Source: Pirellulaceae bacterium (lineage in GTDB: Bacteria > Planctomycetota > Planctomycetia > Pirellulales > Pirellulaceae). From it: a stretch of DNA of 64,000 nt. Shown here one piece after another: positions 1-64,000 of this stretch. The notes under the pieces were generated by a model. It was not told the DNA's origin. It saw only the letters and a program-made list of their open reading frames with translations, and did no database searches. The DNA lies in contig JADYZV010000152.1 of the NCBI GenBank assembly GCA_020852965.1, positions 1-64,000 on the forward strand. Direction: 5' to 3'. Positions within the stretch are counted from its first letter, which is position 1, and every line of letters begins with the position of its first letter. The position numbers and the translations under genes are program-made.

Positions 1-157
1 ACACAGGCTAACTTGCCAGTCAACAATCGGACTATGTAAGGCTTTCAACGGCCAAATCAAAAAATTTTTGCGATTGCAATACCAACAAACTCCGTCAATG
101 CAAAAACTTCACAGCCTATCCGCGTCGAATGAATCCAACAACCAACAACTAAGCACC

Positions 158-360
158 AAGAACCAAGAACTAAGAACCAAGAACTAAGAACCAAGAACTA
201 AGAACTAAGAACCAAGAACTAAGAACCAAGAACCAAGAACTAAGAACTAAGAACTAAGAACTAAGAACTAAGAACTAAGAACTAAGAACCAAGAACCAAG
301 AACCAAGAACCAAGAACCAAGAACCAAGAACCAAGAACCAAGAACTAAGAACCAAGAACT
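158..360. repeat. Heptamer tandem array (AAGAACY x29)
   Basis: The stretch is 29 uninterrupted 7-nt units, each AAGAACC or AAGAACT (203 nt). On the minus strand it reads TTCTTGG/TTCTTAG. Its right end overlaps the 3' end of the ABC ATPase gene, so the last codons and the stop codon of that gene come from the array. Bases 1-157 show no gene. Confidence 0.95.
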
Positions 361-986
361 ATCTTCCCGTCGACCAGTTGCAACCTCACATCGGCCAGTT
401 CGTCTGCCTCTTGTTGATTGTGGGTGACGTGCAACGTGCTCACTCCCGTGGCTTGCTTGACGGTTCGCAACAAATGAAACATCTCCTGCCGCGTCTGGTC
501 GTCGAGCGCACTGAGCGGTTCGTCTAACAAGAGGACTTGGGGCTGAAACGATATCGCGCGCCCCAGGGCCGTTCGCTGCGCCTCGCCACCACTGAGGGCT
601 TGTACTCGCCGCCCCAATAAGTGCTCGATCCCGAGCACGGAAGCTAGCTCGGCAGTACGTGACTGGATCGCGGACTGCGTCCAACGGCGAAGTCGCAAGG
701 CGAACTGCAAATGCTCGGCTACCGTCAACGTTGGGAACAATGCCAAGTCTTGCGGTACGTAGCCGATACCGCGATCAGCCGGAGACCAGCTCGTCATATC
801 GACGCCTGCAATGCGAATGGCTCCCCCAGAGACGCGCCGCAAGCCGCAGATGGCTTCGAGCAGCGATGTCTTGCCGCATCCGGTTCGTCCCATCAGTACC
901 GCATACTGACCCGCCGCGACGGATAGCGAGATGTCCCGCAGTGTAAACCTGCCCAATTTCATTTCGATTTCAGAGAGCTCGATCAT
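345..986 (-). CDS. ABC transporter ATP-binding protein, molybdate (ModC) type
   Basis: This 213-aa protein is the cytoplasmic ATPase of an oxyanion importer. Walker A is GRTGCGKT (about residues 33-40), the signature is LSGGEAQR (131-138) and Walker B is VLLLDEP (151-157), followed by an H-loop histidine in HVTHN. It has no C-terminal TOBE/Mop regulatory domain, so it is shorter than classical ModC (about 350 aa). The start is set by an ATGA overlap with the upstream permease. The last codons (VLGS and the TAG stop) lie inside the heptamer repeat array. Molybdate is inferred from the permease; tungstate or sulfate is possible. Confidence 0.8.
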   Translation of the reverse strand: MIELSEIEMKLGRFTLRDISLSVAAGQYAVLMGRTGCGKTSLLEAICGLRRVSGGAIRIAGVDMTSWSPADRGIGYVPQDLALFPTLTVAEHLQFALRLRRWTQSAIQSRTAELASVLGIEHLLGRRVQALSGGEAQRTALGRAISFQPQVLLLDEPLSALDDQTRQEMFHLLRTVKQATGVSTLHVTHNQQEADELADVRLQLVDGKIVLGS

Positions 987-1867
987 CGGTCTACTCCACT
1001 TAAGCCGGTTCCCACGCCGCGCAAAATCAACAGCACGACAATTGCCAGTCCCACCATCAACAGCGAAACGGCCACGGCGGCATCCAGACGTCCGATGCTC
1101 AGTTCGAGGAACACCGTGGTCGAAAGGACCTCTGTTCTTCCGCGCGTCGAGCCGGCAAAGACCAGGATCGGTCCAAATTCGCCCAGTGCGCGAGCCCAGG
1201 CGATGGTCGTGGCTGCAACCATTCCACGCACCGCTTGCGGCAGAGCGATTTTCACAAACGCTTGGCCGCGCGTGCAGCCCAACGTGCGTGCTACATCTTC
1301 GGCTCGTGGATTGATCTGATCGAAAGTCACGCGCATGGTGCGAATCGCAAACGCACACGAAACCGTAAACTGTGCCAACACGACGGCCGGCCAATGAAAG
1401 GTGACTGGAAACTTCAACTCGTCTCGAAACCATCTGTCGAGCTGCCAATCGCCCCAATTCAAGTGAAACAGTATCAACAAACTCAGCCCCAGCACCAATG
1501 GCGGTAGCACGATTGGGATATCGACCAACGTGTCGACGATCCATCGGCCTGGAAAGCGATACCGCGACAATAAATAGCCCAGCGGTGTAGCCACCCACAG
1601 CGACAGCAAGGCTGCCGCCGTACAGGACAACAGGGTCAACCGAATTGCCTCTTGAATCTCACGCTTGAGCAGCGCTTCGCTAAAAGCTCCCCAAGAGGTA
1701 AACAACAAGTCGGCGGCTATCAAGAGCACGATCAGCAGGACAAAACAGGACGATAGGCCTCCCATAATCAAAAAGAAAAGCGGGTCGGCCAGGCGCCGGG
1801 CGCGCGGCGCCGCATGCGTCGGCAAATGCGTTGATTTTTGGGTGGGAGCAGGATTCACGGTGTGCAA
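983..1867 (-). CDS. ABC transporter permease, ModB/CysT type
   Basis: This 294-aa inner-membrane permease has about six hydrophobic segments after a polar N-terminus of about 28 residues. The EAA loop region reads ARTLGCTRGQAFVKIALPQA and is followed by ARALGEFGPILVFAG, a pattern typical of molybdate/sulfate permeases (ModB, CysT/CysW). It overlaps the ATPase gene by 4 nt, so the two are co-translated. No periplasmic binding protein gene (ModA type) lies beside it in this window; the next gene upstream is an unrelated DUF1559 gene on the other strand. Molybdate specificity is inferred. Confidence 0.8.
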   Translation of the reverse strand: MHTVNPAPTQKSTHLPTHAAPRARRLADPLFFLIMGGLSSCFVLLIVLLIAADLLFTSWGAFSEALLKREIQEAIRLTLLSCTAAALLSLWVATPLGYLLSRYRFPGRWIVDTLVDIPIVLPPLVLGLSLLILFHLNWGDWQLDRWFRDELKFPVTFHWPAVVLAQFTVSCAFAIRTMRVTFDQINPRAEDVARTLGCTRGQAFVKIALPQAVRGMVAATTIAWARALGEFGPILVFAGSTRGRTEVLSTTVFLELSIGRLDAAVAVSLLMVGLAIVVLLILRGVGTGLSGVDR

Positions 1868-2185
1868 CTACAACGAGTGATGGGAAAACCAAAGCATACC
1901 GCATGTCGCCCGAAAGTAGCAGGCACAATTCCGTACGCCGTCCGTTGGAGTGTGAAACCGCTGAGTTTCAACCGACTAAGACTCACGAAGAGCGACCCTT
2001 TTTCTGAGAAACCATTTCCATCGGTGCCACTAATTTTTGCGTAATCTGAAAAACGCCCCTTGATCCAACAGCAAACATTGCTAATAATCAGCTCTGTATT
2101 GATATTGAGTCTCAATACCGCTTACATTACCGCTTTGGATAACCCGCTTAGCTCCTCCGCAAAAACATCACCCGTAGGAAGAATG
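1868..2185. other. Intergenic region, divergent starts
   Basis: This 318-nt gap separates the leftward transporter genes from the rightward DUF1559 gene. I see no gene, repeat or clear terminator in it; promoters for both directions should lie here. Confidence 0.6.
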
Positions 2186-3211
2186 ATGAAACCCCAGCCG
2201 TACACCATCCAGCTCCCCGCCACCCGACGCGCTTTCACCCTCGTCGAACTGCTCGTCGTCATCGCCATCATCGGTATTCTTGTCGGTTTGCTCCTGCCCG
2301 CCGTTCAAGCAGCCCGCGAAGCGGCCCGACGCATGAGCTGTTCCAATAATCTCAAACAAATGGGACTCGCCCTCCACAACTACCACGATAGCTACAGCAA
2401 ATTTCCTCCTGCGGGATTTGTCAGCCCGAATTACCCCGGTGGCGTCTGGTCCGTTCAAGCGAGAATCCTTCCGCAATTGGAACAAGCCAACTTGCAGAAT
2501 CTCATCAATTGGTCCCAGCCCTACAGCGTACAAGGCCTAGTGGCTCGGACTCGCGTGCCCGTCTACGTGTGCCCCAGTGAGCCCCGCGACGAAATCCGCC
2601 TCGATCCCAATGCGAATGATCCTAACTTCGCCCACTACCCGCTCAACTACGGTGCCAACATGGGAGAGTGGTTCATTTTCGACCCTAGAAACAACCAAGG
2701 GGGAAGCGGGGTATTTTATCCCAACAGCAAACTGCAGTTTGGAAGCATTACCGATGGCACCAGCAACACGCTCGCCTTCGCCGAAGTCAAGGCCTATACG
2801 ACCTACATTCGCGACGGGCTCAATCCATCGGGCTCCGGCGTGCCGACCCCTAGCCTTCCAGCCGATGTCGTTGCCTACGGTTCTAGCTCCAAGTCCGATT
2901 CCGGGCACACCGAATGGGTCGACGCCCGCGTCCACCAAAGTGGCGTTACCACCACCTTTGCCCCCAACACACGAATGGTTTACGAAGCAGATGGCAATGT
3001 CTACGACATCGATTTTAATTCATCGCGCGAGGGCAAGACCTTCAACAATGTCACCTATGCTTCGGTCACCTCGCGCAGCCATCATACTGGCGGCGTTGAA
3101 GTCGCCCTGTGCGATGGCTCGGTTCGCTTTATCAGTCAATCCGTTGATCTCGCCTCCTGGCGTGCCCTTGGCAGTCGCTCCGGAGGAGAAGTCGTGCAAC
3201 TGAACGACTAG
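2186..3211 (+). CDS. DUF1559 protein with type IV pilin-like leader
   Basis: This is a 341-aa member of the DUF1559 family that is strongly expanded in planctomycetes. The N-terminus has a prepilin cleavage/methylation motif, RRAFTLVELLVVIAIIGIL, followed by the family hallmark (AAREAARRMSCSNNLKQ) and the YHDSYSKFPPAG segment. The C-terminal part has the usual H-x-GG-x-(6)-CDGSVRFI block. Such proteins are thought to be exported pseudopilin-like surface or matrix proteins; the exact role is unknown. I chose the second ATG of a double ATG because AGGAAG at 2176-2181 is better spaced for it; 2183 is the alternative. Its stop overlaps the convergent desaturase stop through a shared CTAG. Confidence 0.88.
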   Translation: MKPQPYTIQLPATRRAFTLVELLVVIAIIGILVGLLLPAVQAAREAARRMSCSNNLKQMGLALHNYHDSYSKFPPAGFVSPNYPGGVWSVQARILPQLEQANLQNLINWSQPYSVQGLVARTRVPVYVCPSEPRDEIRLDPNANDPNFAHYPLNYGANMGEWFIFDPRNNQGGSGVFYPNSKLQFGSITDGTSNTLAFAEVKAYTTYIRDGLNPSGSGVPTPSLPADVVAYGSSSKSDSGHTEWVDARVHQSGVTTTFAPNTRMVYEADGNVYDIDFNSSREGKTFNNVTYASVTSRSHHTGGVEVALCDGSVRFISQSVDLASWRALGSRSGGEVVQLND

Positions 3212-4725
3212 GCGTGCTGATCGAGCGCGTCGGCAGCGATCCAGCCGCTCATTATCACCATCGGCATACCAGGCCCAGGATGAGCCGCGCCGCCGGCCAA
3301 GTACAAGCCGTGAATCTCTCGGCTTCGATTGGCCGGTTTGAACGCCCCCGTGTAGGTACCATGGCTGGCTAGTCCATAGATAGCACCGCGCAAGACTCGG
3401 TAACGCTTGAGAATTCCCTCAGGAGTCAACGTCTGCTCCGTCGCAATCCGCTGGCGAATCCCCTGCATGCCTCCCGTCGACTCGAGCTTGTCCAGGATCA
3501 CGTCGCGATACTCGGGCAATAGCTGCGACCAATCGTGGTGTGGACGCAAGTAGGGAGTGTGTACCAGCACATACAAGGCTTCACCTCCCGGCGGTGCTAC
3601 GCCTGGCTCGCTAATCGACGGCGCGCAGACATAACAGGTCGGATCGGGCGCGGGCTCCCCGCGACGATAGATCCAGTCAAACTCCTCATGCGGATCACGC
3701 GAGAAGACAAAATTGTGATGCAGTAGATGCTCGTACTTTTCGCGAAGCCCCAGATAGAGCACCACTCCCGAACAAGCCGGTTCGATATCCCGCTTGCGCG
3801 ATTGCCTCAACGGTTGCCCATGCTGGCGTAGCAATTCACGATGCGTACGCACTGAATCGCAATTGGAGACCACAGCTTCAAACGGTAACGACTCGCCGCT
3901 CGTCAGCTTGATCCCTACCACCGCACTGCCGATCGTTTCGATCCTATCCACATCGCAGTCGGTTTGAATGACGACGCCCAATTCAAGAGCCAGTTTTTCC
4001 AGTGCGACGGGGACGGCCCGCGTGCCTCCCAAGGGATACCAAACGCCTTCCTGAGTCTGCATGTGCGCGATCCCGCACAAGACTGCCGGCGAGGCGTCGG
4101 GCGAGGAACCGACATACTGCGTGAAATGGTCGATCATCTGCGCCGCGCGCTGGTCGGGGACGTACTCGCGGACCACACTCGCGACCGACTTGCCCATCCG
4201 CAACGACAGCACGTCTTTGAGGACGGCCAAATTGAACATGCCCGAAGATCGGAAAGTATCGGAGATCCCCCCCACACTTTGCCAAAAGAAAAAGCGTTCG
4301 GAGACTTCGTGCAGCTTTTTAGAGTATTCGATAAAGCGACTGTAGCCCTCAGCCGATCGCTCATCGCCACAAAGCTTGATCAAGTTGTCTTGCATCTTTT
4401 TCGTATCGGACACCAGATCGAGCACCGAGCGATCTTGGAAAAAGCAGCGCCACTGTGGGTCCAGCGGTAGTAGCTCGACATAATCTTCCAGGCGTCTGTT
4501 CGCTTCGGCAAAAATACGCTTAAGCACCGAGGGGATCGTCAGAATCGTTGGCCCCATATCGAAGCGGTAGCCGTCTGCATGCAGCACCGCCGCTTTTCCT
4601 CCTACCCAGGCGTTCTTTTCCAAAAGCGTCACGCGATGCCCGCGCGCCGCTAGCACGCACGCCGCAGACAGCCCCGCGAGTCCCCCGCCGACGACGGCGA
4701 CGTTGAGTTTCTTTGTTTGCTGCAT
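3208..4725 (-). CDS. Carotenoid desaturase (CrtI/CrtN family)
   Basis: This is a 505-aa FAD-dependent amine-oxidoreductase-fold enzyme. The N-terminal dinucleotide-binding motif is VVGGGLAGLSAACVLAARGH, followed by VGGKAAVLHADGYRFDMGPT, typical of phytoene and diapophytoene desaturases. The C-terminal FAD motif is GLYLAGGAAHPGPGMPMVIMSG. It would dehydrogenate a C30 or C40 polyene for pigment synthesis; the sequence alone does not settle which substrate. No other carotenoid gene is next to it. The start at 4725 removes four residues from a GTG alternative at 4737. Its upstream region contains five 50-bp hairpin repeats. Confidence 0.85.
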   Translation of the reverse strand: MQQTKKLNVAVVGGGLAGLSAACVLAARGHRVTLLEKNAWVGGKAAVLHADGYRFDMGPTILTIPSVLKRIFAEANRRLEDYVELLPLDPQWRCFFQDRSVLDLVSDTKKMQDNLIKLCGDERSAEGYSRFIEYSKKLHEVSERFFFWQSVGGISDTFRSSGMFNLAVLKDVLSLRMGKSVASVVREYVPDQRAAQMIDHFTQYVGSSPDASPAVLCGIAHMQTQEGVWYPLGGTRAVPVALEKLALELGVVIQTDCDVDRIETIGSAVVGIKLTSGESLPFEAVVSNCDSVRTHRELLRQHGQPLRQSRKRDIEPACSGVVLYLGLREKYEHLLHHNFVFSRDPHEEFDWIYRRGEPAPDPTCYVCAPSISEPGVAPPGGEALYVLVHTPYLRPHHDWSQLLPEYRDVILDKLESTGGMQGIRQRIATEQTLTPEGILKRYRVLRGAIYGLASHGTYTGAFKPANRSREIHGLYLAGGAAHPGPGMPMVIMSGWIAADALDQHA

Positions 4726-4770
4726 GTTCCGCTGCACATTCTGTAACTAATTCGGGGATTTCGATCAGGG

Positions 4771-5020
4771 CCCCCCAGTGGCCTTGTGCCACTGGAGCCA
4801 AAGTTTTGTCAATAGCTGCAGCCCCCACTGGCCTTGTGCCACTGGAGCCAAAGTTTTGTCAATAGTTGCAGCCCCCAGTGGCCTTGTGCCACTGGAGCCA
4901 AAGTTTTGTCAATAGCTGCAGCCCCCAGTGGCCTTGTGCCACTGGAGCCAAAGTTTTGTCAATAGCTGCAGCCCCCACTGGCCTTGTGCCACTGGAGCCA
5001 AAGTTTTGTTAATAGCTGCG
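4771..5020. repeat. Five tandem 50-bp repeats, each with a hairpin
   Basis: Five 50-bp units start at 4771, 4821, 4871, 4921 and 4971. Each holds an 8-bp inverted repeat, CCAGTGGC-CTTGT-GCCACTGG. Units 1, 3 and 4 have the perfect stem; units 2 and 5 carry one G-to-C change in the left arm. The array fills most of the gap between the divergent desaturase and epimerase genes. Nothing else was found in 4726-5312. Confidence 0.95.
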
Positions 5021-5312
5021 GCCCCACCGCGCCGACTCTCCTTCGAACGGCTTCTCAACCACACGAAGTAGCTCAAACGATTCTAGTCGCTTGTCCACCC
5101 CACATGCAGGCCCGTAGGCTTCCGCACTGGTTCTCGCTGCAGACCACCGTGCTGCTCGGTTCCAGTTGGAAACCACCGAGCTGCGCTGCCCAACTAGTCT
5201 TCCACCGGTCCATGAAAACTGCATAATGCAGGCACATGTCGCTTTGCGGGCGATCGCTGCCCACATATCCCGACGCGCCCACTATTGATAACCAAGACAA
5301 TTGCCACTACAG

Positions 5313-6269
5313 ATGAAAAACGTCCTAGTTACCGGCGGAGCAGGTTTCATCGCTTCGCACATCACCACCGCACTGGTCGAACGTGGGGACCAAGTCCGAG
5401 TGCTCGACAATTTGTGTACTGGATTTAAACACAATCTGGCACACGTGGCTAACGACATTGAGTTCATTGAAGGGGACATAGCCGACGAACAAACGGTAGG
5501 TCGAGCCATGCGGGGGGTCGAATTGGTCTTCCACCAAGCCGCCCTGGCCTCGGTCCAATTGAGTATTGAGAACCCACTAGCCACGCATCAAAGCTGCGCC
5601 ACCGGCACGCTCAATGTCTTGCACCATGCGGCGCGAGCCGGCGTTTCGCGTTTAATATACGCTGCCAGCAGCAGCGCCTATGGCGATCGTCCCTTTGCCG
5701 CCAAGCGCGAAAGCGACTTGCATCAAGTGCTCAGCCCCTACGCGGCCGCCAAGCTGGCGGGTGAACTCTATTGCGAAGCCTTCTACCATAGTTTCGGGCT
5801 CGAGACAGTCGGCCTGCGATACTTCAATGTCTTCGGCCCGCGCCAAGACCCCGCCAGTCCGTATTCGGCGGTGATACCGATTTTTGTCTCTGCCATTCTC
5901 AGCGGACAACCTCCAACCATTTTTGGCGACGGACATCAATCGCGCGACTTCATCTACGTAAAAAATGTCGTCCAAGGCAACTTGTTAGCAGCCGAAGCCG
6001 CCGAAGCCCCGGGAAAAATCTTCAACATGGGGCAGGGGAGGCAGACCAGCCTCTTGCAGCTATTGAGCCTGCTCTCAGAGTTGCTCGGCAAACCAGTGAA
6101 ACCAAGCTTCGAGCCCGCTCGATCGGGTGACGTACGCGAAAGTATGGCCGACATTTCACAGGCTCGAAGCATCCTCGGCTTCGAACCAAAAATAAGTTTG
6201 GAAGACGGACTGCGGCACACTATAGACTACTACCGTCAAATGGCCGAAGCGAAACTCAACTCAGTGTAA
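5313..6269 (+). CDS. NAD-dependent sugar-nucleotide epimerase (UDP-GlcNAc/Glc 4-epimerase type)
   Basis: This is a 318-aa short-chain dehydrogenase of the extended class. The Rossmann motif is VTGGAGFIASHI at the N-terminus. The catalytic serine is in AASSSAYGD and the Tyr-x3-Lys pair is in SPYAAAKLAGE. The block LRYFNVFGPRQDPASPYSAVIP closely matches WbpP/TviC-type UDP-N-acetylhexosamine C4-epimerases. It likely makes a nucleotide sugar for surface polysaccharide in the cytosol. I chose ATG 5313 rather than an upstream TTG (5301) because the Rossmann strand starts right after it. Confidence 0.85.
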   Translation: MKNVLVTGGAGFIASHITTALVERGDQVRVLDNLCTGFKHNLAHVANDIEFIEGDIADEQTVGRAMRGVELVFHQAALASVQLSIENPLATHQSCATGTLNVLHHAARAGVSRLIYAASSSAYGDRPFAAKRESDLHQVLSPYAAAKLAGELYCEAFYHSFGLETVGLRYFNVFGPRQDPASPYSAVIPIFVSAILSGQPPTIFGDGHQSRDFIYVKNVVQGNLLAAEAAEAPGKIFNMGQGRQTSLLQLLSLLSELLGKPVKPSFEPARSGDVRESMADISQARSILGFEPKISLEDGLRHTIDYYRQMAEAKLNSV

Positions 6270-6344
6270 GAAGCCGCGCATGTGTTTTAGGTTACTTCCA
6301 GCAACGGTGGCGAACCCCCAAACGACCTATCATGCGCAAAACCC

Positions 6345-7130
6345 ATGCTCGGGTGCTTAGTTGTCATGACACGCTTTGCTGCAGCAACTCGACTGAGTAA
6401 CTTTCTCGATCTAATCTATCCGCCCGAGTGCGCTTGGTGCCAAGCCCCCTGTGAGTTGACCGAGCGTCTATGTGCTGGTTGCCGCGCAAGATTCGTCAGT
6501 GGATACTACCGTTGTCACCGGTGCGCCGCGCCTCTGCCTCAAGTTCTCCCCAATCACGACTGTGCTCGCTGTCGGCAAGCCAAGTGGCGATTCACACGCG
6601 TGGTCACGCTCGCAACCTATCGAGGCGACATGCGCCGGGCAATCATCTCGATGAAACGCAATCGCTTCGAACCTCTGCGCCGCGCCATGGCCGATCTACT
6701 CGGACAGCAACTATTGTTAGAACCTCAACACACCGACGCATTGCCGCTATTGATACCGGTCCCCTACCACTGGAGCCATGCTTTCTCTAGCTCAACCAAC
6801 ACGGCAGAGCTACTCGCCCAGGGTATCGCAACTACCAGCGGTTGGCCCATCGCGCAACGTATCGTGCGCCGCATTCGCAAGACATCGAAACAGGGGATGC
6901 TGAGTTGGGCGGAAAGAAAAACGAACGTGCGACATGCTTTCTCCGTCAAATCCCCCGATGGCATCCAGGGACGCCAGGTATGGTTGGTAGACGATGTAAT
7001 GACCAGTGGTGCGACCGCCGCCGAACTCGCCCGACTGTTGCTCAAAGCGGGTGCCGCTCAAGTCAACGTAGCCGTGGTTGCGCGTGGCACCGGAGTGCGA
7101 GAGTCGGGCGCTAACGTCGCCAAACAGTAG
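6345..7130 (+). CDS. ComF family protein (zinc ribbon plus phosphoribosyltransferase)
   Basis: This 261-aa protein has N-terminal cysteine pairs (CAWC, CAGC, CHRC, CARC; about residues 29-83) that form the double zinc ribbon of ComF. They are followed by a phosphoribosyltransferase-fold domain with the PRPP-binding motif VWLVDDVMTSGAT (about 213-225). ComF proteins take part in DNA uptake during transformation in competent bacteria, but they are widespread and their role outside competence is unclear. It stands alone between the epimerase and DUF502 genes, all reading the same way. Confidence 0.85.
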   Translation: MLGCLVVMTRFAAATRLSNFLDLIYPPECAWCQAPCELTERLCAGCRARFVSGYYRCHRCAAPLPQVLPNHDCARCRQAKWRFTRVVTLATYRGDMRRAIISMKRNRFEPLRRAMADLLGQQLLLEPQHTDALPLLIPVPYHWSHAFSSSTNTAELLAQGIATTSGWPIAQRIVRRIRKTSKQGMLSWAERKTNVRHAFSVKSPDGIQGRQVWLVDDVMTSGATAAELARLLLKAGAAQVNVAVVARGTGVRESGANVAKQ

Positions 7131-7260
7131 TTTTACTTGAAATCAGGATCTGCGATAAACTCCAGCGCATTGTTACCACTAGCTGTGCCGAGCGTTTCGC
7201 GTATGCTGAATACCCCCAAGCGTCCATATTTTACAAAACTCTATTCCGCTAGATCGTCTT

Positions 7261-8217
7261 ATGGATTTTCAACACGAATCCCCCCCTTTGAAAATCAAGA
7301 GCTCCTCGCCGCTGCGACGAGCCATTTGGCGTGGGTCGAGTATTATTGCGCCGCCGCTGGTGACGCTGCTATTGCTGATTTGGATCGCCAGCGCAGTCGA
7401 ACAATACGTTCTTTTTCCCTTGGAAACAGCAGGCCGCACCGCATTGGTATGGTCGACTGCCGACATCAAAGCCGCGCCACCATCAGCCGCAGAGCTGAAT
7501 AACAAGGACGATGAAAGCCAGGGTTTTACCTACGAGGGCGTGTCCTACGTTCGCGCTCCGCTGGGTGGAAAGTTTTTGCCCGAGCACGTGGTCGGTTGGG
7601 TCGACGCCCATTTGGACTTGCTCCCGCAAAACATGCAGAACCCACTCTCAGCGACCGACTACTATCAAGCCTACGTGCGGCTGCGCTATATGTCGCGTTG
7701 GTTGACGGTTCCCCTGCTGCTGTTGATTCTGCTGAGCGTGCTCTACTTCGTAGGACGCTTCTTGGCTGCCGGTGTCGGGCGTTTCTTTGTGACCGGTTTC
7801 GAACGGATTCTCAACCAACTCCCCGTCGTTCGCAACGTGTACTCCTCCGTCAAGCAAGTCACCGATTTTGTGCTAACCGAGCGAGAAATCGAGTTTACAC
7901 GCGTGGTGGCCATTGAGTATCCGCGCGTCGGCATCTGGTCGCTAGGCTTCGTCACCAGCGACAGCCTACCTCAGCTCAAAGCGGCCCTCAACGAAGAGAT
8001 CGCCACCGTATTTATCCCCACTTCGCCGATGCCCATGACCGGCTTCACTGTCAATATTCGCAAGCGCGAGACGGTTGAGTTGGAGCTAACCATCGATCAG
8101 GCGATCCAGTTCATTGTAAGCTGCGGTGTCGTCTGCCCCATGCCACCGTCCACCAAAATCCGCACCAGCAAGCCTCCATTGCTCAGCGGCAGCGACTCAC
8201 CGCCAAGCCAGTCATAA
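7261..8217 (+). CDS. DUF502 family membrane protein
   Basis: This 318-aa protein has a first hydrophobic segment at about residues 28-48 (PPLVTLLLLIWIASAVEQYV) and a second around 145-170 (VPLLLLILLSVLYFVGRFL). Between them is a soluble loop of about 90 residues, and the cytoplasmic part begins GFERILNQLPVVRNVYSSVKQV, the best conserved DUF502 block. The function of DUF502 is not known; some members have been linked to membrane trafficking in plants. A run of 37-bp repeats begins just after its stop codon. Confidence 0.85.
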   Translation: MDFQHESPPLKIKSSSPLRRAIWRGSSIIAPPLVTLLLLIWIASAVEQYVLFPLETAGRTALVWSTADIKAAPPSAAELNNKDDESQGFTYEGVSYVRAPLGGKFLPEHVVGWVDAHLDLLPQNMQNPLSATDYYQAYVRLRYMSRWLTVPLLLLILLSVLYFVGRFLAAGVGRFFVTGFERILNQLPVVRNVYSSVKQVTDFVLTEREIEFTRVVAIEYPRVGIWSLGFVTSDSLPQLKAALNEEIATVFIPTSPMPMTGFTVNIRKRETVELELTIDQAIQFIVSCGVVCPMPPSTKIRTSKPPLLSGSDSPPSQS

Positions 8218-8225
8218 TCAATGCA

Positions 8226-8321
8226 GCCCGACGCTCCGCCGTCGGAAGTTCCCTCCAATGTGGCCCGACGCTCCGACGTCGGAAGTTCCCTCCAATGTGG
8301 CCCGACGCTCCGCCGTCGGAA
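8226..8321. repeat. Two and a half copies of a 37-bp palindrome-bearing repeat
   Basis: Units start at 8226, 8263 and 8300 (the last is partial). Each begins GCCCGACGCTCC and contains an imperfect palindrome, CCGACG...CGTCGG, followed by a constant spacer ending CCAATGTG. Unit 2 has a single C-to-A change in the palindrome loop. The array sits between the convergent DUF502 and DciA genes, where it could act as a bidirectional terminator or be a dispersed repeat family. Confidence 0.9.
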
Positions 8322-8367
8322 TCTAAGACAAAAAGCATCCTATCACCATCCGCTATCCCCCTTTTCC

Positions 8368-8751
8368 TCACTCCTTTCTCTCATCCGCTTCCCACGGATC
8401 AACGCGGATCTTGAGTTCAGTGATATTGCCAGTCGTCGCAACCTTTTGCAACTTAGTTAAGATCTGCTTCTTGCGAAAGTGCACCTCTTGCATGACAGCG
8501 CTGTTGGCCACATGGATTTGCAGTATGCCGCGCGCAACATTGCCGGGACGCGACAGCTTCGCTAACTCCGGCCCGACCGCTTGCTGCCATTGTTCGAGCA
8601 ACTGTGCTGCACCTTGTGTCTCGGCGTAGCCCGACGACGCGAGTAGGCGGCGCACCACACTGCCGATCGGCTTGGCTACTAAACGGCTGCGGCGCTGGTG
8701 AATCTGCGCCAAATCCCAGGCTTCACGTTGTTCTGGCGTCGGTTCTGGCAT
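8368..8751 (-). CDS. dciA: DciA-like (DUF721) helicase-loading factor
   Basis: This 127-aa protein has the DUF721 pattern: an N-terminal RLLASSGY segment, then LLEQWQQAVGPELAKLSRPGNVARGILQIHVANSAVMQEVHF, matching the family W-x-x-(I/A)VG...A...(G)xLxIxVxSSxWxxEL. DciA loads the replicative helicase DnaB in the many bacteria that lack DnaC. It starts 2 nt after the stop of the TlpA-like gene (TAA-AC-ATG), so the two are co-transcribed and probably coupled. Function is taken from the family. Confidence 0.78.
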   Translation of the reverse strand: MPEPTPEQREAWDLAQIHQRRSRLVAKPIGSVVRRLLASSGYAETQGAAQLLEQWQQAVGPELAKLSRPGNVARGILQIHVANSAVMQEVHFRKKQILTKLQKVATTGNITELKIRVDPWEADERKE

Positions 8752-8753
8752 GT

Positions 8754-9875
8754 TTACTCAGTCTCTGCAAGTAGCAGCGTTACCACACCTTCCAAATAGG
8801 CGTATTCATGCAGCCCAACTGCCTTCATACGCACTTTCCCCGTTCGGTCGATGAACAGTGTCGTTGGAAACCCTTGGAAGCGCGGGACCTGGGCCATCGT
8901 CTCTTGGTCACTTAGCAGGCACGGATAATTGATGGAAAACTCCTCGGCGAAATCAAGCACGCCTTGAAGATTCTCCTCTTCGGTTTCTTTTCTTTCGTAG
9001 TTGAGTCCGATCACCTGAAAGCCCTGTTCGCCATAGGTTTCCTGCAAACGCACGAACGATGGAATTTCCGCTCGGCAGGGCGGACACCACGTTCCCCAAA
9101 AATCGACGATAACGACCTTGCCCTTCAGAGCCTCCAGGCTTTGTTCCACGCCATGGATATCGGTACCCGCAAATGTGAACGGAAAGGTCTCGCCCTCGTT
9201 CAAATCCCGCTGAGCGCGGGCCAAAATTCGCTCCTTGGCCGCTTGTTGCCAGGCTTCCATCCGTCGAGCAAATCCCTCCGATTCGCGCACTTCAGCCAGC
9301 GCTGGATCTTCGTCAATGGCAGAGAATTCCGTAAAGCCATTGGCCACAGCGTCGTCTATTGCCGACACGGCCTCATTCAATTGACCACTTCTGGCCAGCG
9401 CACCGGCTTCATTGAAATAAATGTTAGCAATCGCCGCAGCGGGTAGGAACTCCACCCCCCCAGGCATCCCAGCCCGCAGCGCTCGGCCACTCTGCAGGAT
9501 AAACGCATAGGCCTCGTCGATCTTGCCCGCGCGAGCTAACGTCGAAGCGATCTGCTGTGACAGTAAAGCCAAGCTCATCTGACTGCTCACGTCGCCTGCC
9601 AAGGTCGACTGGACTAACGTCGGATAGGGCTCGCGAAAGCGTCGATCCAAACCTTCCGGTAGACGCAACCAATCGCCATAGTCGATCTCCGGCTCTTCGC
9701 TTTTTTCCGCATTCGAGGCGTCATCGGCCTCCAACTTTTCTCCCAAACCTCCATCGGCCAGCGCATCCTCCTGGACCGTACCATCCGCAATGCCAGCTCC
9801 ACTGTCTGACTGCTTCGTACAGGCGACCGGCGATAGCAGACAGACTGTCAGGCCGATGAATTGTAGTAGACGCAT
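8754..9875 (-). CDS. TlpA-like thioredoxin-fold lipoprotein
   Basis: This 373-aa protein has a lipoprotein signal (MRLLQFIGLTVCLLSPVAC; lipobox SPVAC). A Ser/Glu/Asp-rich linker and an alpha-helical TPR-like middle region follow. The C-terminal TlpA/AhpC-TSA domain has the WGTWCPPCRAEIP redox motif and the cis-proline region FQGFPTTLFID. It should work in the periplasm as a thiol-disulfide reductase anchored to a membrane. ATG 9875 is preferred over 9902 because AAAGG lies about 10 nt upstream and the signal peptide begins there. It heads a two-gene unit with DciA. Confidence 0.85.
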   Translation of the reverse strand: MRLLQFIGLTVCLLSPVACTKQSDSGAGIADGTVQEDALADGGLGEKLEADDASNAEKSEEPEIDYGDWLRLPEGLDRRFREPYPTLVQSTLAGDVSSQMSLALLSQQIASTLARAGKIDEAYAFILQSGRALRAGMPGGVEFLPAAAIANIYFNEAGALARSGQLNEAVSAIDDAVANGFTEFSAIDEDPALAEVRESEGFARRMEAWQQAAKERILARAQRDLNEGETFPFTFAGTDIHGVEQSLEALKGKVVIVDFWGTWCPPCRAEIPSFVRLQETYGEQGFQVIGLNYERKETEEENLQGVLDFAEEFSINYPCLLSDQETMAQVPRFQGFPTTLFIDRTGKVRMKAVGLHEYAYLEGVVTLLLAETE

Positions 9876-10165
9876 AAACGAGTTGCCTTTTGTTACAAAC
9901 AATCCAAATGACCGGACGATACCACAGCCTTCAGTTTACACCATTTCCAGGCTTGCCGAAATGCGCCGCATTTTACGTGAGACGCTCGTTGCCCCCCACA
10001 CAACTGTCCCTCCAACGCCCTGTAGCCGTTGACCGCTCCGTCGGTCAATCACTCTCTAGTCGCTCGATCACTTCCGTGTCACCCACAGAATGGAAGCTAC
10101 CGATTTGTCAATTGCAAATGCCATCGTTCCACGGAGCGATCGACGGAGCGCTCCACGGCGACCTC

Positions 10166-12400
10166 TCATTTCAAAAGTTGTTCCACCTCGGCCTGACTCA
10201 AGCCACGATCAAAAACTGCAATCTCATCGAGTTTCCCTTCCCAATTGTCAACTCGATCACTGCGCCCGCCAAAAAACATTTCTGTGATGGCAGGTGCTGC
10301 CGCTTGTTTCTCGTTCAACTCGATCGATATCTCGGCGCGCTGGGCATCAGCTTGATAGACTTCAATTTTGTTGCCCTGCTTAACTAGTACTGCTCGGCCC
10401 CACTGCCAACGTGGCGTGGCGGTCTGCCCCAAGTGTGGTTCTGCATTGCCCGCTTGCAACACCAAACGCCCCGGTTGATCCGTTCCACCCGACAGCCCCA
10501 GATGCACACCGCCATCGGTGCTGGAAAAGTCATAGTCGCGCGAAAACATCCAGCCCGCAACCTCGCGCGCCTGCAATGGCATTCCATTCCAATACGACAA
10601 CACGACGCTGTAATCGCCCTGTAGTTCAGGCATTTCGGCCAACATACGTCCACCGGCGAAATGGGCGCAACGATTCGTCTCTCCCTGAGTTGTGAATGGA
10701 GTCCATGCGCCCAACGCGGCGGGCTCGTTCTCTGTCGTCGGTCCCTCTAAGAAGAAGAGTACTCCCGCTTCGTAGACCGCATTGCGTCCCGCACCACTGC
10801 GATCGAGCGCCGTGCTGCCGGACATCTCGTCCAATCGCCAATAGGCCAGCGGCTTGAGCTCTGCGATCGTCTTCGCTGCCGGTCCACGACTCTGCTCGAA
10901 CTCGCGTCGCGGCAGTCCGCTCACTTGCTCCAGCAATATCAAGTCAGCAGCCACAATCCGTGGCTCAGCCGTGACCTCCAAGCCGGCTGATCGCGCCGCC
11001 CAAGTGTTGTAGCCCCCTAGCAGATGCTGCTCAGGTGGTGGAATGTACCCCTCCGCACCATTGGCCAACTCGATCACCATCGTCTTGGGGAGTGGGCTCT
11101 GCAACTTGAGCTTCAGACCGCTTAGCGCGTACGTTTCGGTTGGAGTCGACGCGATGGCTATATCCCCAATACGAATCGCCTGAACAATAATCTCAGTAGA
11201 TTGGTATTGATTTAGAAAAACCTGCTCGCGCGCGTAGATTTCCGGCAACGTTTGCGGCAGTCGATCTCCTGTCTCGGCTACGATCTGCTGCGACCACTGC
11301 AAGCGCTGCGCGTCGGGAGTGCGATAGTGCATGGGCAACACAGCTTGCTGCATCGCCAAGTCGGCATCTGCCTTGGGTTCAATCCTCTCGTAGACCTCAG
11401 TTGCAATTGCCAACAGGCCTTGCGCGTACTCTTCGATCGTCCCTTCGGCCTCGGGTGCTAGTCGCAAGTAGTCTTTCTTCCAAATGTCGCCACTACAACC
11501 ATGTGACATGATGGCGACTGGGACTGGACGGCCATCTGTTTTTCCTTCCTTCGTCGCATTCGCTCCAGCTTCATCTGCCACATCTTCCCCAGTGGCCGAA
11601 CTTGCGTCCGCTTGATGCTCCGTCCCGCCCATAAAGCGTTCCATTCCATCGCAGAATAGGCCGAAATAATCCGCGCTGATGGGGCTATCGGAAAAGTAGT
11701 GCATCGAGAAGTTCGCCAGTGCGGCGATTGGCTGGCCATCCAACGTCTCGAAGGCAATGATGCACAGCTCCGGATCTTCCGGGCCTGTGGGGCCCGTGGC
11801 ATCATCGGGATTGGCGGCCGAGTGCATATTGGCGCGGATGGTCGGATTGCCAAACGGATCTAGGGCGATGCGATCGGGTCGCCGCACCCAGCGCCGCAGC
11901 GCTGTAAATTGCGGAGCCTGTCCACTTCCCCAACCGACTCGAGCCGGCGTTAGATTCTTCTCCGCAGCAACCAGCGCCTCCACCAAGCGTTGTCTGAGCA
12001 GTGGCACGTAGCTCGCGTCGGCATCGGTGCCCAAACACGCGAAGCTCGATGGTGCCGTGTGGCTATGGGTGGCCGAGATCAAGATCCGATCCGGCCTGAG
12101 TTGGGTACGTGTCGAGGCCAGTTGCTTTGCTTCGTCCAATAGCGTGCGCGGCATCATACAACTATCGACCACCACAATCGCCAGACGTTCGCCGCCATCG
12201 TCCAGCACGATCGCCCGCGCGTTGACCCGGGTCTTGATTTGATCGGCAGAACGGGATGTCATGCCTCCATTGACCAGCACGGGCCATTGGTCTGGCGACA
12301 CGTCCACTTTGGCCGCCCCCACACGCAGCTCAGCCTGTACGAACGTGCCCGTTCCCAAGCAAACCACCAGCGCCAGCCCCAAACACTTCTTAAACGTCAT
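10166..12400 (-). CDS. Secreted neutral/alkaline ceramidase-like protein with C-terminal LamG domain
   Basis: The 744-aa protein has a signal peptide (cleavage near FVQA-EL). An N-terminal ceramidase-like domain (about 25-480) carries GAAKVDVSP, ISATHSHTAP (zinc-histidine motif typical of neutral ceramidases) and NFSMHYFSD, with a Cys/Gly segment MSHGCSGDI. After a linker, residues about 530-740 look like a concanavalin/LamG-3 fold (AYWRLDEMSGSTALDRSG, then IAVFDRGLSQAEVEQLL at the end). The family hydrolyses N-acyl amide bonds of ceramides; in planctomycetes the natural substrate is unknown. The fusion with a carbohydrate/ligand-binding LamG module suggests an extracellular polymer substrate. 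Confidence 0.82.
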   Translation of the reverse strand: MTFKKCLGLALVVCLGTGTFVQAELRVGAAKVDVSPDQWPVLVNGGMTSRSADQIKTRVNARAIVLDDGGERLAIVVVDSCMMPRTLLDEAKQLASTRTQLRPDRILISATHSHTAPSSFACLGTDADASYVPLLRQRLVEALVAAEKNLTPARVGWGSGQAPQFTALRRWVRRPDRIALDPFGNPTIRANMHSAANPDDATGPTGPEDPELCIIAFETLDGQPIAALANFSMHYFSDSPISADYFGLFCDGMERFMGGTEHQADASSATGEDVADEAGANATKEGKTDGRPVPVAIMSHGCSGDIWKKDYLRLAPEAEGTIEEYAQGLLAIATEVYERIEPKADADLAMQQAVLPMHYRTPDAQRLQWSQQIVAETGDRLPQTLPEIYAREQVFLNQYQSTEIIVQAIRIGDIAIASTPTETYALSGLKLKLQSPLPKTMVIELANGAEGYIPPPEQHLLGGYNTWAARSAGLEVTAEPRIVAADLILLEQVSGLPRREFEQSRGPAAKTIAELKPLAYWRLDEMSGSTALDRSGAGRNAVYEAGVLFFLEGPTTENEPAALGAWTPFTTQGETNRCAHFAGGRMLAEMPELQGDYSVVLSYWNGMPLQAREVAGWMFSRDYDFSSTDGGVHLGLSGGTDQPGRLVLQAGNAEPHLGQTATPRWQWGRAVLVKQGNKIEVYQADAQRAEISIELNEKQAAAPAITEMFFGGRSDRVDNWEGKLDEIAVFDRGLSQAEVEQLLK

Positions 12401-12734
12401 GCTTCACTCCACTTAGATTTGTACTTAAGGCACCCATGCACGCACTAGCGCTGCGTTACAACTAAGAACTGGGGTAGCGGAACTCGTCAAGCGTTTCCGT
12501 TAGCCCTTCAATCACCGAAATTTTCCTCCGGTTTAGGGATCAGCAACGGACGGAAATTGAGGTCTTTCGCACTAGCCGCAGTTGCTCGGGTTGACTGAAA
12601 ACCTATGCGTGGGTGTGTATCATCAACTCCATGTTAACGCATCCCGTCGTGGCAGGTCTTGTCGAATAGCCGCGATCCCGCAGAAAATCCCGGAAGCCCC
12701 TTGGCGCACGGGTGAACTTCGAGTCTATTTATGT
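12401..12734. promoter_or_regulatory. Upstream region of the split tRNA-fMet gene
   Basis: No gene is seen in these 334 nt. A TTGACT at 12591-12596 with an A/T-rich TGTATCAT about 20 bp downstream could be the tRNA promoter, but the spacing is long and the -10 is weak, so this is only a candidate. Confidence 0.3.
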
Positions 12735-12768
12735 CGCGGGATGGAGCAGCCCGGTAGCTCGCGAGGCT

Positions 12769-13496
12769 TAAAGAAAAAGCTCTATAGGTGATTTGAAAAT
12801 GAACACGAATCACGTCGGAGACATTGCCGAACAGGCCGTTATTCTCCGCAGCCTTGAATTTGGCTGGGGAGTTTGTTGACCGATAGGTAATGGTTTAGCC
12901 TATGATTTGATCCTGGACGTTAATTCCACTTTAGTGAGAGTTCAGGTCAAGTCGGTGTGGCTGGATGAGGTTTCTGGCAATTTCGTGACGGACAATCGGC
13001 GTACGAAAACCAATCGTCGCCAAATGGTTCGTGACAACTATGGAATTAGAGACTTTGATTTTGCGGTGGTGTATCTGCCAATAATCAAAGTGTTTTACAT
13101 AATTCCAGTGGAGTTATTTATTGAATACGGCAGTTCGATCTCTTTTGTCGAGAATGAAAAACGGCAAAGGAGACCACGCTCCGCAGCGAATCGTAACTGC
13201 TGGCAACTTATAGAGAAATGGGCTGCACAGATGGAAACGTCTGTGTGAACACTTGTCAAATTCGGGGAACCCTCTAGCGATGGCAATCCCGAGCCAAGCT
13301 TGAAGTTTGGAGTTGCAAGACTCTGGAGTTCAGGAAGGTGTAGAGACTTAATGGCAGGCCCCTCGCGGTTGAATTGATTAGAAGCTTAGCTTCGAATGAA
13401 CACAATCGCAGGGTGAAGAGAAAGTCCAGACCACAAACATTGATTTGGCCAAGTTGGCCGAAGCTGATTGATGGCGGCGAAAGCCGAAGTGGTAAG
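12769..13496 (+). ncRNA. Group I intron (IC3/Azoarcus-like core) in tRNA-fMet
   Basis: The 728-nt insert follows a U (12768) and ends in G (13496), the standard group I boundaries. The 3' half has a recognisable core: TGTCAAATTCGGGGAA (13254-13269) and GAGCCAAGCTT (13291-13301) resemble the P3/P4/P6 strands of the Azoarcus tRNA-Ile intron, as I recall that sequence. GGTGTAGAGACTT (13337-13349) and GGTGAAGAGAAAGTCC (13412-13427) resemble its P7 region, with GACTT and AAGTC able to pair. A GNRA-capped hairpin (GGC-GAAA-GCC) lies near 13475-13485. I could not draw a canonical P1 with a U-G pair at the 5' splice site. The endonuclease reading frame fills the part before the core. Confidence 0.85.
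12799..13248 (+). pseudogene. Intron-encoded PD-(D/E)XK homing endonuclease, broken by an in-frame TGA
   Basis: The frame opens at ATG 12799 (MNTNHVGDIAEQAVILRSLE), meets TGA at 12877-12879, then continues in the same frame to a stop at 13246-13248, 149 codons in all. The parts match the intron-associated PD-(D/E)XK pattern: an N-terminal (H/K)-x-GDxAE helix, YDLILD giving the catalytic Asp, and VRVQVKS giving the x-K of the active site. This is the fold of I-Ssp6803I, the endonuclease of the cyanobacterial tRNA-fMet intron. The single stop falls just before PIGNGLAYDL, between helix 1 and the active site. Only one base change separates it from an intact gene. A shorter product from TTG 12907 would keep the active-site residues but lose the first helix. 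Confidence 0.75.
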
Positions 13497-13584
13497 CATA
13501 ACCTCGAGGTCGTCGGTTCGAATCCGGCTCCCGCAACTTCTCTGCTTTGTTAGGAAACTGACCAGCGGTAGGTTATTCGATTAA

Positions 13585-13622
13585 GCCGGTGTCTTGCAGC
13601 AACGCACAACACCGGCTTTTTT
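13585..13622 (+). terminator. Intrinsic terminator after tRNA-fMet
   Basis: GCCGGTGT (13585-13592) pairs with ACACCGGC (13609-13616) and is followed by TTTTTT. It ends the split tRNA-fMet transcript. Confidence 0.85.
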
Positions 13623-14393
13623 CGTATTTTCCTGCAATCTCTGGGGTCCCAGCCACTCTCCAGAGACTCGATTTCCGTCCGCGACTCGCGCCAAAACAAT
13701 CCCTCTCTGGGGGCCAATCAGAGGCAAATACTCTTAGAGTCTCTGGGTTTTGAAAAACGCCGGATTAACGACTCTGGGTTATGAACATTCTGCCTCACTC
13801 GGGATTCTTTTTTTCCCCTGTTCTGCCTCACTAACAGGTCCATAGTTGCGAACTTTCCCATCGGTTGCCCAACATCATCTGGCCGCAGCTCCCACCGGAT
13901 CACCCCTATCACCTGCCACCAAGTTAACACTACCCCGACAATCTGCCCGAAGGCCATCCAGGACACTATTACCCAGGCATGCCACCGTATCCTGTGCTCG
14001 CGCCGTAATGCTTGCGTTCTTATAGAGCCAAATGGAAGTTGCAAGAAAAACCTCAACCCATGGATACTTTTGCTGCTGACATGCGTTTAATCTACTGACG
14101 ATATTCACGTGCGATTATTTCCGTGAACTAGAAAGATTCGCGAACCAATGCAGGAGAAGAGCGTCTATATCTGCAGCACGCGACGAATGTGGTCGCGGAA
14201 AAAGGATTCTGAAAAGCAATCAATCACCGGATACGAGATCATGACTTCAATACGGCCCAGTTACCTAAGGTCAACACTGACCGAACGATTTAATGGATAT
14301 GAGGGTTGTATCGTGTTGCAAAACGCGAATGCGCTCGCCTTGCATCCACATCGGAGGTAACACTCGGCCGTACTAACGAAGCAAACGTTGGCG
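13623..14393. other. Region without a supported gene
   Basis: About 770 nt lie between two intrinsic terminators. A minus-strand open frame at 13718-14056 has one hydrophobic stretch but no start signal or family resemblance, so I do not call it. Around 14294-14350 a tRNA-like fold can be drawn (GGATATGAGG pairing imperfectly with CCTTGCATCC, TTGCAAA loop), but its T loop is wrong. Something here must be transcribed towards the 14394 terminator, possibly a small RNA or decayed tRNA. Confidence 0.5.
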
Positions 14394-14429
14394 AACCCGG
14401 TGTTACCCCAAAGTGACACCGGGTTTTTT
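14394..14429 (+). terminator. Intrinsic terminator upstream of the tRNA array
   Basis: AACCCGGTGT (14394-14403) pairs with ACACCGGGTT (14416-14425), 10 bp, and the right arm runs into a T run ending at 14429. It lies about 30 nt before the first array tRNA. Its stem sequence is similar to the 13585 terminator. Confidence 0.82.
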
Positions 14430-14460
14430 CGTGCCTATTTCCAACGTTTTACATACAGAT

Positions 14461-14532
14461 GGACTGGTAGCTGAGACGGTATAGCGGCGGTCTGAAGAAC
14501 CGCAGAGGAGGGTTCGAGCACCTCCCAGTCCA
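14461..14532 (+). tRNA. Divergent tRNA-Phe (GAA)
   Basis: Acceptor GGACTGG (14461-14467) pairs perfectly with CCAGTCC (14525-14531), with discriminator A and no encoded CCA. The anticodon stem GCGGT/ACCGC is perfect, with loop CTGAAGA and anticodon GAA at 14494-14496. The D stem is short (GCT/AGC). The T arm, GAGGG-TTCGAGC-ACCTC, has one G-A mismatch. The departures from the usual bacterial tRNA-Phe suggest an accessory or decaying copy. Confidence 0.65.
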
Positions 14533-14582
14533 CTGGATGCGCACTTGGCAAAAACTCACACGAGTCACTGATAAATACAAAT

Positions 14583-14650
14583 GGGCTTGCCGACGGGTCG
14601 GCGCTTTGACTTGCACTCAAGGCTTCAGGGTTCAACTCCCTGCAGGTCCA
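14583..14650 (+). tRNA. Divergent tRNA-Ala (TGC)
   Basis: Acceptor GGGCTTG (14583-14589) pairs with CAGGTCC (14643-14649) and keeps the G3-U70 wobble that AlaRS recognises. The T arm CAGGG-TTCAACT-CCCTG is perfect. The anticodon arm is TTTGA-CTTGCAC-TCAAG with anticodon TGC. The D region is only about 14 nt, a 5-6 bp hairpin with hardly any loop, so the molecule is 68 nt and clearly non-standard. Confidence 0.58.
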
Positions 14651-14700
14651 CTGACATGACATCCTGACTGTTATGAAACATATTCTGTCAATTCCGGTGG

Positions 14701-14767
14701 GTCCTGTGTTGGTACGGGAAGGCGACTGTTAATCGCCCAGATGTAGGTTCGATTCCTGACATGGACA
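14701..14767 (+). tRNA. Degenerate tRNA-Asn (GTT)
   Basis: The anticodon arm GGCGA-CTGTTAA-TCGCC is perfect and gives GTT (Asn). GTAGGTTCGATTCCT is T-arm-like but its outer pairs fail. The acceptor GTCCTGT pairs with ACA-T-GGAC only if one T is bulged. The D region is shortened to about 13 nt (GTTGGTACGGGAA). It is best read as a decayed or strongly reduced tRNA. Confidence 0.45.
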
Positions 14768-14780
14768 CTGATTTGAACAT

Positions 14781-14854
14781 GGCTCGGTGCGATGTTGGTA
14801 TTTGCAGTCAGCCCCTCAAGCTGGCGCTCACCGGTTCGATTCCGGTCCGAGTCA
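14781..14854 (+). tRNA. tRNA-Glu-like (CTC)
   Basis: Acceptor GGCTCGG (14781-14787) pairs with CCGAGTC (14847-14853) with one G-U, and discriminator A follows. The T arm ACCGG-TTCGATT-CCGGT is perfect. The anticodon stem TCAGC/GCTGG is complete with loop CCCTCAA, so positions 34-36 read CTC (Glu), but position 33 is C instead of the near-universal U. Identity is therefore uncertain. Confidence 0.5.
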
Positions 14855-14863
14855 CTCTTCAAT

Positions 14864-14946
14864 CGCGATGTGGTGGAACCGGTAGACACGCGAAGCTCAG
14901 AACGTCGTGTCATTGAGGCGTAGGAGATCGACTCTCCTCTTCGTGA
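14864..14946 (+). tRNA. Divergent tRNA-Leu (CAG)
   Basis: This 83-nt class II tRNA has acceptor CGCGATG (14864-14870) pairing with CTTCGTG (14939-14945) with one U-U mismatch. The typical Leu D arm is GGTGGAACCGGTAGACACG. The anticodon stem is CGAAG/CGTCG (one A-G mismatch) with loop CTCAGAA giving anticodon CAG, and a long variable arm (TGTCATTGAGGCGT) follows. The T arm AGGAG-ATCGACT-CTCCT has a perfect stem but ATC instead of TTC in the loop. Confidence 0.6.
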
Positions 14947-14953
14947 CTTACAT

Positions 14954-14995
14954 TGCAGGCTAGATGGTACTGAGCTGACTTTCATAAGGTCGGAT
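14954..14995 (+). pseudogene. tRNA-Met-like 5' fragment (CAT)
   Basis: TGCAGGC-TA and a short D-like segment (GATGGTACTGAGC) are followed by an anticodon arm TGACT-TTCATAA-GGTCG with anticodon CAT (14983-14985). No T arm or 3' acceptor follows, so it looks like the broken last member of the array. Confidence 0.35.
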
Positions 14996-15300
14996 TCTTT
15001 CCTTGTTTTCTGGCTTTTCGAACATTTCTCCGACTCTCTCAAAAGTCGCGCGACTTCCCAAACTCTCGCCCAGTCGGCTCCTCTCCACTCCGAAAATCGG
15101 TAAAATACTCTCCCGCTCACGGGGCTTGGGAAACGTAGTTTTTTTATGGATGCTCGGTAACGAACTGCCTGCCTCACTCACCGCAGCCACAAATCAACGC
15201 GGCAGACACCGGCGTGTTCATACTGAAAGAAGGACAGCGAACGCTGAGGACCTCCAGCGACCTGCCGCTCTGCTCGAAGAAACATTGAAGGCACCCAATT
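14996..15300. other. Region without a supported gene
   Basis: About 300 nt lie between the tRNA array and the sulfatase gene. An open frame entering from 15003 runs in another frame over the sulfatase start and shows no family resemblance. The sulfatase promoter should be here. Confidence 0.5.
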
Positions 15301-16653
15301 ATGGTAATGGCGAAGAATGGTTTTGTCTTCGTAGTGTTTGTGTGTTGTCTCGCCTACCACAGCGCATGCGCGAGCCAGCCAAACATCGTTTTCATCATGG
15401 CCGACGATCTCGGTTACGGCGATCTAGCCTGCTACGGGAGCGCGGTTCACCATACGCCACACCTCGACGCGCTGGCAGCTGCCGGGATGCGATTCACCGA
15501 CTTTCATTCCTCCGGACCCATGTGTACTCCGACGCGGGCGGCCGCGCTGACCGGTTTGTATCAACAACGATTCGGCAGCCAGTTCGACACGGCCCTTTCC
15601 GGAGTTGACGATCGTGACTTGGGGCTCCCTCATGAAGCGGTGACAATCGCTGAAGTGTTGAAGCCGCTGGGTTACTCGAGCGCCTGTTTCGGCAAATGGC
15701 ATCTCGGATACCTGCCGCCGTGGTTACCCACCAGTCAGGGATTCGATCAGTTTCGCGGGCTCGCTTCCGGCGACGGCGACTTCCATACTCACATCGATCG
15801 CTCAGGCAGCGAAGACTGGTGGCACAACGATCAAATCGAGATGACTGAGGGGTACACCACCGATCTGCTGACGCAGTACAGTATCGACTTCATCGAGCAG
15901 CACCGTAGTCAGCCGTTCTTTTTATACGTGCCTCATCTGGCGATTCATTTCCCATGGCAGGGACCTGAGGATCCTCCGCACCGGCGAAAGGGAATGAGCT
16001 ACGAGACCGACAAGTGGGGAGTAATTCCGAATCCAGGCAACGTCGCGCCGCACGTTAAGGCAATGATCGAGTCGCTTGACGAAAGTGTCGGAAAAATCGT
16101 TGCCGCGCTTCGCAAGCATGACCTGCAGAACAACACACTCGTCATCTTCACTTCGGACAACGGTGGGTACCTGACTTACGGGCCGAACTTTAGAAACATC
16201 TCCAGCAACGGACCTTATCGCGGCCAGAAGACACAACTCTACGAGGGTGGCCACCGCGTCCCGGCGATCTTCACCTGGCCTGGGAAGATCCAACCCTCCG
16301 TCTCGACAGCGACGACCCACAGCATCGACCTGTTCCCGACAATCGCCGCATTGGCAGGAATCGAAACAGAGGGGGTTCGAACGGACGGACACAACCTTGT
16401 ACCGCTATTGACCGGCGAAGCGAGCTTGCCAGAGCGAATGCTGTTCTGGCGAGCTCACTCCCGGTCTGCCGTACGGAGCGGTTCCTGGAAACTACATCGC
16501 GACGGCGACAAGACAGAGCTATACGATCTCGATCATGATCCCGGCGAACAGCACGATCTGGCCGCACAACAACCCGAGCGGGTAAACCGGCTGATAGATG
16601 CCTGGAATGAGTGGGAAGCAGACGTTAGTCGCAGCATCCAAGAGCTGCAATAA
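15301..16653 (+). CDS. Secreted sulfatase (type I, S1 family)
   Basis: This 450-aa protein has a signal peptide (hydrophobic FVFVVFVCCLAYHSACA, then SQPNIVFIMADDLGYGDL). The metal-binding DD pair is followed by the sulfatase signature CTPTRAAALTG, where the Cys becomes formylglycine. GKWHLG and FTSDNGG (Asp/Asn metal ligands) are also present. It would hydrolyse sulfate esters of algal or other polysaccharides outside the cytoplasm. The genome must encode a formylglycine-generating enzyme or anSME; none is in the window. Confidence 0.9.
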   Translation: MVMAKNGFVFVVFVCCLAYHSACASQPNIVFIMADDLGYGDLACYGSAVHHTPHLDALAAAGMRFTDFHSSGPMCTPTRAAALTGLYQQRFGSQFDTALSGVDDRDLGLPHEAVTIAEVLKPLGYSSACFGKWHLGYLPPWLPTSQGFDQFRGLASGDGDFHTHIDRSGSEDWWHNDQIEMTEGYTTDLLTQYSIDFIEQHRSQPFFLYVPHLAIHFPWQGPEDPPHRRKGMSYETDKWGVIPNPGNVAPHVKAMIESLDESVGKIVAALRKHDLQNNTLVIFTSDNGGYLTYGPNFRNISSNGPYRGQKTQLYEGGHRVPAIFTWPGKIQPSVSTATTHSIDLFPTIAALAGIETEGVRTDGHNLVPLLTGEASLPERMLFWRAHSRSAVRSGSWKLHRDGDKTELYDLDHDPGEQHDLAAQQPERVNRLIDAWNEWEADVSRSIQELQ

Positions 16654-16880
16654 TTGGACTGGTAATGATCACCTCGCTAGCTGGCTTCGGCAAGACGGGT
16701 TGACTGATGAATGTCCGCCACATCGGGTCTTTGTCCACAAACATCCGTTGTATGTTAACCCGGTAATCCGAGCGAGGGAAATCCATTGCCGCAGCCCCAC
16801 GGCGATTGTGCTGAGGAAGACTGCTGTAAGGATTGTTCGTTATTGGTGGTGCCCGATAGTCGTCGACATTTCAAGGGAGG

Positions 16881-17381
16881 TTATGGAGTCGTTTCAAACT
16901 GAACCCATTCAATATTTTCCGGGGTTTTGTCTGATTCCAAACGAGTGGAATGCAACAATTGGACTTTCCAGCGGTCGTCCTCTCTGACCATCACTGCACT
17001 TTCGAGCCAAACGACGGTCCGCAGTTCGCTCTCACGACGGATCTCAGCCTTGTTCCAGTAGCTCACCCAGGCCACGTCGCCTTTCTGTCGAGCTCGAATC
17101 TGCCTGAAGAAGTTCTTCCGCTCATACGGTTTGCCATTGGGCTGGACCGCATCCACGAGTTTCTGCATCGTCCAGTCTTCGCCATGCTCTAGTAATTGGA
17201 AGTCCTCTGTTGAAGTCTCGCGCATAGCCTTGCCATCGTGTTTGGACATCGCGGCAAACAGTTCTTTAACCGGTTGAAATGCAGGATGGTCCGCAGCTTC
17301 GACAATCCCGCTCAAGAATAAAGCCCCACAAAGCCAAAATCCGGTATGTAAAATCTCGCGCACCAAACCACTGATTTTCAC
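16881..17381 (-). CDS. Secreted SnoaL/NTF2-fold (DUF4440-like) protein
   Basis: This 166-aa protein has a signal peptide (ILHTGFWLCGALFLSGIVEA) and then a single domain. HPAFQPVKELFAAMSKHDGKAM and the C-terminal DDRWKVQLLHSTRLE resemble the cone-shaped SnoaL/DUF4440 fold, a binding or small-molecule enzyme fold of varied use. I chose GTG 17381 because GGAGTGGAAG sits just upstream and the signal peptide starts there; the frame is open to 17444. No partner gene is evident. Confidence 0.6.
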   Translation of the reverse strand: MKISGLVREILHTGFWLCGALFLSGIVEAADHPAFQPVKELFAAMSKHDGKAMRETSTEDFQLLEHGEDWTMQKLVDAVQPNGKPYERKNFFRQIRARQKGDVAWVSYWNKAEIRRESELRTVVWLESAVMVREDDRWKVQLLHSTRLESDKTPENIEWVQFETTP

Positions 17382-17439
17382 GACTTCCACTCCAGTTATG
17401 TAGACGATTGTCACGCGAGAACGCGAGGCGATTGACGCG

Positions 17440-17745
17440 TCCACTCAAATTCGTTTTTGAAAGAATTGGTTCTTGGTCTGGCCAGGACCAGACTGTGACT
17501 CGATCTTTTGCCTCACCCACGATGACGAAGTTTCCGTCAGGTGAAAATTCAACGGCGGTTGCGCTGCTTGCTACCGATAACATTCCCTCTTTACCGGTTC
17601 CTCCTGAATCCAGGATTTTCACGAGGTTAGGGGAATCCCATTTATCAACTCCATAACGAAATAGGGTGTTCCCTCATCGGTAGTTCCAGCATCAAAGACA
17701 CGAGCAATGTTGGGATGCTCCATCAACGCCAAAACATTCGGCGGC
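17440..17745 (-). pseudogene. Remnant of a Ser/Thr kinase-WD40 gene
   Basis: Two in-line pieces lie on the minus strand. Near 17637-17745 one frame reads [15 protein letters not shown] and then PYFVMELI, a protein-kinase N-lobe/hinge fragment. From 17622 down to about 17440 another frame reads TAVEFSPDGNFVIVGEAKD and then VTVWSWPDQEP, a WD40 repeat. Kinase-WD40 fusions are common in planctomycetes, so this is most likely an internally deleted, frame-shifted relic. The WD40 piece overlaps the SnoaL-like gene start region. Confidence 0.6.
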
Positions 17746-17968
17746 GACAAGGGGCTGGTTCTGAAAATGAGCCGCGGCGGAGTCGGGCGAACGCGAATCC
17801 TACTGGCCTTTCTTCAATTCTATCGTAGCAAATCCCGGTTGTTGGGCGTTGGGCGGGTCGCCCTGGCAGGACGATTGCCATTGCCTTTCGGTCCTGATTG
17901 TTTTCTAATCGACATCGAGCTTCAGCTCTTATCCGGCCGCCATCCGTTTTCATGGAATCCAATATCTG

Positions 17969-19393
17969 ATGAGTCATCACAGCCCTGGATATAGTATCGT
18001 TGTGCGAATGCGTTACCCCGATGCACCGAGATTCCTCGGTCGAATCACTTCGATCATCGGCGAGGCCAACGGGTTGATAGGTGCGGTTGACGTTGTCGAT
18101 GCAAGCGAGAAAACGATCGTCCGGGACATCACCATTAGCGCGACCAATATCGAGCATGGTGAGCAGATCGTGGAAGCGATTCGGGCGGTCAAGGAAATTG
18201 AGATCATCCACGTGTCCGATCGCGTTTTCTTGATGCACCTGGGAGGAAAGCTGGAAGTCAACTCGCGCGTGCCTATCAAGAATCGGGACGACCTTTCGAT
18301 GGCCTACACACCGGGTGTTGCACGAATTTGCACTGCGATTTTTGAGGATCCCGATTCAGCCTTTGCACTTACCATTCGTCGCAATACTGTCGCTGTGGTG
18401 ACCGACGGGTCGGCGGTCCTGGGATTGGGAAACATTGGCCCCAGTGCGGCCTTGCCAGTGATGGAGGGCAAGGCTGCGCTATTTAAAGAATTTGGAGGTG
18501 TCGATGCATTTCCGATTTGCTTAGACACCCAGGATGTTGACGAAATCGTCAATATCGTGAAGGCACTCGCGCCGACGTTTGGTGGCATCAACTTGGAAGA
18601 TATCTCGGCCCCACGTTGTACTGAAATCGAGCGTCGTCTTGTCGAGGAATTGGACATCCCAGTTTTTCATGATGACCAACATGGCACCGCGATTGTTGTG
18701 TTGGCAGCATTGACGAATTCGTTGAAACTGGTCGGTAAGTCCATTGCTTCCATTCGCATCGTTGTCAATGGTGCGGGAGCTGCCGGTGCAGCTATCGCCA
18801 GACTGCTGATGGCTTCCGGAGCCACCGACGTCGTTGTCTGTGACCGAATTGGCGCGATTCACCCAGACCGCGACGACTTGAACTCCGAGAAAATGTGGCT
18901 CGCTGAGCACACCAATCCACAATCCCTGCGCGGCGAACTATCCACGGTGATCGACCATGCCGATGTTTTTGTAGGCGTCTCGGCGCGAGACACGTTGAAG
19001 GTCCACGACGTAAAGCGCATGGCCAAGGATGCTATTGTATTCGCCTTAGCGAATCCAGACCCTGAAATACTGCCTGAGGATGCTGGTGAGTATGTGCGGG
19101 TCATGGCAACCGGGCGGAGCGATTACCCCAATCAAATCAACAATGTTCTTTGCTTTCCCGGGCTATTCCGTGGTCTGTTGAACGTCCGGGCCCGTATTAT
19201 TACCGAGTCTATGAAATTGGCCGCCGCCAAAGCCATTGCAGAAATCATCTCAGATAACGAGTTACACGCCGAATACGTCATCCCCAGTGTTTTCGATCGG
19301 CGTGTCTGTGCTGCGGTGGCTGACGCTGTATCGCATAATGCGATTGAATCGGGTCTGGCACGCAAAGAAAGCATTCCTGGAGCGGGTGCATGA
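17969..19393 (+). CDS. NAD(P)-dependent malic enzyme with N-terminal ACT domain
   Basis: This 474-aa protein has an N-terminal ACT-type regulatory domain (about 1-85: YSIVVRMRYPDAPRFLGRIT) and then the malic enzyme core. Catalytic and metal residues lie in MAYTPGVARIC, LGLGNIGPSAALPVMEGKA, INLEDISAP and FHDDQHGTAIV. The dinucleotide-binding motif is VVNGAGAAGAAIARLL, and FALANPDPEI and FPGLFRGLL follow. It decarboxylates malate to pyruvate in the cytosol. The ACT domain suggests allosteric control by an amino acid or similar ligand. The convergent neighbour is a SulP anion transporter. Confidence 0.92.
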   Translation: MSHHSPGYSIVVRMRYPDAPRFLGRITSIIGEANGLIGAVDVVDASEKTIVRDITISATNIEHGEQIVEAIRAVKEIEIIHVSDRVFLMHLGGKLEVNSRVPIKNRDDLSMAYTPGVARICTAIFEDPDSAFALTIRRNTVAVVTDGSAVLGLGNIGPSAALPVMEGKAALFKEFGGVDAFPICLDTQDVDEIVNIVKALAPTFGGINLEDISAPRCTEIERRLVEELDIPVFHDDQHGTAIVVLAALTNSLKLVGKSIASIRIVVNGAGAAGAAIARLLMASGATDVVVCDRIGAIHPDRDDLNSEKMWLAEHTNPQSLRGELSTVIDHADVFVGVSARDTLKVHDVKRMAKDAIVFALANPDPEILPEDAGEYVRVMATGRSDYPNQINNVLCFPGLFRGLLNVRARIITESMKLAAAKAIAEIISDNELHAEYVIPSVFDRRVCAAVADAVSHNAIESGLARKESIPGAGA

Positions 19394-19585
19394 AACAGAC
19401 TTGTTCAAGTCCAATGCGAGATTGCCCGTTAAGAGCGGCATTGGGCATCAAAACGGTGATAGCCATGCGCGCCGGCTCTTGCCCTCCAGTCGCTGACGTG
19501 TTCTCTGGGTATGAATTCGCTCTTCCAATGCCTGCTAATGCCCTCGGAGGTCGCCAGTCGCGCACTACTGCTAAATCAGCGAGTG

Positions 19586-21592
19586 TTACGCGTGCGATGT
19601 GAGTTCTGCTGGCGAACGGACTTCGCGAGTGAAGTCGCTCGACCGAATGACGTCGACGTTCTCGACACAGATGGTGGCAGAATGCTGGTCAATGTACTCA
19701 CGGCGTAGCACGTCAAGCATATCGTGGGATACTTTGAATGGCACCACCAGTTCAATTCGGACTTGCCCATCCTTGGCCGGTATCCCGGAATCCAATTCAT
19801 GCAGCCCCGCGCCGCGACAGGAAATCGACGTGTAGCCAGTGGCTCCGCACGCTGCGAACTTGCAAACTAGCTCATACTCGAGCGCCGCCGACGTTGTCAC
19901 CGTGACACGTCGCATCAGTGTCAATGTTCGCTTTCGCGCCGCATGCGGATCGTTGGCCAACGGCGTGAGCGAGTCAAGTCCGTGCACCTCGAACGTGAGG
20001 CCCTCTTGATCGAAGTCTCGCTCCATCTCGGCCAATTTCTCCATCACGCTGTGGTCTACCAGTTTCGCACCGGACAAGTCCACTATCAAATTGCGTTTTT
20101 GCACCAAGCCAACCTGTTCGATCTGGCGGCGGAAGGGGATCCAGTTGCTAAACACTGCTGACTCTTTAGCGACAATCATGCTGGTGTTGTCGTCGACGAC
20201 TTGAACTTCTAAAAACGGTTTGAACATGCTTTTCAGCGGCATGCCATTGGAGGTGTGAATGAGCATTTTCAGAATGATGCCGGCAGCGACGCCAATCAGC
20301 AGGTCGGTTGCCAGTACAACAACTGTCGTGGTGACGAAGATCGCCAACTGTTCTTTGCCGATACGCCAAACATGCAGAAACTCGCTGGGGTGGGCCAAAC
20401 GAAATCCGGTGTAAACCAGCATGGCGGCCAAAGCGGCCAAGGGGATCTTGTGCAGAATGGTTGGAATCAATGCAACGCATAGCAACAGGAATATCCCATG
20501 CCACATGTCGGCAAATCGTGTTCTGGCACCATTGTCGATATTCGCTTTGGAACGGACAATTTCCGATATCATGGGCAGACCTCCCACGCTGGCCGCGACG
20601 AAGTTGGCTACTCCAACCGCAATCATGTCGCGGTTCATATTGGTTTTTCGTTTCCATGGGTCCAGCAGGTCAATCGCCTTGGTACTCAACAGCGACTCAA
20701 GCGTTCCGATGATAAAGAACATCATCACCCACTTCCACGCTTTGAGCTGTTTCAGCGCGGAGAACTCTGGGAAGGTAACGTCGTCGAACATGCCGAAGAC
20801 GCGTTCAGGCATTTTGACGAGGTATTGTTCACCCAATTGGTATTCGTGATTGGAAAGGGCATAGAGATGTGTATGCAGCAGGTCAAATCCCATGCCCATG
20901 GGAACAGCAACCAACAAAACCACCAAAGGAGCCGGAATGACTTTTAGGAACGCAACGCGTTCACGGATAGAGGGCCAAGCGAACATGATCACCAGGCTTA
21001 TGATTCCGATCGCGGCGATTGCCGGATTGGCTGCCGCCAAGTAGTTCGGAATCTCTTTCAACATCACAAGTGGTTCACCGCCGGCGCCGATCACGCCCAA
21101 AGCAACTGGAAATTGCTTGATCATGATGATGATCCCAATGGCAGCCAGCATTCCATGGACTGCGGCCGTCGGGAAAAACTCTCCCAGAATACCGGCACGA
21201 AAGATACCGAAAAAGATCTGAAGGACGGCGGCAGCCACGCCGATCGCGAGCGCGGCTTTGTAGGCTGTGACGTCGGCTTCCAGCCATCCGCCCGTCATTC
21301 CATCACCACCAAAGTCTTCGATGCAGCCGATCGCAATCACGATCAAGCCTGCCGCTGGGCCTTTGATGGTCAGCTCGCTATTACTCAGAAACGTGCAGAG
21401 AATCGAACCGATGATTGCGGTAAAGATACCCGCGATCGGCGGATACCCGCAGGCAAGTGAGATGCCTAAGCAAAGCGGCAACGCAATTAGAAATACCAGT
21501 AGTCCCGAGAGCAAGTCATGTTTGAGATAGCGAGTAAAGCCACTGGCATTGCCTCGAGGCGTTTCATTGCGTTCGGTTGGTAGGCTGGCCAC
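19586..21592 (-). CDS. SulP anion transporter with STAS and C-terminal PII-like domain
   Basis: This 668-aa protein has a membrane domain of about 10-12 segments typical of SulP/SLC26, including [22 protein letters not shown] and [18 protein letters not shown] cytoplasmic STAS domain follows ([20 protein letters not shown]). The last roughly 110 residues read [35 protein letters not shown] and later [11 protein letters not shown], which resembles PII-like regulators such as SbtB. The likely role is Na+-coupled bicarbonate or sulfate uptake controlled by the fused PII-like module; the substrate is inferred. The GTG at 21592 has CAGGAAGA upstream; the frame is open to 21706. Confidence 0.8.
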
Positions 21593-22571
21593 TGGTTTGT
21601 CTTCCTGTAGGTAAGAACGAGTATGTTTTTGAGTTTTGTAATATGGATTGCGGCTCGGCCGACAGCGATGAATGCACCCACTGCCATCTCGGCGAAACGG
21701 CATCATGGCGACCGTAGTTCGTGTACGAAGCGAAGTCAGGCTTCGTCGCAGGATTGATTCGCCATTTCAAATACCATTTCCAATAAGGCTGCGGGTCAAC
21801 TGTGTGAACGAGCGCGCGTAGAGGCCTCCACGACTGTCCACACAGGCACCACAGTTGTACGCCGATTCACTCGCACTGTTGACACTCGACGATCCATGGC
21901 CCGTGCAACGTGAAGGGCAAGCAAGAGTTTTGCAGATGAACGTCTTACGACGTCTCCACGCAGTCCCAGGCGTAGTCAGGCAACTGATTGCGCGAGCCTG
22001 TGAAGCCAAGCTTTTCCGCCAACGCTTGCTTGGCAGCCAGCCGATCCAACGGTAAACGGAATGCCAGGAATTCAACCAGTATGTCCTTGGGCAACGGCCA
22101 GTTGCCCCAAGTCGATAAATGACGGCATGGCCAATTCGTTGCTGTTTCGAGTTTGATGCAACACAACCGACGGGGTACCCGTTCTGTTAGTCGAGGTTGG
22201 ACCACTACCGATAAGACCTCGACAATTTCCACGGCCTAGGTTGGCGAAGCACACCCCGTGCCAACTAGGTTTTGAGTTGCTATTTTCCACGGTTTCAAGG
22301 CACTGAACGGCTTTTCAGCCGTAACCCTCCTAAGCAGATACCACCACGGCTCTACAGTCGCCTGCAACCGGTTGCACATAGACTGCAAACTCTTGCAGGT
22401 TTGCTTGGTTTTTAGGCGGTCGCTTCGTCCTCGGTCCGCCCAGCAATCTCACTGCACTCTACCTGAGGTGTGCAAGCTCTCGGCAAACCTGCGTCGAATG
22501 GCCATAGCCGCTGAGTGACAGATTTGAACCGACGGAGGTGCACCACTCGGCAAAGACCACGATTGGCAAGA
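21593..22571. other. Long region without a supported gene
   Basis: About 980 nt upstream of the SulP gene. Short open frames on the minus strand (for example 21945-22232, with LVEFLAFRLPLDRLAAKQAL) may be remains of a decayed gene, but I recognise no family. No terminator, tRNA or repeat array is evident. Confidence 0.5.
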
Positions 22572-22955
22572 CTAATGTGGCTTCACCGCCGTCCACCAAA
22601 CCCAAGCGATCAGAACTGGCTGCAACAACAATCGAGCTACCAACGCCCACATTGGCACTTCGGGAAACCTATCGGCATGGACGAGCATATCCACATGCAC
22701 CGGCGACACCGCAATTAACAGCGCAATCAGTCCCCACCCCGCCGCTCGTCGCAAGTTCGGCACCAACACACCGATACCACCCAAAACTTCGAAGACTCCC
22801 GATAGGTAGATCATCGCTAGCGGCCAAGGGACAGAGTCTGGCGTGATCTTCAGATAGAAACCTGGATTCACAAAGTGATTGATTCCAGCAGCGACGAAGA
22901 GTAGCGCCAGCAGTAGCAATGACATGAACTGCCCGCGAGATTGAGTTGACAACAT
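22572..22955 (-). CDS. DoxX-like small membrane protein
   Basis: The 127-aa protein has four hydrophobic segments: LLLLALLFVAAGINHFVNP, PLAMIYLSGVFEVLGGIGVLV, WGLIALLIAVSPVHVDM and LLLQPVLIAWVWWTA. The pattern GxNHFxNPxFY followed by GxxExxGGxG fits the DoxX/DUF4267-like family. Its role is unknown; related proteins are linked to redox functions at the membrane. The M14 peptidase gene starts on the other strand about 400 nt away. Confidence 0.75.
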   Translation of the reverse strand: MLSTQSRGQFMSLLLLALLFVAAGINHFVNPGFYLKITPDSVPWPLAMIYLSGVFEVLGGIGVLVPNLRRAAGWGLIALLIAVSPVHVDMLVHADRFPEVPMWALVARLLLQPVLIAWVWWTAVKPH

Positions 22956-23357
22956 GAAATCGCCTACTTTTCGCTGTATCGTTTGTGAGGATCAATCGGT
23001 GGTCCAAGATTACTCAAATCAGCTTATACCATGGCGGCACGGTAATCGGCGAGAACAGGACTCGCGGTATCTTGCAGCTCGCTCACCGGCCTGATCGCAG
23101 CGGCCTGGGCGTGTTACATTAGCCAGATGTTTGTCCATATGGGGGCTGGCGGCAACAACAGACCTACTACATCGCTTCAAATTGACATCGATGCTACAAT
23201 CGCATTTCCGCAGATGTCATCCAATATTCGAATCAGGCAGGGAAAGTGGATGCGACCATACTACACTACTGGTTGAGGTAGTAAGTATCTAGCGGCCAAG
23301 CCATGCACCAATAGTCTTACGAACGTCATATTGCCCGTCAAGCAATCGGATCAGTTG
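22956..23357. other. Intergenic region, divergent
   Basis: About 400 nt between the leftward DoxX gene and the rightward peptidase gene. I see no gene or repeat; promoters for both are expected. Confidence 0.45.
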
Positions 23358-24671
23358 ATGAATTTACTTGGACAGTTCTTCGGACGAATAATAGCTGGCG
23401 GTGGTTTCACCAGACGTTCGCGCGTCGGTGTACCGAGTGGAGTATTTGCGATGGCTGTGCTCACACTGCACGTCGCCTGGTCGCAAACACCGACAACAAC
23501 CAACTCCACCGACCGTTCCGCGTTCGCCAGCGAATCTGCGGAATCATCGTGGTTTACGGTCGACTGCGACTACGCGGGAGGCAACATCATTGTCGATCGC
23601 CTGGAAGGTGATCATGTCTACGTTCACCAAGACCTACGAGACACGAGCGGCAACTGGTTCTATTGGAATTTCCGAGTCAAAGGTGCAGCAGGCCGCTCTC
23701 TAACTATTCATTTTACCGATACGAACGTGATCGGCGTGCGCGGACCGGCTGTTAGCAACGACGGTGGCAAGAATTGGCGCTGGTTAGGGGCCGGCGCAGT
23801 CCGCGATCAATCGTTTACCTACACCTGCGCCGCGGATGAAAAAGAAGTAAGATTTTGTTTCGCCATGCCGTATGTCCAAGAGAACCTTGACGCATTTCTA
23901 CTTGCCTATCGCGATCATCCCCACCTCCATGTCGCTCCACTGTGTCAGTCCCAAAAAGGACGCGATGTCTCTAGACTGCATATTGGTCGGTTGGACGGAG
24001 ATCCCAAGCATCGCGTCCTGATCACTTGTCGACATCACTGCTGCGAAATGATGGCCAGTTACAGCCTCGAAGGCCTGATGGCTGCCGCGTTGGCGGACAG
24101 TGACGACGGACGCTGGATGGCCGAGAACGTCGAACTGCTGGTCGTGCCGATCATGGATGCCGATGGCGTCGCCGAAGGCGATCAGGGAAAGAATCGCAAA
24201 CCCCACGATCATAATCGAGACTACTCCGGCACCAGCCTGTATCCCGAAGTAAAGGCCCTCCGCGAACTTGTAAAGACGTGGTCCGACTCACGGTTGGAAT
24301 TCGCGCTCGATCTTCACGATCCTTATATTCGCGGTGGCTCGGCGGAGATTATTTATTTCGTTGAAGGGGATGGCCCGACCACCGAGAACGTCCGACGGTT
24401 TGCTCGTATATTGGAATCGACCCGTCAAGGACCACTGCCGTTTCGAGCCGCCGATAATATGCCATTCGGCCAAGCGTGGAATACGGCCAGCAACTACACG
24501 TCGGGCACGCCATTTTCCCATTGGGCGGGCCAGCTACCCAACATACGTTTCGCTTCAACCATTGAGATCCCGTATGCCAATGTAAGCGGTCAAGCGGTGA
24601 ATCCCGATTCCGCTCGCGCATTGGGCGCCGACTTAGCTGCCGCGCTGCGAATCTTCCTCGACAAGCCATGA
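23358..24671 (+). CDS. Secreted M14-family zinc carboxypeptidase-like protein
   Basis: This roughly 437-aa protein has a long signal region (RRSR, then VPSGVFAMAVLTLHVAWSQ). A beta-rich N-terminal domain is followed by an M14 catalytic domain. The zinc motif is CRHHCCEMMASYS (His and Glu of H-x-x-E), with substrate residues NRKPHDHNRDYS and a third zinc His in ALDLHDPYIRG. The N-terminal domain plus this arrangement resembles cytosolic-carboxypeptidase/AGBL-type M14 proteins, but here it is exported. ATG 23358 is used; TTG 23331 and ATG 23451 are alternatives. Confidence 0.8.
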   Translation: MNLLGQFFGRIIAGGGFTRRSRVGVPSGVFAMAVLTLHVAWSQTPTTTNSTDRSAFASESAESSWFTVDCDYAGGNIIVDRLEGDHVYVHQDLRDTSGNWFYWNFRVKGAAGRSLTIHFTDTNVIGVRGPAVSNDGGKNWRWLGAGAVRDQSFTYTCAADEKEVRFCFAMPYVQENLDAFLLAYRDHPHLHVAPLCQSQKGRDVSRLHIGRLDGDPKHRVLITCRHHCCEMMASYSLEGLMAAALADSDDGRWMAENVELLVVPIMDADGVAEGDQGKNRKPHDHNRDYSGTSLYPEVKALRELVKTWSDSRLEFALDLHDPYIRGGSAEIIYFVEGDGPTTENVRRFARILESTRQGPLPFRAADNMPFGQAWNTASNYTSGTPFSHWAGQLPNIRFASTIEIPYANVSGQAVNPDSARALGADLAAALRIFLDKP

Positions 24672-24806
24672 TTCTCTCAGCCACCATTACCAAAAATTGA
24701 AGAATGTGAAACGTTGGCATTCCACTCAAATAAAGTTAAGCGAAAGCGAGTCGGATCAACCAAAAGAATCAGAACTGACGGGTACAACGTGATGAAGAAT
24801 CAAGAA

Positions 24807-26279
24807 CTATTTCAAGACCTGCGCAAATGGATCGCCTTCGATTCTGCCGATTGTTCGCTGCCCTTTTCCAGACCGATTCTTATCACCTAATTCGTCTCGC
24901 GCAGCGTCAGCTAGGACTTCCAATCGCTGGACAACGTCGGGATGCTCTGCAGCCACGTTGTGCTCGCAGCCGACATCGTCAATCAAATGAAAGAGTAACG
25001 CTTGCGGCTTGGCGGTCTTGGCGAGGTGTGGATGCCCACCCGACGGATCGATTGCAAGGAACAACTTCCACGGCCCCGAGCGGACAGCTTGTAGTTCATC
25101 CAAGCGATAATAATAGAACGCGTCGTAGGGCGTTGTCGCATCGGGCTGATCGTAAATCAATGGCGCGATATCGTGGCCGTCAATCTTCCATGTCGTGGAT
25201 ACGCTTCCGCCGGCAAGCTTGGTGAAGGTGGGCCACAAATCCATGGTGGTCGACAGTTGATCGCAAACGGTCCCCGCTGGAACCACTCCCGGTTGCCACA
25301 TGATGGTGGGAACGCGAAAGGCACCTTCACTGGTGGTGTATCCGCTGCCATACAGCGGACGATTGGAACCACGGCTCAGATCTTGCGGGTCGCGATGGAT
25401 CGGAGCGCCATTGTCCGACGTCCAAATGACAAGCGTGTTTTCGGCGATCCCGAGGTCCGTCAACTGGTTCATCATCTCGCCAATTGACCAATCCAATTCC
25501 TCGATGGAATCACCCCAGGGACCGTTCTGACTCTTGCCGCGAAACGCCTCGCTGGAAAATGGCGTGCTGGTGCTGCCCGGCATGGCTTGAGGAAGATACA
25601 GAAAGAACGGTTGATCTTTGTGGTCGGCAATCCAATCCATTGCCCGCTCGGTATAACGCTTGGTCAGTCCGTTTCGATCACAGGGCGCCTCGACCACAAC
25701 CTCATTTTCCATCAACGGTAAAGGCGGCCAACGCTGCCCGTCCAGCCGATCGCCAATGCGTTTTCCAGCCGCCTGGGTCATGTCGTCGCTGTAGGGCACT
25801 CCAAAAAACATGTCAAACCCCTGGCGTGTCGGCAAGAATTCGGGTTGGTCGCCGAGGTGCCACTTGCCGATGATCGCCGTGGCGTAACCTTGGGCTTTGA
25901 GCGATTCAGCGATCGTGACCTCTTCAGGGTTCAATCCGTAGGGAGACAACGGCCGAAGAACGTGTCCGTCACGCGGATTGAAGTGCATGCCGACGCGTTG
26001 CGCGTAGCAACCGGTCATGAGACTCGCCCGCGACGGAGTACAAACGCCAGCGGTGACGCAAAAGTGTGTGAACTTGCGACCCTCGGCTGCCATGCGATTC
26101 AAGTTGGGTGTGCGATGCAAGGTCGACCCAAACGGTTCAATGTCGCCGTAGCCCAAGTTGTCACAAAACACTACGATAAAGTTAGGCTTGCCAGGCAGAT
26201 CGGCAGCGCGAATTTGCGGGCTGACAACGGCCACAATTGCAACAAGCGTTTGTATCCAAAAAACCAGTCGGTTGTTCAT
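24807..26279 (-). CDS. Secreted sulfatase (type I)
   Basis: This 490-aa protein has a signal peptide (MNNRLVFWIQTLVAIVAVVS-PQIRA) and then KPNFIVVFCDNLGYGDIEPFG with the metal ligands. The signature is CTPSRASLMTG with the formylglycine Cys; GKWHLGDQPEFLPT and WTSDNGAPIHRD follow. I chose ATG 26279 because it starts the signal peptide; ATG 26291 lies 2 nt after the stop of the oxidoreductase gene upstream, so the two genes are almost certainly one operon. The pair could process a sulfated sugar or polymer together. Confidence 0.9.
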   Translation of the reverse strand: MNNRLVFWIQTLVAIVAVVSPQIRAADLPGKPNFIVVFCDNLGYGDIEPFGSTLHRTPNLNRMAAEGRKFTHFCVTAGVCTPSRASLMTGCYAQRVGMHFNPRDGHVLRPLSPYGLNPEEVTIAESLKAQGYATAIIGKWHLGDQPEFLPTRQGFDMFFGVPYSDDMTQAAGKRIGDRLDGQRWPPLPLMENEVVVEAPCDRNGLTKRYTERAMDWIADHKDQPFFLYLPQAMPGSTSTPFSSEAFRGKSQNGPWGDSIEELDWSIGEMMNQLTDLGIAENTLVIWTSDNGAPIHRDPQDLSRGSNRPLYGSGYTTSEGAFRVPTIMWQPGVVPAGTVCDQLSTTMDLWPTFTKLAGGSVSTTWKIDGHDIAPLIYDQPDATTPYDAFYYYRLDELQAVRSGPWKLFLAIDPSGGHPHLAKTAKPQALLFHLIDDVGCEHNVAAEHPDVVQRLEVLADAARDELGDKNRSGKGQRTIGRIEGDPFAQVLK

Positions 26280-26293
26280 GCTCGTTTCCATCT

Positions 26294-27484
26294 TTACCAA
26301 TTCAGAAAAGGGTGCTCGCGGCGCACCAGAGGAAATGCAACTTCCTTGCCGCCTTGGCGATGCGATTCGAAAACACCACAAATCATCTCTACAATCAGTG
26401 ACGCTTCGGCGGCGTTGCACAATGGCTCGCGGTTGTTTCTGACAGCGTCGATCAAGTCTTTAGCCGCGACATCGTGATGTTCCACTCGATGGATCCCATC
26501 GGGGTCGGGCTCTTGGACGCCCACGCCGCCGCTGGTTATCGGCAACCAGCCGACCGGTGGATCGATCGCGGCAAACGGATTGCCCGGCAACAAAAAGGCT
26601 AGCGGATTGCGGTCGGCGTAGAGGGCGATCGTGCCTTCACTACCGATCAGCCGCAAACCGAATCCTTGATTTTGAGTTCTATCGTTGGCAACCGAGTCAA
26701 AATATGCAACAACTCCGTTGTCGAGCAAATACCTGGCGTGCAGTTGGTTTCCCATCAAAGTCCCCAAGCCCTCGGCACCTTGGCGAATATCCTTGCTGGT
26801 CGCCGGTCGGCCATCTTGAAGTATCACCGCCGAACACGAATGCGGTCGACCAGCGAGCATGGTGATCATGTTCAAGACGTGTGAGCCGAGAACCCAAAGA
26901 TCTTCACCGCCGCCGCGTCGATCTCCTTTTCCACGTCCGCGAATTTCAAGCAAGCGACCAATACGTCCGTCGCGCAGCAGTCCCGCAACGACCTTCATCG
27001 TAGGGTGATATCGATTGCGGTGGGCGATGGCAACTCTTGCATTCTGGTTTTGGCAGGCAGCGAGCACTTCATCGGCTTCGGCGGGAGTTCGGACAAACGG
27101 TTTTTCGACGTAGATCCCTTTCGCACCGGACTCGATGGCCGCCAAAATCATGTCTCGGTGTTGATCCAAGTGGCGCGGACAAACGGCGACGATGTCCGGT
27201 CGAACTACTCGCAGCATCTCACGAAAGTCGGCGTAACCTGCCGCCGCCGGTAGTTTCAACTTTGCCAGCTCCTTGGCCCTGCCGTCCGCGTCGTCATCGG
27301 AGACCGAGACGATCGAGGTGCCAGATAATCGTTGCCAAACGGTGTCCAAGCCATGTCCGTAGTCTCCGCGTCCCGTACTACCGATAATCGCTACGTCCAG
27401 CGGAGGCGTATCACGTTGCGGCGGAGCTCCCCAGGCGGTCGCGGTGAGGCCGGATGCCAACAGGGCAAATTTGCGTCGGTCCAT
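26294..27484 (-). CDS. Gfo/Idh/MocA-family oxidoreductase with Tat-like leader
   Basis: The 396-aa protein begins MDRRKFALLASGLTATAWG, a twin-arginine-like leader typical of planctomycete members. A Rossmann domain (LDVAIIGSTGRGDYG) follows. The active-site region is YVEKPFVRTPAEAD, with the usual EKP lysine. The C-terminal Gfo/Idh domain has the substrate histidine region GGEDLWVLGSHVLNM. It likely oxidises or rearranges a sugar, possibly in the periplasm. It leads the operon with the sulfatase. ATG 27484 is preferred to 27529 because the leader begins there. Confidence 0.85.
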   Translation of the reverse strand: MDRRKFALLASGLTATAWGAPPQRDTPPLDVAIIGSTGRGDYGHGLDTVWQRLSGTSIVSVSDDDADGRAKELAKLKLPAAAGYADFREMLRVVRPDIVAVCPRHLDQHRDMILAAIESGAKGIYVEKPFVRTPAEADEVLAACQNQNARVAIAHRNRYHPTMKVVAGLLRDGRIGRLLEIRGRGKGDRRGGGEDLWVLGSHVLNMITMLAGRPHSCSAVILQDGRPATSKDIRQGAEGLGTLMGNQLHARYLLDNGVVAYFDSVANDRTQNQGFGLRLIGSEGTIALYADRNPLAFLLPGNPFAAIDPPVGWLPITSGGVGVQEPDPDGIHRVEHHDVAAKDLIDAVRNNREPLCNAAEASLIVEMICGVFESHRQGGKEVAFPLVRREHPFLNW

Positions 27485-27932
27485 TACAATTCTTTCTGTT
27501 TGAGTAAGTAGACCATCGACAGTGGCCAAATTCGTATCTGATTGATGACCGCTTGTTCCGTGACGACAACGACCTTACGGCGGGCGCACTTCGCAGGCAA
27601 GCGGGTGGCAGCGGTAGTTTCTTTGTAACCGTTCACGAACTCGGAATGAGGGGAATTGTATAAACCACGAAAAACACGAAGAACAGAGTCAGCTTTTCGT
27701 GTTCTTCGTGTTCTTCGTGGTCAACAAACGAACTCGTGAACGGTTATGTATTTTAGTGATCAATTAGGCAGAGATGCGAGCCTTCGAAATAATGGCAAAG
27801 TTGTTGGACAAGTCAGCGGGACGACGGTAAGCTGTCTTGTTTCTAAGGCTCAAAGGGGGTAGGTTACTGCGGCTTGCGCTGTTGCGTGCAACACTCTGTT
27901 CACCCCCTGAACCGTGCCGGGAACTCTTATCG
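27485..27932. repeat. Intergenic region with a nested palindromic element (about 27629-27752)
   Basis: No gene is seen. An outer imperfect inverted repeat, AACCGTTCACGAACTCG on the left (about 27629-27646) and CGAACTCGTGAACGGTT on the right (about 27730-27746), flanks an inner one built from CACGAAGAACACGAA-type words that pair with TTCGTGTTCTTCGTG. The whole unit of about 120 bp looks like a non-autonomous dispersed repeat able to form a long hairpin. Confidence 0.7.
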
Positions 27933-29690
27933 ATGAAAACCAATCCGCTCACCGCTGACGCAACTCCAAGCCGCTGGGCAAGGCGTGCCGCGTTTTCGAC
28001 CCTTCGGCTGAACTGTTGGTTGAGTATCCTGCTCGGAGCGGGCTTCGGCTTGTTGGCGACCGGCTCGGTCGCAGCGCAAGAGCCAAAGCAATCGCTGGGT
28101 TTGGATCAGCAGATTGACCAAGCATTCAAGCCGTACGCCGAAGGCTGGGAAGGGATTGTTCTCTCGCCTGCCCCATCGATGCCGTGGGTGTTGATGCTGT
28201 TAGTCGTTGGTGCGTTGTTCTTTACGATCGTTTTCGGCTTTGCCAATATCCGACTGTTCCCACTGGCACTTCGAGTTGTCAGCGGTCGCTACGACGCGCT
28301 GGAGAAGTCCGGTGCCGAGCCGGTGATACCAGCCGACTTGAATGTCGTCGATGGTGACTTGGTCGATACGATTCGCGACGAACATCAGACGGGCGAAGTG
28401 TCTCACTTTCAAGCTCTGGCCACCGCGGTTTCGGGTACCGTGGGGCTTGGCAATATCGCGGGGGTAGCCGTAGCGGTGGCCACGGGTGGGCCCGGGGCGA
28501 CTTTTTGGATGATCGTCTGTGGATTGCTGGGAATGTCGACCAAGTTCGTCGAGTGTACGTTGGGGGTCGCTTATCGCGATCTGGCACCAGACGGTACGGT
28601 CCATGGTGGCCCGATGTACTATCTGAGCAAAGGCTTGGGGCAGATGGGGTTCGGTCCATTGGGCAAAATACTAGGGCTGTTGTTTGCCGTATTGTGCATC
28701 GGAGCTTCCTTTGGCGGCGGCAATATGTTTCAAGCCAATCAGGCGACCGCACAAATCCAATCACTGTTTGGATTGAGTTCGGCTAGCGCAGCCAGCAATC
28801 CTGCGGTAGAGTCTGCCGGCTGGATGCAGCAGTCCTCAGGTGCATTGATTGGCTTGCTGATGGCAGCCTTAGTCGCTGTTGTCATTATTGGCGGGATAAA
28901 ACGCATCGCCACCGTAACGGAGAAGATCGTCCCACTTATGGCAATATTGTATGTTGCCGCTGCGGCAGTGATTATCCTGGTCAACGTGCGATTCTTGCCA
29001 CAAGCGATTATGGAGATTTACAACGGTGCATTCAATCCGCAAGCCGGCGTGGGTGGACTCGTGGGGGTAATCATCGTGGGCTTTCAACGCGCGGCCTTTT
29101 CGAATGAAGCAGGAGCCGGCTCGGCTGCAATTGCCCACTCGGCGGTCCGCACGCGTTTCCCTGCCTCCGAAGGGGTCGTTGCGCTGCTCGAGCCGTTTAT
29201 CGATACGGTTGTCATCTGCACCATGACCGCGCTGGTAATTGTGCTTTTCAACATCCATGGGGCATTTGAGTACAGTATCGAGAATGGACGCAATGGATAT
29301 GTGCTGTTGCTCGAGTCGGGCCAACATGTCGGCGGAGTGGATTTGACTTCTTTGGCTTTCGATAGCGTTTTGCCCGGTTTTCGCTACGCACTGACGGTGG
29401 CTATCATCTTGTTTGCATTTTCGACCATGATTTCCTGGTCGTACTACGGCCTACAAGCGTGGAAGTTCCTGTTTGGTAGAGGAGCGACGTCGGACCTGGT
29501 CTACAAAGTGCTGTTCTGCCTTTTTGTCGTGATTGGTTCGGCTTCGTCATTGAATTCGGTCATTCGTTTCTCTGATGCCATGATCTTGGCTTTGGTCTTT
29601 CCAAACATGATCGGTCTGATGCTGTTGGCCCCCAGGGTGCGTCGCGAGCTGACACGCTATCTGGAAGCCATCCGGCAATCGAAATCATAG
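27933..29690 (+). CDS. Sodium:alanine/glycine symporter (AGCS family)
   Basis: This 585-aa protein has an N-terminal hydrophobic leader (CWLSILLGAGFGLLATGSVAAQ) and then an AGCS core of about 10-11 membrane segments. The family motifs are SHFQALATAVSGTVGLGNIAGVA and GGPGATFWMIVCGLLGMSTKFVECTLGV, then GGPMYYLSKGLG and FQRAAFSNEAGAGSAAIAHS, which carry the Na+ and amino-acid binding residues. It imports small neutral amino acids with Na+. The extra leader of about 90 residues before the core is longer than in E. coli-type members. ATG 27933 is preferred to the longer open frame. Confidence 0.88.
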   Translation: MKTNPLTADATPSRWARRAAFSTLRLNCWLSILLGAGFGLLATGSVAAQEPKQSLGLDQQIDQAFKPYAEGWEGIVLSPAPSMPWVLMLLVVGALFFTIVFGFANIRLFPLALRVVSGRYDALEKSGAEPVIPADLNVVDGDLVDTIRDEHQTGEVSHFQALATAVSGTVGLGNIAGVAVAVATGGPGATFWMIVCGLLGMSTKFVECTLGVAYRDLAPDGTVHGGPMYYLSKGLGQMGFGPLGKILGLLFAVLCIGASFGGGNMFQANQATAQIQSLFGLSSASAASNPAVESAGWMQQSSGALIGLLMAALVAVVIIGGIKRIATVTEKIVPLMAILYVAAAAVIILVNVRFLPQAIMEIYNGAFNPQAGVGGLVGVIIVGFQRAAFSNEAGAGSAAIAHSAVRTRFPASEGVVALLEPFIDTVVICTMTALVIVLFNIHGAFEYSIENGRNGYVLLLESGQHVGGVDLTSLAFDSVLPGFRYALTVAIILFAFSTMISWSYYGLQAWKFLFGRGATSDLVYKVLFCLFVVIGSASSLNSVIRFSDAMILALVFPNMIGLMLLAPRVRRELTRYLEAIRQSKS

Positions 29691-29789
29691 TGAGAAGCGC
29701 AAGCGCATCCCGCTTCCACAGATTAATATTTTTGGATTAGACTATCCAAACGTCATCGATTGAATAAACCCACTCTGAGTACCAAAGTT

Positions 29790-30674
29790 ATGAGTAGCGA
29801 AGTTGCCAGCACCGCAGAACTGCCACCCCTGCGTCATTGTTTCATTGGCGAAGTGATTGGGACATTTATTTTAATTTTCTTTGGCTGCGGAGCTGTTCAT
29901 ACCGCGGTATTGCATGGTGCTCAGGCGGGCTTATGGCAAATTGCCATTGTGTGGGGAGTGGCCATCATGTTGGCGATCCATGCCGTAGGGGCCATCAGTG
30001 GCGCGCACATCAATCCAGCCATTACCGTGGCTATGTTCTGTTGGGATGGATTCCGTCGCGATCGGGTGCTGCCATACATCGCGGCGCAGGTGCTGGGGGC
30101 CTTCTTGGCGGCCGCATGTCTATTCACAATGTTTTCGCCCAGCTTGCGCGAAGTGGAACAGCGCAAAGGGGTCGTGCGCGGCCAACCGGGGAGTGAAATC
30201 ACGGCTACTTGCTATGGCGAGTACTATCCAGCCCCTGGAGGTTTGGCAAGTGGCGATGAGCCCTACTCGGCCGAGCAACATGCGGAACTAAATAGAACGG
30301 TCACGCATGGCATCGCCTTTTTCGCCGAAGTTGTCGGGACCGCCATCTTGACGCTGATGGTATTTGCGCTCGGCGAGCAACGCAATCGACTGGCACCTCT
30401 GCACAACACTTCCGGAATTTTTGTCGGATTGACGGTGGCCATATTGATATCGGTTATTGCACCATTGACTCAAGCTTGCTTCAATCCGGCCCGCGATTTC
30501 GGCCCTCGGTTGTTCGCCGCACTAGCCGGCTGGGGACCAATCGCCTTGCCCCTGGGGAGCGACTGGAGCTGGTTGACCGTCTATATCCTAGCACCCACCT
30601 TGGGCGCAGTGATCGGCGGCGGATTTTTTAAGAAAGTACTACTGCCCATGTACGCTCATACCCACGCTCAATGA
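29790..30674 (+). CDS. Aquaglyceroporin (MIP family, GlpF type)
   Basis: This 294-aa protein has six membrane segments. The first NPA loop is SGAHINPAITVAM and the second is QACFNPARDFGPRLF; the Asp after NPAR is typical of glycerol facilitators. The extracellular loop between the halves is unusually long (about 70 residues, around REVEQRKGVVRGQ to HAELNRT). It should pass glycerol or other small neutral solutes. ATG 29790 is used; TTG 29760 is the longer alternative. It follows the AGCS gene in the same direction, 100 nt apart. Confidence 0.87.
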   Translation: MSSEVASTAELPPLRHCFIGEVIGTFILIFFGCGAVHTAVLHGAQAGLWQIAIVWGVAIMLAIHAVGAISGAHINPAITVAMFCWDGFRRDRVLPYIAAQVLGAFLAAACLFTMFSPSLREVEQRKGVVRGQPGSEITATCYGEYYPAPGGLASGDEPYSAEQHAELNRTVTHGIAFFAEVVGTAILTLMVFALGEQRNRLAPLHNTSGIFVGLTVAILISVIAPLTQACFNPARDFGPRLFAALAGWGPIALPLGSDWSWLTVYILAPTLGAVIGGGFFKKVLLPMYAHTHAQ

Positions 30675-30914
30675 GCCAAGCGGCATGCGGCATGGGGCAA
30701 TTGTCTGGCTGGCAACGAGTGCTTAGATTTGTTAGAGTCTAAGCTGTTGAACGCGGATTGCTCGCAACCCGCAAGGTGAGCGAGCAAGTTTGACTTTTGA
30801 TCAAACCTCGAAAGCGTGGTTTGCCTAGTTTTGACGTCGACAGGCACCGTCCAAACATTTGACGTTGGCCCCCTTCTAATTCTCTCAAGAAAAAACTGCA
30901 AAGGAGCTACGGAT

Positions 30915-33092
30915 ATGCTCACTCTACGCCACCATTTGATTGTTGGGCTAGCCCTAGGCTGGGCCTGCTGCGGATCGATTCCGCGTGAGGCGCGCGCTCA
31001 AGCTCCAACCGATTTGGCCGCGACAGCGCTCACAATCGCGCCGCAAGACGCTGCATTCCTGCTTACCGCAATCGACATGCGCAAATCTTGGGAGACTTTC
31101 GCCCAGGGCAACTTTGTCAAGAGCCTGCGCCGCCTGGACTATGTGCGCTCGCTAGAACAAGAGCTGCTCAGCCAATGGGAGCACCCCGCTGGCCAGATAG
31201 CCGATTTCAAATCGGCGCTGCGCAATCCCAACATCCGTGATCTGTTGCGACTGGCTGCGGACATGGCCAGCCACGAGTTCTTCATTTATGGTGAAGATGA
31301 CTGGTGCGACACGATCGAGAATCTGATCGCTTTCCAAAATGAGATCATGGCTCAGATTCAGCAAGACCCCAGTCAGTTGGAGGAGTTCTTCAATCAGCTC
31401 GATCGAGGGACTGTCGACGGCTTACGCGTTCCCACCACTATCTTCGGTTTTCGTCTGTCTGACGATGCGGTGGCTCGGCAGCAGCTCGACGCGCTGGAAG
31501 GAATCATTCGAGTTGTTGGAGGACAGCAGAAAGAAGTACGGCCGTTCTTGGAGAAGCTCCGTCGCAAAGACTTAGCAGACGGACAAACACTAACAATGAC
31601 CCTCGACACATCGCTGATTCCGCTGGATAAAATCGACGAGGACCAGCGCGAAGTGGTCGACAAAGTACTGGAACTGCTCGAGGGACGAAGTGTCTCGCTA
31701 TCGCTGGCGGTTAAATCCAAATTGTTGTTGATCGGTGTCGGTGAAGGCGCCGACTTGCTCGAAAAAGTCGGTGAAGCCAGCTCCAAGCTGATCGATCATG
31801 AACGGATGAGTGTTTTGAAAGAAGCGGCAACCAGCGACGTCAGGACGATTTTATTCGCTTCCAAGCGTTGGCGCCAAAGCCAATGGAATGCCAGTTTTGA
31901 GCACTACTTCCGCAATCTGTTCGTTCAGTTCTCTGTAGCAATAGACTCCGAAGCTGACGAAGACGGCGGAATTTCCGATGCCGAAAAGTGGAAAGAGGAG
32001 CTGCGCCAAGACGCGGAACGCCTCGACGAAATCATTGCCCAATTCGCACCCGATTTTGGGGACATGCTGGCTTGGAGCCACGCCATCACCAGTGGTAGCG
32101 AAGGCTGGAGCTACGATTGGAGTAGCAATCCACTGTTCGAGAGCGTGAGCCCCATGCAGATACTCGAACATGCGGGGGCCAATTCCCTGTATTTATTAGC
32201 CTTCAAACACCGCCCCCTACCCGCACTCAATGACCTGTGCGACTATGCCATGGAGCGTATCCCTGAACACGCCGTGCGTTTTATCGCTGCGGCAGAGCAG
32301 GATGAAGAGGATCGTGAGCTGGCTTTGCGCGTGTTCAAGCAGGCTTGGCCGCTGGCCGAAGAGGCGGCCGAGATCCTGCGTGACAAAATCGCGCCGTCAT
32401 TGGATGAGAACGAATCGCTGCTATCGCTCTCCGCAGCTTGGACGACACGCGAGCTCGGAAATGACTTACCCAGGGCCGAGGAGCCTTTGACGCTTCCCGA
32501 ACTGGCAATTGCCTGCAAGCTGCGCGATCGCGAGCTGTTTTTGGATGGCTGCCAAGAGCTGTACGGTGTATTCGATAAAGTGGTTGAGCTAGTGCGCGAA
32601 GTCGATCAAGATGCAATACCCGCCGACTATGAGATACCGCGCCCCGTCGAGGAAGCTATGGGTGAGGCGAGCAGCTACCATTATGAAGAGTTGACCAGCG
32701 CAGTTGGCATGGCCGGTTTCAAACCACAGTTGGTGATCGCCGATGACGTAGTCATTTTTGGCTACAGCGATCGCCAAGTGCGCGATATGCTCGAGCGTAA
32801 AGCGCTAACGACGCGCCCCGCTTGGTTGACCGATGAAACCCCCGTCGCTGCCGTAGGCTATGCCGACTATGGAGGCATGTTGGCGGCAATGCGCCCCTGG
32901 ATTATGTACGGTTTTTCTGTGAGTGGCATGCCACTCAACCAGCCGTTGGCTCCCAGCGAAGGTCCGGTTCCTTCTGGCAATGACCTGCTTCAAATCTGGG
33001 ACACATTTTCAGCAGCCGGCGTTGCAGCCGCCACCGTCTCGACCGACGACAACGGCCCCACAGTAGCGCATTGGGTTTGGGTCAGTCGCTAG
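30915..33092 (+). CDS. Secreted protein of unknown function
   Basis: This 725-aa protein has a clear signal peptide (LRHHLIVGLALGWACCGSI... ending ARAQA) and a good ribosome site (AAGGAG at 30901-30906, 8 nt before the ATG). The mature part is acidic and mixed alpha/beta, without cysteine clusters or membrane segments. I do not recognise a named domain; the pattern (repeated FxxxSRRWRQSxW-like and SxxAAGVAAATVS at the C-terminus) resembles conserved exported planctomycete hypotheticals. A hairpin just downstream may end its transcript. Confidence 0.7.
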   Translation: MLTLRHHLIVGLALGWACCGSIPREARAQAPTDLAATALTIAPQDAAFLLTAIDMRKSWETFAQGNFVKSLRRLDYVRSLEQELLSQWEHPAGQIADFKSALRNPNIRDLLRLAADMASHEFFIYGEDDWCDTIENLIAFQNEIMAQIQQDPSQLEEFFNQLDRGTVDGLRVPTTIFGFRLSDDAVARQQLDALEGIIRVVGGQQKEVRPFLEKLRRKDLADGQTLTMTLDTSLIPLDKIDEDQREVVDKVLELLEGRSVSLSLAVKSKLLLIGVGEGADLLEKVGEASSKLIDHERMSVLKEAATSDVRTILFASKRWRQSQWNASFEHYFRNLFVQFSVAIDSEADEDGGISDAEKWKEELRQDAERLDEIIAQFAPDFGDMLAWSHAITSGSEGWSYDWSSNPLFESVSPMQILEHAGANSLYLLAFKHRPLPALNDLCDYAMERIPEHAVRFIAAAEQDEEDRELALRVFKQAWPLAEEAAEILRDKIAPSLDENESLLSLSAAWTTRELGNDLPRAEEPLTLPELAIACKLRDRELFLDGCQELYGVFDKVVELVREVDQDAIPADYEIPRPVEEAMGEASSYHYEELTSAVGMAGFKPQLVIADDVVIFGYSDRQVRDMLERKALTTRPAWLTDETPVAAVGYADYGGMLAAMRPWIMYGFSVSGMPLNQPLAPSEGPVPSGNDLLQIWDTFSAAGVAAATVSTDDNGPTVAHWVWVSR

Positions 33093-33125
33093 CCAACCGA
33101 TTTTGGAGCAGGTTTTCCTTGGAGT

Positions 33126-33146
33126 GCGGGGATTCATCCCCGCTTT
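33126..33146 (+). terminator. Possible intrinsic terminator
   Basis: GCGGGGA (33126-33132) pairs with TCCCCGC (33137-33143), with loop TTCA and TTT after it. The T run is short. It lies 34 nt after the 725-aa protein gene. This hairpin may equally be a dispersed repeat. Confidence 0.4.
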
Positions 33147-33373
33147 GGCCCTCCCCAAAGTCCACACCAACTGGAAACCTTGCGCCCACAGTGGAACGAG
33201 TCTCAGATTCTTAGTCCACCGAGCATAAGTGCAATTCATCTCGGCAGTTTTTTGAGTACTGCCAACTTGGTTGTCGACCAACCGATCGCAGGTGGTTCGG
33301 TGCCGCACTTAAACCCAAAACTCCGAGAACTCAGTGGACTTCCCCAAAAGCCGACCTAGTTGATCAGCAACGA

Positions 33374-35437
33374 TTATTTCGACGCGGCCTTCAACAACCT
33401 GACCGTTTGTCGGCCTTCAGTAATCTTCAGTCCGGTTTGCTTGGCGAAGTTGGCTGCGACGAGGTCGATATTCTTCGCGAAATGTTGCGGAAATTTAGAC
33501 CACAGCATTCGTTCCGGTTCGTCATAAAATGTCTGCCAGCCGAATGATCCAGTTGGCGACGGATCCAGCTTATTGATTACCGGCCGACCTGTTCGCGAAC
33601 CGAATTCCTTCAAAAGTTCATTGAATGAGCCTGCGTTGAAGAGGGCATTTCCAGTTTTTGATTTTCCAAACAGAACGTAGGCTAGGTCCTCGGGCCGTCG
33701 CCATGATATGCCAATCGGAGCGGGTATAAAGTCTCCCTCCACGAGCCACACCTCGGTTTCTTCCTCAATCCAACTTAGCGACGCATCGACCTTGACCTCG
33801 TCCTGAAGGATGCGGCTGAGATCGCTGACGATTTGCTCTTTCGTTGCATCCTTCCGCAAAATGAAGTCACCAGGAATCTCCGTTGTCCAGATCGAAGCCT
33901 CACCTGTCATTTCGCACGGAAAGATACGCAATAGAGAAAAAGCGAGGTTGAACAGCATTGATGGTTGACCGAGACTATTGATGCGCAGTCCAATAGTGTC
34001 TCCGTCTTGCTCATAGATTTGCCCGCTGGAAACAACCTCGGGACCATAAGGTCGCTCGGTGCTTTGTGTTGGTGGAATCCACTGAAGGCTGCGGCCATCT
34101 GAGAGCTTGTAGGCTGTGGATTCATTTACTTGAAACGTCGGGGGGCCCGCAGACCGTCGTTTGGTGTCCTTAACCCCCGGTTCTTCGCGAGTTGGTTTGT
34201 CTACACTTGATTGAGACTGTTGAGTCAATTTGGAATCGTCATCCGATGGAAGTACCACTAAAGCGGCTGAAAAAAGCACCGCCATGCAACCGACGAGAGC
34301 AACAATAATCCCGTTTGGAAATTGCATGATGCGTCGCGGTTGCTTTAGATCACACCAAGGTTCGAGAGCCTCGATGACTTCCTTGGCCGACTGAAATCTT
34401 ACGTCCGGATCCTTCGCTATCATTCGGCTGACGATCGCGCTGAGTCTAACGGGAACGGTATCTCGCACCGAATGTGCTGATTCTGGCTCACGTTTCTTAT
34501 GAGCTTCTAGCTTTTCGATTGTTGTCTCTTCGCTAAATGGCGGCACACCGGTCAGCAAATAGTAGAGAGTGCACCCGAGCGAGTAGATGTCTGACCTCGC
34601 GTCGGCACAGTTCGGAGCGATCACCTGTTCGGGAGAAACAAAGTCCGGTGTACCCATCAACATTCCCGATCGGGTTATCTGACAAGCTGACAAGTCATCT
34701 CCGCCTTCTACTCTCTCAAGCTCACATGACGAGATCTTGTCCGCGACCGAGGCGATCGTAGCCAAGCCGAAATCGAGAATCTTGACTACTCCATCGGGAG
34801 TCACCATCAAGTTGTGTGGCTTGATATCGCGATGAACCATGCCACAATCGTGAGCGTGCTGCAATCCATGGGCGACTTGCGAAACCCAGTCGCAAGCGAG
34901 TTCGAGCGGTAGCGCCCCAAGCTTCTGAACAACCTTCGCGAGGTCCGTTCCGACAACGAATTCCATAACTAGGAAGTGCAGATCACCGATCTGTTCTGCG
35001 TCGTGCGACGTCACAATGTTCGGATGCGAAAGCATAGCGGCGGCTCGCACTTCGCGGCGAAACCGTTCAACGGCAACTTTGTTGGCAACTAGTTTTCGAT
35101 TGACTACCTTTAAAGCGACGGTGCGATTCATTAGCCGATGTTCGGCGCGGTAGACGTCTCCCATCCCACCGCGCCCGATCAATTCGACCGTCAAGTAGCG
35201 GGGATGATTGGCGAGCTCACGCGGAATTAGATTGGGATCTGCAGTAGGCAGTTCAACTCTATCCGCTCGCTCAACTAGATCGATGAAGGTATCACCTTCG
35301 AGTCCGGCCAATGTGGCCAAACATGGATCGCACGCCTGCAGATGTCTGCTAATCGGCTCGGCAGCGGAATCGTCAAGCTTACCCAGCCCAAAGGCCGTCA
35401 ATTCCTCATTCGTCGGATGATATTGCGAAGCCCTCAT
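33374..35437 (-). CDS. Membrane Ser/Thr protein kinase with zinc-finger-like N-terminus
   Basis: This 687-aa protein has an N-terminal HLQACDPCL motif (about 32-40), like the zinc-binding anti-sigma helix. The kinase domain is about 81-355: glycine loop GRGGMGDVY (88-96), K110 in VALKVV, HRDIKPHN (202-209), DFG (222-224) and TPDFVSPEQ. A membrane segment around 375-398 and an external C-terminal domain of about 270 residues follow. It would sense an outside signal and phosphorylate targets inside. The ECF sigma gene lies 205 nt upstream on the same strand, a common planctomycete pairing that suggests kinase-controlled sigma activity. Confidence 0.9.
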   Translation of the reverse strand: MRASQYHPTNEELTAFGLGKLDDSAAEPISRHLQACDPCLATLAGLEGDTFIDLVERADRVELPTADPNLIPRELANHPRYLTVELIGRGGMGDVYRAEHRLMNRTVALKVVNRKLVANKVAVERFRREVRAAAMLSHPNIVTSHDAEQIGDLHFLVMEFVVGTDLAKVVQKLGALPLELACDWVSQVAHGLQHAHDCGMVHRDIKPHNLMVTPDGVVKILDFGLATIASVADKISSCELERVEGGDDLSACQITRSGMLMGTPDFVSPEQVIAPNCADARSDIYSLGCTLYYLLTGVPPFSEETTIEKLEAHKKREPESAHSVRDTVPVRLSAIVSRMIAKDPDVRFQSAKEVIEALEPWCDLKQPRRIMQFPNGIIVALVGCMAVLFSAALVVLPSDDDSKLTQQSQSSVDKPTREEPGVKDTKRRSAGPPTFQVNESTAYKLSDGRSLQWIPPTQSTERPYGPEVVSSGQIYEQDGDTIGLRINSLGQPSMLFNLAFSLLRIFPCEMTGEASIWTTEIPGDFILRKDATKEQIVSDLSRILQDEVKVDASLSWIEEETEVWLVEGDFIPAPIGISWRRPEDLAYVLFGKSKTGNALFNAGSFNELLKEFGSRTGRPVINKLDPSPTGSFGWQTFYDEPERMLWSKFPQHFAKNIDLVAANFAKQTGLKITEGRQTVRLLKAASK

Positions 35438-35642
35438 GGTAGATGCACTTCCGTCAGTTAGCGTAGTTTTGGTTTACTAAATAGTCCTGTTAGTTAGGAA
35501 GTGCATGGTTGCTAACGTTCTGTCCGCAAGGGTCGCAAATAATCAAGCATTTCCCGAGAATTGCTCGTTGCGACTCAAGCCCCCAGCCCAAACAGCCTTT
35601 TCCTGGGCCCCACTAGCGGGACTTGCCAAGCGCAGTTGGTCG

Positions 35643-36227
35643 CTACTCGATTAGTCCATCGGCTTCGCGGCGCAAGGCGTTCAAGATTCGCGACTTAGCT
35701 AAGTATACGCTGTTGATCGACATATCGAGTTCTTCGGCAACTTCGCTTGCTGAACGTCCCGAGATTGCCTGTAGTCGAAAGGCTTCCCACGATTGATCGT
35801 CAAATCTCGATTGGATCTGAGCCATCAATCGCTTCATCACGAACTCGTCGTGTTCCCGATCCCACAACTGGCTTAATTCACTGGCGTCGTCAGCCAACTC
35901 GTCGAATCGCAGTTGCAGACTGGTCCCACCGCCAGCATCAGGGCGGTATTTAAGGCTTCGCCAATAATCTCGCAGCCGATTGGTTAACACCCTCCGTAGC
36001 CAGTTGCGAAACGCGCCTCTTCGGAGGTTGTGTTGAAATTCCGGTAGTTCGCGAACAACGACGGCCAACACCTCTTGGATCAAATCGTCTGCGTCCGTAT
36101 CAGGGACTTGAAACCGTTTTAGCCAATGTCGCAACAACGGTACATAGACATCCACGAATCGGTTCCACGAAGACGAATCCTCTCCTCGTGCCGCGCACTC
36201 GAGCAAACTTAATGATGTAGTATTCAT
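35643..36227 (-). CDS. ECF-type RNA polymerase sigma factor
   Basis: This 194-aa sigma-70 family member has region 2 with WNRFVDVYVPLLRHWLKRF and then DADDLIQEVLAVVVREL, and a RNWLRRVLTNRLRDYWR block. Region 4 is SWEAFRLQAISGRSASEVAEELDMSINSVYLAKSRILNALR, a clear helix-turn-helix. It directs transcription of a stress regulon and is likely controlled by the adjacent kinase with its zinc-finger domain. ATG 36227 is preferred; the frame is open to 36299. Confidence 0.9.
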   Translation of the reverse strand: MNTTSLSLLECAARGEDSSSWNRFVDVYVPLLRHWLKRFQVPDTDADDLIQEVLAVVVRELPEFQHNLRRGAFRNWLRRVLTNRLRDYWRSLKYRPDAGGGTSLQLRFDELADDASELSQLWDREHDEFVMKRLMAQIQSRFDDQSWEAFRLQAISGRSASEVAEELDMSINSVYLAKSRILNALRREADGLIE

Positions 36228-36421
36228 AACCAGTATTCTATCGAGAGCGTCGCAACTAGTCTCTGAGGAGTTTACGGCAGACCGAAGCAAGCGATTCAAT
36301 CACCGAATTGCTGCGCCCCAATACGTTTGAATATGCTAATGCGTCGCGTTTACTTTTAAACCGAAAACACGCGCTTGCTAGAGTAAATTTTTGCAGCAAG
36401 ACTGCGGTGCCAAACGCTCAT

Positions 36422-37348
36422 TCAGCGACCGTGTACATAACCGCTCGACGTAAGTTGTCGTATCTTGCCTCCCTCTTTGGACCAAAGACCAGTCCGGCTG
36501 GTGAAGGTGCCGCAGGCAATAGCTTGTTCGGCACCGACCAACTGCTGCAAGGCGGACAGTTCGGCGGTTGGGACGGCTAGCAGCAACTCAAAGTCCTCAC
36601 CATCTCCTAGTGCATGCTCGACCGGCAACTTGCCACTGGTGCTGGCGAGCTGTTGAGCTGCCTCTGCGATCGGGACGCGTTCGAGTTCTAGAATGGCTCC
36701 GCAGCTTGATGCATCGCACATCCGTAGCAAGTCGACGCTCAGCCCATCGCTGATGTCCATGGCCGCATGGATCTCGATCGCGCCTCGGATTTGCCGCGCA
36801 AGCTCTACGCGGGGTAAGAAGTCGAGGTGCTTGCCCAGCAGACTACCACCCAACTTGCCAGTAACCACAATCAAGTCGTCCGGCTGCGCACCGCTGCGGG
36901 TCCAAACGATATCATCGACCGTACGTCCGACGGCAGTCATGTTTACGACCAGTGGTCCGCGCCAGCAATTTGTGTCGCCACCGGCTATGGCGACACCGAA
37001 TCGTTCCGCCATTTCGCAAACCCCTTCGTAGATCTCAGCAGCCAGCGATTCTGTATCCATTTCGTCGCCAAGCGGCAGGCAGAATGACAAGAATATCGCG
37101 GTCGGCTCAGCAGCCATGGCTGCGAGATCGCTGAGATTGACGGCAACCAATTTACGACCAATGCGGCGTGCGTCCACTTGAGCGCTCTCGAAGTGGACTC
37201 CTTCCATCATGCTGTCGGTGGTGATCACCATGTCACTTCCGTTGCAGGCCAATACAGCTGCGTCGTCGCCGATACCCAGCTTGACTTGCGGCAAACGTCT
37301 CGCTCGCATCTTGGCCCAGGCTACGAAGGATTGTTCCACCGGCTTCAT
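36422..37348 (-). CDS. thiL: Thiamine-monophosphate kinase
   Basis: This 308-aa PurM/AIR-synthase-fold protein carries out the last step of thiamine diphosphate synthesis (ThMP + ATP to ThDP) in the cytosol. Motifs seen are LGIGDDAAVL (metal-binding aspartates), ITTDSMMEGVHF, KLVAVNLSDLAAMAAEP, AIAGGDTN, VTGKLGGS and AMDISDGLSVDL, then ALGDGEDFELLLAV. Length and motif order match ThiL. It stands alone, convergent with nothing obvious; the upstream ECF sigma gene is a separate unit. Confidence 0.93.
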   Translation of the reverse strand: MKPVEQSFVAWAKMRARRLPQVKLGIGDDAAVLACNGSDMVITTDSMMEGVHFESAQVDARRIGRKLVAVNLSDLAAMAAEPTAIFLSFCLPLGDEMDTESLAAEIYEGVCEMAERFGVAIAGGDTNCWRGPLVVNMTAVGRTVDDIVWTRSGAQPDDLIVVTGKLGGSLLGKHLDFLPRVELARQIRGAIEIHAAMDISDGLSVDLLRMCDASSCGAILELERVPIAEAAQQLASTSGKLPVEHALGDGEDFELLLAVPTAELSALQQLVGAEQAIACGTFTSRTGLWSKEGGKIRQLTSSGYVHGR

Positions 37349-37580
37349 TCCTCATCAAAAGTGTTGTCGCTGTGTGATACCGCTTGTGGATCTCCACCGC
37401 CCCAACGTCGAATGCCACAAGCTAGACCTAGCTTAGCAGTCACTTCGACGTCGAGACAGACGGCACTGCCCCTAGTTGTCAAACCGAGTGGGCTCACTAC
37501 ACTCAAATGATGATAATATTTAACCAGCGAGACACGTCCGAGATACATCGCTTGGCATTCCGGCAGGAACTTGGAGTTCC

Positions 37581-38669
37581 ATGATAAAATTTGTCCTGCG
37601 TAGTTTGATGTGGCTCTATTTGCTGGTCCTACTGACTTTGTGGGGTTGCATATACTTTGACTCAGGCAATTCTTGGTGGATTACACTCTTTCTCTTTTCA
37701 CCCCGCTGGGTGCTTGGGCTTCCTTGGTTGTTGCTGTTTCCTCTGACGCTACTGATCGACTATCGGACGGCGCGTTGGTACACAATCCATTTGCTAATCA
37801 TAGTCATTCCCCTGCTGGGCTTCTGCATCCCCAAGTTGAGCTCCGCAGGGAGCGCAAACGACGGTGCCCAGCAATTGCGTGTTACGACCTGTAATGTGGG
37901 GGAAGGTCCGATTCGCGTGGCTCGGCTTTTGGCGTTGCTAAGCCAGGAGCAGAGCGAAGTGTTGTTGCTACAGGAGTGTAATTCGCAACTACTTGAAGAA
38001 CTCAAACAGAAACTGGCTTGGAACTTCAGGCATGATGGCAGGCTGGTGATCGCCAGTTCGCTGCCACTAAGTAATGTGACTGTTATCCAACAGCGTGTCT
38101 TAGACCAGTACAACGTCGCAATTACGATCGCCGCCGATGTGTCCCTGCCGGATGGCATGACTACGGCGCATCACGACGAATCACCTTCGGGGTCGGAGCT
38201 CGCGACCGAACCGATGGCAAAGCCGAACTTGGTGCGCGTCGCAAGCGTTCATTTCCCAACTTTTCGTCCTGCCTTCGAGAAAGCCCGCAGCTTCGAAGCC
38301 TCGGCTGATGACGAGTATAGAGCGTTAGCCGACGAGTATCGACGACTGGTCCAAGAAGCTAGCGGAGCACTGCGACCTGCCGACAAGCCGACCTTGGTCG
38401 GAGGAGACTTCAATGTCCCAGCAGAGAGCGCCTTCTACCACGACTATTGGAGCAACTATCAAAACGCGCTGTCGCTCCAGGGGATCGGGCTATGCTATAC
38501 CAAATACACGCGGTGGCACGGCGTACGCATCGACCACCTGTTGGCAGACGCGCGCTGGACCGTCGAATCGGCCAAAGTGGGGCCGGACCTCGGTGGTGAC
38601 CACCGTCCGGTGAGCGCGGTGTTTAATCGAGTTGAACCGAGCCATGACGCCGCGCTGCCCAGGCCTTAA
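37581..38669 (+). CDS. Membrane-anchored endonuclease/exonuclease/phosphatase-fold protein
   Basis: This 362-aa protein has three hydrophobic segments at the N-terminus (about 1-95). An EEP domain follows, with VTTCNVGEG (strand with Asn), LLLQECNSQ (metal Glu), VASVHFPTF, LVGGDFNVPAES (Asp/Asn) and GGDHRPVSAVF (catalytic His pair at the end). Such anchored EEP proteins are found in many bacteria; the substrate (phosphodiester of nucleic acid or lipid) is not known. It is convergent with a sulfatase gene. Confidence 0.85.
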   Translation: MIKFVLRSLMWLYLLVLLTLWGCIYFDSGNSWWITLFLFSPRWVLGLPWLLLFPLTLLIDYRTARWYTIHLLIIVIPLLGFCIPKLSSAGSANDGAQQLRVTTCNVGEGPIRVARLLALLSQEQSEVLLLQECNSQLLEELKQKLAWNFRHDGRLVIASSLPLSNVTVIQQRVLDQYNVAITIAADVSLPDGMTTAHHDESPSGSELATEPMAKPNLVRVASVHFPTFRPAFEKARSFEASADDEYRALADEYRRLVQEASGALRPADKPTLVGGDFNVPAESAFYHDYWSNYQNALSLQGIGLCYTKYTRWHGVRIDHLLADARWTVESAKVGPDLGGDHRPVSAVFNRVEPSHDAALPRP

Positions 38670-38837
38670 CCCAAGTCGCGCAAAAGCGAATCGGCTGCTG
38701 CAATTCAACAGCGGAATAACACCAGACCCCGCGAAGAGTTATTCAGGCATGATAGTGTATACGACAGAGTCGCTGCCAAGTAAACCTTTGCTCGTCGTTA
38801 AGAATTCTGTTTACTCAAGCACTGTGGAAAAGGTGGA

Positions 38838-40577
38838 TCATTTCCTGCCGCGATCTTGCCACCAGCCCCCATCGGGAGTGAAATTCGGATCGTATAGCGC
38901 AGCGTGCTCGGCCTCGCGTTGAGGCATGCGCACCATGCGGGCATGCTCAAGTGACTTGGCCGCAGTCGCCGCATTGTAGCGTGGATTGGGGGTTGGAAAG
39001 CGAGCGTCGGTTTCATCCAACCACGCCGTCAACAGCGTCGATAATCGCGAGGCCTGCTCCACGTGCGCAGCCGCTAAGTCGGTCTGCTCGCCAAGGTCTT
39101 CGTCCAAATTGTAGAGCTCGTCTCGTCCATCTTCGTAGTAATGGATCAGCTTCCAAGTACCATCGCGGATGATCGAACAGGGCTCTCCCCCTTGTTCGCC
39201 ATAATGCGGATAGTGCCAAAACAAAGGACGTGACTCCATCACTTGTCCGTTGAGCGCAGGGAGCAAACTGCGACCATCTAGTGTGATAGCTTGCGGATCG
39301 CTTTTCTCCGAAGGCGGAGAAGTTTGCGATTCAACGGCTAAATCCCGTTGACTACCGGCGGCGGAGCGTCGAGCCACATTGGCGAGGGGAGCTGTTTCCT
39401 TTCCGACGGCTAAATCGACGAGCGTGGGGAATAGATCCGTTCCGATGGTGGGGACATCGGAGTGAGTCTGGCTGATCTGGCCGGGCAAGTGAATATACAA
39501 AGGTTGTCGAATTCCACCTTCCCACTGCCGCCCCTTGCCACCGCGAAGTGGCAACACGGCGGTGGCGTAGCCGTCTCCTGAACTGACTCCACCATTATCG
39601 GAGGTAAACAGGATGACGGTGTTTTCTGCTTGCCCCGATTGCTCGAGGCTATCGAGCACCATACCAACTGCGTCGTCCAAACTTTCCATCATACCGGCGT
39701 ACAGCGGACTGTCTTGCGTTTGTCGCACCTCTTGAATGCGATCAAAGATAAATCGCGGGCCGGCAGTGGCCAGTCCCAACTGGTCAGCCTTGTGCCGGTA
39801 CTTGCTCCACAGAGTCTGCGTCGTCTGTATAGGTCCATGGACGGAGTAGAACGAAAGCATCGCAAAAAAGGGTGCCGACTGGCCAGCTCGGCTGCGGATA
39901 TAGTCAGCGGTCTCACGAGCCAACCTCAGCGGCAAGTGTTCCCCATGAGGACCATCGGGCAAAGGCTCGATCTTGTACGGGGAAAAATATCCATTCGGTG
40001 GATGACCATATTTACCACCACCCACGTTGATGTCGTATCCTTGATCGGTGGGCGAAAAGCCCTCGCCTCCCAAGTGCCATTTGCCGGCGAAGAAGTTGTG
40101 GTAGCCCAATGGCTTGAGTGCCTCGGCAATGGTCCGCTCACCCAGTGGCATTTGCATTTCAAAACTGGGCGGTACCAAGCGAGTGTTTTTTCGCCATCGT
40201 TCAGGTTGGTTGGCACCAGTGAAATTGATATAGTCGGTGATGGGGACGCGCGTTGGATATCGACCGGTTTGGATGGCCACGCGCGACGGACTGCATACTT
40301 GGCAAGCGGAATAGGCATTGTCGAAGCGACATGAGCGCGACGCCAAGCGATCGATATTGGGGGTTTCGTAGAACGTGCTCCCCTCGCAACCCAAATCGTA
40401 TTTCCCCATGTCATCGACGAGAAAAAATACGAAATTGGGTCGACCGGGTGAGCCACCCGACTCCCCCGCAGTCGCCGGTTGTTGGCCCCTCGACACTCCG
40501 ACGAGGCAACAACTTAGCACCAGAGCCATCAAAGGGTTTGCGTTCGCACCGCTAAAATATCTTTGGCTAATAGGCAT
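38838..40577 (-). CDS. Secreted sulfatase (type I)
   Basis: This 579-aa protein has a signal peptide (NPLMALVLSCCLVGVSRGQ) and RPNFVFFLVDDMGKYDLGCEG. The signature CSPSRVAIQTGRYP has the formylglycine Cys, followed by GKWHLGGEGFSPT and LFTSDNGGVSSGDG. It is longer than the other two sulfatases because of an insert near residue 400 rich in Ser/Ala, and it has a C-terminal tail. It acts outside the cytoplasm on sulfate esters; the substrate is unknown. Confidence 0.9.
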   Translation of the reverse strand: MPISQRYFSGANANPLMALVLSCCLVGVSRGQQPATAGESGGSPGRPNFVFFLVDDMGKYDLGCEGSTFYETPNIDRLASRSCRFDNAYSACQVCSPSRVAIQTGRYPTRVPITDYINFTGANQPERWRKNTRLVPPSFEMQMPLGERTIAEALKPLGYHNFFAGKWHLGGEGFSPTDQGYDINVGGGKYGHPPNGYFSPYKIEPLPDGPHGEHLPLRLARETADYIRSRAGQSAPFFAMLSFYSVHGPIQTTQTLWSKYRHKADQLGLATAGPRFIFDRIQEVRQTQDSPLYAGMMESLDDAVGMVLDSLEQSGQAENTVILFTSDNGGVSSGDGYATAVLPLRGGKGRQWEGGIRQPLYIHLPGQISQTHSDVPTIGTDLFPTLVDLAVGKETAPLANVARRSAAGSQRDLAVESQTSPPSEKSDPQAITLDGRSLLPALNGQVMESRPLFWHYPHYGEQGGEPCSIIRDGTWKLIHYYEDGRDELYNLDEDLGEQTDLAAAHVEQASRLSTLLTAWLDETDARFPTPNPRYNAATAAKSLEHARMVRMPQREAEHAALYDPNFTPDGGWWQDRGRK

Positions 40578-40720
40578 ATCGAAAAACCAGTGGAAGAAAT
40601 TGAAAACTGTGATTGGCTTCTTGTTGGATCACTAGTCTGTACCAATCGTCGCTGGGCTGCTACGCTTTTTGATGGCTCGTGCCCTCGCAACTCCTACTCT
40701 AGTCTAGCAAAAGATTTAAT

Positions 40721-41704
40721 ATGCCTACCGCCGAAAGCAATCCATCGGATGCCGAACTGCTATTTCTACCCGATAGCGCAGAACTGCGTTTCCTCCCAGA
40801 GGGGCCAACCGCCACCGCGCCAGGAAAGTTTAGTTGGGTTGCCATTCAACATGGTCCTCAGGCTACTCGTGGCTCCCTGAATCTATTTGATATTTCAAGC
40901 AAGACCAACCGCTCGTTCGAGCTGCCTGGGCGCCCTGGCTTCGCCAAACCGACAACTACCGAAGGAGTGTTTGTGGTCGGTTGCGAGCGTGAATTGGGTA
41001 TCTTTGACACTCGCAATGGATCTTGGCAACCTTTTGCCAAAGGTATCGATGCGGCTGTGGAGGGGACGATCATCAACGACGGCACGCTGTACGGCGACAA
41101 TATCGTATTCGGTACTAAGGACTTGGAATTCAAGACGAAAAAGGCAGGCTTGTATTTGTATCGAGGACGCGATCAGAAATTGGTGCAACTTCGCAGCGAT
41201 CAAATATGCAGCAATGGTAAATTTGTCTTCGATGCCGGCGCAGGTCAACTACATCTGATCGATATCGACTCTCCGACTCGCAAAGTCGTTCGCTACCAAT
41301 TGGATATCGAAGCCGGAAAACTCTCCGCTGCTGAAACACTCATCGATCTAACCTCGCTCGATGGAGTTCCCGATGGAATGACGGCCACCGCCGACTTCAA
41401 GAGCGTGATCATTAGTTTCTACAATCCGAACCCCGCCGAATTCGGCGAAACACGACAGTACGAACTGAGTACCGGGCAACTCCAAACCACGTGGCGTACA
41501 CGGCACAGCCCGCAAGCGACATGTCCTGTGCTGTTGCCCATGCCCGATGGATCGGTCAAGTTGATCATCACCACGGCCGTCGAGCATATGCCTGCAGAGC
41601 GACAACAGCAATCGTCCAATGCCGGCGGATTGTTCATTGCCGACACTCCGTTTCGTAGCGCCCCTACGCTCCCCCTGTGGCCGTCGCCCGGAAAGAAGGA
41701 ATAA
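40721..41704 (+). CDS. SMP-30/gluconolactonase-like beta-propeller protein
   Basis: This 327-aa protein has no signal peptide. Repeated strands match the SMP-30/regucalcin six-blade fold: PEGPTATAPGKFSWVAIQ, GVFVVGCERELGIFD, LIDLTSLDGVPDGMTATADF (with the metal-binding Asp in VPDGM) and CPVLLPMPDG. Family members hydrolyse sugar lactones with Ca2+ or other divalent metals. The lactone is unknown. It precedes folP in the same direction, 64 nt apart. Confidence 0.72.
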   Translation: MPTAESNPSDAELLFLPDSAELRFLPEGPTATAPGKFSWVAIQHGPQATRGSLNLFDISSKTNRSFELPGRPGFAKPTTTEGVFVVGCERELGIFDTRNGSWQPFAKGIDAAVEGTIINDGTLYGDNIVFGTKDLEFKTKKAGLYLYRGRDQKLVQLRSDQICSNGKFVFDAGAGQLHLIDIDSPTRKVVRYQLDIEAGKLSAAETLIDLTSLDGVPDGMTATADFKSVIISFYNPNPAEFGETRQYELSTGQLQTTWRTRHSPQATCPVLLPMPDGSVKLIITTAVEHMPAERQQQSSNAGGLFIADTPFRSAPTLPLWPSPGKKE

Positions 41705-41768
41705 CACTTTTAAATGCAAGAACGACAAGTTTCGCTGAACGACAAGGTTTATTTTAATTGATGGTGAC

Positions 41769-42695
41769 GTGAGCAAAGGCAAATTGAACGAGTCCAGTTC
41801 AGACGAATCCAACTCGAAAAACAGTCTAACGCATTCTAGCGTAGAGTCCCTCCAACGCCCCACTTGGAAATTGCGTACTCGAGCGATGGAGTTTGGTCGC
41901 GTGCCATTGCTGATGGGAATAGTCAACGTGACTCCCGATAGCTTTTCCGACGGCGGCAATTATCTCAACAATCAAGCGGCCATTGACCATGCCCTGCGGC
42001 TCGAAGACGCGGGCGCAGATCTGCTCGATATCGGTGGTGAAAGCACCCGTCCCTACAGCCACAGTGTATCCAGTGACGAAGAGTTGCGCCGTGTCCTACC
42101 GGTCTTCGAGGGACTGGCGGGGCGAGTGCAGTGCCCCTTGTCGATCGATACTTCCAAGAGCTCGGTAGCACGGGCAGCGATCGAACGGGGGGCTGAGATC
42201 GTCAACGACGTAACCGGCTTGGAAGGCGATTCGCAAATGCTGCCTCTAGCCGTTGAATCTGGCGTGGGCGTGTGCGCAATGCACATGCAGGGAACACCGC
42301 AGACGATGCAAGACGCTCCGCACTACGTCGATGTGGTCGCCGAAATCCATCAGTACTTGCACCAGCGAAAAATGGGGTTGCTAGCGGGCGGCGTCGAACT
42401 GGCCAGGATCTGTTTGGACCCAGGCATCGGTTTCGGCAAAACCCACGCACACAACCTCGGATTGCTACGAGCCTGCGATGCGTTTCTCGACCTAGGTTGT
42501 CCTATTCTGGTCGGCCATTCGCGTAAAGGTTTTGTCGGCGAGGTGATTGGGGACAAACGGGCCTCGCGCGATGCGGGAACCTTGGGCTTCAGCCTGGCAT
42601 TAGCCGCCAAACGCATCCACATACTTCGAGTGCATGAAGTAGCCGCCACCCGCCACGCTCTGTTATGTTTTGCCGCCGCCGGCGGTTGTGCGTGA
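41769..42695 (+). CDS. folP: Dihydropteroate synthase
   Basis: This 308-aa TIM-barrel enzyme joins p-aminobenzoate to dihydropterin diphosphate in folate synthesis. Signature motifs are LMGIVNVTPDSFSDGG, ADLLDIGGESTRP, PLSIDTSKSSVA, AEIVNDVTGLEGD, MHMQGTPQTMQ, DPGIGFGKT and LVGHSRKGF. A polar N-terminal extension of about 45 residues precedes the barrel. The start is a GTG at 41769. Confidence 0.95.
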   Translation: MSKGKLNESSSDESNSKNSLTHSSVESLQRPTWKLRTRAMEFGRVPLLMGIVNVTPDSFSDGGNYLNNQAAIDHALRLEDAGADLLDIGGESTRPYSHSVSSDEELRRVLPVFEGLAGRVQCPLSIDTSKSSVARAAIERGAEIVNDVTGLEGDSQMLPLAVESGVGVCAMHMQGTPQTMQDAPHYVDVVAEIHQYLHQRKMGLLAGGVELARICLDPGIGFGKTHAHNLGLLRACDAFLDLGCPILVGHSRKGFVGEVIGDKRASRDAGTLGFSLALAAKRIHILRVHEVAATRHALLCFAAAGGCA

Positions 42696-42788
42696 TTGGA
42701 GACCGTTCGCTCCAAACGATTGCCTCGATGATTGTAGAACGTTGGTCCCAACGTGACTCTCGGTGGGGGACCACCGAGCTACTTTGAC

Positions 42789-44585
42789 TTACTTTTCAGC
42801 CATGGCTTGCAATCGTGGCGCGATGGCGTCGAGCGGAAATAGACAAAAGCTGGTTTCACGCGATTGGAGAATACGCTGTTGGCGTTCTTGCGTTGCGATC
42901 TTCTGCAAGCGTTCTCGCGATTGTTCGGCAAGCCCGCTTGTCAGTTCGCTCAATCGACGGTTGATACTCGTCATCTCGCGATGCCATCGCCACTTTTCAC
43001 CGCGCGGCGGGATATTCGCCAACAGCTCGCGTTTGCGCGCAGTCAACTGCTGTTGTTCGCCGCTAGGAGTACTGCCTCCCTCAGCGTTTGACTGGCTCGC
43101 CTGAGTCTTCGATTCCGCTGGGAGCAGTTGCTCAGCGTGGTACTTGAGCTGCCACAAGCGCTGGCGCTCGTCGCTACGCAAGTTTTCGAGGTCTGCAATT
43201 TCGTGACCGGTCTCGGGGGGAAAGCGACTTCCCAACGGCAGATGCAGTGTAGCGCTGGCCACCGCCATACGAGAGGGCTCGATACCGAAGAACTCTCGTA
43301 CAATGGCGTCAGTCAACTGGTCGTACTTTCCTCCACCGATTCCATGCAAGAACAGATCGCTGACAATCAATCGCAAATACATGGTGGTCAGTAACGCGCG
43401 AGGGCGTAAACATATGCCATCGGCCAGTAGCTCCAACCACTGCGTCGAAGCATTGTCGCAATCGAGCCGTCCTTCAATGGTCGCTTGCCATCCCGCCCGA
43501 TCGCTAAGAATCAATTGATCATCGTGCACGCGAACCCACAGCGGTTGTCGATGCGGCGACGATTGACTGTAGACCCACCACGGAGCTTCGAGCCAACCGT
43601 GCTCTTGAGCTAAGGCTGGGACCGGATGCGCGTGGCTACGAATATGATGTGCCGCTCGATAGTGGGCTAGCTGTCCGTTATAGGTGTCTTGAAAGCGAGG
43701 TAATTCCGATAGCAGTTGGATACTGAAACGTGCGAATGCGCGCGTACTGACGAGCTGGCTGAGCGGAACCTCAAGCGTCTCGAGCCCAATGCGCTGCTCG
43801 AGCTTGTGACGCATTTCGGCCAGTGCCAAGCCGGGGCGATCGGTGCGCATAACCGCATCGATCGCGTCGGGCCAAGCCGCTAGGAGTAGCGGCTCGCCCA
43901 GCCCAGGCAGTAGCGCTTGCTGAATGGCTCGTGGAAACTCACGCCAGACATCGAGCGAGCCCAATGGGCGAACCTCCCACGGAACGGCATCGCTAGGCAA
44001 ATCGTATAGGACACTCTTCGCGATCACATCGGTTTGAATCGATGCCTGGCGAGTGTTGCTGCTGCGGTTTGCGGCCGACTGCGGAGTACCATTCGACGGT
44101 GCGCCATTGAACGGTGTACTCGACGAGGGGACGCGAATCGAAGGAGTGCGGCAGAGGTCATTGTCGACCAAGAAGTTGATGCCGATAGCACCGGATTGAG
44201 CCGCTAGGTCCGACAACAGAAAATTCTTAAACCACACGCCCGAGTGAAACAATTCGGGTTGATGGCCAGAGAAAATCAGCGGCGGTAGGGCACTTGCGCT
44301 GTCGAGCTCGGGAATGTCTCGAACGTCACGATAAGCTCGAGTGTAATCGATTGCCTTGCGCAGCACTTCAGCCCGCGCCTGCTCACGTACCACAACGAGT
44401 GGCTTGCCGCAGAATTCGACCCCTTGGCCGCCATTGCTAAGTTCGCCGGGGCCGAGGTTGACATTGCCATAGCCTACTCCGGACAATCCCGCCAGCAACT
44501 CCTCGCGACTCGGCTGGACCAAATACGACCCATCGGTGCGCGGCGCGCGGTATTGCTTGTATTCGTTGGAACTTACTAAACTCAT
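42789..44585 (-). CDS. BshC-like conserved protein of unknown function
   Basis: The 598-aa cytosolic protein contains LIFSGHQPELFHSGVWFKNFLLSDLAA and INFLVDNDLC, recalling the GHQ motif and layout of BshC, the cysteine-adding enzyme of bacillithiol synthesis. A long helical segment lies near the C-terminus (LSELTSGLAEQSRERLQKIA). Planctomycetes are not known by me to make bacillithiol, so this is a structural hint only. The start at 44585 is set by an ATGA overlap with the upstream glycosyltransferase stop, showing translational coupling; the frame is open to 44603. Confidence 0.6.
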   Translation of the reverse strand: MSLVSSNEYKQYRAPRTDGSYLVQPSREELLAGLSGVGYGNVNLGPGELSNGGQGVEFCGKPLVVVREQARAEVLRKAIDYTRAYRDVRDIPELDSASALPPLIFSGHQPELFHSGVWFKNFLLSDLAAQSGAIGINFLVDNDLCRTPSIRVPSSSTPFNGAPSNGTPQSAANRSSNTRQASIQTDVIAKSVLYDLPSDAVPWEVRPLGSLDVWREFPRAIQQALLPGLGEPLLLAAWPDAIDAVMRTDRPGLALAEMRHKLEQRIGLETLEVPLSQLVSTRAFARFSIQLLSELPRFQDTYNGQLAHYRAAHHIRSHAHPVPALAQEHGWLEAPWWVYSQSSPHRQPLWVRVHDDQLILSDRAGWQATIEGRLDCDNASTQWLELLADGICLRPRALLTTMYLRLIVSDLFLHGIGGGKYDQLTDAIVREFFGIEPSRMAVASATLHLPLGSRFPPETGHEIADLENLRSDERQRLWQLKYHAEQLLPAESKTQASQSNAEGGSTPSGEQQQLTARKRELLANIPPRGEKWRWHREMTSINRRLSELTSGLAEQSRERLQKIATQERQQRILQSRETSFCLFPLDAIAPRLQAMAEK

Positions 44586-45331
44586 TGAGGCAAGCCTCGA
44601 CATGCGGATGGTTCGGGAAGCTTCAAGCCACGTGACTTCATCGCCATAACGCTACGGTCGATGACGTCATTATAATACTGCAAGCGCTTGTCCGCTTCAT
44701 CTAGTGCACCACCGAACGAACGAGCCAGATCGAGGTAGATGAGCGGGACGGGTATCTCGATCACGCGCAGGCCACGCATGGCCGCTTGTACCCACAACTC
44801 CAAGGGCATCGCGTAACCATTGTCTTCAATATCAAGCAGCTTCAGCGACTCGACTCGGTAGGCTTTGAAGCCGCAGAAAGCATCGGTTAAATCCAAGCAT
44901 AACAGCTCGTTCAATTGACGAGTGATTTTCTGGTTGATCAACAGGCGTTGCGTCGGCGGCTCGCTGTCCCCTGCGAACTTCTCCAAGTAACGACTCCCCG
45001 ATACGATATCAGCGTCTTGGCAAGCCGAGACAAAACGAGGCAAACGTTTGGGCTGATGCTGCCCATCGCAGTCGAGCGTGACCAAAAACTCGTACTGGTT
45101 GTCGATGGCGAATTGAAATGCGCTCTTCAACGCCGCCCCATAGCCACGATTTTGTTGGTGATGCAACACATGCACGCTGCTTTCCCATCGCTGCAACCGC
45201 TGGGCCGTGGCATCGTTCGAGCCATCGTTGACCACCAATACGTTGTCCGCGTATTGTGTCACTTCGGTCAGGACTTCGTCAACGTAACTGGCTTCGTTAT
45301 ATACCGGCAGAGCGGCAATCCACTTGGTCAT
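44582..45331 (-). CDS. Family 2 glycosyltransferase (DPM1/polyprenyl-phosphate type)
   Basis: This 249-aa GT-A fold protein has ALPVYNEASYVDEVL, NVLVVNDGSNDATA, HHQQNRGYGAALKSAF and LVTLDCDGQHQP (DxD-like metal site), then GSRYLEKF. These match dolichol/polyprenyl-phosphate sugar transferases. It has no membrane segment, so it probably works at the inner face of the membrane. ATG 45331 has GGAG about 9 nt upstream. It overlaps the following BshC-like gene by 4 nt. Confidence 0.85.
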   Translation of the reverse strand: MTKWIAALPVYNEASYVDEVLTEVTQYADNVLVVNDGSNDATAQRLQRWESSVHVLHHQQNRGYGAALKSAFQFAIDNQYEFLVTLDCDGQHQPKRLPRFVSACQDADIVSGSRYLEKFAGDSEPPTQRLLINQKITRQLNELLCLDLTDAFCGFKAYRVESLKLLDIEDNGYAMPLELWVQAAMRGLRVIEIPVPLIYLDLARSFGGALDEADKRLQYYNDVIDRSVMAMKSRGLKLPEPSACRGLPQ

Positions 45332-45482
45332 CTTTTCGCTCCGTAGGCCGCAGCCCGTGTTCGAGTGTTTGGTGAATTGTAGGTGGACTGTCCAGGCGGG
45401 CAAGGTGAAAAGACCAGTAACCGTTGATTGCGGTTTACCAAGAGCAGTTTGAATGAATCGCCCATTAAACCCGGATTATTCA

Positions 45483-45602
45483 TAACCCGCAGCGTCAGCA
45501 AGGACGTTTGAGCTTGAATCGAATATCAGAAGCGTGAATTAACTTGGTCTTGATTGGCCATTTTGCAGTCGAGTCAAACGTCCTTGCTGACGCTGCGGGT
45601 TA
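45483..45602. repeat. Palindromic element with perfect 29-bp inverted repeats
   Basis: The left arm 45483-45511 (TAACCCGCAGCGTCAGCAAG...) and right arm 45574-45602 are perfect reverse complements over 29 bp, enclosing 62 nt. The element lies in the gap 45332-45815, which has no gene. It looks like a miniature inverted-repeat or REP-type dispersed element. Near 45773-45795 the words TTCTTTGTGTCTTTCGTGG echo the palindromic element at 27.7 kb. Confidence 0.9.
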
Positions 45603-45815
45603 CGATGCCACTACACACTGTTTTTTGTCCCTCTGACGTAAACCTATGCGGCAACATCGTTTACTTCGTTTTCACACAAACTCATGAATGATCCGAGTTA
45701 AAGGGTTTTGAGGATGAAATCGCTGGATGCACTCAATAATTGAAGAAGTACAGAACCAGCTTTTTGGGTTCTTTGTGTCTTTCGTGGCAAACAAGCGAAC
45801 GATCTCATGAGAGCT

Positions 45816-46757
45816 CTACGCCAGATTTTCGACGGGGTCCCGTTCTTGCCGGCTGGCCCAGACGCTAAGTTGGGGATAGGTTTGTTGCAGTTCCGCTGCC
45901 ATTTGAACCATGGCGAATCGCTCGCTGGCAAAATGCCCAATCATTAACAGCGAAATACCGGCTGCTTGGGCCTCCAGGCATGTATGAAACGTCCCTTCAC
46001 CAGTCAAAAACAAATCGCACTTGCCCGTCGCCAATGCGGCTTCGAGTAGGCTTCCACCACTACCGCAGGCGATTGCCACATGCCGGATGAGCTGACCGCT
46101 ATTCACTCCACGCGGTCTACAATCGGCCACTCGCTGGCTTAGCTTGCTTGTCAGATCATGTAGGCTTGCCGGCTCTGGCAATGTTCCAATTCTCCCTGAC
46201 CCGACCGCGCCCGATGGCGTCGCGAATGCTTCGCCCTGGTCAAGGTGTGTGGCTGCCGACTGGGTCTGATTAGAGCTGGGATGGGAAGCCAACGCACCGG
46301 AAACCATCGTTTCAGAAACCCACGTTCCGAAAACCCTGCCGCCTGGTTGCGACATGCCCCGCTGTGGCACAATGGGTTGACAATCTTGCAATTCGAGCAG
46401 TTCTGCCAACCTGGCATTGATGCCTCGCCCAGCCGAATCCCAGGCGGTGTGTGGTGAGTAGACCGAAATGCCCGCCCGCGCCAGATCCCACAACATACGT
46501 CCGGTCTGAGAGTCTGTGGTCAGCTTGGAGATGGGCTTGAACGGCAGCGGATGATGAGCCACGACCATTTGGGCTCGCGACTCGATCGCTTCCGCCACAC
46601 TCGACGGAGTTAGAGTTAGACAAGTCATCAGGCGTTCGACACTTGCGGCGGGATCACCCAGCAACAAGCCGGTGTTATCCCAGCTTTCGCTCAAGTCCAG
46701 CGGCGCGAGTCGTTCGAGCCACTGGCACAGATCGGCGACTGATGTGAAGGCTGCGAT
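45816..46757 (-). CDS. NIF3-family dinuclear-metal protein, apparent ATC start
   Basis: This 313-aa NIF3/YbgI-type protein has SESWDNTGLLLGDP, MVVAHHPLPFKP (metal-binding His pair), HTAWDSAGRGINARLA, a Ser/Thr-rich middle insert, and the C-terminal block LFLTGEGTFHTCLEA... IGHFASERF (second metal site). Its role is unsettled in the family. The conserved N-terminal helix (AFTSVADLCQWLERLAPLDL) is encoded upstream of the first TTG (46694), but the open frame has no ATG, GTG or TTG before it. An ATC at 46757-46755 sits 8 nt after GGAG, so it is the likely start. It directly follows the stop of the next gene. Confidence 0.75.
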   Translation of the reverse strand: MAAFTSVADLCQWLERLAPLDLSESWDNTGLLLGDPAASVERLMTCLTLTPSSVAEAIESRAQMVVAHHPLPFKPISKLTTDSQTGRMLWDLARAGISVYSPHTAWDSAGRGINARLAELLELQDCQPIVPQRGMSQPGGRVFGTWVSETMVSGALASHPSSNQTQSAATHLDQGEAFATPSGAVGSGRIGTLPEPASLHDLTSKLSQRVADCRPRGVNSGQLIRHVAIACGSGGSLLEAALATGKCDLFLTGEGTFHTCLEAQAAGISLLMIGHFASERFAMVQMAAELQQTYPQLSVWASRQERDPVENLA

Positions 46758-46759
46758 GG

Positions 46760-47317
46760 TTAAAGCTCCGACGCACGCGGCAGTTTTCGCGGATAGGGCA
46801 GCTCCATAGGTTCAGGCAGCGGCCCTTCATTGTGCTCGAGCCACTGCAGCCGCTCTGCTTCGGTGGCATAGTAGGCCAACCACGTTTCGATATCGCTTTC
46901 ATCCAAGCATCGCCAGCAAAGATAGTTGCCCGGCAAGTCGACTTTTTTCTCACATGCGGGGAGGATATCGCGATAGATCAGCGTATACAACTCGCGGTCG
47001 GACAAATGCTCGGTCATTTCGAGCACCACGCGCACGCAGAATAGCCGATCGACAGCATCCTCCAACAACTCGCGCAACATGTCGTCGTCGAGTGTGGACG
47101 GACGCGGCAGCGTCAATTCAGGGAGTGCCCAGCAACTGATTGGCAAAGCCGGTGCGCGCTCCCAAGCCAACATCGACTCGAGGAAACAATTCTCTTCGCT
47201 GAGACTCATCTGCCGGAAGTGGACCAGCGACACGGATTCGTCGATGTACGGTTCGAGCTCATCGCGGAGATGTGCGTTGCGTAGCAGCAATTCAACTTCT
47301 TCGGAAACGTTTGGCAT
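46760..47317 (-). CDS. Conserved protein of unknown function
   Basis: This 185-aa acidic protein starts MPNVSEEVELLLRNAHLRDEL. It has no signal peptide or membrane segment; one CWRC pair lies near residue 140. The length and composition suggest a small cytosolic protein; I do not recognise a family. Its stop (TAA at 46760-46762) lies 2 nt from the presumed ATC start of the NIF3 gene and its last codons contain that gene's ribosome site. ATG 47317 is used; the frame is open to 47542. Confidence 0.6.
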   Translation of the reverse strand: MPNVSEEVELLLRNAHLRDELEPYIDESVSLVHFRQMSLSEENCFLESMLAWERAPALPISCWALPELTLPRPSTLDDDMLRELLEDAVDRLFCVRVVLEMTEHLSDRELYTLIYRDILPACEKKVDLPGNYLCWRCLDESDIETWLAYYATEAERLQWLEHNEGPLPEPMELPYPRKLPRASEL

Positions 47318-47772
47318 GGGAATATCTGGAAATATGGGGGGTGAGTGCCTTGCCGCAACCGCTTCAAGCGGGCATTGCTTTGAGCAGTTGCAAGCGGTCA
47401 ATCGCGTCGCGGTCAGCAAGTGTGTACTAGGTCTGAAGAAGCACTCCAGGCTGGACGCCAGCCGGACCATCCGGGTTCCGATGCTGGACGCGTCAAATCG
47501 CGCCGACACGTTCGACTTTATCCAGTTGCCGCACAGGCTCAACCTCTGACTTCAGCAATTCGCTGAGAAGTCACCAAACTCGCCACATGATCGCCCTTAG
47601 AAATGGTACGACCCGCACTTTTTTCCAGGTTGTTCCATGCATTTTCACGAACCCCGCCAGCTTCGATTCGGGACCTTGCGATCGCGCCTTAACCGCGCCG
47701 AGGAGAGTAATTTTCCCCGCTTGAACTTCTCAGCGAGTCATCCTACAATGCATTCGTAGCAATAACAAACAC
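47318..47772. other. Intergenic region, divergent
   Basis: About 455 nt between the leftward small gene and tRNA-Arg. I see no gene, repeat or clear terminator; the tRNA promoter should be near 47700-47760. Confidence 0.45.
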
Positions 47773-47846
47773 GCGCCCGTGGCGCAACTGGATAGCGCAT
47801 CGGTCTTCGGAACCGAGGGTTACAGGTTCGAATCCTGTCGGGCGTA
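47773..47846 (+). tRNA. tRNA-Arg (TCG)
   Basis: This is a standard 74-nt tRNA. Acceptor GCGCCCG pairs with CGGGCGT (one G-U at the end), discriminator A, no encoded CCA. The D arm is GCGC-AACTGGATA-GCGC. The anticodon arm TCGGT-CTTCGGA-ACCGA gives anticodon TCG at 47807-47809. The T arm ACAGG-TTCGAAT-CCTGT is perfect. It sits 131 nt before a tyrosine recombinase gene, so its 3' end is the likely attachment site of the island. Confidence 0.93.
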
Positions 47847-47901
47847 CTAGACTTACGACGATTTGGAATCGCGTGTCAGAGATTGTTGTCAGAGATTGAA
47901 G

Positions 47902-47924
47902 GGGGCAAACTTGGGGTTTGCCCC
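47902..47924 (+). terminator. Stem-loop after tRNA-Arg
   Basis: GGGGCAAAC (47902-47910) and GTTTGCCCC (47916-47924) form a perfect 9-bp stem with loop TTGGG. Only ATTTGT follows, so it is a weak terminator or a processing structure. Confidence 0.5.
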
Positions 47925-47977
47925 ATTTGTGGGTCGTTCGGTCCGCTCCGGTTACTTCGTTCCGGAGACTCACAAAA

Positions 47978-49183
47978 ATGTTGTATCACATCCCCAAGCC
48001 GTTCTTTCGGCCAGCTCGTAAAACGTGGTTCGTCCAGCTCCACGGTAAACAGATCAACCTTGGTAAGGACAAAGACGCCGCCTTCAAGCGTTATCACGAG
48101 ATAATGGCAGCCGGGCTTGATGCGTCCGACGTACGTTCGTCCGCCTTGACGCAACCCGCCGACGGCCAGAAGCTTGCCGACTTATTTGACCGCTACCTGG
48201 AGTGGTTGAAGAGCAACCGCTCCCCAGATACCTATGAGTGGTATCGCTATCGCCTACAGCGGTTCGTAGATTTCTACCCCGAGCTGACTCTGGCAGAGCT
48301 TAAGCCCTACCACGTTCAGGAATGGGTGGACTCATATCCGGCCCTGGCTGTTACCACCAAGCGAAATTACATCCGATCGGTAAAGCGGTCGCTCCACTGG
48401 GCCAAGATGCTTGGCCATATCGACCGGAATCCGATCGAGTACATCTCGGCCCCCACGGGTCAGGCCAAGGACGTTTACATCTCGCAGCAGGAATTTGATC
48501 GGCTGCTCGCGAACACCCCGGACGAAGAGCTCAAGAAGCTCATGGTCGTAACTTACGAAACGGGCTGTAGGCCCCAAGAATCTCTTCGGCTGGAGATCAG
48601 GCACGTCGAGCTACATAATCGCAGGTTCGTACTCCCACGCACAGAAGCCAAAGGGAAGAAGGCACCGCGAGTTATCTATCTCACCGACAAAGCCTTTCAG
48701 ATTGTCAGTGAGTTAATTGCTGGGCGAACGAGTGGCCCTGTTTTTCGTGATTCGAAAAACAGGGCCTGGACGCCAGCGGCAACGAACTCGATCTTCAAAC
48801 GAGTGCGACAGGCGTTGGGAAGAAAGCTCATCAAGGAGCAGAAGATTACCTTCACTGAAGAAGAGATCAAGCGGATTGAAGCCACTATCACTCCAACTCA
48901 CTTCGTGAAGGGTAGGGAAGTGAAACGTACCAAGACCGAACTTCGTACCCACGCCAAGGCGAAATTGGTCCGGGCTAAGTGCAAGGAACTTGTTCCCAGT
49001 TACTCCCTTTATGCCTTACGGCACAGCTGGGCAACTAACGCATTGACGGCTGGAGTCGACGCGTTGACCGTGGCAATTCTGATGGGGCACCAAGACCCGT
49101 CCATGCTTGCCAAGGTGTACCAGCATTTGAGTCATAGCCCCCTGCACATGCTGGCACAGGCGAAAAAGGCAGTGGGGGAGTAG
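47978..49183 (+). CDS. Tyrosine recombinase / integrase
   Basis: The 401-aa protein has a SAM-like N-terminal core-binding domain (FDRYLEWLKSNRSPDTYEWYRYRL) and a catalytic domain. Catalytic Arg I is in YETGCRPQESLRLEI. After an insert of about 60 lysine-rich residues come LYALRHSWATNAL (H-x-x-R) and GHQDPSMLAKVYQHL (His and nucleophile Tyr), so the active site looks complete. Placement right after tRNA-Arg marks it as the integrase of a genomic island. The metal-resistance genes downstream are probably its cargo. ATG 47978 has GGAG upstream. Confidence 0.88.
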   Translation: MLYHIPKPFFRPARKTWFVQLHGKQINLGKDKDAAFKRYHEIMAAGLDASDVRSSALTQPADGQKLADLFDRYLEWLKSNRSPDTYEWYRYRLQRFVDFYPELTLAELKPYHVQEWVDSYPALAVTTKRNYIRSVKRSLHWAKMLGHIDRNPIEYISAPTGQAKDVYISQQEFDRLLANTPDEELKKLMVVTYETGCRPQESLRLEIRHVELHNRRFVLPRTEAKGKKAPRVIYLTDKAFQIVSELIAGRTSGPVFRDSKNRAWTPAATNSIFKRVRQALGRKLIKEQKITFTEEEIKRIEATITPTHFVKGREVKRTKTELRTHAKAKLVRAKCKELVPSYSLYALRHSWATNALTAGVDALTVAILMGHQDPSMLAKVYQHLSHSPLHMLAQAKKAVGE

Positions 49184-49345
49184 TTGGCTTTAATTTTGAA
49201 GAAAGTTGCTGGAAAGGCATGCCTTTAGAGAATGCCTTTCCTTGGCTCGTCTGGCGATCGCTAGAAGGGAGCACGCGCCATCAACAAGTTAAGCCCGCGT
49301 CTTCCCGAAACACGCCCACTTGGTGAGCATAGAGCATGGTCTTAT

Positions 49346-52300
49346 TTGGCTTCGACTACGGTGGCGGGGATTGCGGCTGGGTCCTATGCATTGCTACGCA
49401 CGCCGATTGATGCGTTTCCTGATACGACGCCGGTACAGGTACAGATCAACACATCAGCTCCTTCTCTCAACCCGGAAGAAATCGAACAACAGATCACACT
49501 TCCGATTGAGCTCGCGCTGGGTGGACTGCCGGGACTGACAAATGTTCGCTCGATTTCCAAGTTTGGCCTGTCGCAGGTTGTCGCGACGTTCAGCGATGAG
49601 ACTCCCATCGTTGACGCAAGACAATACGTTTCCGAGCGTCTTTATACGGTCGAACTCGCTGACGACTTTGCGCGTCCAGAACTAGGACCGATCGCAACCG
49701 GACTTGGAGAGGTGTTCCACTACATTCTTTACTCGCCCAAAGGGACGAAGTCTCTGACCGACCTTCGAACATTGCACGATTGGGTCGTAAGGCCAGAACT
49801 GCGGAAAGTGAGCGGCGTTGCGGAAGTTAATTCGTGGGGCGGATTCAAGAAAGAGTTTCATGTCGTTGTGGCCCCCGAGTTGCTTCTCAAGTACGACCTG
49901 ACGCTCAACGATGTGTTTTCGGCACTTGAACGAAACAACGAGAACGTTGGGGGCGGGATGATTACCTCGGGTGGGCAGTCGAGATTGGTTCACGGGCTTG
50001 GCCGAGTCTCTTCGAGCAGAGAGATTGGAGCCATTGTCATTTCATCCTTTGATGGCGTTCCTGTTCATATCCGAGACATTGCCGCCGACGTAAAGGTTGA
50101 CCATGAACTCCGTCGGGGAGCGGTCACCGCAAATGGTCGGGGCGAAGTCGTACTCGGCCTGGCCTTCATGCTAATGGGTGAAAATAGCAAGGTCGTAACG
50201 GAGCGACTCAAAGAATCACTAACGCGTGTTCAGCAGGCATTGCCAGAGGACGTGGCTGTTGACGTTGTCTACGATCGCACGGAACTGACGACCGAAGTCA
50301 TTAATACGGTCACACATAACCTTGCCGCAGGTGGACTGCTAGTGGTTGTCGTTCTGTTCGTTTTGCTCGGAAATCTCAGAGCCGGGTTATTGGTTGCCGT
50401 CACGATTCCCTTGGCAATGCTGTTTGCCGCCGTCGGGATGTATCATTTTGCCATCGCAGCCAGTTTGCTAAGTTTAGGAGCAATTGACTTCGGCATCATC
50501 GTGGATGGTTCTGTCGTCATGACAGAAGCGAATTTGCGAGCCATCTCAGAGAAGACTAGACAGCTTAAACGCACTCTGTCTAGGAGCGAACGTCTTGAAA
50601 CGCTTTTGCAGTCTGCATCAGAGGTTGCCACACCGATTGTCTACGGGATGATCATCATCACTGTCGTGTTCTTTCCAGTGCTGGCACTAGAGGGAATCGA
50701 AGGGAAGATGTTCCGCCCAATGGCGTTGACGTTTATTTTTGCCTTGGCCGGTGCTCTACTCATCGCGCTCACACTCACGCCTGTCCTGAATTATTTTTTT
50801 CTCCCAAAAAGCATCGTTGGGGAGGAAAGTAGACTCATCCGGTGGCTTAACGGCAACTACGAGCGTTGTTTAGCACTTGCTATTCGGTTTCGTCGTTACG
50901 TCGTCTCCGGAGCCATTGTGATGATGTTACTTGCTGCGTGGGGAGCAAGCACGTTGGGCGGCGAATTCCTGCCGCGTCTTAGCGAGGGTGCAATTGTGCT
51001 CAACACGATTCGCTTGGCAGGTGTCTCGGTGGATGAGGCTACACGCTACAACACCGAGATTGAAAAGTTGCTTTTGGAGCGGTTTCCGAATGAGATTCGA
51101 CATATCTGGAGTCGTCTTGGTACCGCGGAAGTAGCGACCGATCCCATGGGAATTGAACTGACGGACGTCTTCATTTCTTTGAATCCACGCGAAATGTGGA
51201 CCAAGGCTGCATCTCAATCCGAATTGGTCGTCGAAATGCAGGATGCTCTCGACGACCTGCCTGGAGTAAACATCGTTGCGACGCAGCCAATCGAGCTGCG
51301 GCTAAACGAGATGGCATCAGGTATCCGTTCTGATCTCGGAATAAAGATTTATGGTGACGACTTTGAGCAGTTAGTCGCTCTCAGCGATGCGGTGCAGGAA
51401 GTGCTTACTGGCATTGAGGGTCGATCTGATGTCGCTGGCGATCAACTCACGGGACAACCGACGGTACAGATCAAGATCGATACCGAGGCGGTGGCAAGAT
51501 TCGGATTATCGTCGCGAGACGTGCTTAATTTCGTCGAGTCCGTGGGCGGCCGTTCAGTTGGGAGCGTATACGTAGGGCAACGCAAATTCCCGCTTGTCAT
51601 TCGACTGTCTGACCAACATCGTGAAAATATTGACGTCCTTCGCGAGACTCTTATTCCAACAGAATCAGGACTTCGAGTGCCATTGGGCAGTGTCGCTAAG
51701 ATCGTTGAGACAGAGGGAATTTCCACGATTGCGCGCGAGTGGGGGAAACGGCTAATCCGTGTCCAAGCGAACGTTGCCGGTCGCGATGTTTCATCATTCG
51801 TGACGGAGGCGCAGGCCGCAATTGCAGAAAAAGTCACGCTCCCCGACGGCTATCTCATTGAATGGGGGGGGCAGTTTGAAAATCTTGTGCAGGCGAAACG
51901 CAGATTCATGCTCGTCGTGCCGATTACGTTGCTGCTCGTGTTTGTGTTGCTTTTCTTTAGCCTCCGAAACCTACGCGATGTGCTGCTGGTTTACTCGGGC
52001 ATTCCGTTTGCCGCCGTAGGCGGTGTTTTTGGGCTTTGGTTGCGTGGAATTCCGTTTAGCGTAAGCGCTGCAATTGGGTTTATTGCGTTGAGTGGGATTG
52101 CAGTCCTCAATGGTCAAATTCTGGTCACTGCGATTCGTTCCCGTATTGCGCAAGGAATGGTGCCAGACCAAGCGGTGAAGATGGCTGCGTCAGACCGCTT
52201 GCGGCCCGTGTTGGCAACCGCGATCACCGATGCAGTCGGGTTCATTCCAATGGCACTCTCAACCGGTGTCGGAGCAGAAGTCCAGCGGCCACTGGCTACC

Positions 52301-52408
52301 GTAGTTATCGCCGGTGTGACGACATCGACGCTACTCACGCTGCTTGTATTGCCTTTGCTGTATCTATTCACGGCGGAGACTGCTTCGGTGGAGGAGCAAA
52401 ACGCGTGA
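49346..52408 (+). CDS. Heavy-metal RND efflux pump (CzcA family), N-terminus incomplete
   Basis: This 1020-aa inner-membrane proton antiporter has TPIDAFPDTTPVQVQINTSAPSLNPEEIEQQITLPIELALGG at its start, the Czc/Cus-specific segment GAIDFGIIVDGSVVMTE in TM4, and the paired RND repeats with about 11 membrane spans. It normally begins about 20 residues earlier with the first membrane helix. Here the first codon is TTG at 49346, no ATG/GTG lies in frame before it back to a stop at 49262, and upstream sequence does not look like CzcA. The 5' end is probably lost, or a non-standard start is used. No CzcB adaptor gene is present. The stop overlaps the OMF start by 4 nt. Confidence 0.82.
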   Translation: MASTTVAGIAAGSYALLRTPIDAFPDTTPVQVQINTSAPSLNPEEIEQQITLPIELALGGLPGLTNVRSISKFGLSQVVATFSDETPIVDARQYVSERLYTVELADDFARPELGPIATGLGEVFHYILYSPKGTKSLTDLRTLHDWVVRPELRKVSGVAEVNSWGGFKKEFHVVVAPELLLKYDLTLNDVFSALERNNENVGGGMITSGGQSRLVHGLGRVSSSREIGAIVISSFDGVPVHIRDIAADVKVDHELRRGAVTANGRGEVVLGLAFMLMGENSKVVTERLKESLTRVQQALPEDVAVDVVYDRTELTTEVINTVTHNLAAGGLLVVVVLFVLLGNLRAGLLVAVTIPLAMLFAAVGMYHFAIAASLLSLGAIDFGIIVDGSVVMTEANLRAISEKTRQLKRTLSRSERLETLLQSASEVATPIVYGMIIITVVFFPVLALEGIEGKMFRPMALTFIFALAGALLIALTLTPVLNYFFLPKSIVGEESRLIRWLNGNYERCLALAIRFRRYVVSGAIVMMLLAAWGASTLGGEFLPRLSEGAIVLNTIRLAGVSVDEATRYNTEIEKLLLERFPNEIRHIWSRLGTAEVATDPMGIELTDVFISLNPREMWTKAASQSELVVEMQDALDDLPGVNIVATQPIELRLNEMASGIRSDLGIKIYGDDFEQLVALSDAVQEVLTGIEGRSDVAGDQLTGQPTVQIKIDTEAVARFGLSSRDVLNFVESVGGRSVGSVYVGQRKFPLVIRLSDQHRENIDVLRETLIPTESGLRVPLGSVAKIVETEGISTIAREWGKRLIRVQANVAGRDVSSFVTEAQAAIAEKVTLPDGYLIEWGGQFENLVQAKRRFMLVVPITLLLVFVLLFFSLRNLRDVLLVYSGIPFAAVGGVFGLWLRGIPFSVSAAIGFIALSGIAVLNGQILVTAIRSRIAQGMVPDQAVKMAASDRLRPVLATAITDAVGFIPMALSTGVGAEVQRPLATVVIAGVTTSTLLTLLVLPLLYLFTAETASVEEQNA

Positions 52409-53841
52409 GGAGAATCTCTTACCTGCTTACTCTTCCCCATTGGCGCATCTTAGTCACTGCAAGTGTCGTGCTTTTGAACGGATGTGCGACTGTGAATCCG
52501 TTGCTCGACTATGAACACGCTCGGGCACTCGTAGCCAATGCGACCGGATCTTTTGACTTATACATTCCGAATCATTCCTCCGACCGCGAAGAAGTCGTTA
52601 AGACTCCGCTGGTGGGTGAGCTTACTCGAGCAGACGCGGTGAAAGCTGCTTTGATGAACAACAAAGACATTCAGTCGTTGATGTATGAGATCGGCATGAG
52701 CCATGCTGATGCGGTTCAAGTAGGTCTACTTAGCAATCCATCCCTGAATGGCGTTCTGCGTTTCCCGACCGGTGATGGAGCCAGTACATTTGAGGCGAGT
52801 CTCTTGCAAAGCCTGTTTGCAGTTTTCCGGCGCCCGGCGCAACAGCGCATGGCGAAGGCTAGGCTTGGCAAAAAGACTATGGAAGTGGCGTTTGCAGCCG
52901 CCAGTGTGGCGGCTGAGGCGAGTACGGCCTACATCAATGCCCTGATTGCCAACAGAGCTAAGACGGTTGCAATAGAAAATGCTAAGACCGCTAGAGAGCT
53001 GTTGTTTATCGTCCAAGAACGTCTGAGCGTGGGCATAGGCACGCAATTGGACATCAACACGGCGGAAGCAGAAGCAGTTGAACAGGACTTGTTGCGGGAA
53101 CAGGCGGAGCTAAATGCTGATCTCGCGATGCTCGCGTTGTCAGGAGTGATGGGAGTTGAAGAGGTGCGCGGGTTGTTCTCGGCTGCTCTAACCACCGTAG
53201 GACAACCCGAGGTTCCTCACCAATTGGAACACCTTCTCGCGTTGGCCGAGAAGAATCGTTTGGACTATCGTGCAAGGAAGATTCAAGTTGACATTGAAAA
53301 GCAGAAGTTGAGGCTTGAGAAACGAAAAGTGCTTCGTGAAGGAAGCATCGGGGCCTCGGTTGAATCGAGGGGCGAGGGAACGGAGCTGGGTCCGGCATTC
53401 TATGTAGAACTACCACTGTTTGATCAAAACCAGGCGCAGATCGCGACGGCGGAATATCGGCTGTCTCAAGCGCTAGCCAAGCTCGATGCACAAAGACTGG
53501 CGATGCGAAACGACGTCCGATTTGCGATGACGCAACACCGAGCCGCCCGTCGATCAGTTGACCGCTTTGAGAAGAAGCTACTACCGCTTCGAACTGAAAG
53601 TCTGGCGCTGGCTCGGGAAGCGTTTTCTGAAGGGAAGACCAATTTGCTCTTCGTGCTTGAATCGCAACGCCAACTCTTACAGGCGCGGATTGAATACCTT
53701 TCGCGTCTCAATACTTATCTAACCTCGGTCAGTGCAATCGAGAAAGCGGTGGGCGTGTCCGTGTGCGGAATAATTAACCATTTGAAGTCCGAAATTCACG
53801 ACGCAAATCACGCAAGCGATTCAATGGCGTGCAGCAAATAG
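52405..53841 (+). CDS. Outer-membrane efflux protein (TolC/CzcC family)
   Basis: The 478-aa protein starts with GTG overlapping the pump stop (GTGA), so it is translationally coupled. It has a lipoprotein-like signal (VTASVVLLNGC; lipobox LLNGC) and long coiled-coil helices (ARLGKKTMEVAFAAASVAAEASTAYINALIANRAK; the second half is RAARRSVDRFEKKLL). GKTNLLFVLESQRQLLQARIEYLSRLNTY is the usual OMF C-terminal block. It would form the outer-membrane channel of the metal pump. Confidence 0.85.
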   Translation: MRRISYLLTLPHWRILVTASVVLLNGCATVNPLLDYEHARALVANATGSFDLYIPNHSSDREEVVKTPLVGELTRADAVKAALMNNKDIQSLMYEIGMSHADAVQVGLLSNPSLNGVLRFPTGDGASTFEASLLQSLFAVFRRPAQQRMAKARLGKKTMEVAFAAASVAAEASTAYINALIANRAKTVAIENAKTARELLFIVQERLSVGIGTQLDINTAEAEAVEQDLLREQAELNADLAMLALSGVMGVEEVRGLFSAALTTVGQPEVPHQLEHLLALAEKNRLDYRARKIQVDIEKQKLRLEKRKVLREGSIGASVESRGEGTELGPAFYVELPLFDQNQAQIATAEYRLSQALAKLDAQRLAMRNDVRFAMTQHRAARRSVDRFEKKLLPLRTESLALAREAFSEGKTNLLFVLESQRQLLQARIEYLSRLNTYLTSVSAIEKAVGVSVCGIINHLKSEIHDANHASDSMACSK

Positions 53842-54071
53842 GTGGATAGTCCACCATTGTTGATAGACCTTTCTGCACTGAAAACACGTCGGTGGAGCGA
53901 CAGACTGTCGCTATCGCGGCGAAAGAACTGCGCAATCATCGTGACCTGTTCCGTGCGGACGGCAGTGAGCAAAAATATCTCCTTGGCGAAGCGCGAGTCG
54001 GCCATCTCCACGAAGGCCGCAGAGTTCGCTTACTCATCATCATTTGAAGCACTTAGCGGGATGCAGAGACG
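53842..54071. other. Short region with a possible gene fragment
   Basis: A frame from GTG 53892 to TGA 54047 (51 aa: ...AIAAKELRNHRDLFRADG...GEARVGHLHEGRRVRLLI) has protein-like composition but no recognised family. It may be the tail of a lost adaptor or accessory gene. It is not called as a gene. Confidence 0.3.
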
Positions 54072-54518
54072 GTGACGCATTCTCACGGACACTCGCACTC
54101 GCATGGCGACCGTCAGGACGGCTTGAGGGCAGCGTTCCTTCTCAACCTGGGCTTCACGCTGCTGGAGATCGCCGGTGGCCTATGGACGAACAGCATCGCG
54201 ATTCTCGCGGACGCGGTTCACGACTCGGGAGATTGTCTGTCGCTAGGCATCGCCTGGTACCTACAGCGGGTTTCGCGGCGTGAAAGCAATGCGCGCTTCA
54301 CCGACGGCTACCAGCGATTTGACATCTTCGGCGCGCTGATCACGGGCGTCGTCCTCATGCTGGGGATCGCCTTCATCCTTTGGAAGGCGATCCCGCGGGT
54401 GTTCTCCCCCGAGGAGGTGTACAGCCCCGGAATGATGGGCTTGGCTGTCGTCGGCATCGCCGTGACACACGGACGACCACCCAGCGGGTGCGGCGGGCCG
54501 CAAGGAGTGACGTTGTGA
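54072..54518 (+). pseudogene. 3'-truncated CDF cation exporter (CzcD type)
   Basis: A GTG start gives MTHSHGHSHSHGD, the His-rich N-terminus of CDF Zn/Co/Cd exporters. It is followed by LLNLGFTLLEIAGGLWTNSIAILADAVHDSGDCLSLGIAWYLQ (TM1-TM2 with the metal-site D/H pair) and TM3-TM4 up to GMMGLAVVGIAV. Homology then ends near 54465 and the frame runs into unrelated sequence. Only about 130 of the usual 300 residues remain, without TM5-TM6 and the cytoplasmic domain, so it cannot be a working transporter. Confidence 0.75.
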
Positions 54519-54868
54519 CGTTCGCTCGGCTCAACCCCAGCTGCTCGCAATGATGCCGTCCTTTGGGAACTTCGCAGGCGACTGGATCGAAGTCTGGTGA
54601 TCTCACCGATCTCGCGAACCAGACGCGGTAGTTGTGCCCGCCAAGTATTGGCCAAGGTGGGGCTCCCGAGCCGACTGCGGTGGGTGAGCTGACGACCCGG
54701 AGTTGGCGGGGACTGTGTCACCGGCAGAGCGAGCAGCCAACAAACTACCCGGGTCATCATGGATGCGCTTTCTGCGCACGTAAGTGCTGTACGGGAAACG
54801 GGTTCCGTAGCTTCTAGGCGCGGAAGTGTCGGCATCCGCACAGGCTCGGCTCGGCTTGTTGAACGCCG
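54519..54868. other. Junction region without a supported gene
   Basis: GC-rich sequence of about 350 nt between the truncated CDF gene and merR. Open frames on both strands show no family resemblance. This is where the CDF gene was cut and the mercury module joined; no inverted repeat of an insertion sequence is visible. Confidence 0.45.
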
Positions 54869-55285
54869 TCATTTGGCGCCCGACATTTCTCGCAATGTCT
54901 CCATGACGTGGCAGCAATCGACCTGCTCCGTTTCTCTGCATTTCTCCAGTGAGGTCTTCAGCACTCGTTGAACATGGCGCAAATCCTTTAGCCGTTGATC
55001 CACCTCAGCTAGCCGCTTTTCCATAAGCGACTGCACTTCTCGACAAGATGCAGCGGAGTTACTCGGTGTGGAAATAAGTGCTTTCACGTCATCCAGCGTG
55101 AAACCGATGGCCTGCGCTGCCCGGATGAATTTTAACTTGCGGAGTGACTGCTCGCTGTAGAGCCGGTAGTTGCCCGCACTGCGGTCTTCCGGCTCGACCA
55201 GCCCGACCCGCTCATAGTACCGGACCGTCGTGGCGGGAATATCGGCTGCGTGCGCCAGTTGGCTGATGGTGTACTGCTTGCGCAT
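54869..55285 (-). CDS. merR: MerR-family regulator, mercury-type
   Basis: The 138-aa regulator has the N-terminal winged helix (YTISQLAHAADIPATTVRYYERVGLVEPEDRSAGNYRLYS), then AIGFTLDDVKALI and a dimer helix. Three cysteine positions in the effector region, AASCREV, EKCRE and VDCCHV, fit the Hg(II)-binding cysteines of MerR (C82, C117, C126 in Tn501). It is divergent from the mer operon and should bind the dyad at 55366-55387, twisting the promoter when Hg is bound. Confidence 0.88.
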   Translation of the reverse strand: MRKQYTISQLAHAADIPATTVRYYERVGLVEPEDRSAGNYRLYSEQSLRKLKFIRAAQAIGFTLDDVKALISTPSNSAASCREVQSLMEKRLAEVDQRLKDLRHVQRVLKTSLEKCRETEQVDCCHVMETLREMSGAK

Positions 55286-55362
55286 TCTCTCTGCTTAACT
55301 CGCTGAAATTACAGGCGTTGCGGCCCTTTCGCGGGATTAATCAAAAATCCAGTCAATTGGCC

Positions 55363-55394
55363 TTGACCTTGCACCCAAGTGCAAGGTCGATAAT
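55363..55394 (+). promoter_or_regulatory. mer promoter/operator
   Basis: TTGACC (-35, 55363-55368) and GATAAT (-10, 55389-55394) are 20 bp apart, the stretched spacer typical of MerR-type promoters. Between them is a perfect dyad, ACCTTGCAC (55366-55374) and GTGCAAGGT (55379-55387). It drives the mer genes to the right and probably also controls merR on the other strand. Confidence 0.85.
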
Positions 55395-55441
55395 ACAGTG
55401 AAGAAAGCCAATAGACAATCGAAGCTAGGAGAAAAGGCACC

Positions 55442-56962
55442 GTGTCAGCTGGAGCGATATCCAAAACAAGCTTGATCTGTCCCTCGTGCGGAACCAAAGG
55501 AAAACGTGTCGGCTTGGCCACCTTGCGGGCTTTGCTAAAGGAAGAGTTCGCACACGAAGTGGTCGGCGGCGAGCAGGCATCCGGTGAAGCAAAGAGCAAC
55601 AGCGCTTTTGGTTGTTCGCCAACTGAAGGCGACACGGGCTGGCGGTTCTGCAACTCGCAGGCATGCGATGTCGTCTACGTTTCCGAGACCAGCAACCGCA
55701 CCTTCCGAAAGTCTCATTTGCGGGTAGTTGTCGGCGTCAAGGAGAACACAGGCGACCGGCCGCTCTGCTACTGCTTCGGCCACTCTGTGGCCAGCATCAA
55801 AGAGGAACTGCGCACGAAAGGCCGCTCCGACGCTCTCGACGACATCCGGGCCAAGATGAAAGACCCCGGCTGTCGCTGCGAAACCGAAAATCCTTTCGGG
55901 GCGTGTTGCCTCGGAAGTGTCACAAAAGGCATTCAGATCGCCCAGGAGGAATTGGGAATGACAACCGCTCCAGCAGAAACAGAACCCGTGCAGACCGCAG
56001 AAGACATTCCGTCGAGTGCGGCCTCTTCCCGGTCGTCCACGGGTCGCGGCGAGAAGGTCGCCAAGATCGGCACGGTCGTCTCGGCGATCATGGCATCGGC
56101 CTGCTGCTGGTTGCCGCTGGCGTTGCTGGCGGTCGGTGTTTCCGGCGTCGGGATCGCCGCCACACTCGAAACGTATCGGCCGCTGTTCATCGTCGTGACG
56201 TTCGGCTTCCTGGCGGCGGCGTTCTACTTCACGTATCGGCCGAAGAAGGTGGCTTCCGACCCGGGACATGGCTGTTGTGCCCCGGAACCGGCCGTCGGAG
56301 GGAACGCGGAAGCCGATTGCTGCGCCCCCGCTCAAAAGGGCCGCTTCAGCATGGTGGCCATGAACAAAATCATGCTCTGGGGCGTGACGGTTCTGGCCGT
56401 CGCCTTTCTGCTCTTCCCGCACTACGTCGGAGCGCTCCTCGGGACTGCAGGCGGCCACACCGCAGTCGTGACGCCGGACATGAACCGTGCCGTCCTGCAG
56501 ATTGAGGGGATGACCTGCCAGGGCTGCGAGGCGGTGGCCGAAAAAGCAATTCGCACCGTGCCCGGCGTGCTCGCCGTCGAAGTGAGCTACGAGAAGCGAC
56601 AGGCGGTCGTCGGTGTCGATAGGTCGCGCGACATCCCGCGTGATGCGATTCTGGCCGCTCTTGAGAAAGTCAGCTACCAGGGCCGCTTCGTAGAGGCGCC
56701 CCTTGGTTTGGGCAAATCGACCGGGGGGCAGACCTCGCTCTCGACGGTCGCATTGAGCGTGTCGGGGATGACGTGCCCGGCCTGTGCCGTCTCGGTGCAG
56801 TCGGCCCTGACGAAGCTTCCCGGCGTCAAGTCGGCCCGTGTCGATGCAAAAACCGGTGAAGCCCTCGTGCAATTCGACGCCGAGCAGGTGCAGCCCGAAG
56901 GCCTGGCCAGGGCCGTGACCAATGTCGGGTTTGAGAGCAGCGTGAAGAAAAATGAGAACTGA
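55442..56962 (+). CDS. CopZ-MerT-MerP-MerP fusion (mercuric ion transport)
   Basis: This 506-aa protein joins four modules. Residues 1-165 carry many cysteines (C13/C16, C109/C111, CRC 144-146, CC 155-156) and resemble the zinc/[2Fe-2S] N-terminal domain of archaeal-type CopZ. Residues about 207-330 form a MerT-like membrane part with the CC pair 221-222 in TM1 and further CC pairs at 278-279 and 293-294. Two HMA (MerP-type) domains follow, GMTCQGC (356-362) and GMTCPAC (442-448). It would carry Hg(II) across the inner membrane and hand it to MerA. It starts with GTG 55442, straight after the mer promoter. Confidence 0.85.
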   Translation: MSAGAISKTSLICPSCGTKGKRVGLATLRALLKEEFAHEVVGGEQASGEAKSNSAFGCSPTEGDTGWRFCNSQACDVVYVSETSNRTFRKSHLRVVVGVKENTGDRPLCYCFGHSVASIKEELRTKGRSDALDDIRAKMKDPGCRCETENPFGACCLGSVTKGIQIAQEELGMTTAPAETEPVQTAEDIPSSAASSRSSTGRGEKVAKIGTVVSAIMASACCWLPLALLAVGVSGVGIAATLETYRPLFIVVTFGFLAAAFYFTYRPKKVASDPGHGCCAPEPAVGGNAEADCCAPAQKGRFSMVAMNKIMLWGVTVLAVAFLLFPHYVGALLGTAGGHTAVVTPDMNRAVLQIEGMTCQGCEAVAEKAIRTVPGVLAVEVSYEKRQAVVGVDRSRDIPRDAILAALEKVSYQGRFVEAPLGLGKSTGGQTSLSTVALSVSGMTCPACAVSVQSALTKLPGVKSARVDAKTGEALVQFDAEQVQPEGLARAVTNVGFESSVKKNEN

Positions 56963-57005
56963 GAAACTTACTTTTCCTGAATTCCAGAATGGAGGTGTGA
57001 CAATC

Positions 57006-57754
57006 GTGAATTGGAAGCGCACGGCTTTGGCCACCATCGCTTTCGTAGCGGGTGGGGCGGTGCCGATCCAGCTTGTCACCCTCTCGTTTGGTTATGCCGA
57101 ATACGTTCGGGGCATCACCAAGCAGCCACAGGTAATCCGAGTGGCCCACGAATTTGCTCAATGGTACATCCCATTCATTTACATCCCGGCACTCGTGATT
57201 CTGCTTGGGATTGTAGTCTACAGCGGAGGTATCCGAGCTTGTTTCGGCGGATCGTCGTCGGGTTCTCCGCAGGACTCTTCTGTACGCTCTGTCTCGATGG
57301 CGTGCGTCAGGCAGGCGTATTGCGGGGTTGGCTACCGGGGGATACGCCGGTGATGTTCGGTAAGATGGCAACTGGCAGTTCTACGCTGGCGATCTATTGG
57401 CCTGCGGGCCTCGCCGTGCATTACCTCAACGGAGCGAACTTCAGCCTGTTCTACGCCTTTGTCTGGGGCAAACGTACATCGTCCTTTCGGGCGGCATTAT
57501 TGGCGACCGGCTGGGCGCTGATTATCGAAATGTTGATGATGACCGGGCCTCCAATGGCACCAATGGTAGGGCTGTTCGGTGTCAACTTCGCATGGCCGCA
57601 ACTTTTCCTGATCACCTTTGTCGCTCATGTCTTTTTCGGCGAACCCTTGGGTCTGCTGATTCAGCACTTCCAGACAGACGAGGATCGGGATTGGCTTATT
57701 CCGTTTCTCTTGAAACGGCGCAGCGGCAATGGCGAAGCAGGAGTTACCATCTGA
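57006..57754 (+). pseudogene. Frameshifted multi-pass membrane protein gene in the mer operon
   Basis: The first frame starts at GTG 57006 with a strong ribosome site (GGAGGTG at 56991-56997) and encodes VNWKRTALATIAFVAGG and a second helix IPFIYIPALVILLGIVVYSGG. Near 57228-57232 the reading continues in another frame (YPSLFRRIVVGFSAGLF) and runs through two or three more helices to 57754. A one-base shift joins the halves into a plausible protein of about 249 aa. I do not recognise the family. No classic slippery heptamer is visible, so a mutation or a sequencing error is more likely than programmed shifting. Confidence 0.65.
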
Positions 57755-58056
57755 TGGAACAACAAAAGAAAAACTCCAGAGCGGCGAAAAACTCAAATCA
57801 TTGGGGACTGGTGGCGCTGTTCGCCGTGCTGCACCTACTCTGTTGCGGCATCCCGCTCCTCATCTTGTCGGGTGTGTCGCTGGGGTTGGTGTTTCCACGC
57901 TGGCCGGTGATCGGCGTCGCGCTGGCCGTCGTCGGCGTGGCCGGCTTCGTCTGGTACTTGAAGCGGGGCTGTGCCACCTGTCCACGGAACGAAGGCCGCT
58001 GCATGGCCGAAAACCATGACACCCAGCAAACTCCCGCCGATCGCAGAAACCGATAG
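57754..58056 (+). CDS. Small Cys-containing membrane protein (MerC/MerT-like)
   Basis: The 100-aa protein has a polar N-terminus and two membrane helices: VALFAVLHLLCCGIPLLIL, with a vicinal CC pair followed by GIP, and VIGVALAVVGVAGFVWYL. A cysteine tail, KRGCATCPRNEGRC, follows. Vicinal cysteines in the first helix are the Hg-binding feature of MerT/MerC/MerE-like importers. The ATG overlaps the stop of the frameshifted gene (TGATG). It was probably part of the mercury uptake set. Confidence 0.7.
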   Translation: MEQQKKNSRAAKNSNHWGLVALFAVLHLLCCGIPLLILSGVSLGLVFPRWPVIGVALAVVGVAGFVWYLKRGCATCPRNEGRCMAENHDTQQTPADRRNR

Positions 58057-58071
58057 TGGAGGTAAGAGACC

Positions 58072-58215
58072 ATGCAAATGTGCACACACTGCGGCAGTCA
58101 TTTCCCCGGCCCCGATGTGGAACGGGAAGGCAACGTCTATTGCTGCGACATGTGTGCAGCTGGGCCAAAACAGATGATGCCCGTCATGGTGCCGATGGCG
58201 GGGTCGGGCTACTGA
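58072..58215 (+). CDS. 47-aa Cys-rich small protein (metal-binding)
   Basis: The ATG at 58072 has GGAGG about 9 nt upstream and the frame ends at TGA 58213-58215. The product is MQMCTHCGSHFPGPD... VYCCDMCAAGPKQMM, with two C-x-x-C knuckles (CTHC, CDMC) plus one extra Cys, and a methionine-rich tail. This could be a zinc-ribbon/TRASH-like metal carrier or a small Hg-binding protein. It lies 15 nt after the MerC-like gene and 78 nt before merA, in the same direction. Confidence 0.65.
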   Translation: MQMCTHCGSHFPGPDVEREGNVYCCDMCAAGPKQMMPVMVPMAGSGY

Positions 58216-58293
58216 CTGGAAGGTATTCGGTGCGTCATTGAACCCGTTTCAGCGGGCACGACCACCATCACCACAACCCGGAAGGACAGAAAC

Positions 58294-59724
58294 ATGGCTG
58301 AACAATTCGATCTCGTAATTCTCGGTTCCGGCTCCACGGCCTTTGCTGCGGCATTGGCGGCACAGGAGTTGGGGAAGTCAGTGGTTATGACTGAGGAGCG
58401 GATCATCGGCGGCACTTGCGTCAATCGGGGCTGTCTACCGTCGAAGAACCTGATCGAAGCGGCGAAGCTCCTGCACGATGCTCGCCATCCCCGCTATCCC
58501 GGTCTCAAATCCTGCCCGATGGAGTTGGACTTCCCAGCCCTGATCGCTCAAAAAGGCGAAGTCGTCCACGGCTATCGAGAGAAGAAATATGAAAGCCTGA
58601 TCGATGGCCGTATTTCCATTGAACGGGGCCATGCCGAGTTCATCGACCCGCACACCGTTGAGATCAACGGCAAGCGTCTCAGCGGAGAAAAGATGCTGAT
58701 CGCCACCGGCTCCCGTCCGGTCATTCCCAACATTGACGGCTTGGATCAGGTGTCCTACCTGACCAGCGATCTGTTGACCGTGGATGAAGAGGCCGAACTG
58801 ACCGAACTGCCGAAGTCCCTGCTGATCGTCGGCGGTGGCTACATCGCTCTGGAACTCGGCCAGATGTTTCGCCGTTTCGGGACGGACGTAACGATTCTGG
58901 AACGAAACCCGCAGTTGCTCGCCCACGGCTATGAGCCAGAGGTTGGGCAGGCCATCGGTCGGGTGTTCTCGGACGAAGGCATTCAGGTCATTACCGAGGC
59001 GTCGGTAAACGCTGTCCGGCACGAGGGAAATGAGATCATTGCGACGGCCTCCGTCGGTGGTGCGCAGCAAGAGTATCGAGCCGAGGGGCTGTTGGTGGCG
59101 ACGGGCCGAAACCTCAATACCGACCACATCGCCATCGAGCGGTCGGGCGTGTCCGTCAACGAACGAGGCGAGATCGAAGTGGACGAGTACCTGAGGACGA
59201 GCGTTCCGCACATCTTCGCTGGCGGCGATGTCATCGGTCGGCAAGCCGGGAGTCAGATGGCGACTCCCGTGGGAAGTCAAGACGGAGGGATTGCGGCGAG
59301 AAACGCCTTCGCAAGCGGCGAGATGCGGCCCGTGAACCATCGTGTGATCCCCCGATGTATCTTCACCGATCCGCAGGTTGCCGTAGTCGGCATGACCGAG
59401 GAACAGGCGATTGCCGCAGGCCATCGGTGCTGGTGCAACACGATTCCCATGTCGCTCGTGCCCCGTGCCGGGGCCATCCGAGACACAAGAGGCATCATCA
59501 AGATGGTGGCCGATGCCGAGACAGACGAAGTGCTGGGCGTGTCAATGGTCGGCCCGAATGCCGGTGAAGTCATCCACGAAGCGGCGATGGCCCTGCGGTT
59601 CCACGCCAAGCTGCGAGACTTCATCGATCTGCTGCACGTCTACCCGACGATGGCGGAGGCCCTGAAGATTGCCGCCATTTCCAGATACAAGGACCCGGCG
59701 AAGCTCTCCTGCTGTGCGCAGTAG
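58294..59724 (+). CDS. merA: Mercuric reductase
   Basis: This 476-aa FAD/NAD(P)-disulfide oxidoreductase has an FAD motif ([17 protein letters not shown]), the redox pair [14 protein letters not shown] (C42, C47), ATGSRP, the NADP domain [21 protein letters not shown] and IFAGGDVIG. The C-terminal CC pair (C473-C474, in KLSCCAQ) is the mark of MerA and receives Hg(II) in the partner subunit. It has no N-terminal HMA domain, which is supplied here by the MerT-MerP fusion. It reduces Hg(II) to volatile Hg(0). Confidence 0.92.
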
Positions 59725-60484
59725 GAGAGTTCGGTCTTGAGCGGCTACGGATGTACGTGTCCGTCAGGTTTCCCGGAGAAAATCCGCCCTAGCAAGCCTT
59801 ACTCTCAATGATCGTGAGTAAGCCAAGTAAACGAAACGGACCCGCCGTTTATGACTGAGATTCTTCGGGAATGACCCTGGTCAATGACGCTCTGAGTCCG
59901 GCGAAGCAGAACCTGAGCCGGATCTGATCATCGCCGCAGGTGTTTATTGCGAAAGGATTAAGTGCGAAGGCATCGACCGGACACCTTCAGCAAAAAGTTC
60001 TATTGCCGTCCTGTCGCCCCGACTTGGTGACACAAGTAGCCCATCGTCCTCCGTGGCGGTCGGCTTTTCTCGTTGTTTGCCAATGCCGTGGGGCAACCAT
60101 CGTAAGCCGTTTGTGAGAGCAAGCGTCAGGAGTTCAAATCCAGTCGCCAGTTTTGCGGGTTCCAACGTTCGAAGGAATGGTTGACGTTCGCAAGATCTCA
60201 TCGGTGTGTCGGACCGACGCAAGCTCGTTGCATTCAGAACTTGCTGAGTGAATCCGCAACACGGTATACGGATTCCGCGACGAATTGCAGTTTCGGTAGC
60301 CGTCGAGTAGAATCGGTTGACGCATTCGTCCGAAGGTCCCGTGCCATCGGCGGAAATACCGATTCGCAAAATTCCCAACGGTGGCCGACGGTACCGATGT
60401 ACTTCAGAGCCGAATTCCATAGGAGCATGGCTAGACCATCAGCCGCTAGTCGAACTCAGACCGACGAAATCCGTGACGACCGCC
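59725..60484. other. Long region without a supported gene
   Basis: About 760 nt after merA. A minus-strand frame at 59944-60420 contains GFELLTLAL, which looks like the antisense reading of a tRNA 3' end rather than a protein. On the plus strand 60118-60150 holds AGGAGTTCAAATCCAGTCGCC, resembling a T arm and acceptor end whose stem no longer pairs. It may be a relic tRNA or attachment site. Confidence 0.45.
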
Positions 60485-60586
60485 ATGCCATACACTATCC
60501 TTTTTGCCGACCTCGACAAAACGCTCTACGACTGGGCTGCCTTCCGTTTCTTGCACTTCGATCAGCTCTGTGATCGACTACGTTAG
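60485..60586 (+). pseudogene. 5' fragment of a HAD-family hydrolase gene
   Basis: ATG 60485 opens MPYTILFADLDKTLYDWAAF, the HAD motif I (DLDKTLYDW; nucleophile and acid/base Asp) of a phosphatase/dehalogenase-like protein. After about 20 residues the frame diverges and stops at 60586, next to the end of the minus-strand cassette. Only the first tenth of a normal gene is present, so it was cut by the rearrangement that put the cassette here. Confidence 0.65.
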
Positions 60587-60600
60587 CCAAGTTAGAGGGG

Positions 60601-60714
60601 CTATCTGGCAAGCCTTCTCAGGATTAATGCCCCCCACAGACCAAGCAGTATCTGGCCGATCTCCGGAATGAGGTAGGCTAGCAGGGCAACAAATAGGAAG
60701 ACGGGCGGGGTCAT
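60601..60714 (-). CDS. 37-aa hydrophobic membrane peptide
   Basis: The ATG (60714-60712) directly follows the stop of the 244-aa gene (TGAATG), with GGAGG just upstream inside that gene. The product, MTPPVFLFVALLAYLIPEIG followed by QILLGLWGALILRRLAR, is one or two short hydrophobic helices with a basic end. The coupling argues it is a real gene. It could anchor, activate or partner the 244-aa protein, but no function is known to me. Confidence 0.6.
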   Translation of the reverse strand: MTPPVFLFVALLAYLIPEIGQILLGLWGALILRRLAR

Positions 60715-61449
60715 TCAGGATTCCTCCGTAGTGGCCGCAACGGACTGAGGGGGCGTGTCGACTTGGTCGCTGCTGGCATATACCTTCACCGGGGCACGGC
60801 GCAGATTGAGGGCAGTATATGGCAACTGCTCGAAGTCCATGGGCTTTCTGGCGTCGTTGATCATGCGAAGAATGGTGAGGAGCTGGCGGCGGATCGGCGC
60901 GTATTTGGCGAACGGAATCGCAGTCAGTTCTCTCGTCAGATTCTCCTGTGATCGGTGGCAAGCAAGGTCGACAAAGTGGACTTTCAGTTTGCGGTAGGTG
61001 GGCTCGTCGATTCGTACGTGGGCGTGCCATTTGCGAACGGAGTCGTCCTTGGGATCGGCTCCCTTGGGGGTGATGCCGGAGCAGCGATAAGAAATCGAGT
61101 AGCCATCAAAGCGAATGGGAACCCGGCGGGCATCGCGAAGTTGTTCCTTCTCACCACCCTGTCGGGTTGGCGCTTTTAAGGGGTGGTGCCCTTCGGTCAC
61201 CATGATGATGAACCAATGGCCAAAGCGAATGTACTGAGCGTTGGCGAGACCATTCTTTTTGCGGCGGGTGCGTTCCCACTCGCTGACGTCGATCCCGTAT
61301 TTTTCGATGAGCTTCCGGTCGATGTGGCTGGGGTCCTTGCTCGTTGGAATGGTGCCGGTCACGTACCAGTAATAGCCGTGCCTAAGGTAACTTGCGGCAA
61401 TTAACTGGACCACGGACTCGGCGCTGGCGGCTTCATAACGGTACTTCAT
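60715..61449 (-). CDS. Unrecognised basic 244-aa protein downstream of structured RNA
   Basis: This is a 244-aa soluble basic protein. Notable segments are YLRHGYYWYVTGTIPTSKDP, EKYGIDVSEWERTRRKKNG, QYIRFGHWFIIMVTEGHHPL, YSISYRCSG and RKWHAHVRIDEPTYRKLK. The pattern suggests a nucleic-acid-associated enzyme, but I recognise no family; it is not a reverse transcriptase, transposase or homing endonuclease that I can identify. The ATG has GAGGAG about 10 nt upstream. An intrinsic terminator sits 41-73 nt before it, at the end of the hairpin-rich RNA region. It is translationally coupled to the 37-aa gene. Confidence 0.65.
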   Translation of the reverse strand: MKYRYEAASAESVVQLIAASYLRHGYYWYVTGTIPTSKDPSHIDRKLIEKYGIDVSEWERTRRKKNGLANAQYIRFGHWFIIMVTEGHHPLKAPTRQGGEKEQLRDARRVPIRFDGYSISYRCSGITPKGADPKDDSVRKWHAHVRIDEPTYRKLKVHFVDLACHRSQENLTRELTAIPFAKYAPIRRQLLTILRMINDARKPMDFEQLPYTALNLRRAPVKVYASSDQVDTPPQSVAATTEES

Positions 61450-61489
61450 TGTTTTGATGCTCCTCTGTTTTCTCCTTGTGTAGGGCCCT

Positions 61490-61522
61490 AAAAAATGGGA
61501 GTTGATTACGGGCTCAACTCCC
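61490..61522 (-). terminator. Intrinsic terminator between the structured RNA and the 244-aa gene
   Basis: On the minus strand GGGAGTTGA (61522-61514) pairs with TCAACTCCC (61505-61497), a perfect 9-bp stem, followed by a T run (61496-61490, ATTTTTT). It would end an RNA coming from 62.5 kb or act as an attenuator for the gene. Confidence 0.85.
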
Positions 61523-62570
61523 CAAAGCCGACTCTGGAACCCTGATTGGTAGAACCTTTTTGATCAGTGGCTAGGCAGCACTTCAGCAGTCCAAGGCCAG
61601 ACATAGGCCTCAAAGACACTTCGGTGCTTTCCGCTCACTTCCGGCAAATTGGCGAATGCCAATCGCTCAAGGCACTGCTTTCTTCAGTGCACTCGTGCAA
61701 TTCATAGCACCCGCGCTAAAAACCTTCGGCAGACCACCACGGCTATTGCAAGACGCAACTCGGGTGTCCGCCGTCAAAACGCTGTTTCAAGTGGCTGCTT
61801 CTCCCGAAGCTACCACCTGAAATCGCAATTGCTGCCAACCAAGGTCCCTTACGGGATTCGCATGTTACGTACGCTCCTGGCTGAACCCTCACGGATCCAG
61901 CTCAGGAGACGCACGACACACGACTGCCCAACTTAATGGGCACACGTTCACGATCGGGCTTTCTCAAGCCCCTCGGTCCTTTCGTCATCGCTACCTGGGG
62001 CATCACCCCCATGGTCATCGCGAACGGGTCATGACTGCCAAGCCATGCACACGGCGCTAGTCAACTCGACTGCGACACGTGTCTGATCCTTCGACCAGAC
62101 CACCGCCCGACTCCCGTCGGCTCTCTACTTGGACCCCGCTCCCCCACTACGGTGTTTGAAGCACGTAAGTGACATGACTCACGCACCGAGACGCTACTCT
62201 CGGCTACCGCAGTGGTTCCGGCGTTAGTTCTCAGACTCTGTCTACTGGTTCACGTCGATAGAGGGTGTTATCCCTCGCACCAACCAAGGTATGTGTGGCC
62301 TTCCGGCCAGCCATAGTTTCCAGTTTGGGTCGCGCGTTAATAACGCCGTGATCCAAAACTGATTTCCCCCTACGAAAGCAGAAGCTAGGGGTACCCGGCA
62401 CCGACTCCATGTCGGTGGCTGCCTGGTGGTGTTGTCTCTGTGTGGCTCCGTCTCCCAGTAGACTTACTGGCAAGCCCTTGCGTACTTATTTGCTTGGGCC
62501 TCTCATCGTTGAGCTTTTCACGGTCAGGTGTTTAGCCTGATCCCCGAAGGTGTCTGCCTCCGGTACGACT
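61523..62570 (-). ncRNA. About 1-kb hairpin-dense, apparently noncoding RNA candidate
   Basis: No convincing gene lies here on either strand (the 62231-62473 frame shows no family). The sequence is packed with hairpins: 61594-61610 (AGGCC/GGCCT), 61672-61690 (GCACTG/CAGTGC), 61926-61941 (GCCCA/TGGGC), 61956-61971 (GGGCTT/AAGCCC), 62186-62203 (CCGAGA/TCTCGG), 62296-62309 (TGGCC/GGCCA), 62399-62417 (CACCGAC/GTCGGTG), 62455-62470 (CCAGTA/TACTGG) and 62524-62540 (TCAGG/CCTGA). On the minus strand it ends in a strong terminator just before the 244-aa gene. Strand is inferred from that terminator and the gene. Confidence 0.6.
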
Positions 62571-64000
62571 TGTTGCCAAGTTCGTAGCTCCCGACGCCAA
62601 CACGGTTGCCAGCGGCATCGATGATGCCTTTGAAGTCGAATTGCTTCGTACTGGCGTTCTGTTCGTAGACGGCCTTCAAGGCTCGCTTGCCAAGCGAATC
62701 AAACGCTTGATCCAGATAGTGGGCTGGGTTGGCCAAGTATTCGTAACGAGTTTCCAGGCCCACTTGGTTGGTTAGCTTCACCAGGTCGCCAGCCGCGTTG
62801 TACGTATAGCGAATGACATTGCCCGCCGGGTCGACGATGGCCGTGATGCGACCGCGGTGATCGCGAACGAAACCAATCGACGCGCCGGAGGAGTGCTGGA
62901 TGCCAGTGTCGCTGAACGTCACCACGTTGCCGTTCAGGTCCGTGATCGTTTGCAGCCCATTGGTCTTGCTGTAGCGGTACTTCAATCCGTCTTTGGTCGT
63001 CAACGAATAGGCGTTGGGATTGATGCCCTGGGCCAATGCACCAACGATTCCGCCTCGCGCCACCTGCGTCTCATCGATCGTAAGCGTATCGTAGACACCG
63101 GGATCGGCTTGGAAATACGGTCGCCAGATGCCGCCGAAGAAGCTGGCGGAGATCAGTTGCTCTTTGTAGGTGAATCCCACTCGCTGACCGGATGGATTGG
63201 TGAGGTAGACCTTGGTCTTGTCCGGAATGAACTTGTCGTTGCCACCGTTCAACGCACCGCCAGGGCCGACGGCAGCGACTTCCAAAAGCCGGGCGTCCTG
63301 GACACCCAACGACCAACCGTAGCCAAAGTCCCCTTCATCGCCCGCAGTGACGGTGTCATAAACTCGGTTTACTTGGATCGGTATGCCGGCCAGCGGAATA
63401 CTTAGGTCTGTGAATTCAAGCCGGAAATTGCCGATTTGTACGTTGCCTTCGACATACAAAATAGTGGGCTGAATGAAGCCACGACCGTTGACATCATAAG
63501 CAGCGACAATCAGTGCATATGGATCGTTGCTGAGGATCGAAGGGTCGAAGACCGCCAGTTCACCGTCAATGACTTCCTGGGTGCTTTCTTTGAGAATGAC
63601 CCAATCCGGATCTTTCTCGTCGAGATTAGTAAGCGAAACCTTATCGGCTCGCGCGTAGTAGACTCGGTAGTACCACAGATTGTCTTCCGGATCATCGACC
63701 GTGCCGATGATCGGCACAAGGTTGCTAACGGTCGAGGCAGGTTCCGGACTCGTGATAATGACGATCGGCACCCCGGTGTCTCCAGGAACAAATCCAGGAT
63801 GCGGCGGTAGAGTCGGATTGGTCGGTTCCGGCAAGTTAGTTGCGGCTGGATCGCCAATGGTGACGGTCAACGTATTCTCTCCGGTCAACCCGGCAGCGTC
63901 CGTCGCCGTAGCCCGGAAGTGGAAAATCCCTTCAACGCCACCTGTGAATGTGACCGATCGCGGAAATATCGGATTACTCAAACCAGTGCTGACACCATCT
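62524..64000 (-). pseudogene. RHS/YD-repeat protein, interrupted at its 3' side (partial, runs off window)
   Basis: The frame is open to the window edge. An Ig/cadherin-like domain (GIFHFRATATDAAGLTGENTLTV) and a second Ig-like domain (VTSPEPASTVSNLVPIIGTVDDPEDN-type segment) precede the RHS core. The core shows FGYGWSLGVQDARL, KYRYSKTNGLQTITDLNGNVVTF and RDHRGRITAIVDPAGNVIRYTYNAAGDLV, the YD repeats. After GSYELGNKS (about 62566) the reading leaves the RHS pattern and stops at 62524. The gene is therefore cut by the start of the hairpin-rich element. RHS proteins are large surface or toxin-delivery shells. Confidence 0.75.

Follow-up and report, generated by a model that had tools for sequence, protein, structure and literature searches.

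The DNA analysed here (the window, 64,000 nt of a Pirellulaceae bacterium contig) carries an initiator tRNA gene whose anticodon loop appears to be interrupted by a group I intron. We consider it very probable that this is a tRNA-fMet intron of the Synechocystis family in a chromosomal initiator gene, which would have arrived by homing, would splice by means of an AUGGGC guide, has an endonuclease gene that is probably decaying, and is probably past its mobile phase. The features on which this reading is built are listed below.

12735–12768, plus strand: tRNA-fMet 5' exon, C1 to U33, identical to intact same-genus genes
12769–13496, plus strand: predicted group I intron of 728 nt between U33 and C34, with a terminal G at 13496 (RF00028, ARAGORN exons)
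12799–13248, plus strand: frame of 149 codons for a PD-(D/E)XK homing endonuclease, interrupted by a single TGA (PF11645, PDB 2ost)
12877–12879, plus strand: the TGA that interrupts the endonuclease frame, at its codon 27 (read from the sequence)
13200–13449, plus strand: RF00028 covariance-model match, 65.8 bits, E 1.8e-14
13218–13223, plus strand: internal guide sequence AUGGGC, forming P1 with G31-C32-U33 and P10 with C34-A35-U36
13225–13246, plus strand: P2 hairpin with a GAAA loop (consensus structure of 26 introns)
13252–13358, plus strand: P3, strands 13252–13257 and 13353–13358 around P4-P6 (26-intron consensus; helix names assigned here)
13345–13426, plus strand: P7, strands 13345–13349 and 13422–13426 (by eye from conserved columns; a pseudoknot, outside the RNAalifold output)
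13497–13536, plus strand: tRNA-fMet 3' exon, C34 to A73, CCA not encoded, identical to intact same-genus genes

When joined, the two exons were folded by ARAGORN into a tRNA-Met(cat) with C1 and A72 unpaired, and the fold presents the hallmarks of an initiator: the C1/A72 mismatch, a CAU anticodon and A11-U24. Bacterial initiator tRNAs usually have three consecutive G-C pairs adjoining the anticodon loop; the stem here (CGAGG/CCUCG) has two, with A29-U41 in place of the first of the three. As this deviation is common to the intact tRNA-fMet genes of the same genus, it is a lineage trait. In the unspliced window the split gene was not called by ARAGORN, and allowing introns of up to 1000 nt recovered it with the anticodon misplaced.

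An uninterrupted gene with 97–100% identity to the joined exons over 73 or 74 nt was detected by BLAST in 7 of 14 further genomes from the genus (G001, G004, G005, G006, G007, G009 and G010); the match was 100% over 73 nt in G001 and G007 and over 74/74 nt in G005. The tRNA-fMet gene is cut by a contig end in G002, G003, G008, G011 and G012, and a BLAST search with the joined tRNA found no clear copy in G013 and G014. Because the relatives' intact genes match the joined exons in this way, an empty-site allele exists in the genus and equals the predicted spliced product. The preliminary description of this DNA had given the exon boundaries, 728 nt apart, correctly to the base, and its proposal that joining U33 to C34 yields an initiator tRNA with a CAU anticodon and C1/A72 agrees with both the ARAGORN fold and the identity to the intact genes.

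The insert was the single match to RF00028 at E <= 0.001 in the whole 8.37-Mb assembly. The AUGGGC guide forms all three P1 pairs, the one at the 5' splice site being U.G, and all three P10 pairs; none of 50 shuffles equalled the window. Of 77 tRNA-fMet introns (76 loci, introduced below, and the window), 65 were scored for the guide, the 12 without the core motif being dropped: P1 was complete (3/3) in 63, P1 and P10 were both complete in 41, and a terminal G was present in all 65, window included. Since shuffled stretches often equal single rows in this test (a mean of 19% for fMet introns and 36% for elongator introns), the support from guide pairing rests on the whole set. An RNAalifold consensus of 26 fMet introns, window included, gave helices that were read as P2, P3, P4, P5, P6, P8 and P9, with changes on both sides in 32 of its 49 pairs. 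Furthermore, across 99 core columns in which at least 90% of 60 other fMet introns agree, the window deviates at only 4 (16 of the 77, without the motif used, were left out of this comparison). Taken together, the covariance model, the guide pairing, the conserved core and the intronless genes of relatives support a group I intron in the anticodon loop of an initiator tRNA, as the preliminary description had proposed. The covariance-model search that it had suggested gave a score well over the gathering threshold (65.8 versus 50 bits), and the insert does end in G (13496) after the U33 of exon 1, as it had stated. Splicing of the intron is predicted from this anatomy.

Whereas the preliminary description was right about an intron in tRNA-fMet, it overlooked the endonuclease frame at 12799–13248. 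This frame sits in the P1 loop and extends across the guide sequence and P2, and therefore its last residues are written by ribozyme sequence; in the alignment, the C-terminus of 2ost ends in similar residues. Read through its stop, the frame matches Pfam PF11645 (E 1.1e-39), and the portion past the stop matches PDB 2ost (E 4.4e-36), which we take to be I-Ssp6803I, the endonuclease of the Synechocystis tRNA-fMet intron. This damaged gene of the 2ost type identifies the intron as a member of the Synechocystis tRNA-fMet family. E11, D36, Q49 and K51, at what are presumably the catalytic positions of the enzyme, are kept.

Among 80 relatives of the endonuclease, five have broken frames, whereas the other 75 run uninterrupted for 125 codons or more. 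In a tree of 77 proteins, the window's included (four badly broken rows were left out), the window has the longest end branch (1.85, median 0.36). Its end branch for the ribozyme core is also long (0.51, median 0.11), so part of the endonuclease distance is evidently overall divergence; selection can be another source. Given the TGA within its frame (codon 27) and a branch longer than any other in the tree, the endonuclease is probably decaying, whereas the ribozyme has been kept. A single TGA could nevertheless be a sequencing error, and if it were an error of sequencing or assembly, the endonuclease might be alive and the intron still mobile. The frame has only this one lesion and is otherwise open to its end, the presumed catalytic positions are kept, and intact homologues occupy the same site elsewhere in Planctomycetota; however, the branch length argues against a live enzyme, and a restart at the TTG of 12907 would drop positions 11 and 36. 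We therefore regard a live endonuclease as unlikely, though as an alternative to be taken seriously, and prefer the reading of a decaying one.

According to the preferred reading, the guide at 13218–13223 would hold exon-1 G31-C32-U33 and then exon-2 C34-A35-U36 in the pre-tRNA; guanosine would attack after U33, and the freed U33 would attack after the terminal G of the intron, leaving a normal initiator tRNA, as its anatomy suggests. The family to which the intron belongs suggests how it may have come: its PD-(D/E)XK endonuclease would have cleaved a tRNA-fMet gene that lacked the intron, and the intron would have been copied in during repair. With a stop now standing in the endonuclease frame and a long branch, the intron is probably no longer mobile; it would be retained because the tRNA is indispensable and the intron can still remove itself from it. 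All three steps, splicing, homing and the loss of the endonuclease, are inferred from sequence.

The draft assembly (8.37 Mb, 199 contigs, completeness 99.5%, contamination 3.6%) holds 60 tRNA-model matches, and the stretches holding these were folded. Other CAU tRNAs were an elongator Met gene on contig C18, an Ile2- or Met-like gene on contig C11, a gene on the 3.1-kb contig C5 that was read by eye as U1/U72, and, inside a dense tRNA array on contig C72, an initiator-like gene whose D stem also resembles that of an initiator and whose U1 and C72 are mismatched. With the joined tRNA as BLAST query, the matches listed for this genome comprised its two exons, the C72 gene (83%) and others that were short or weak. 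No canonical initiator tRNA gene besides the split one was thus found in the 99.5%-complete draft, and the split gene must therefore splice unless another tRNA serves; given the C72 gene, it may not be the sole source of initiator. It is nonetheless improbable that splicing has been lost and that the cell relies on a different initiator tRNA, such as that of the C72 gene, in place of a dead split gene: contig C72 is probably a prophage or related element, since its frames look integrase-, replicative-helicase- and small-terminase-like (judged by eye), the exons of the split gene are identical to the relatives' intact genes, and the ribozyme core is conserved.

Several further observations concern tRNA-like sequences in these genomes. 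The array on contig C72 (locus L220, positions 1–1300) comprises ten ARAGORN tRNA genes, the initiator-like one included. About 0.9 kb past the split gene, at 14461–14947 of the window, lies a run of odd tRNA-like genes (Phe, Ala, Glu and Leu by ARAGORN), 99 bp of which are 81% identical to the C72 array; this run is perhaps a remnant of a C72-like element. G005 and G009 match the fMet query a second time, at 82%. Additional copies of the 3' part only of tRNA-fMet (query positions 30–33 to 72–74) are found in G042, G018 and G007, with a distance to the full gene of about 5 to 34 kb in G018 and G042; these look like attachment-site duplications by elements integrating at the gene.

As the assembly is a draft of 199 contigs with 3.6% contamination, the split gene might in principle derive from another organism. 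Moreover, identity to the same-genus genomes G005 and G009 ends 16 bp upstream of exon 1, and synteny consequently lends little support. The gene lies, however, on a contig of 79.7 kb, its exons are identical to same-genus genes, and approximately 300 bp past the tRNA are 85% identical to the same-genus G011. A contaminant contig is thus very improbable, and we treat the split gene as belonging to this genome.

Group I introns in related genomes were surveyed with RF00028 under strict filters, by which weak matches were lost. In the order sample, 26 of 396 genomes gave 28 matches: one in tRNA-fMet (the window), 10 in elongator tRNA-Met genes and another 17 within or next to 23S rRNA (placed by landmark motifs, with locus L102 placed by eye). 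In the phylum sample, 12 of 392 genomes gave 13 matches: two in tRNA-fMet (this genome and G659), three in tRNA-Arg (by eye), three with 23S landmarks and five others. The endonuclease of G659 is identical over 143 residues to that of Planctomycetota PMV_2.27. The intron-bearing tRNA-Arg genes lie at about 1480–1770 of L225 (reverse complement) and about 1470–1860 of L233 and L234, with anticodons read by eye as UCU and CCU.

The elongator tRNA-Met introns (L080, L081, L082, L092, L093, L094, L095, L096, L099 and L104) are inserted at the same U33|C34 position. Nine of the ten could be scored, seven of them with a complete P1 (3/3), mostly with a GGU-type guide, which suits A31 of the elongator exon; a full P1 was not found by script in L081 and L096. 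With such introns in 10 of 396 genomes of the order, a local origin from elongator tRNA-Met was considered but is not supported by the core tree, where the ten group together (100/99) and both the window and the other fMet introns fall outside their clade; in addition, at 242–430 nt they are apparently too short for a 450-nt frame plus core. We thus hold an elongator origin to be extremely improbable and retain the assignment to the fMet family. Within that family, descent through planctomycetes alone was neither established nor rejected by the trees: constraining the window with the planctomycete loci L145 and L166 gave p-AU values of 0.517 (protein) and 0.242 (core), and L109, from PMV_2.27, was placed away from the window in the protein tree.

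Relatives of the endonuclease were sought in the genomes of 84,980 species with peptide patterns from a two-sequence alignment, which yielded 88 stretches. In 76 of the best 80 of these 88, the tRNA-fMet gene is interrupted at the same U33/C34 site; the exon pair was not found in L126, L149, L158 and L176. By record name, the 76 loci represent 15 phyla, among them Cyanobacteriota with 23 loci, Bacteroidota with 22 and Planctomycetota with 3, plus four loci whose phylum is unassigned. Many records are metagenome bins, so that individual labels may be in error, but the set includes named strains of Nostoc, Cylindrospermum, Spirosoma and Arcicella. The family is therefore not restricted to cyanobacteria. 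The preliminary description had mentioned cyanobacterial introns of this kind; its remark that it knew of none described in Planctomycetota needs revising, given same-site introns in many phyla, other Planctomycetota included. A PMC literature search found, among the matches listed, no paper on a tRNA-fMet intron in Planctomycetota and none on its spread across many phyla. Mapped onto the protein tree, the labels for phylum require 24 changes (minimum 15, shuffled mean 42.7); labels so clustered and yet mixed are in keeping with transfer between phyla, and are no proof of it.

The endonuclease gene occupies two main positions. It lies within the intron in 44 of the 76 loci and downstream of exon 2 on the same strand in 31, while in one (L144) it is upstream of exon 1. 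The 31 free-standing loci (L110–L112, L114–L119, L121, L123, L124, L127, L128, L139, L140, L148, L150–L152, L156, L159–L162, L164, L175, L181, L185, L187 and L188) belong to cyanobacteria and Bacteroidota and have short tRNA-fMet introns of 240–358 nt; in 28 of them, 88–173 nt separate the start of exon 2 from that of the endonuclease gene, and the frame of this gene is broken in L181, L185, L187 and L188. The two architectures need 7 changes among 72 tree rows. As for vectors, tblastn with the L109 endonuclease matched none of 72,556 plasmid records and 9 of 50,697 phage records (30–44% identity over 38–81% of the query), and a scan of viral contigs gave one partial match at 41%; no close vector was found in these phage, plasmid and viral-contig collections. 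We lean slightly towards a broader proposal, in which the fMet intron and its PD-(D/E)XK endonuclease would constitute a pan-bacterial homing element with two architectures and several switches between them, seen here at the end of its cycle, with the endonuclease dead and the ribozyme retained since the only chromosomal initiator gene depends on it.

Because proteins start with tRNA-fMet, an intron in this tRNA would tie translation initiation to a ribozyme, unless the cell can use another initiator gene. Of wider interest are the broad distribution of the family and its two endonuclease positions: the same intron at the same site in many phyla, with open and broken frames, is a natural series that could be used to test the homing cycle, in which an intron is gained, spreads, loses its endonuclease and becomes fixed, as well as the formation of mobile introns by capture of a neighbouring endonuclease, in one indispensable gene.

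Among known systems, the tRNA-fMet intron of Synechocystis sp. PCC 6803 with I-Ssp6803I resembles the window intron in having the same host tRNA and a 2ost-homologous endonuclease. An available excerpt of PMC1995217 gives the Synechocystis intron as 655 nt, with a 150-aa PD-(D/E)XK enzyme. The insertion site of its Synechocystis salina relative (L177, 655 nt) is that of the window. In contrast to the Synechocystis intron, the window intron is 728 nt long, has an endonuclease that is broken by one stop and strongly diverged, and resides in a planctomycete host. Open endonuclease frames are found inside introns at the same site in PMV_2.27 (L109; L108 has the same protein), Gemmataceae PMV_8.19 (L145) and NC_groundwater_620 (L166); the read-through protein of the window is 58% identical to that of L108 and 61% to that of L145, but its own frame is not open. 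The elongator tRNA-Met introns of related planctomycetes share the U33|C34 position and the terminal G and likewise have a guide, of GGU type, that fits their own exon (A31); they differ in their separate clade and their shorter length (242–430 nt). The Azoarcus group IC3 intron, which lies in a different tRNA, tRNA-Ile(CAU), and is not known to have a reading frame, appears similar in its core motifs and its CAU-facing guide. The window intron is thus best described as a new host for, and an apparently decaying example of, a known intron family.
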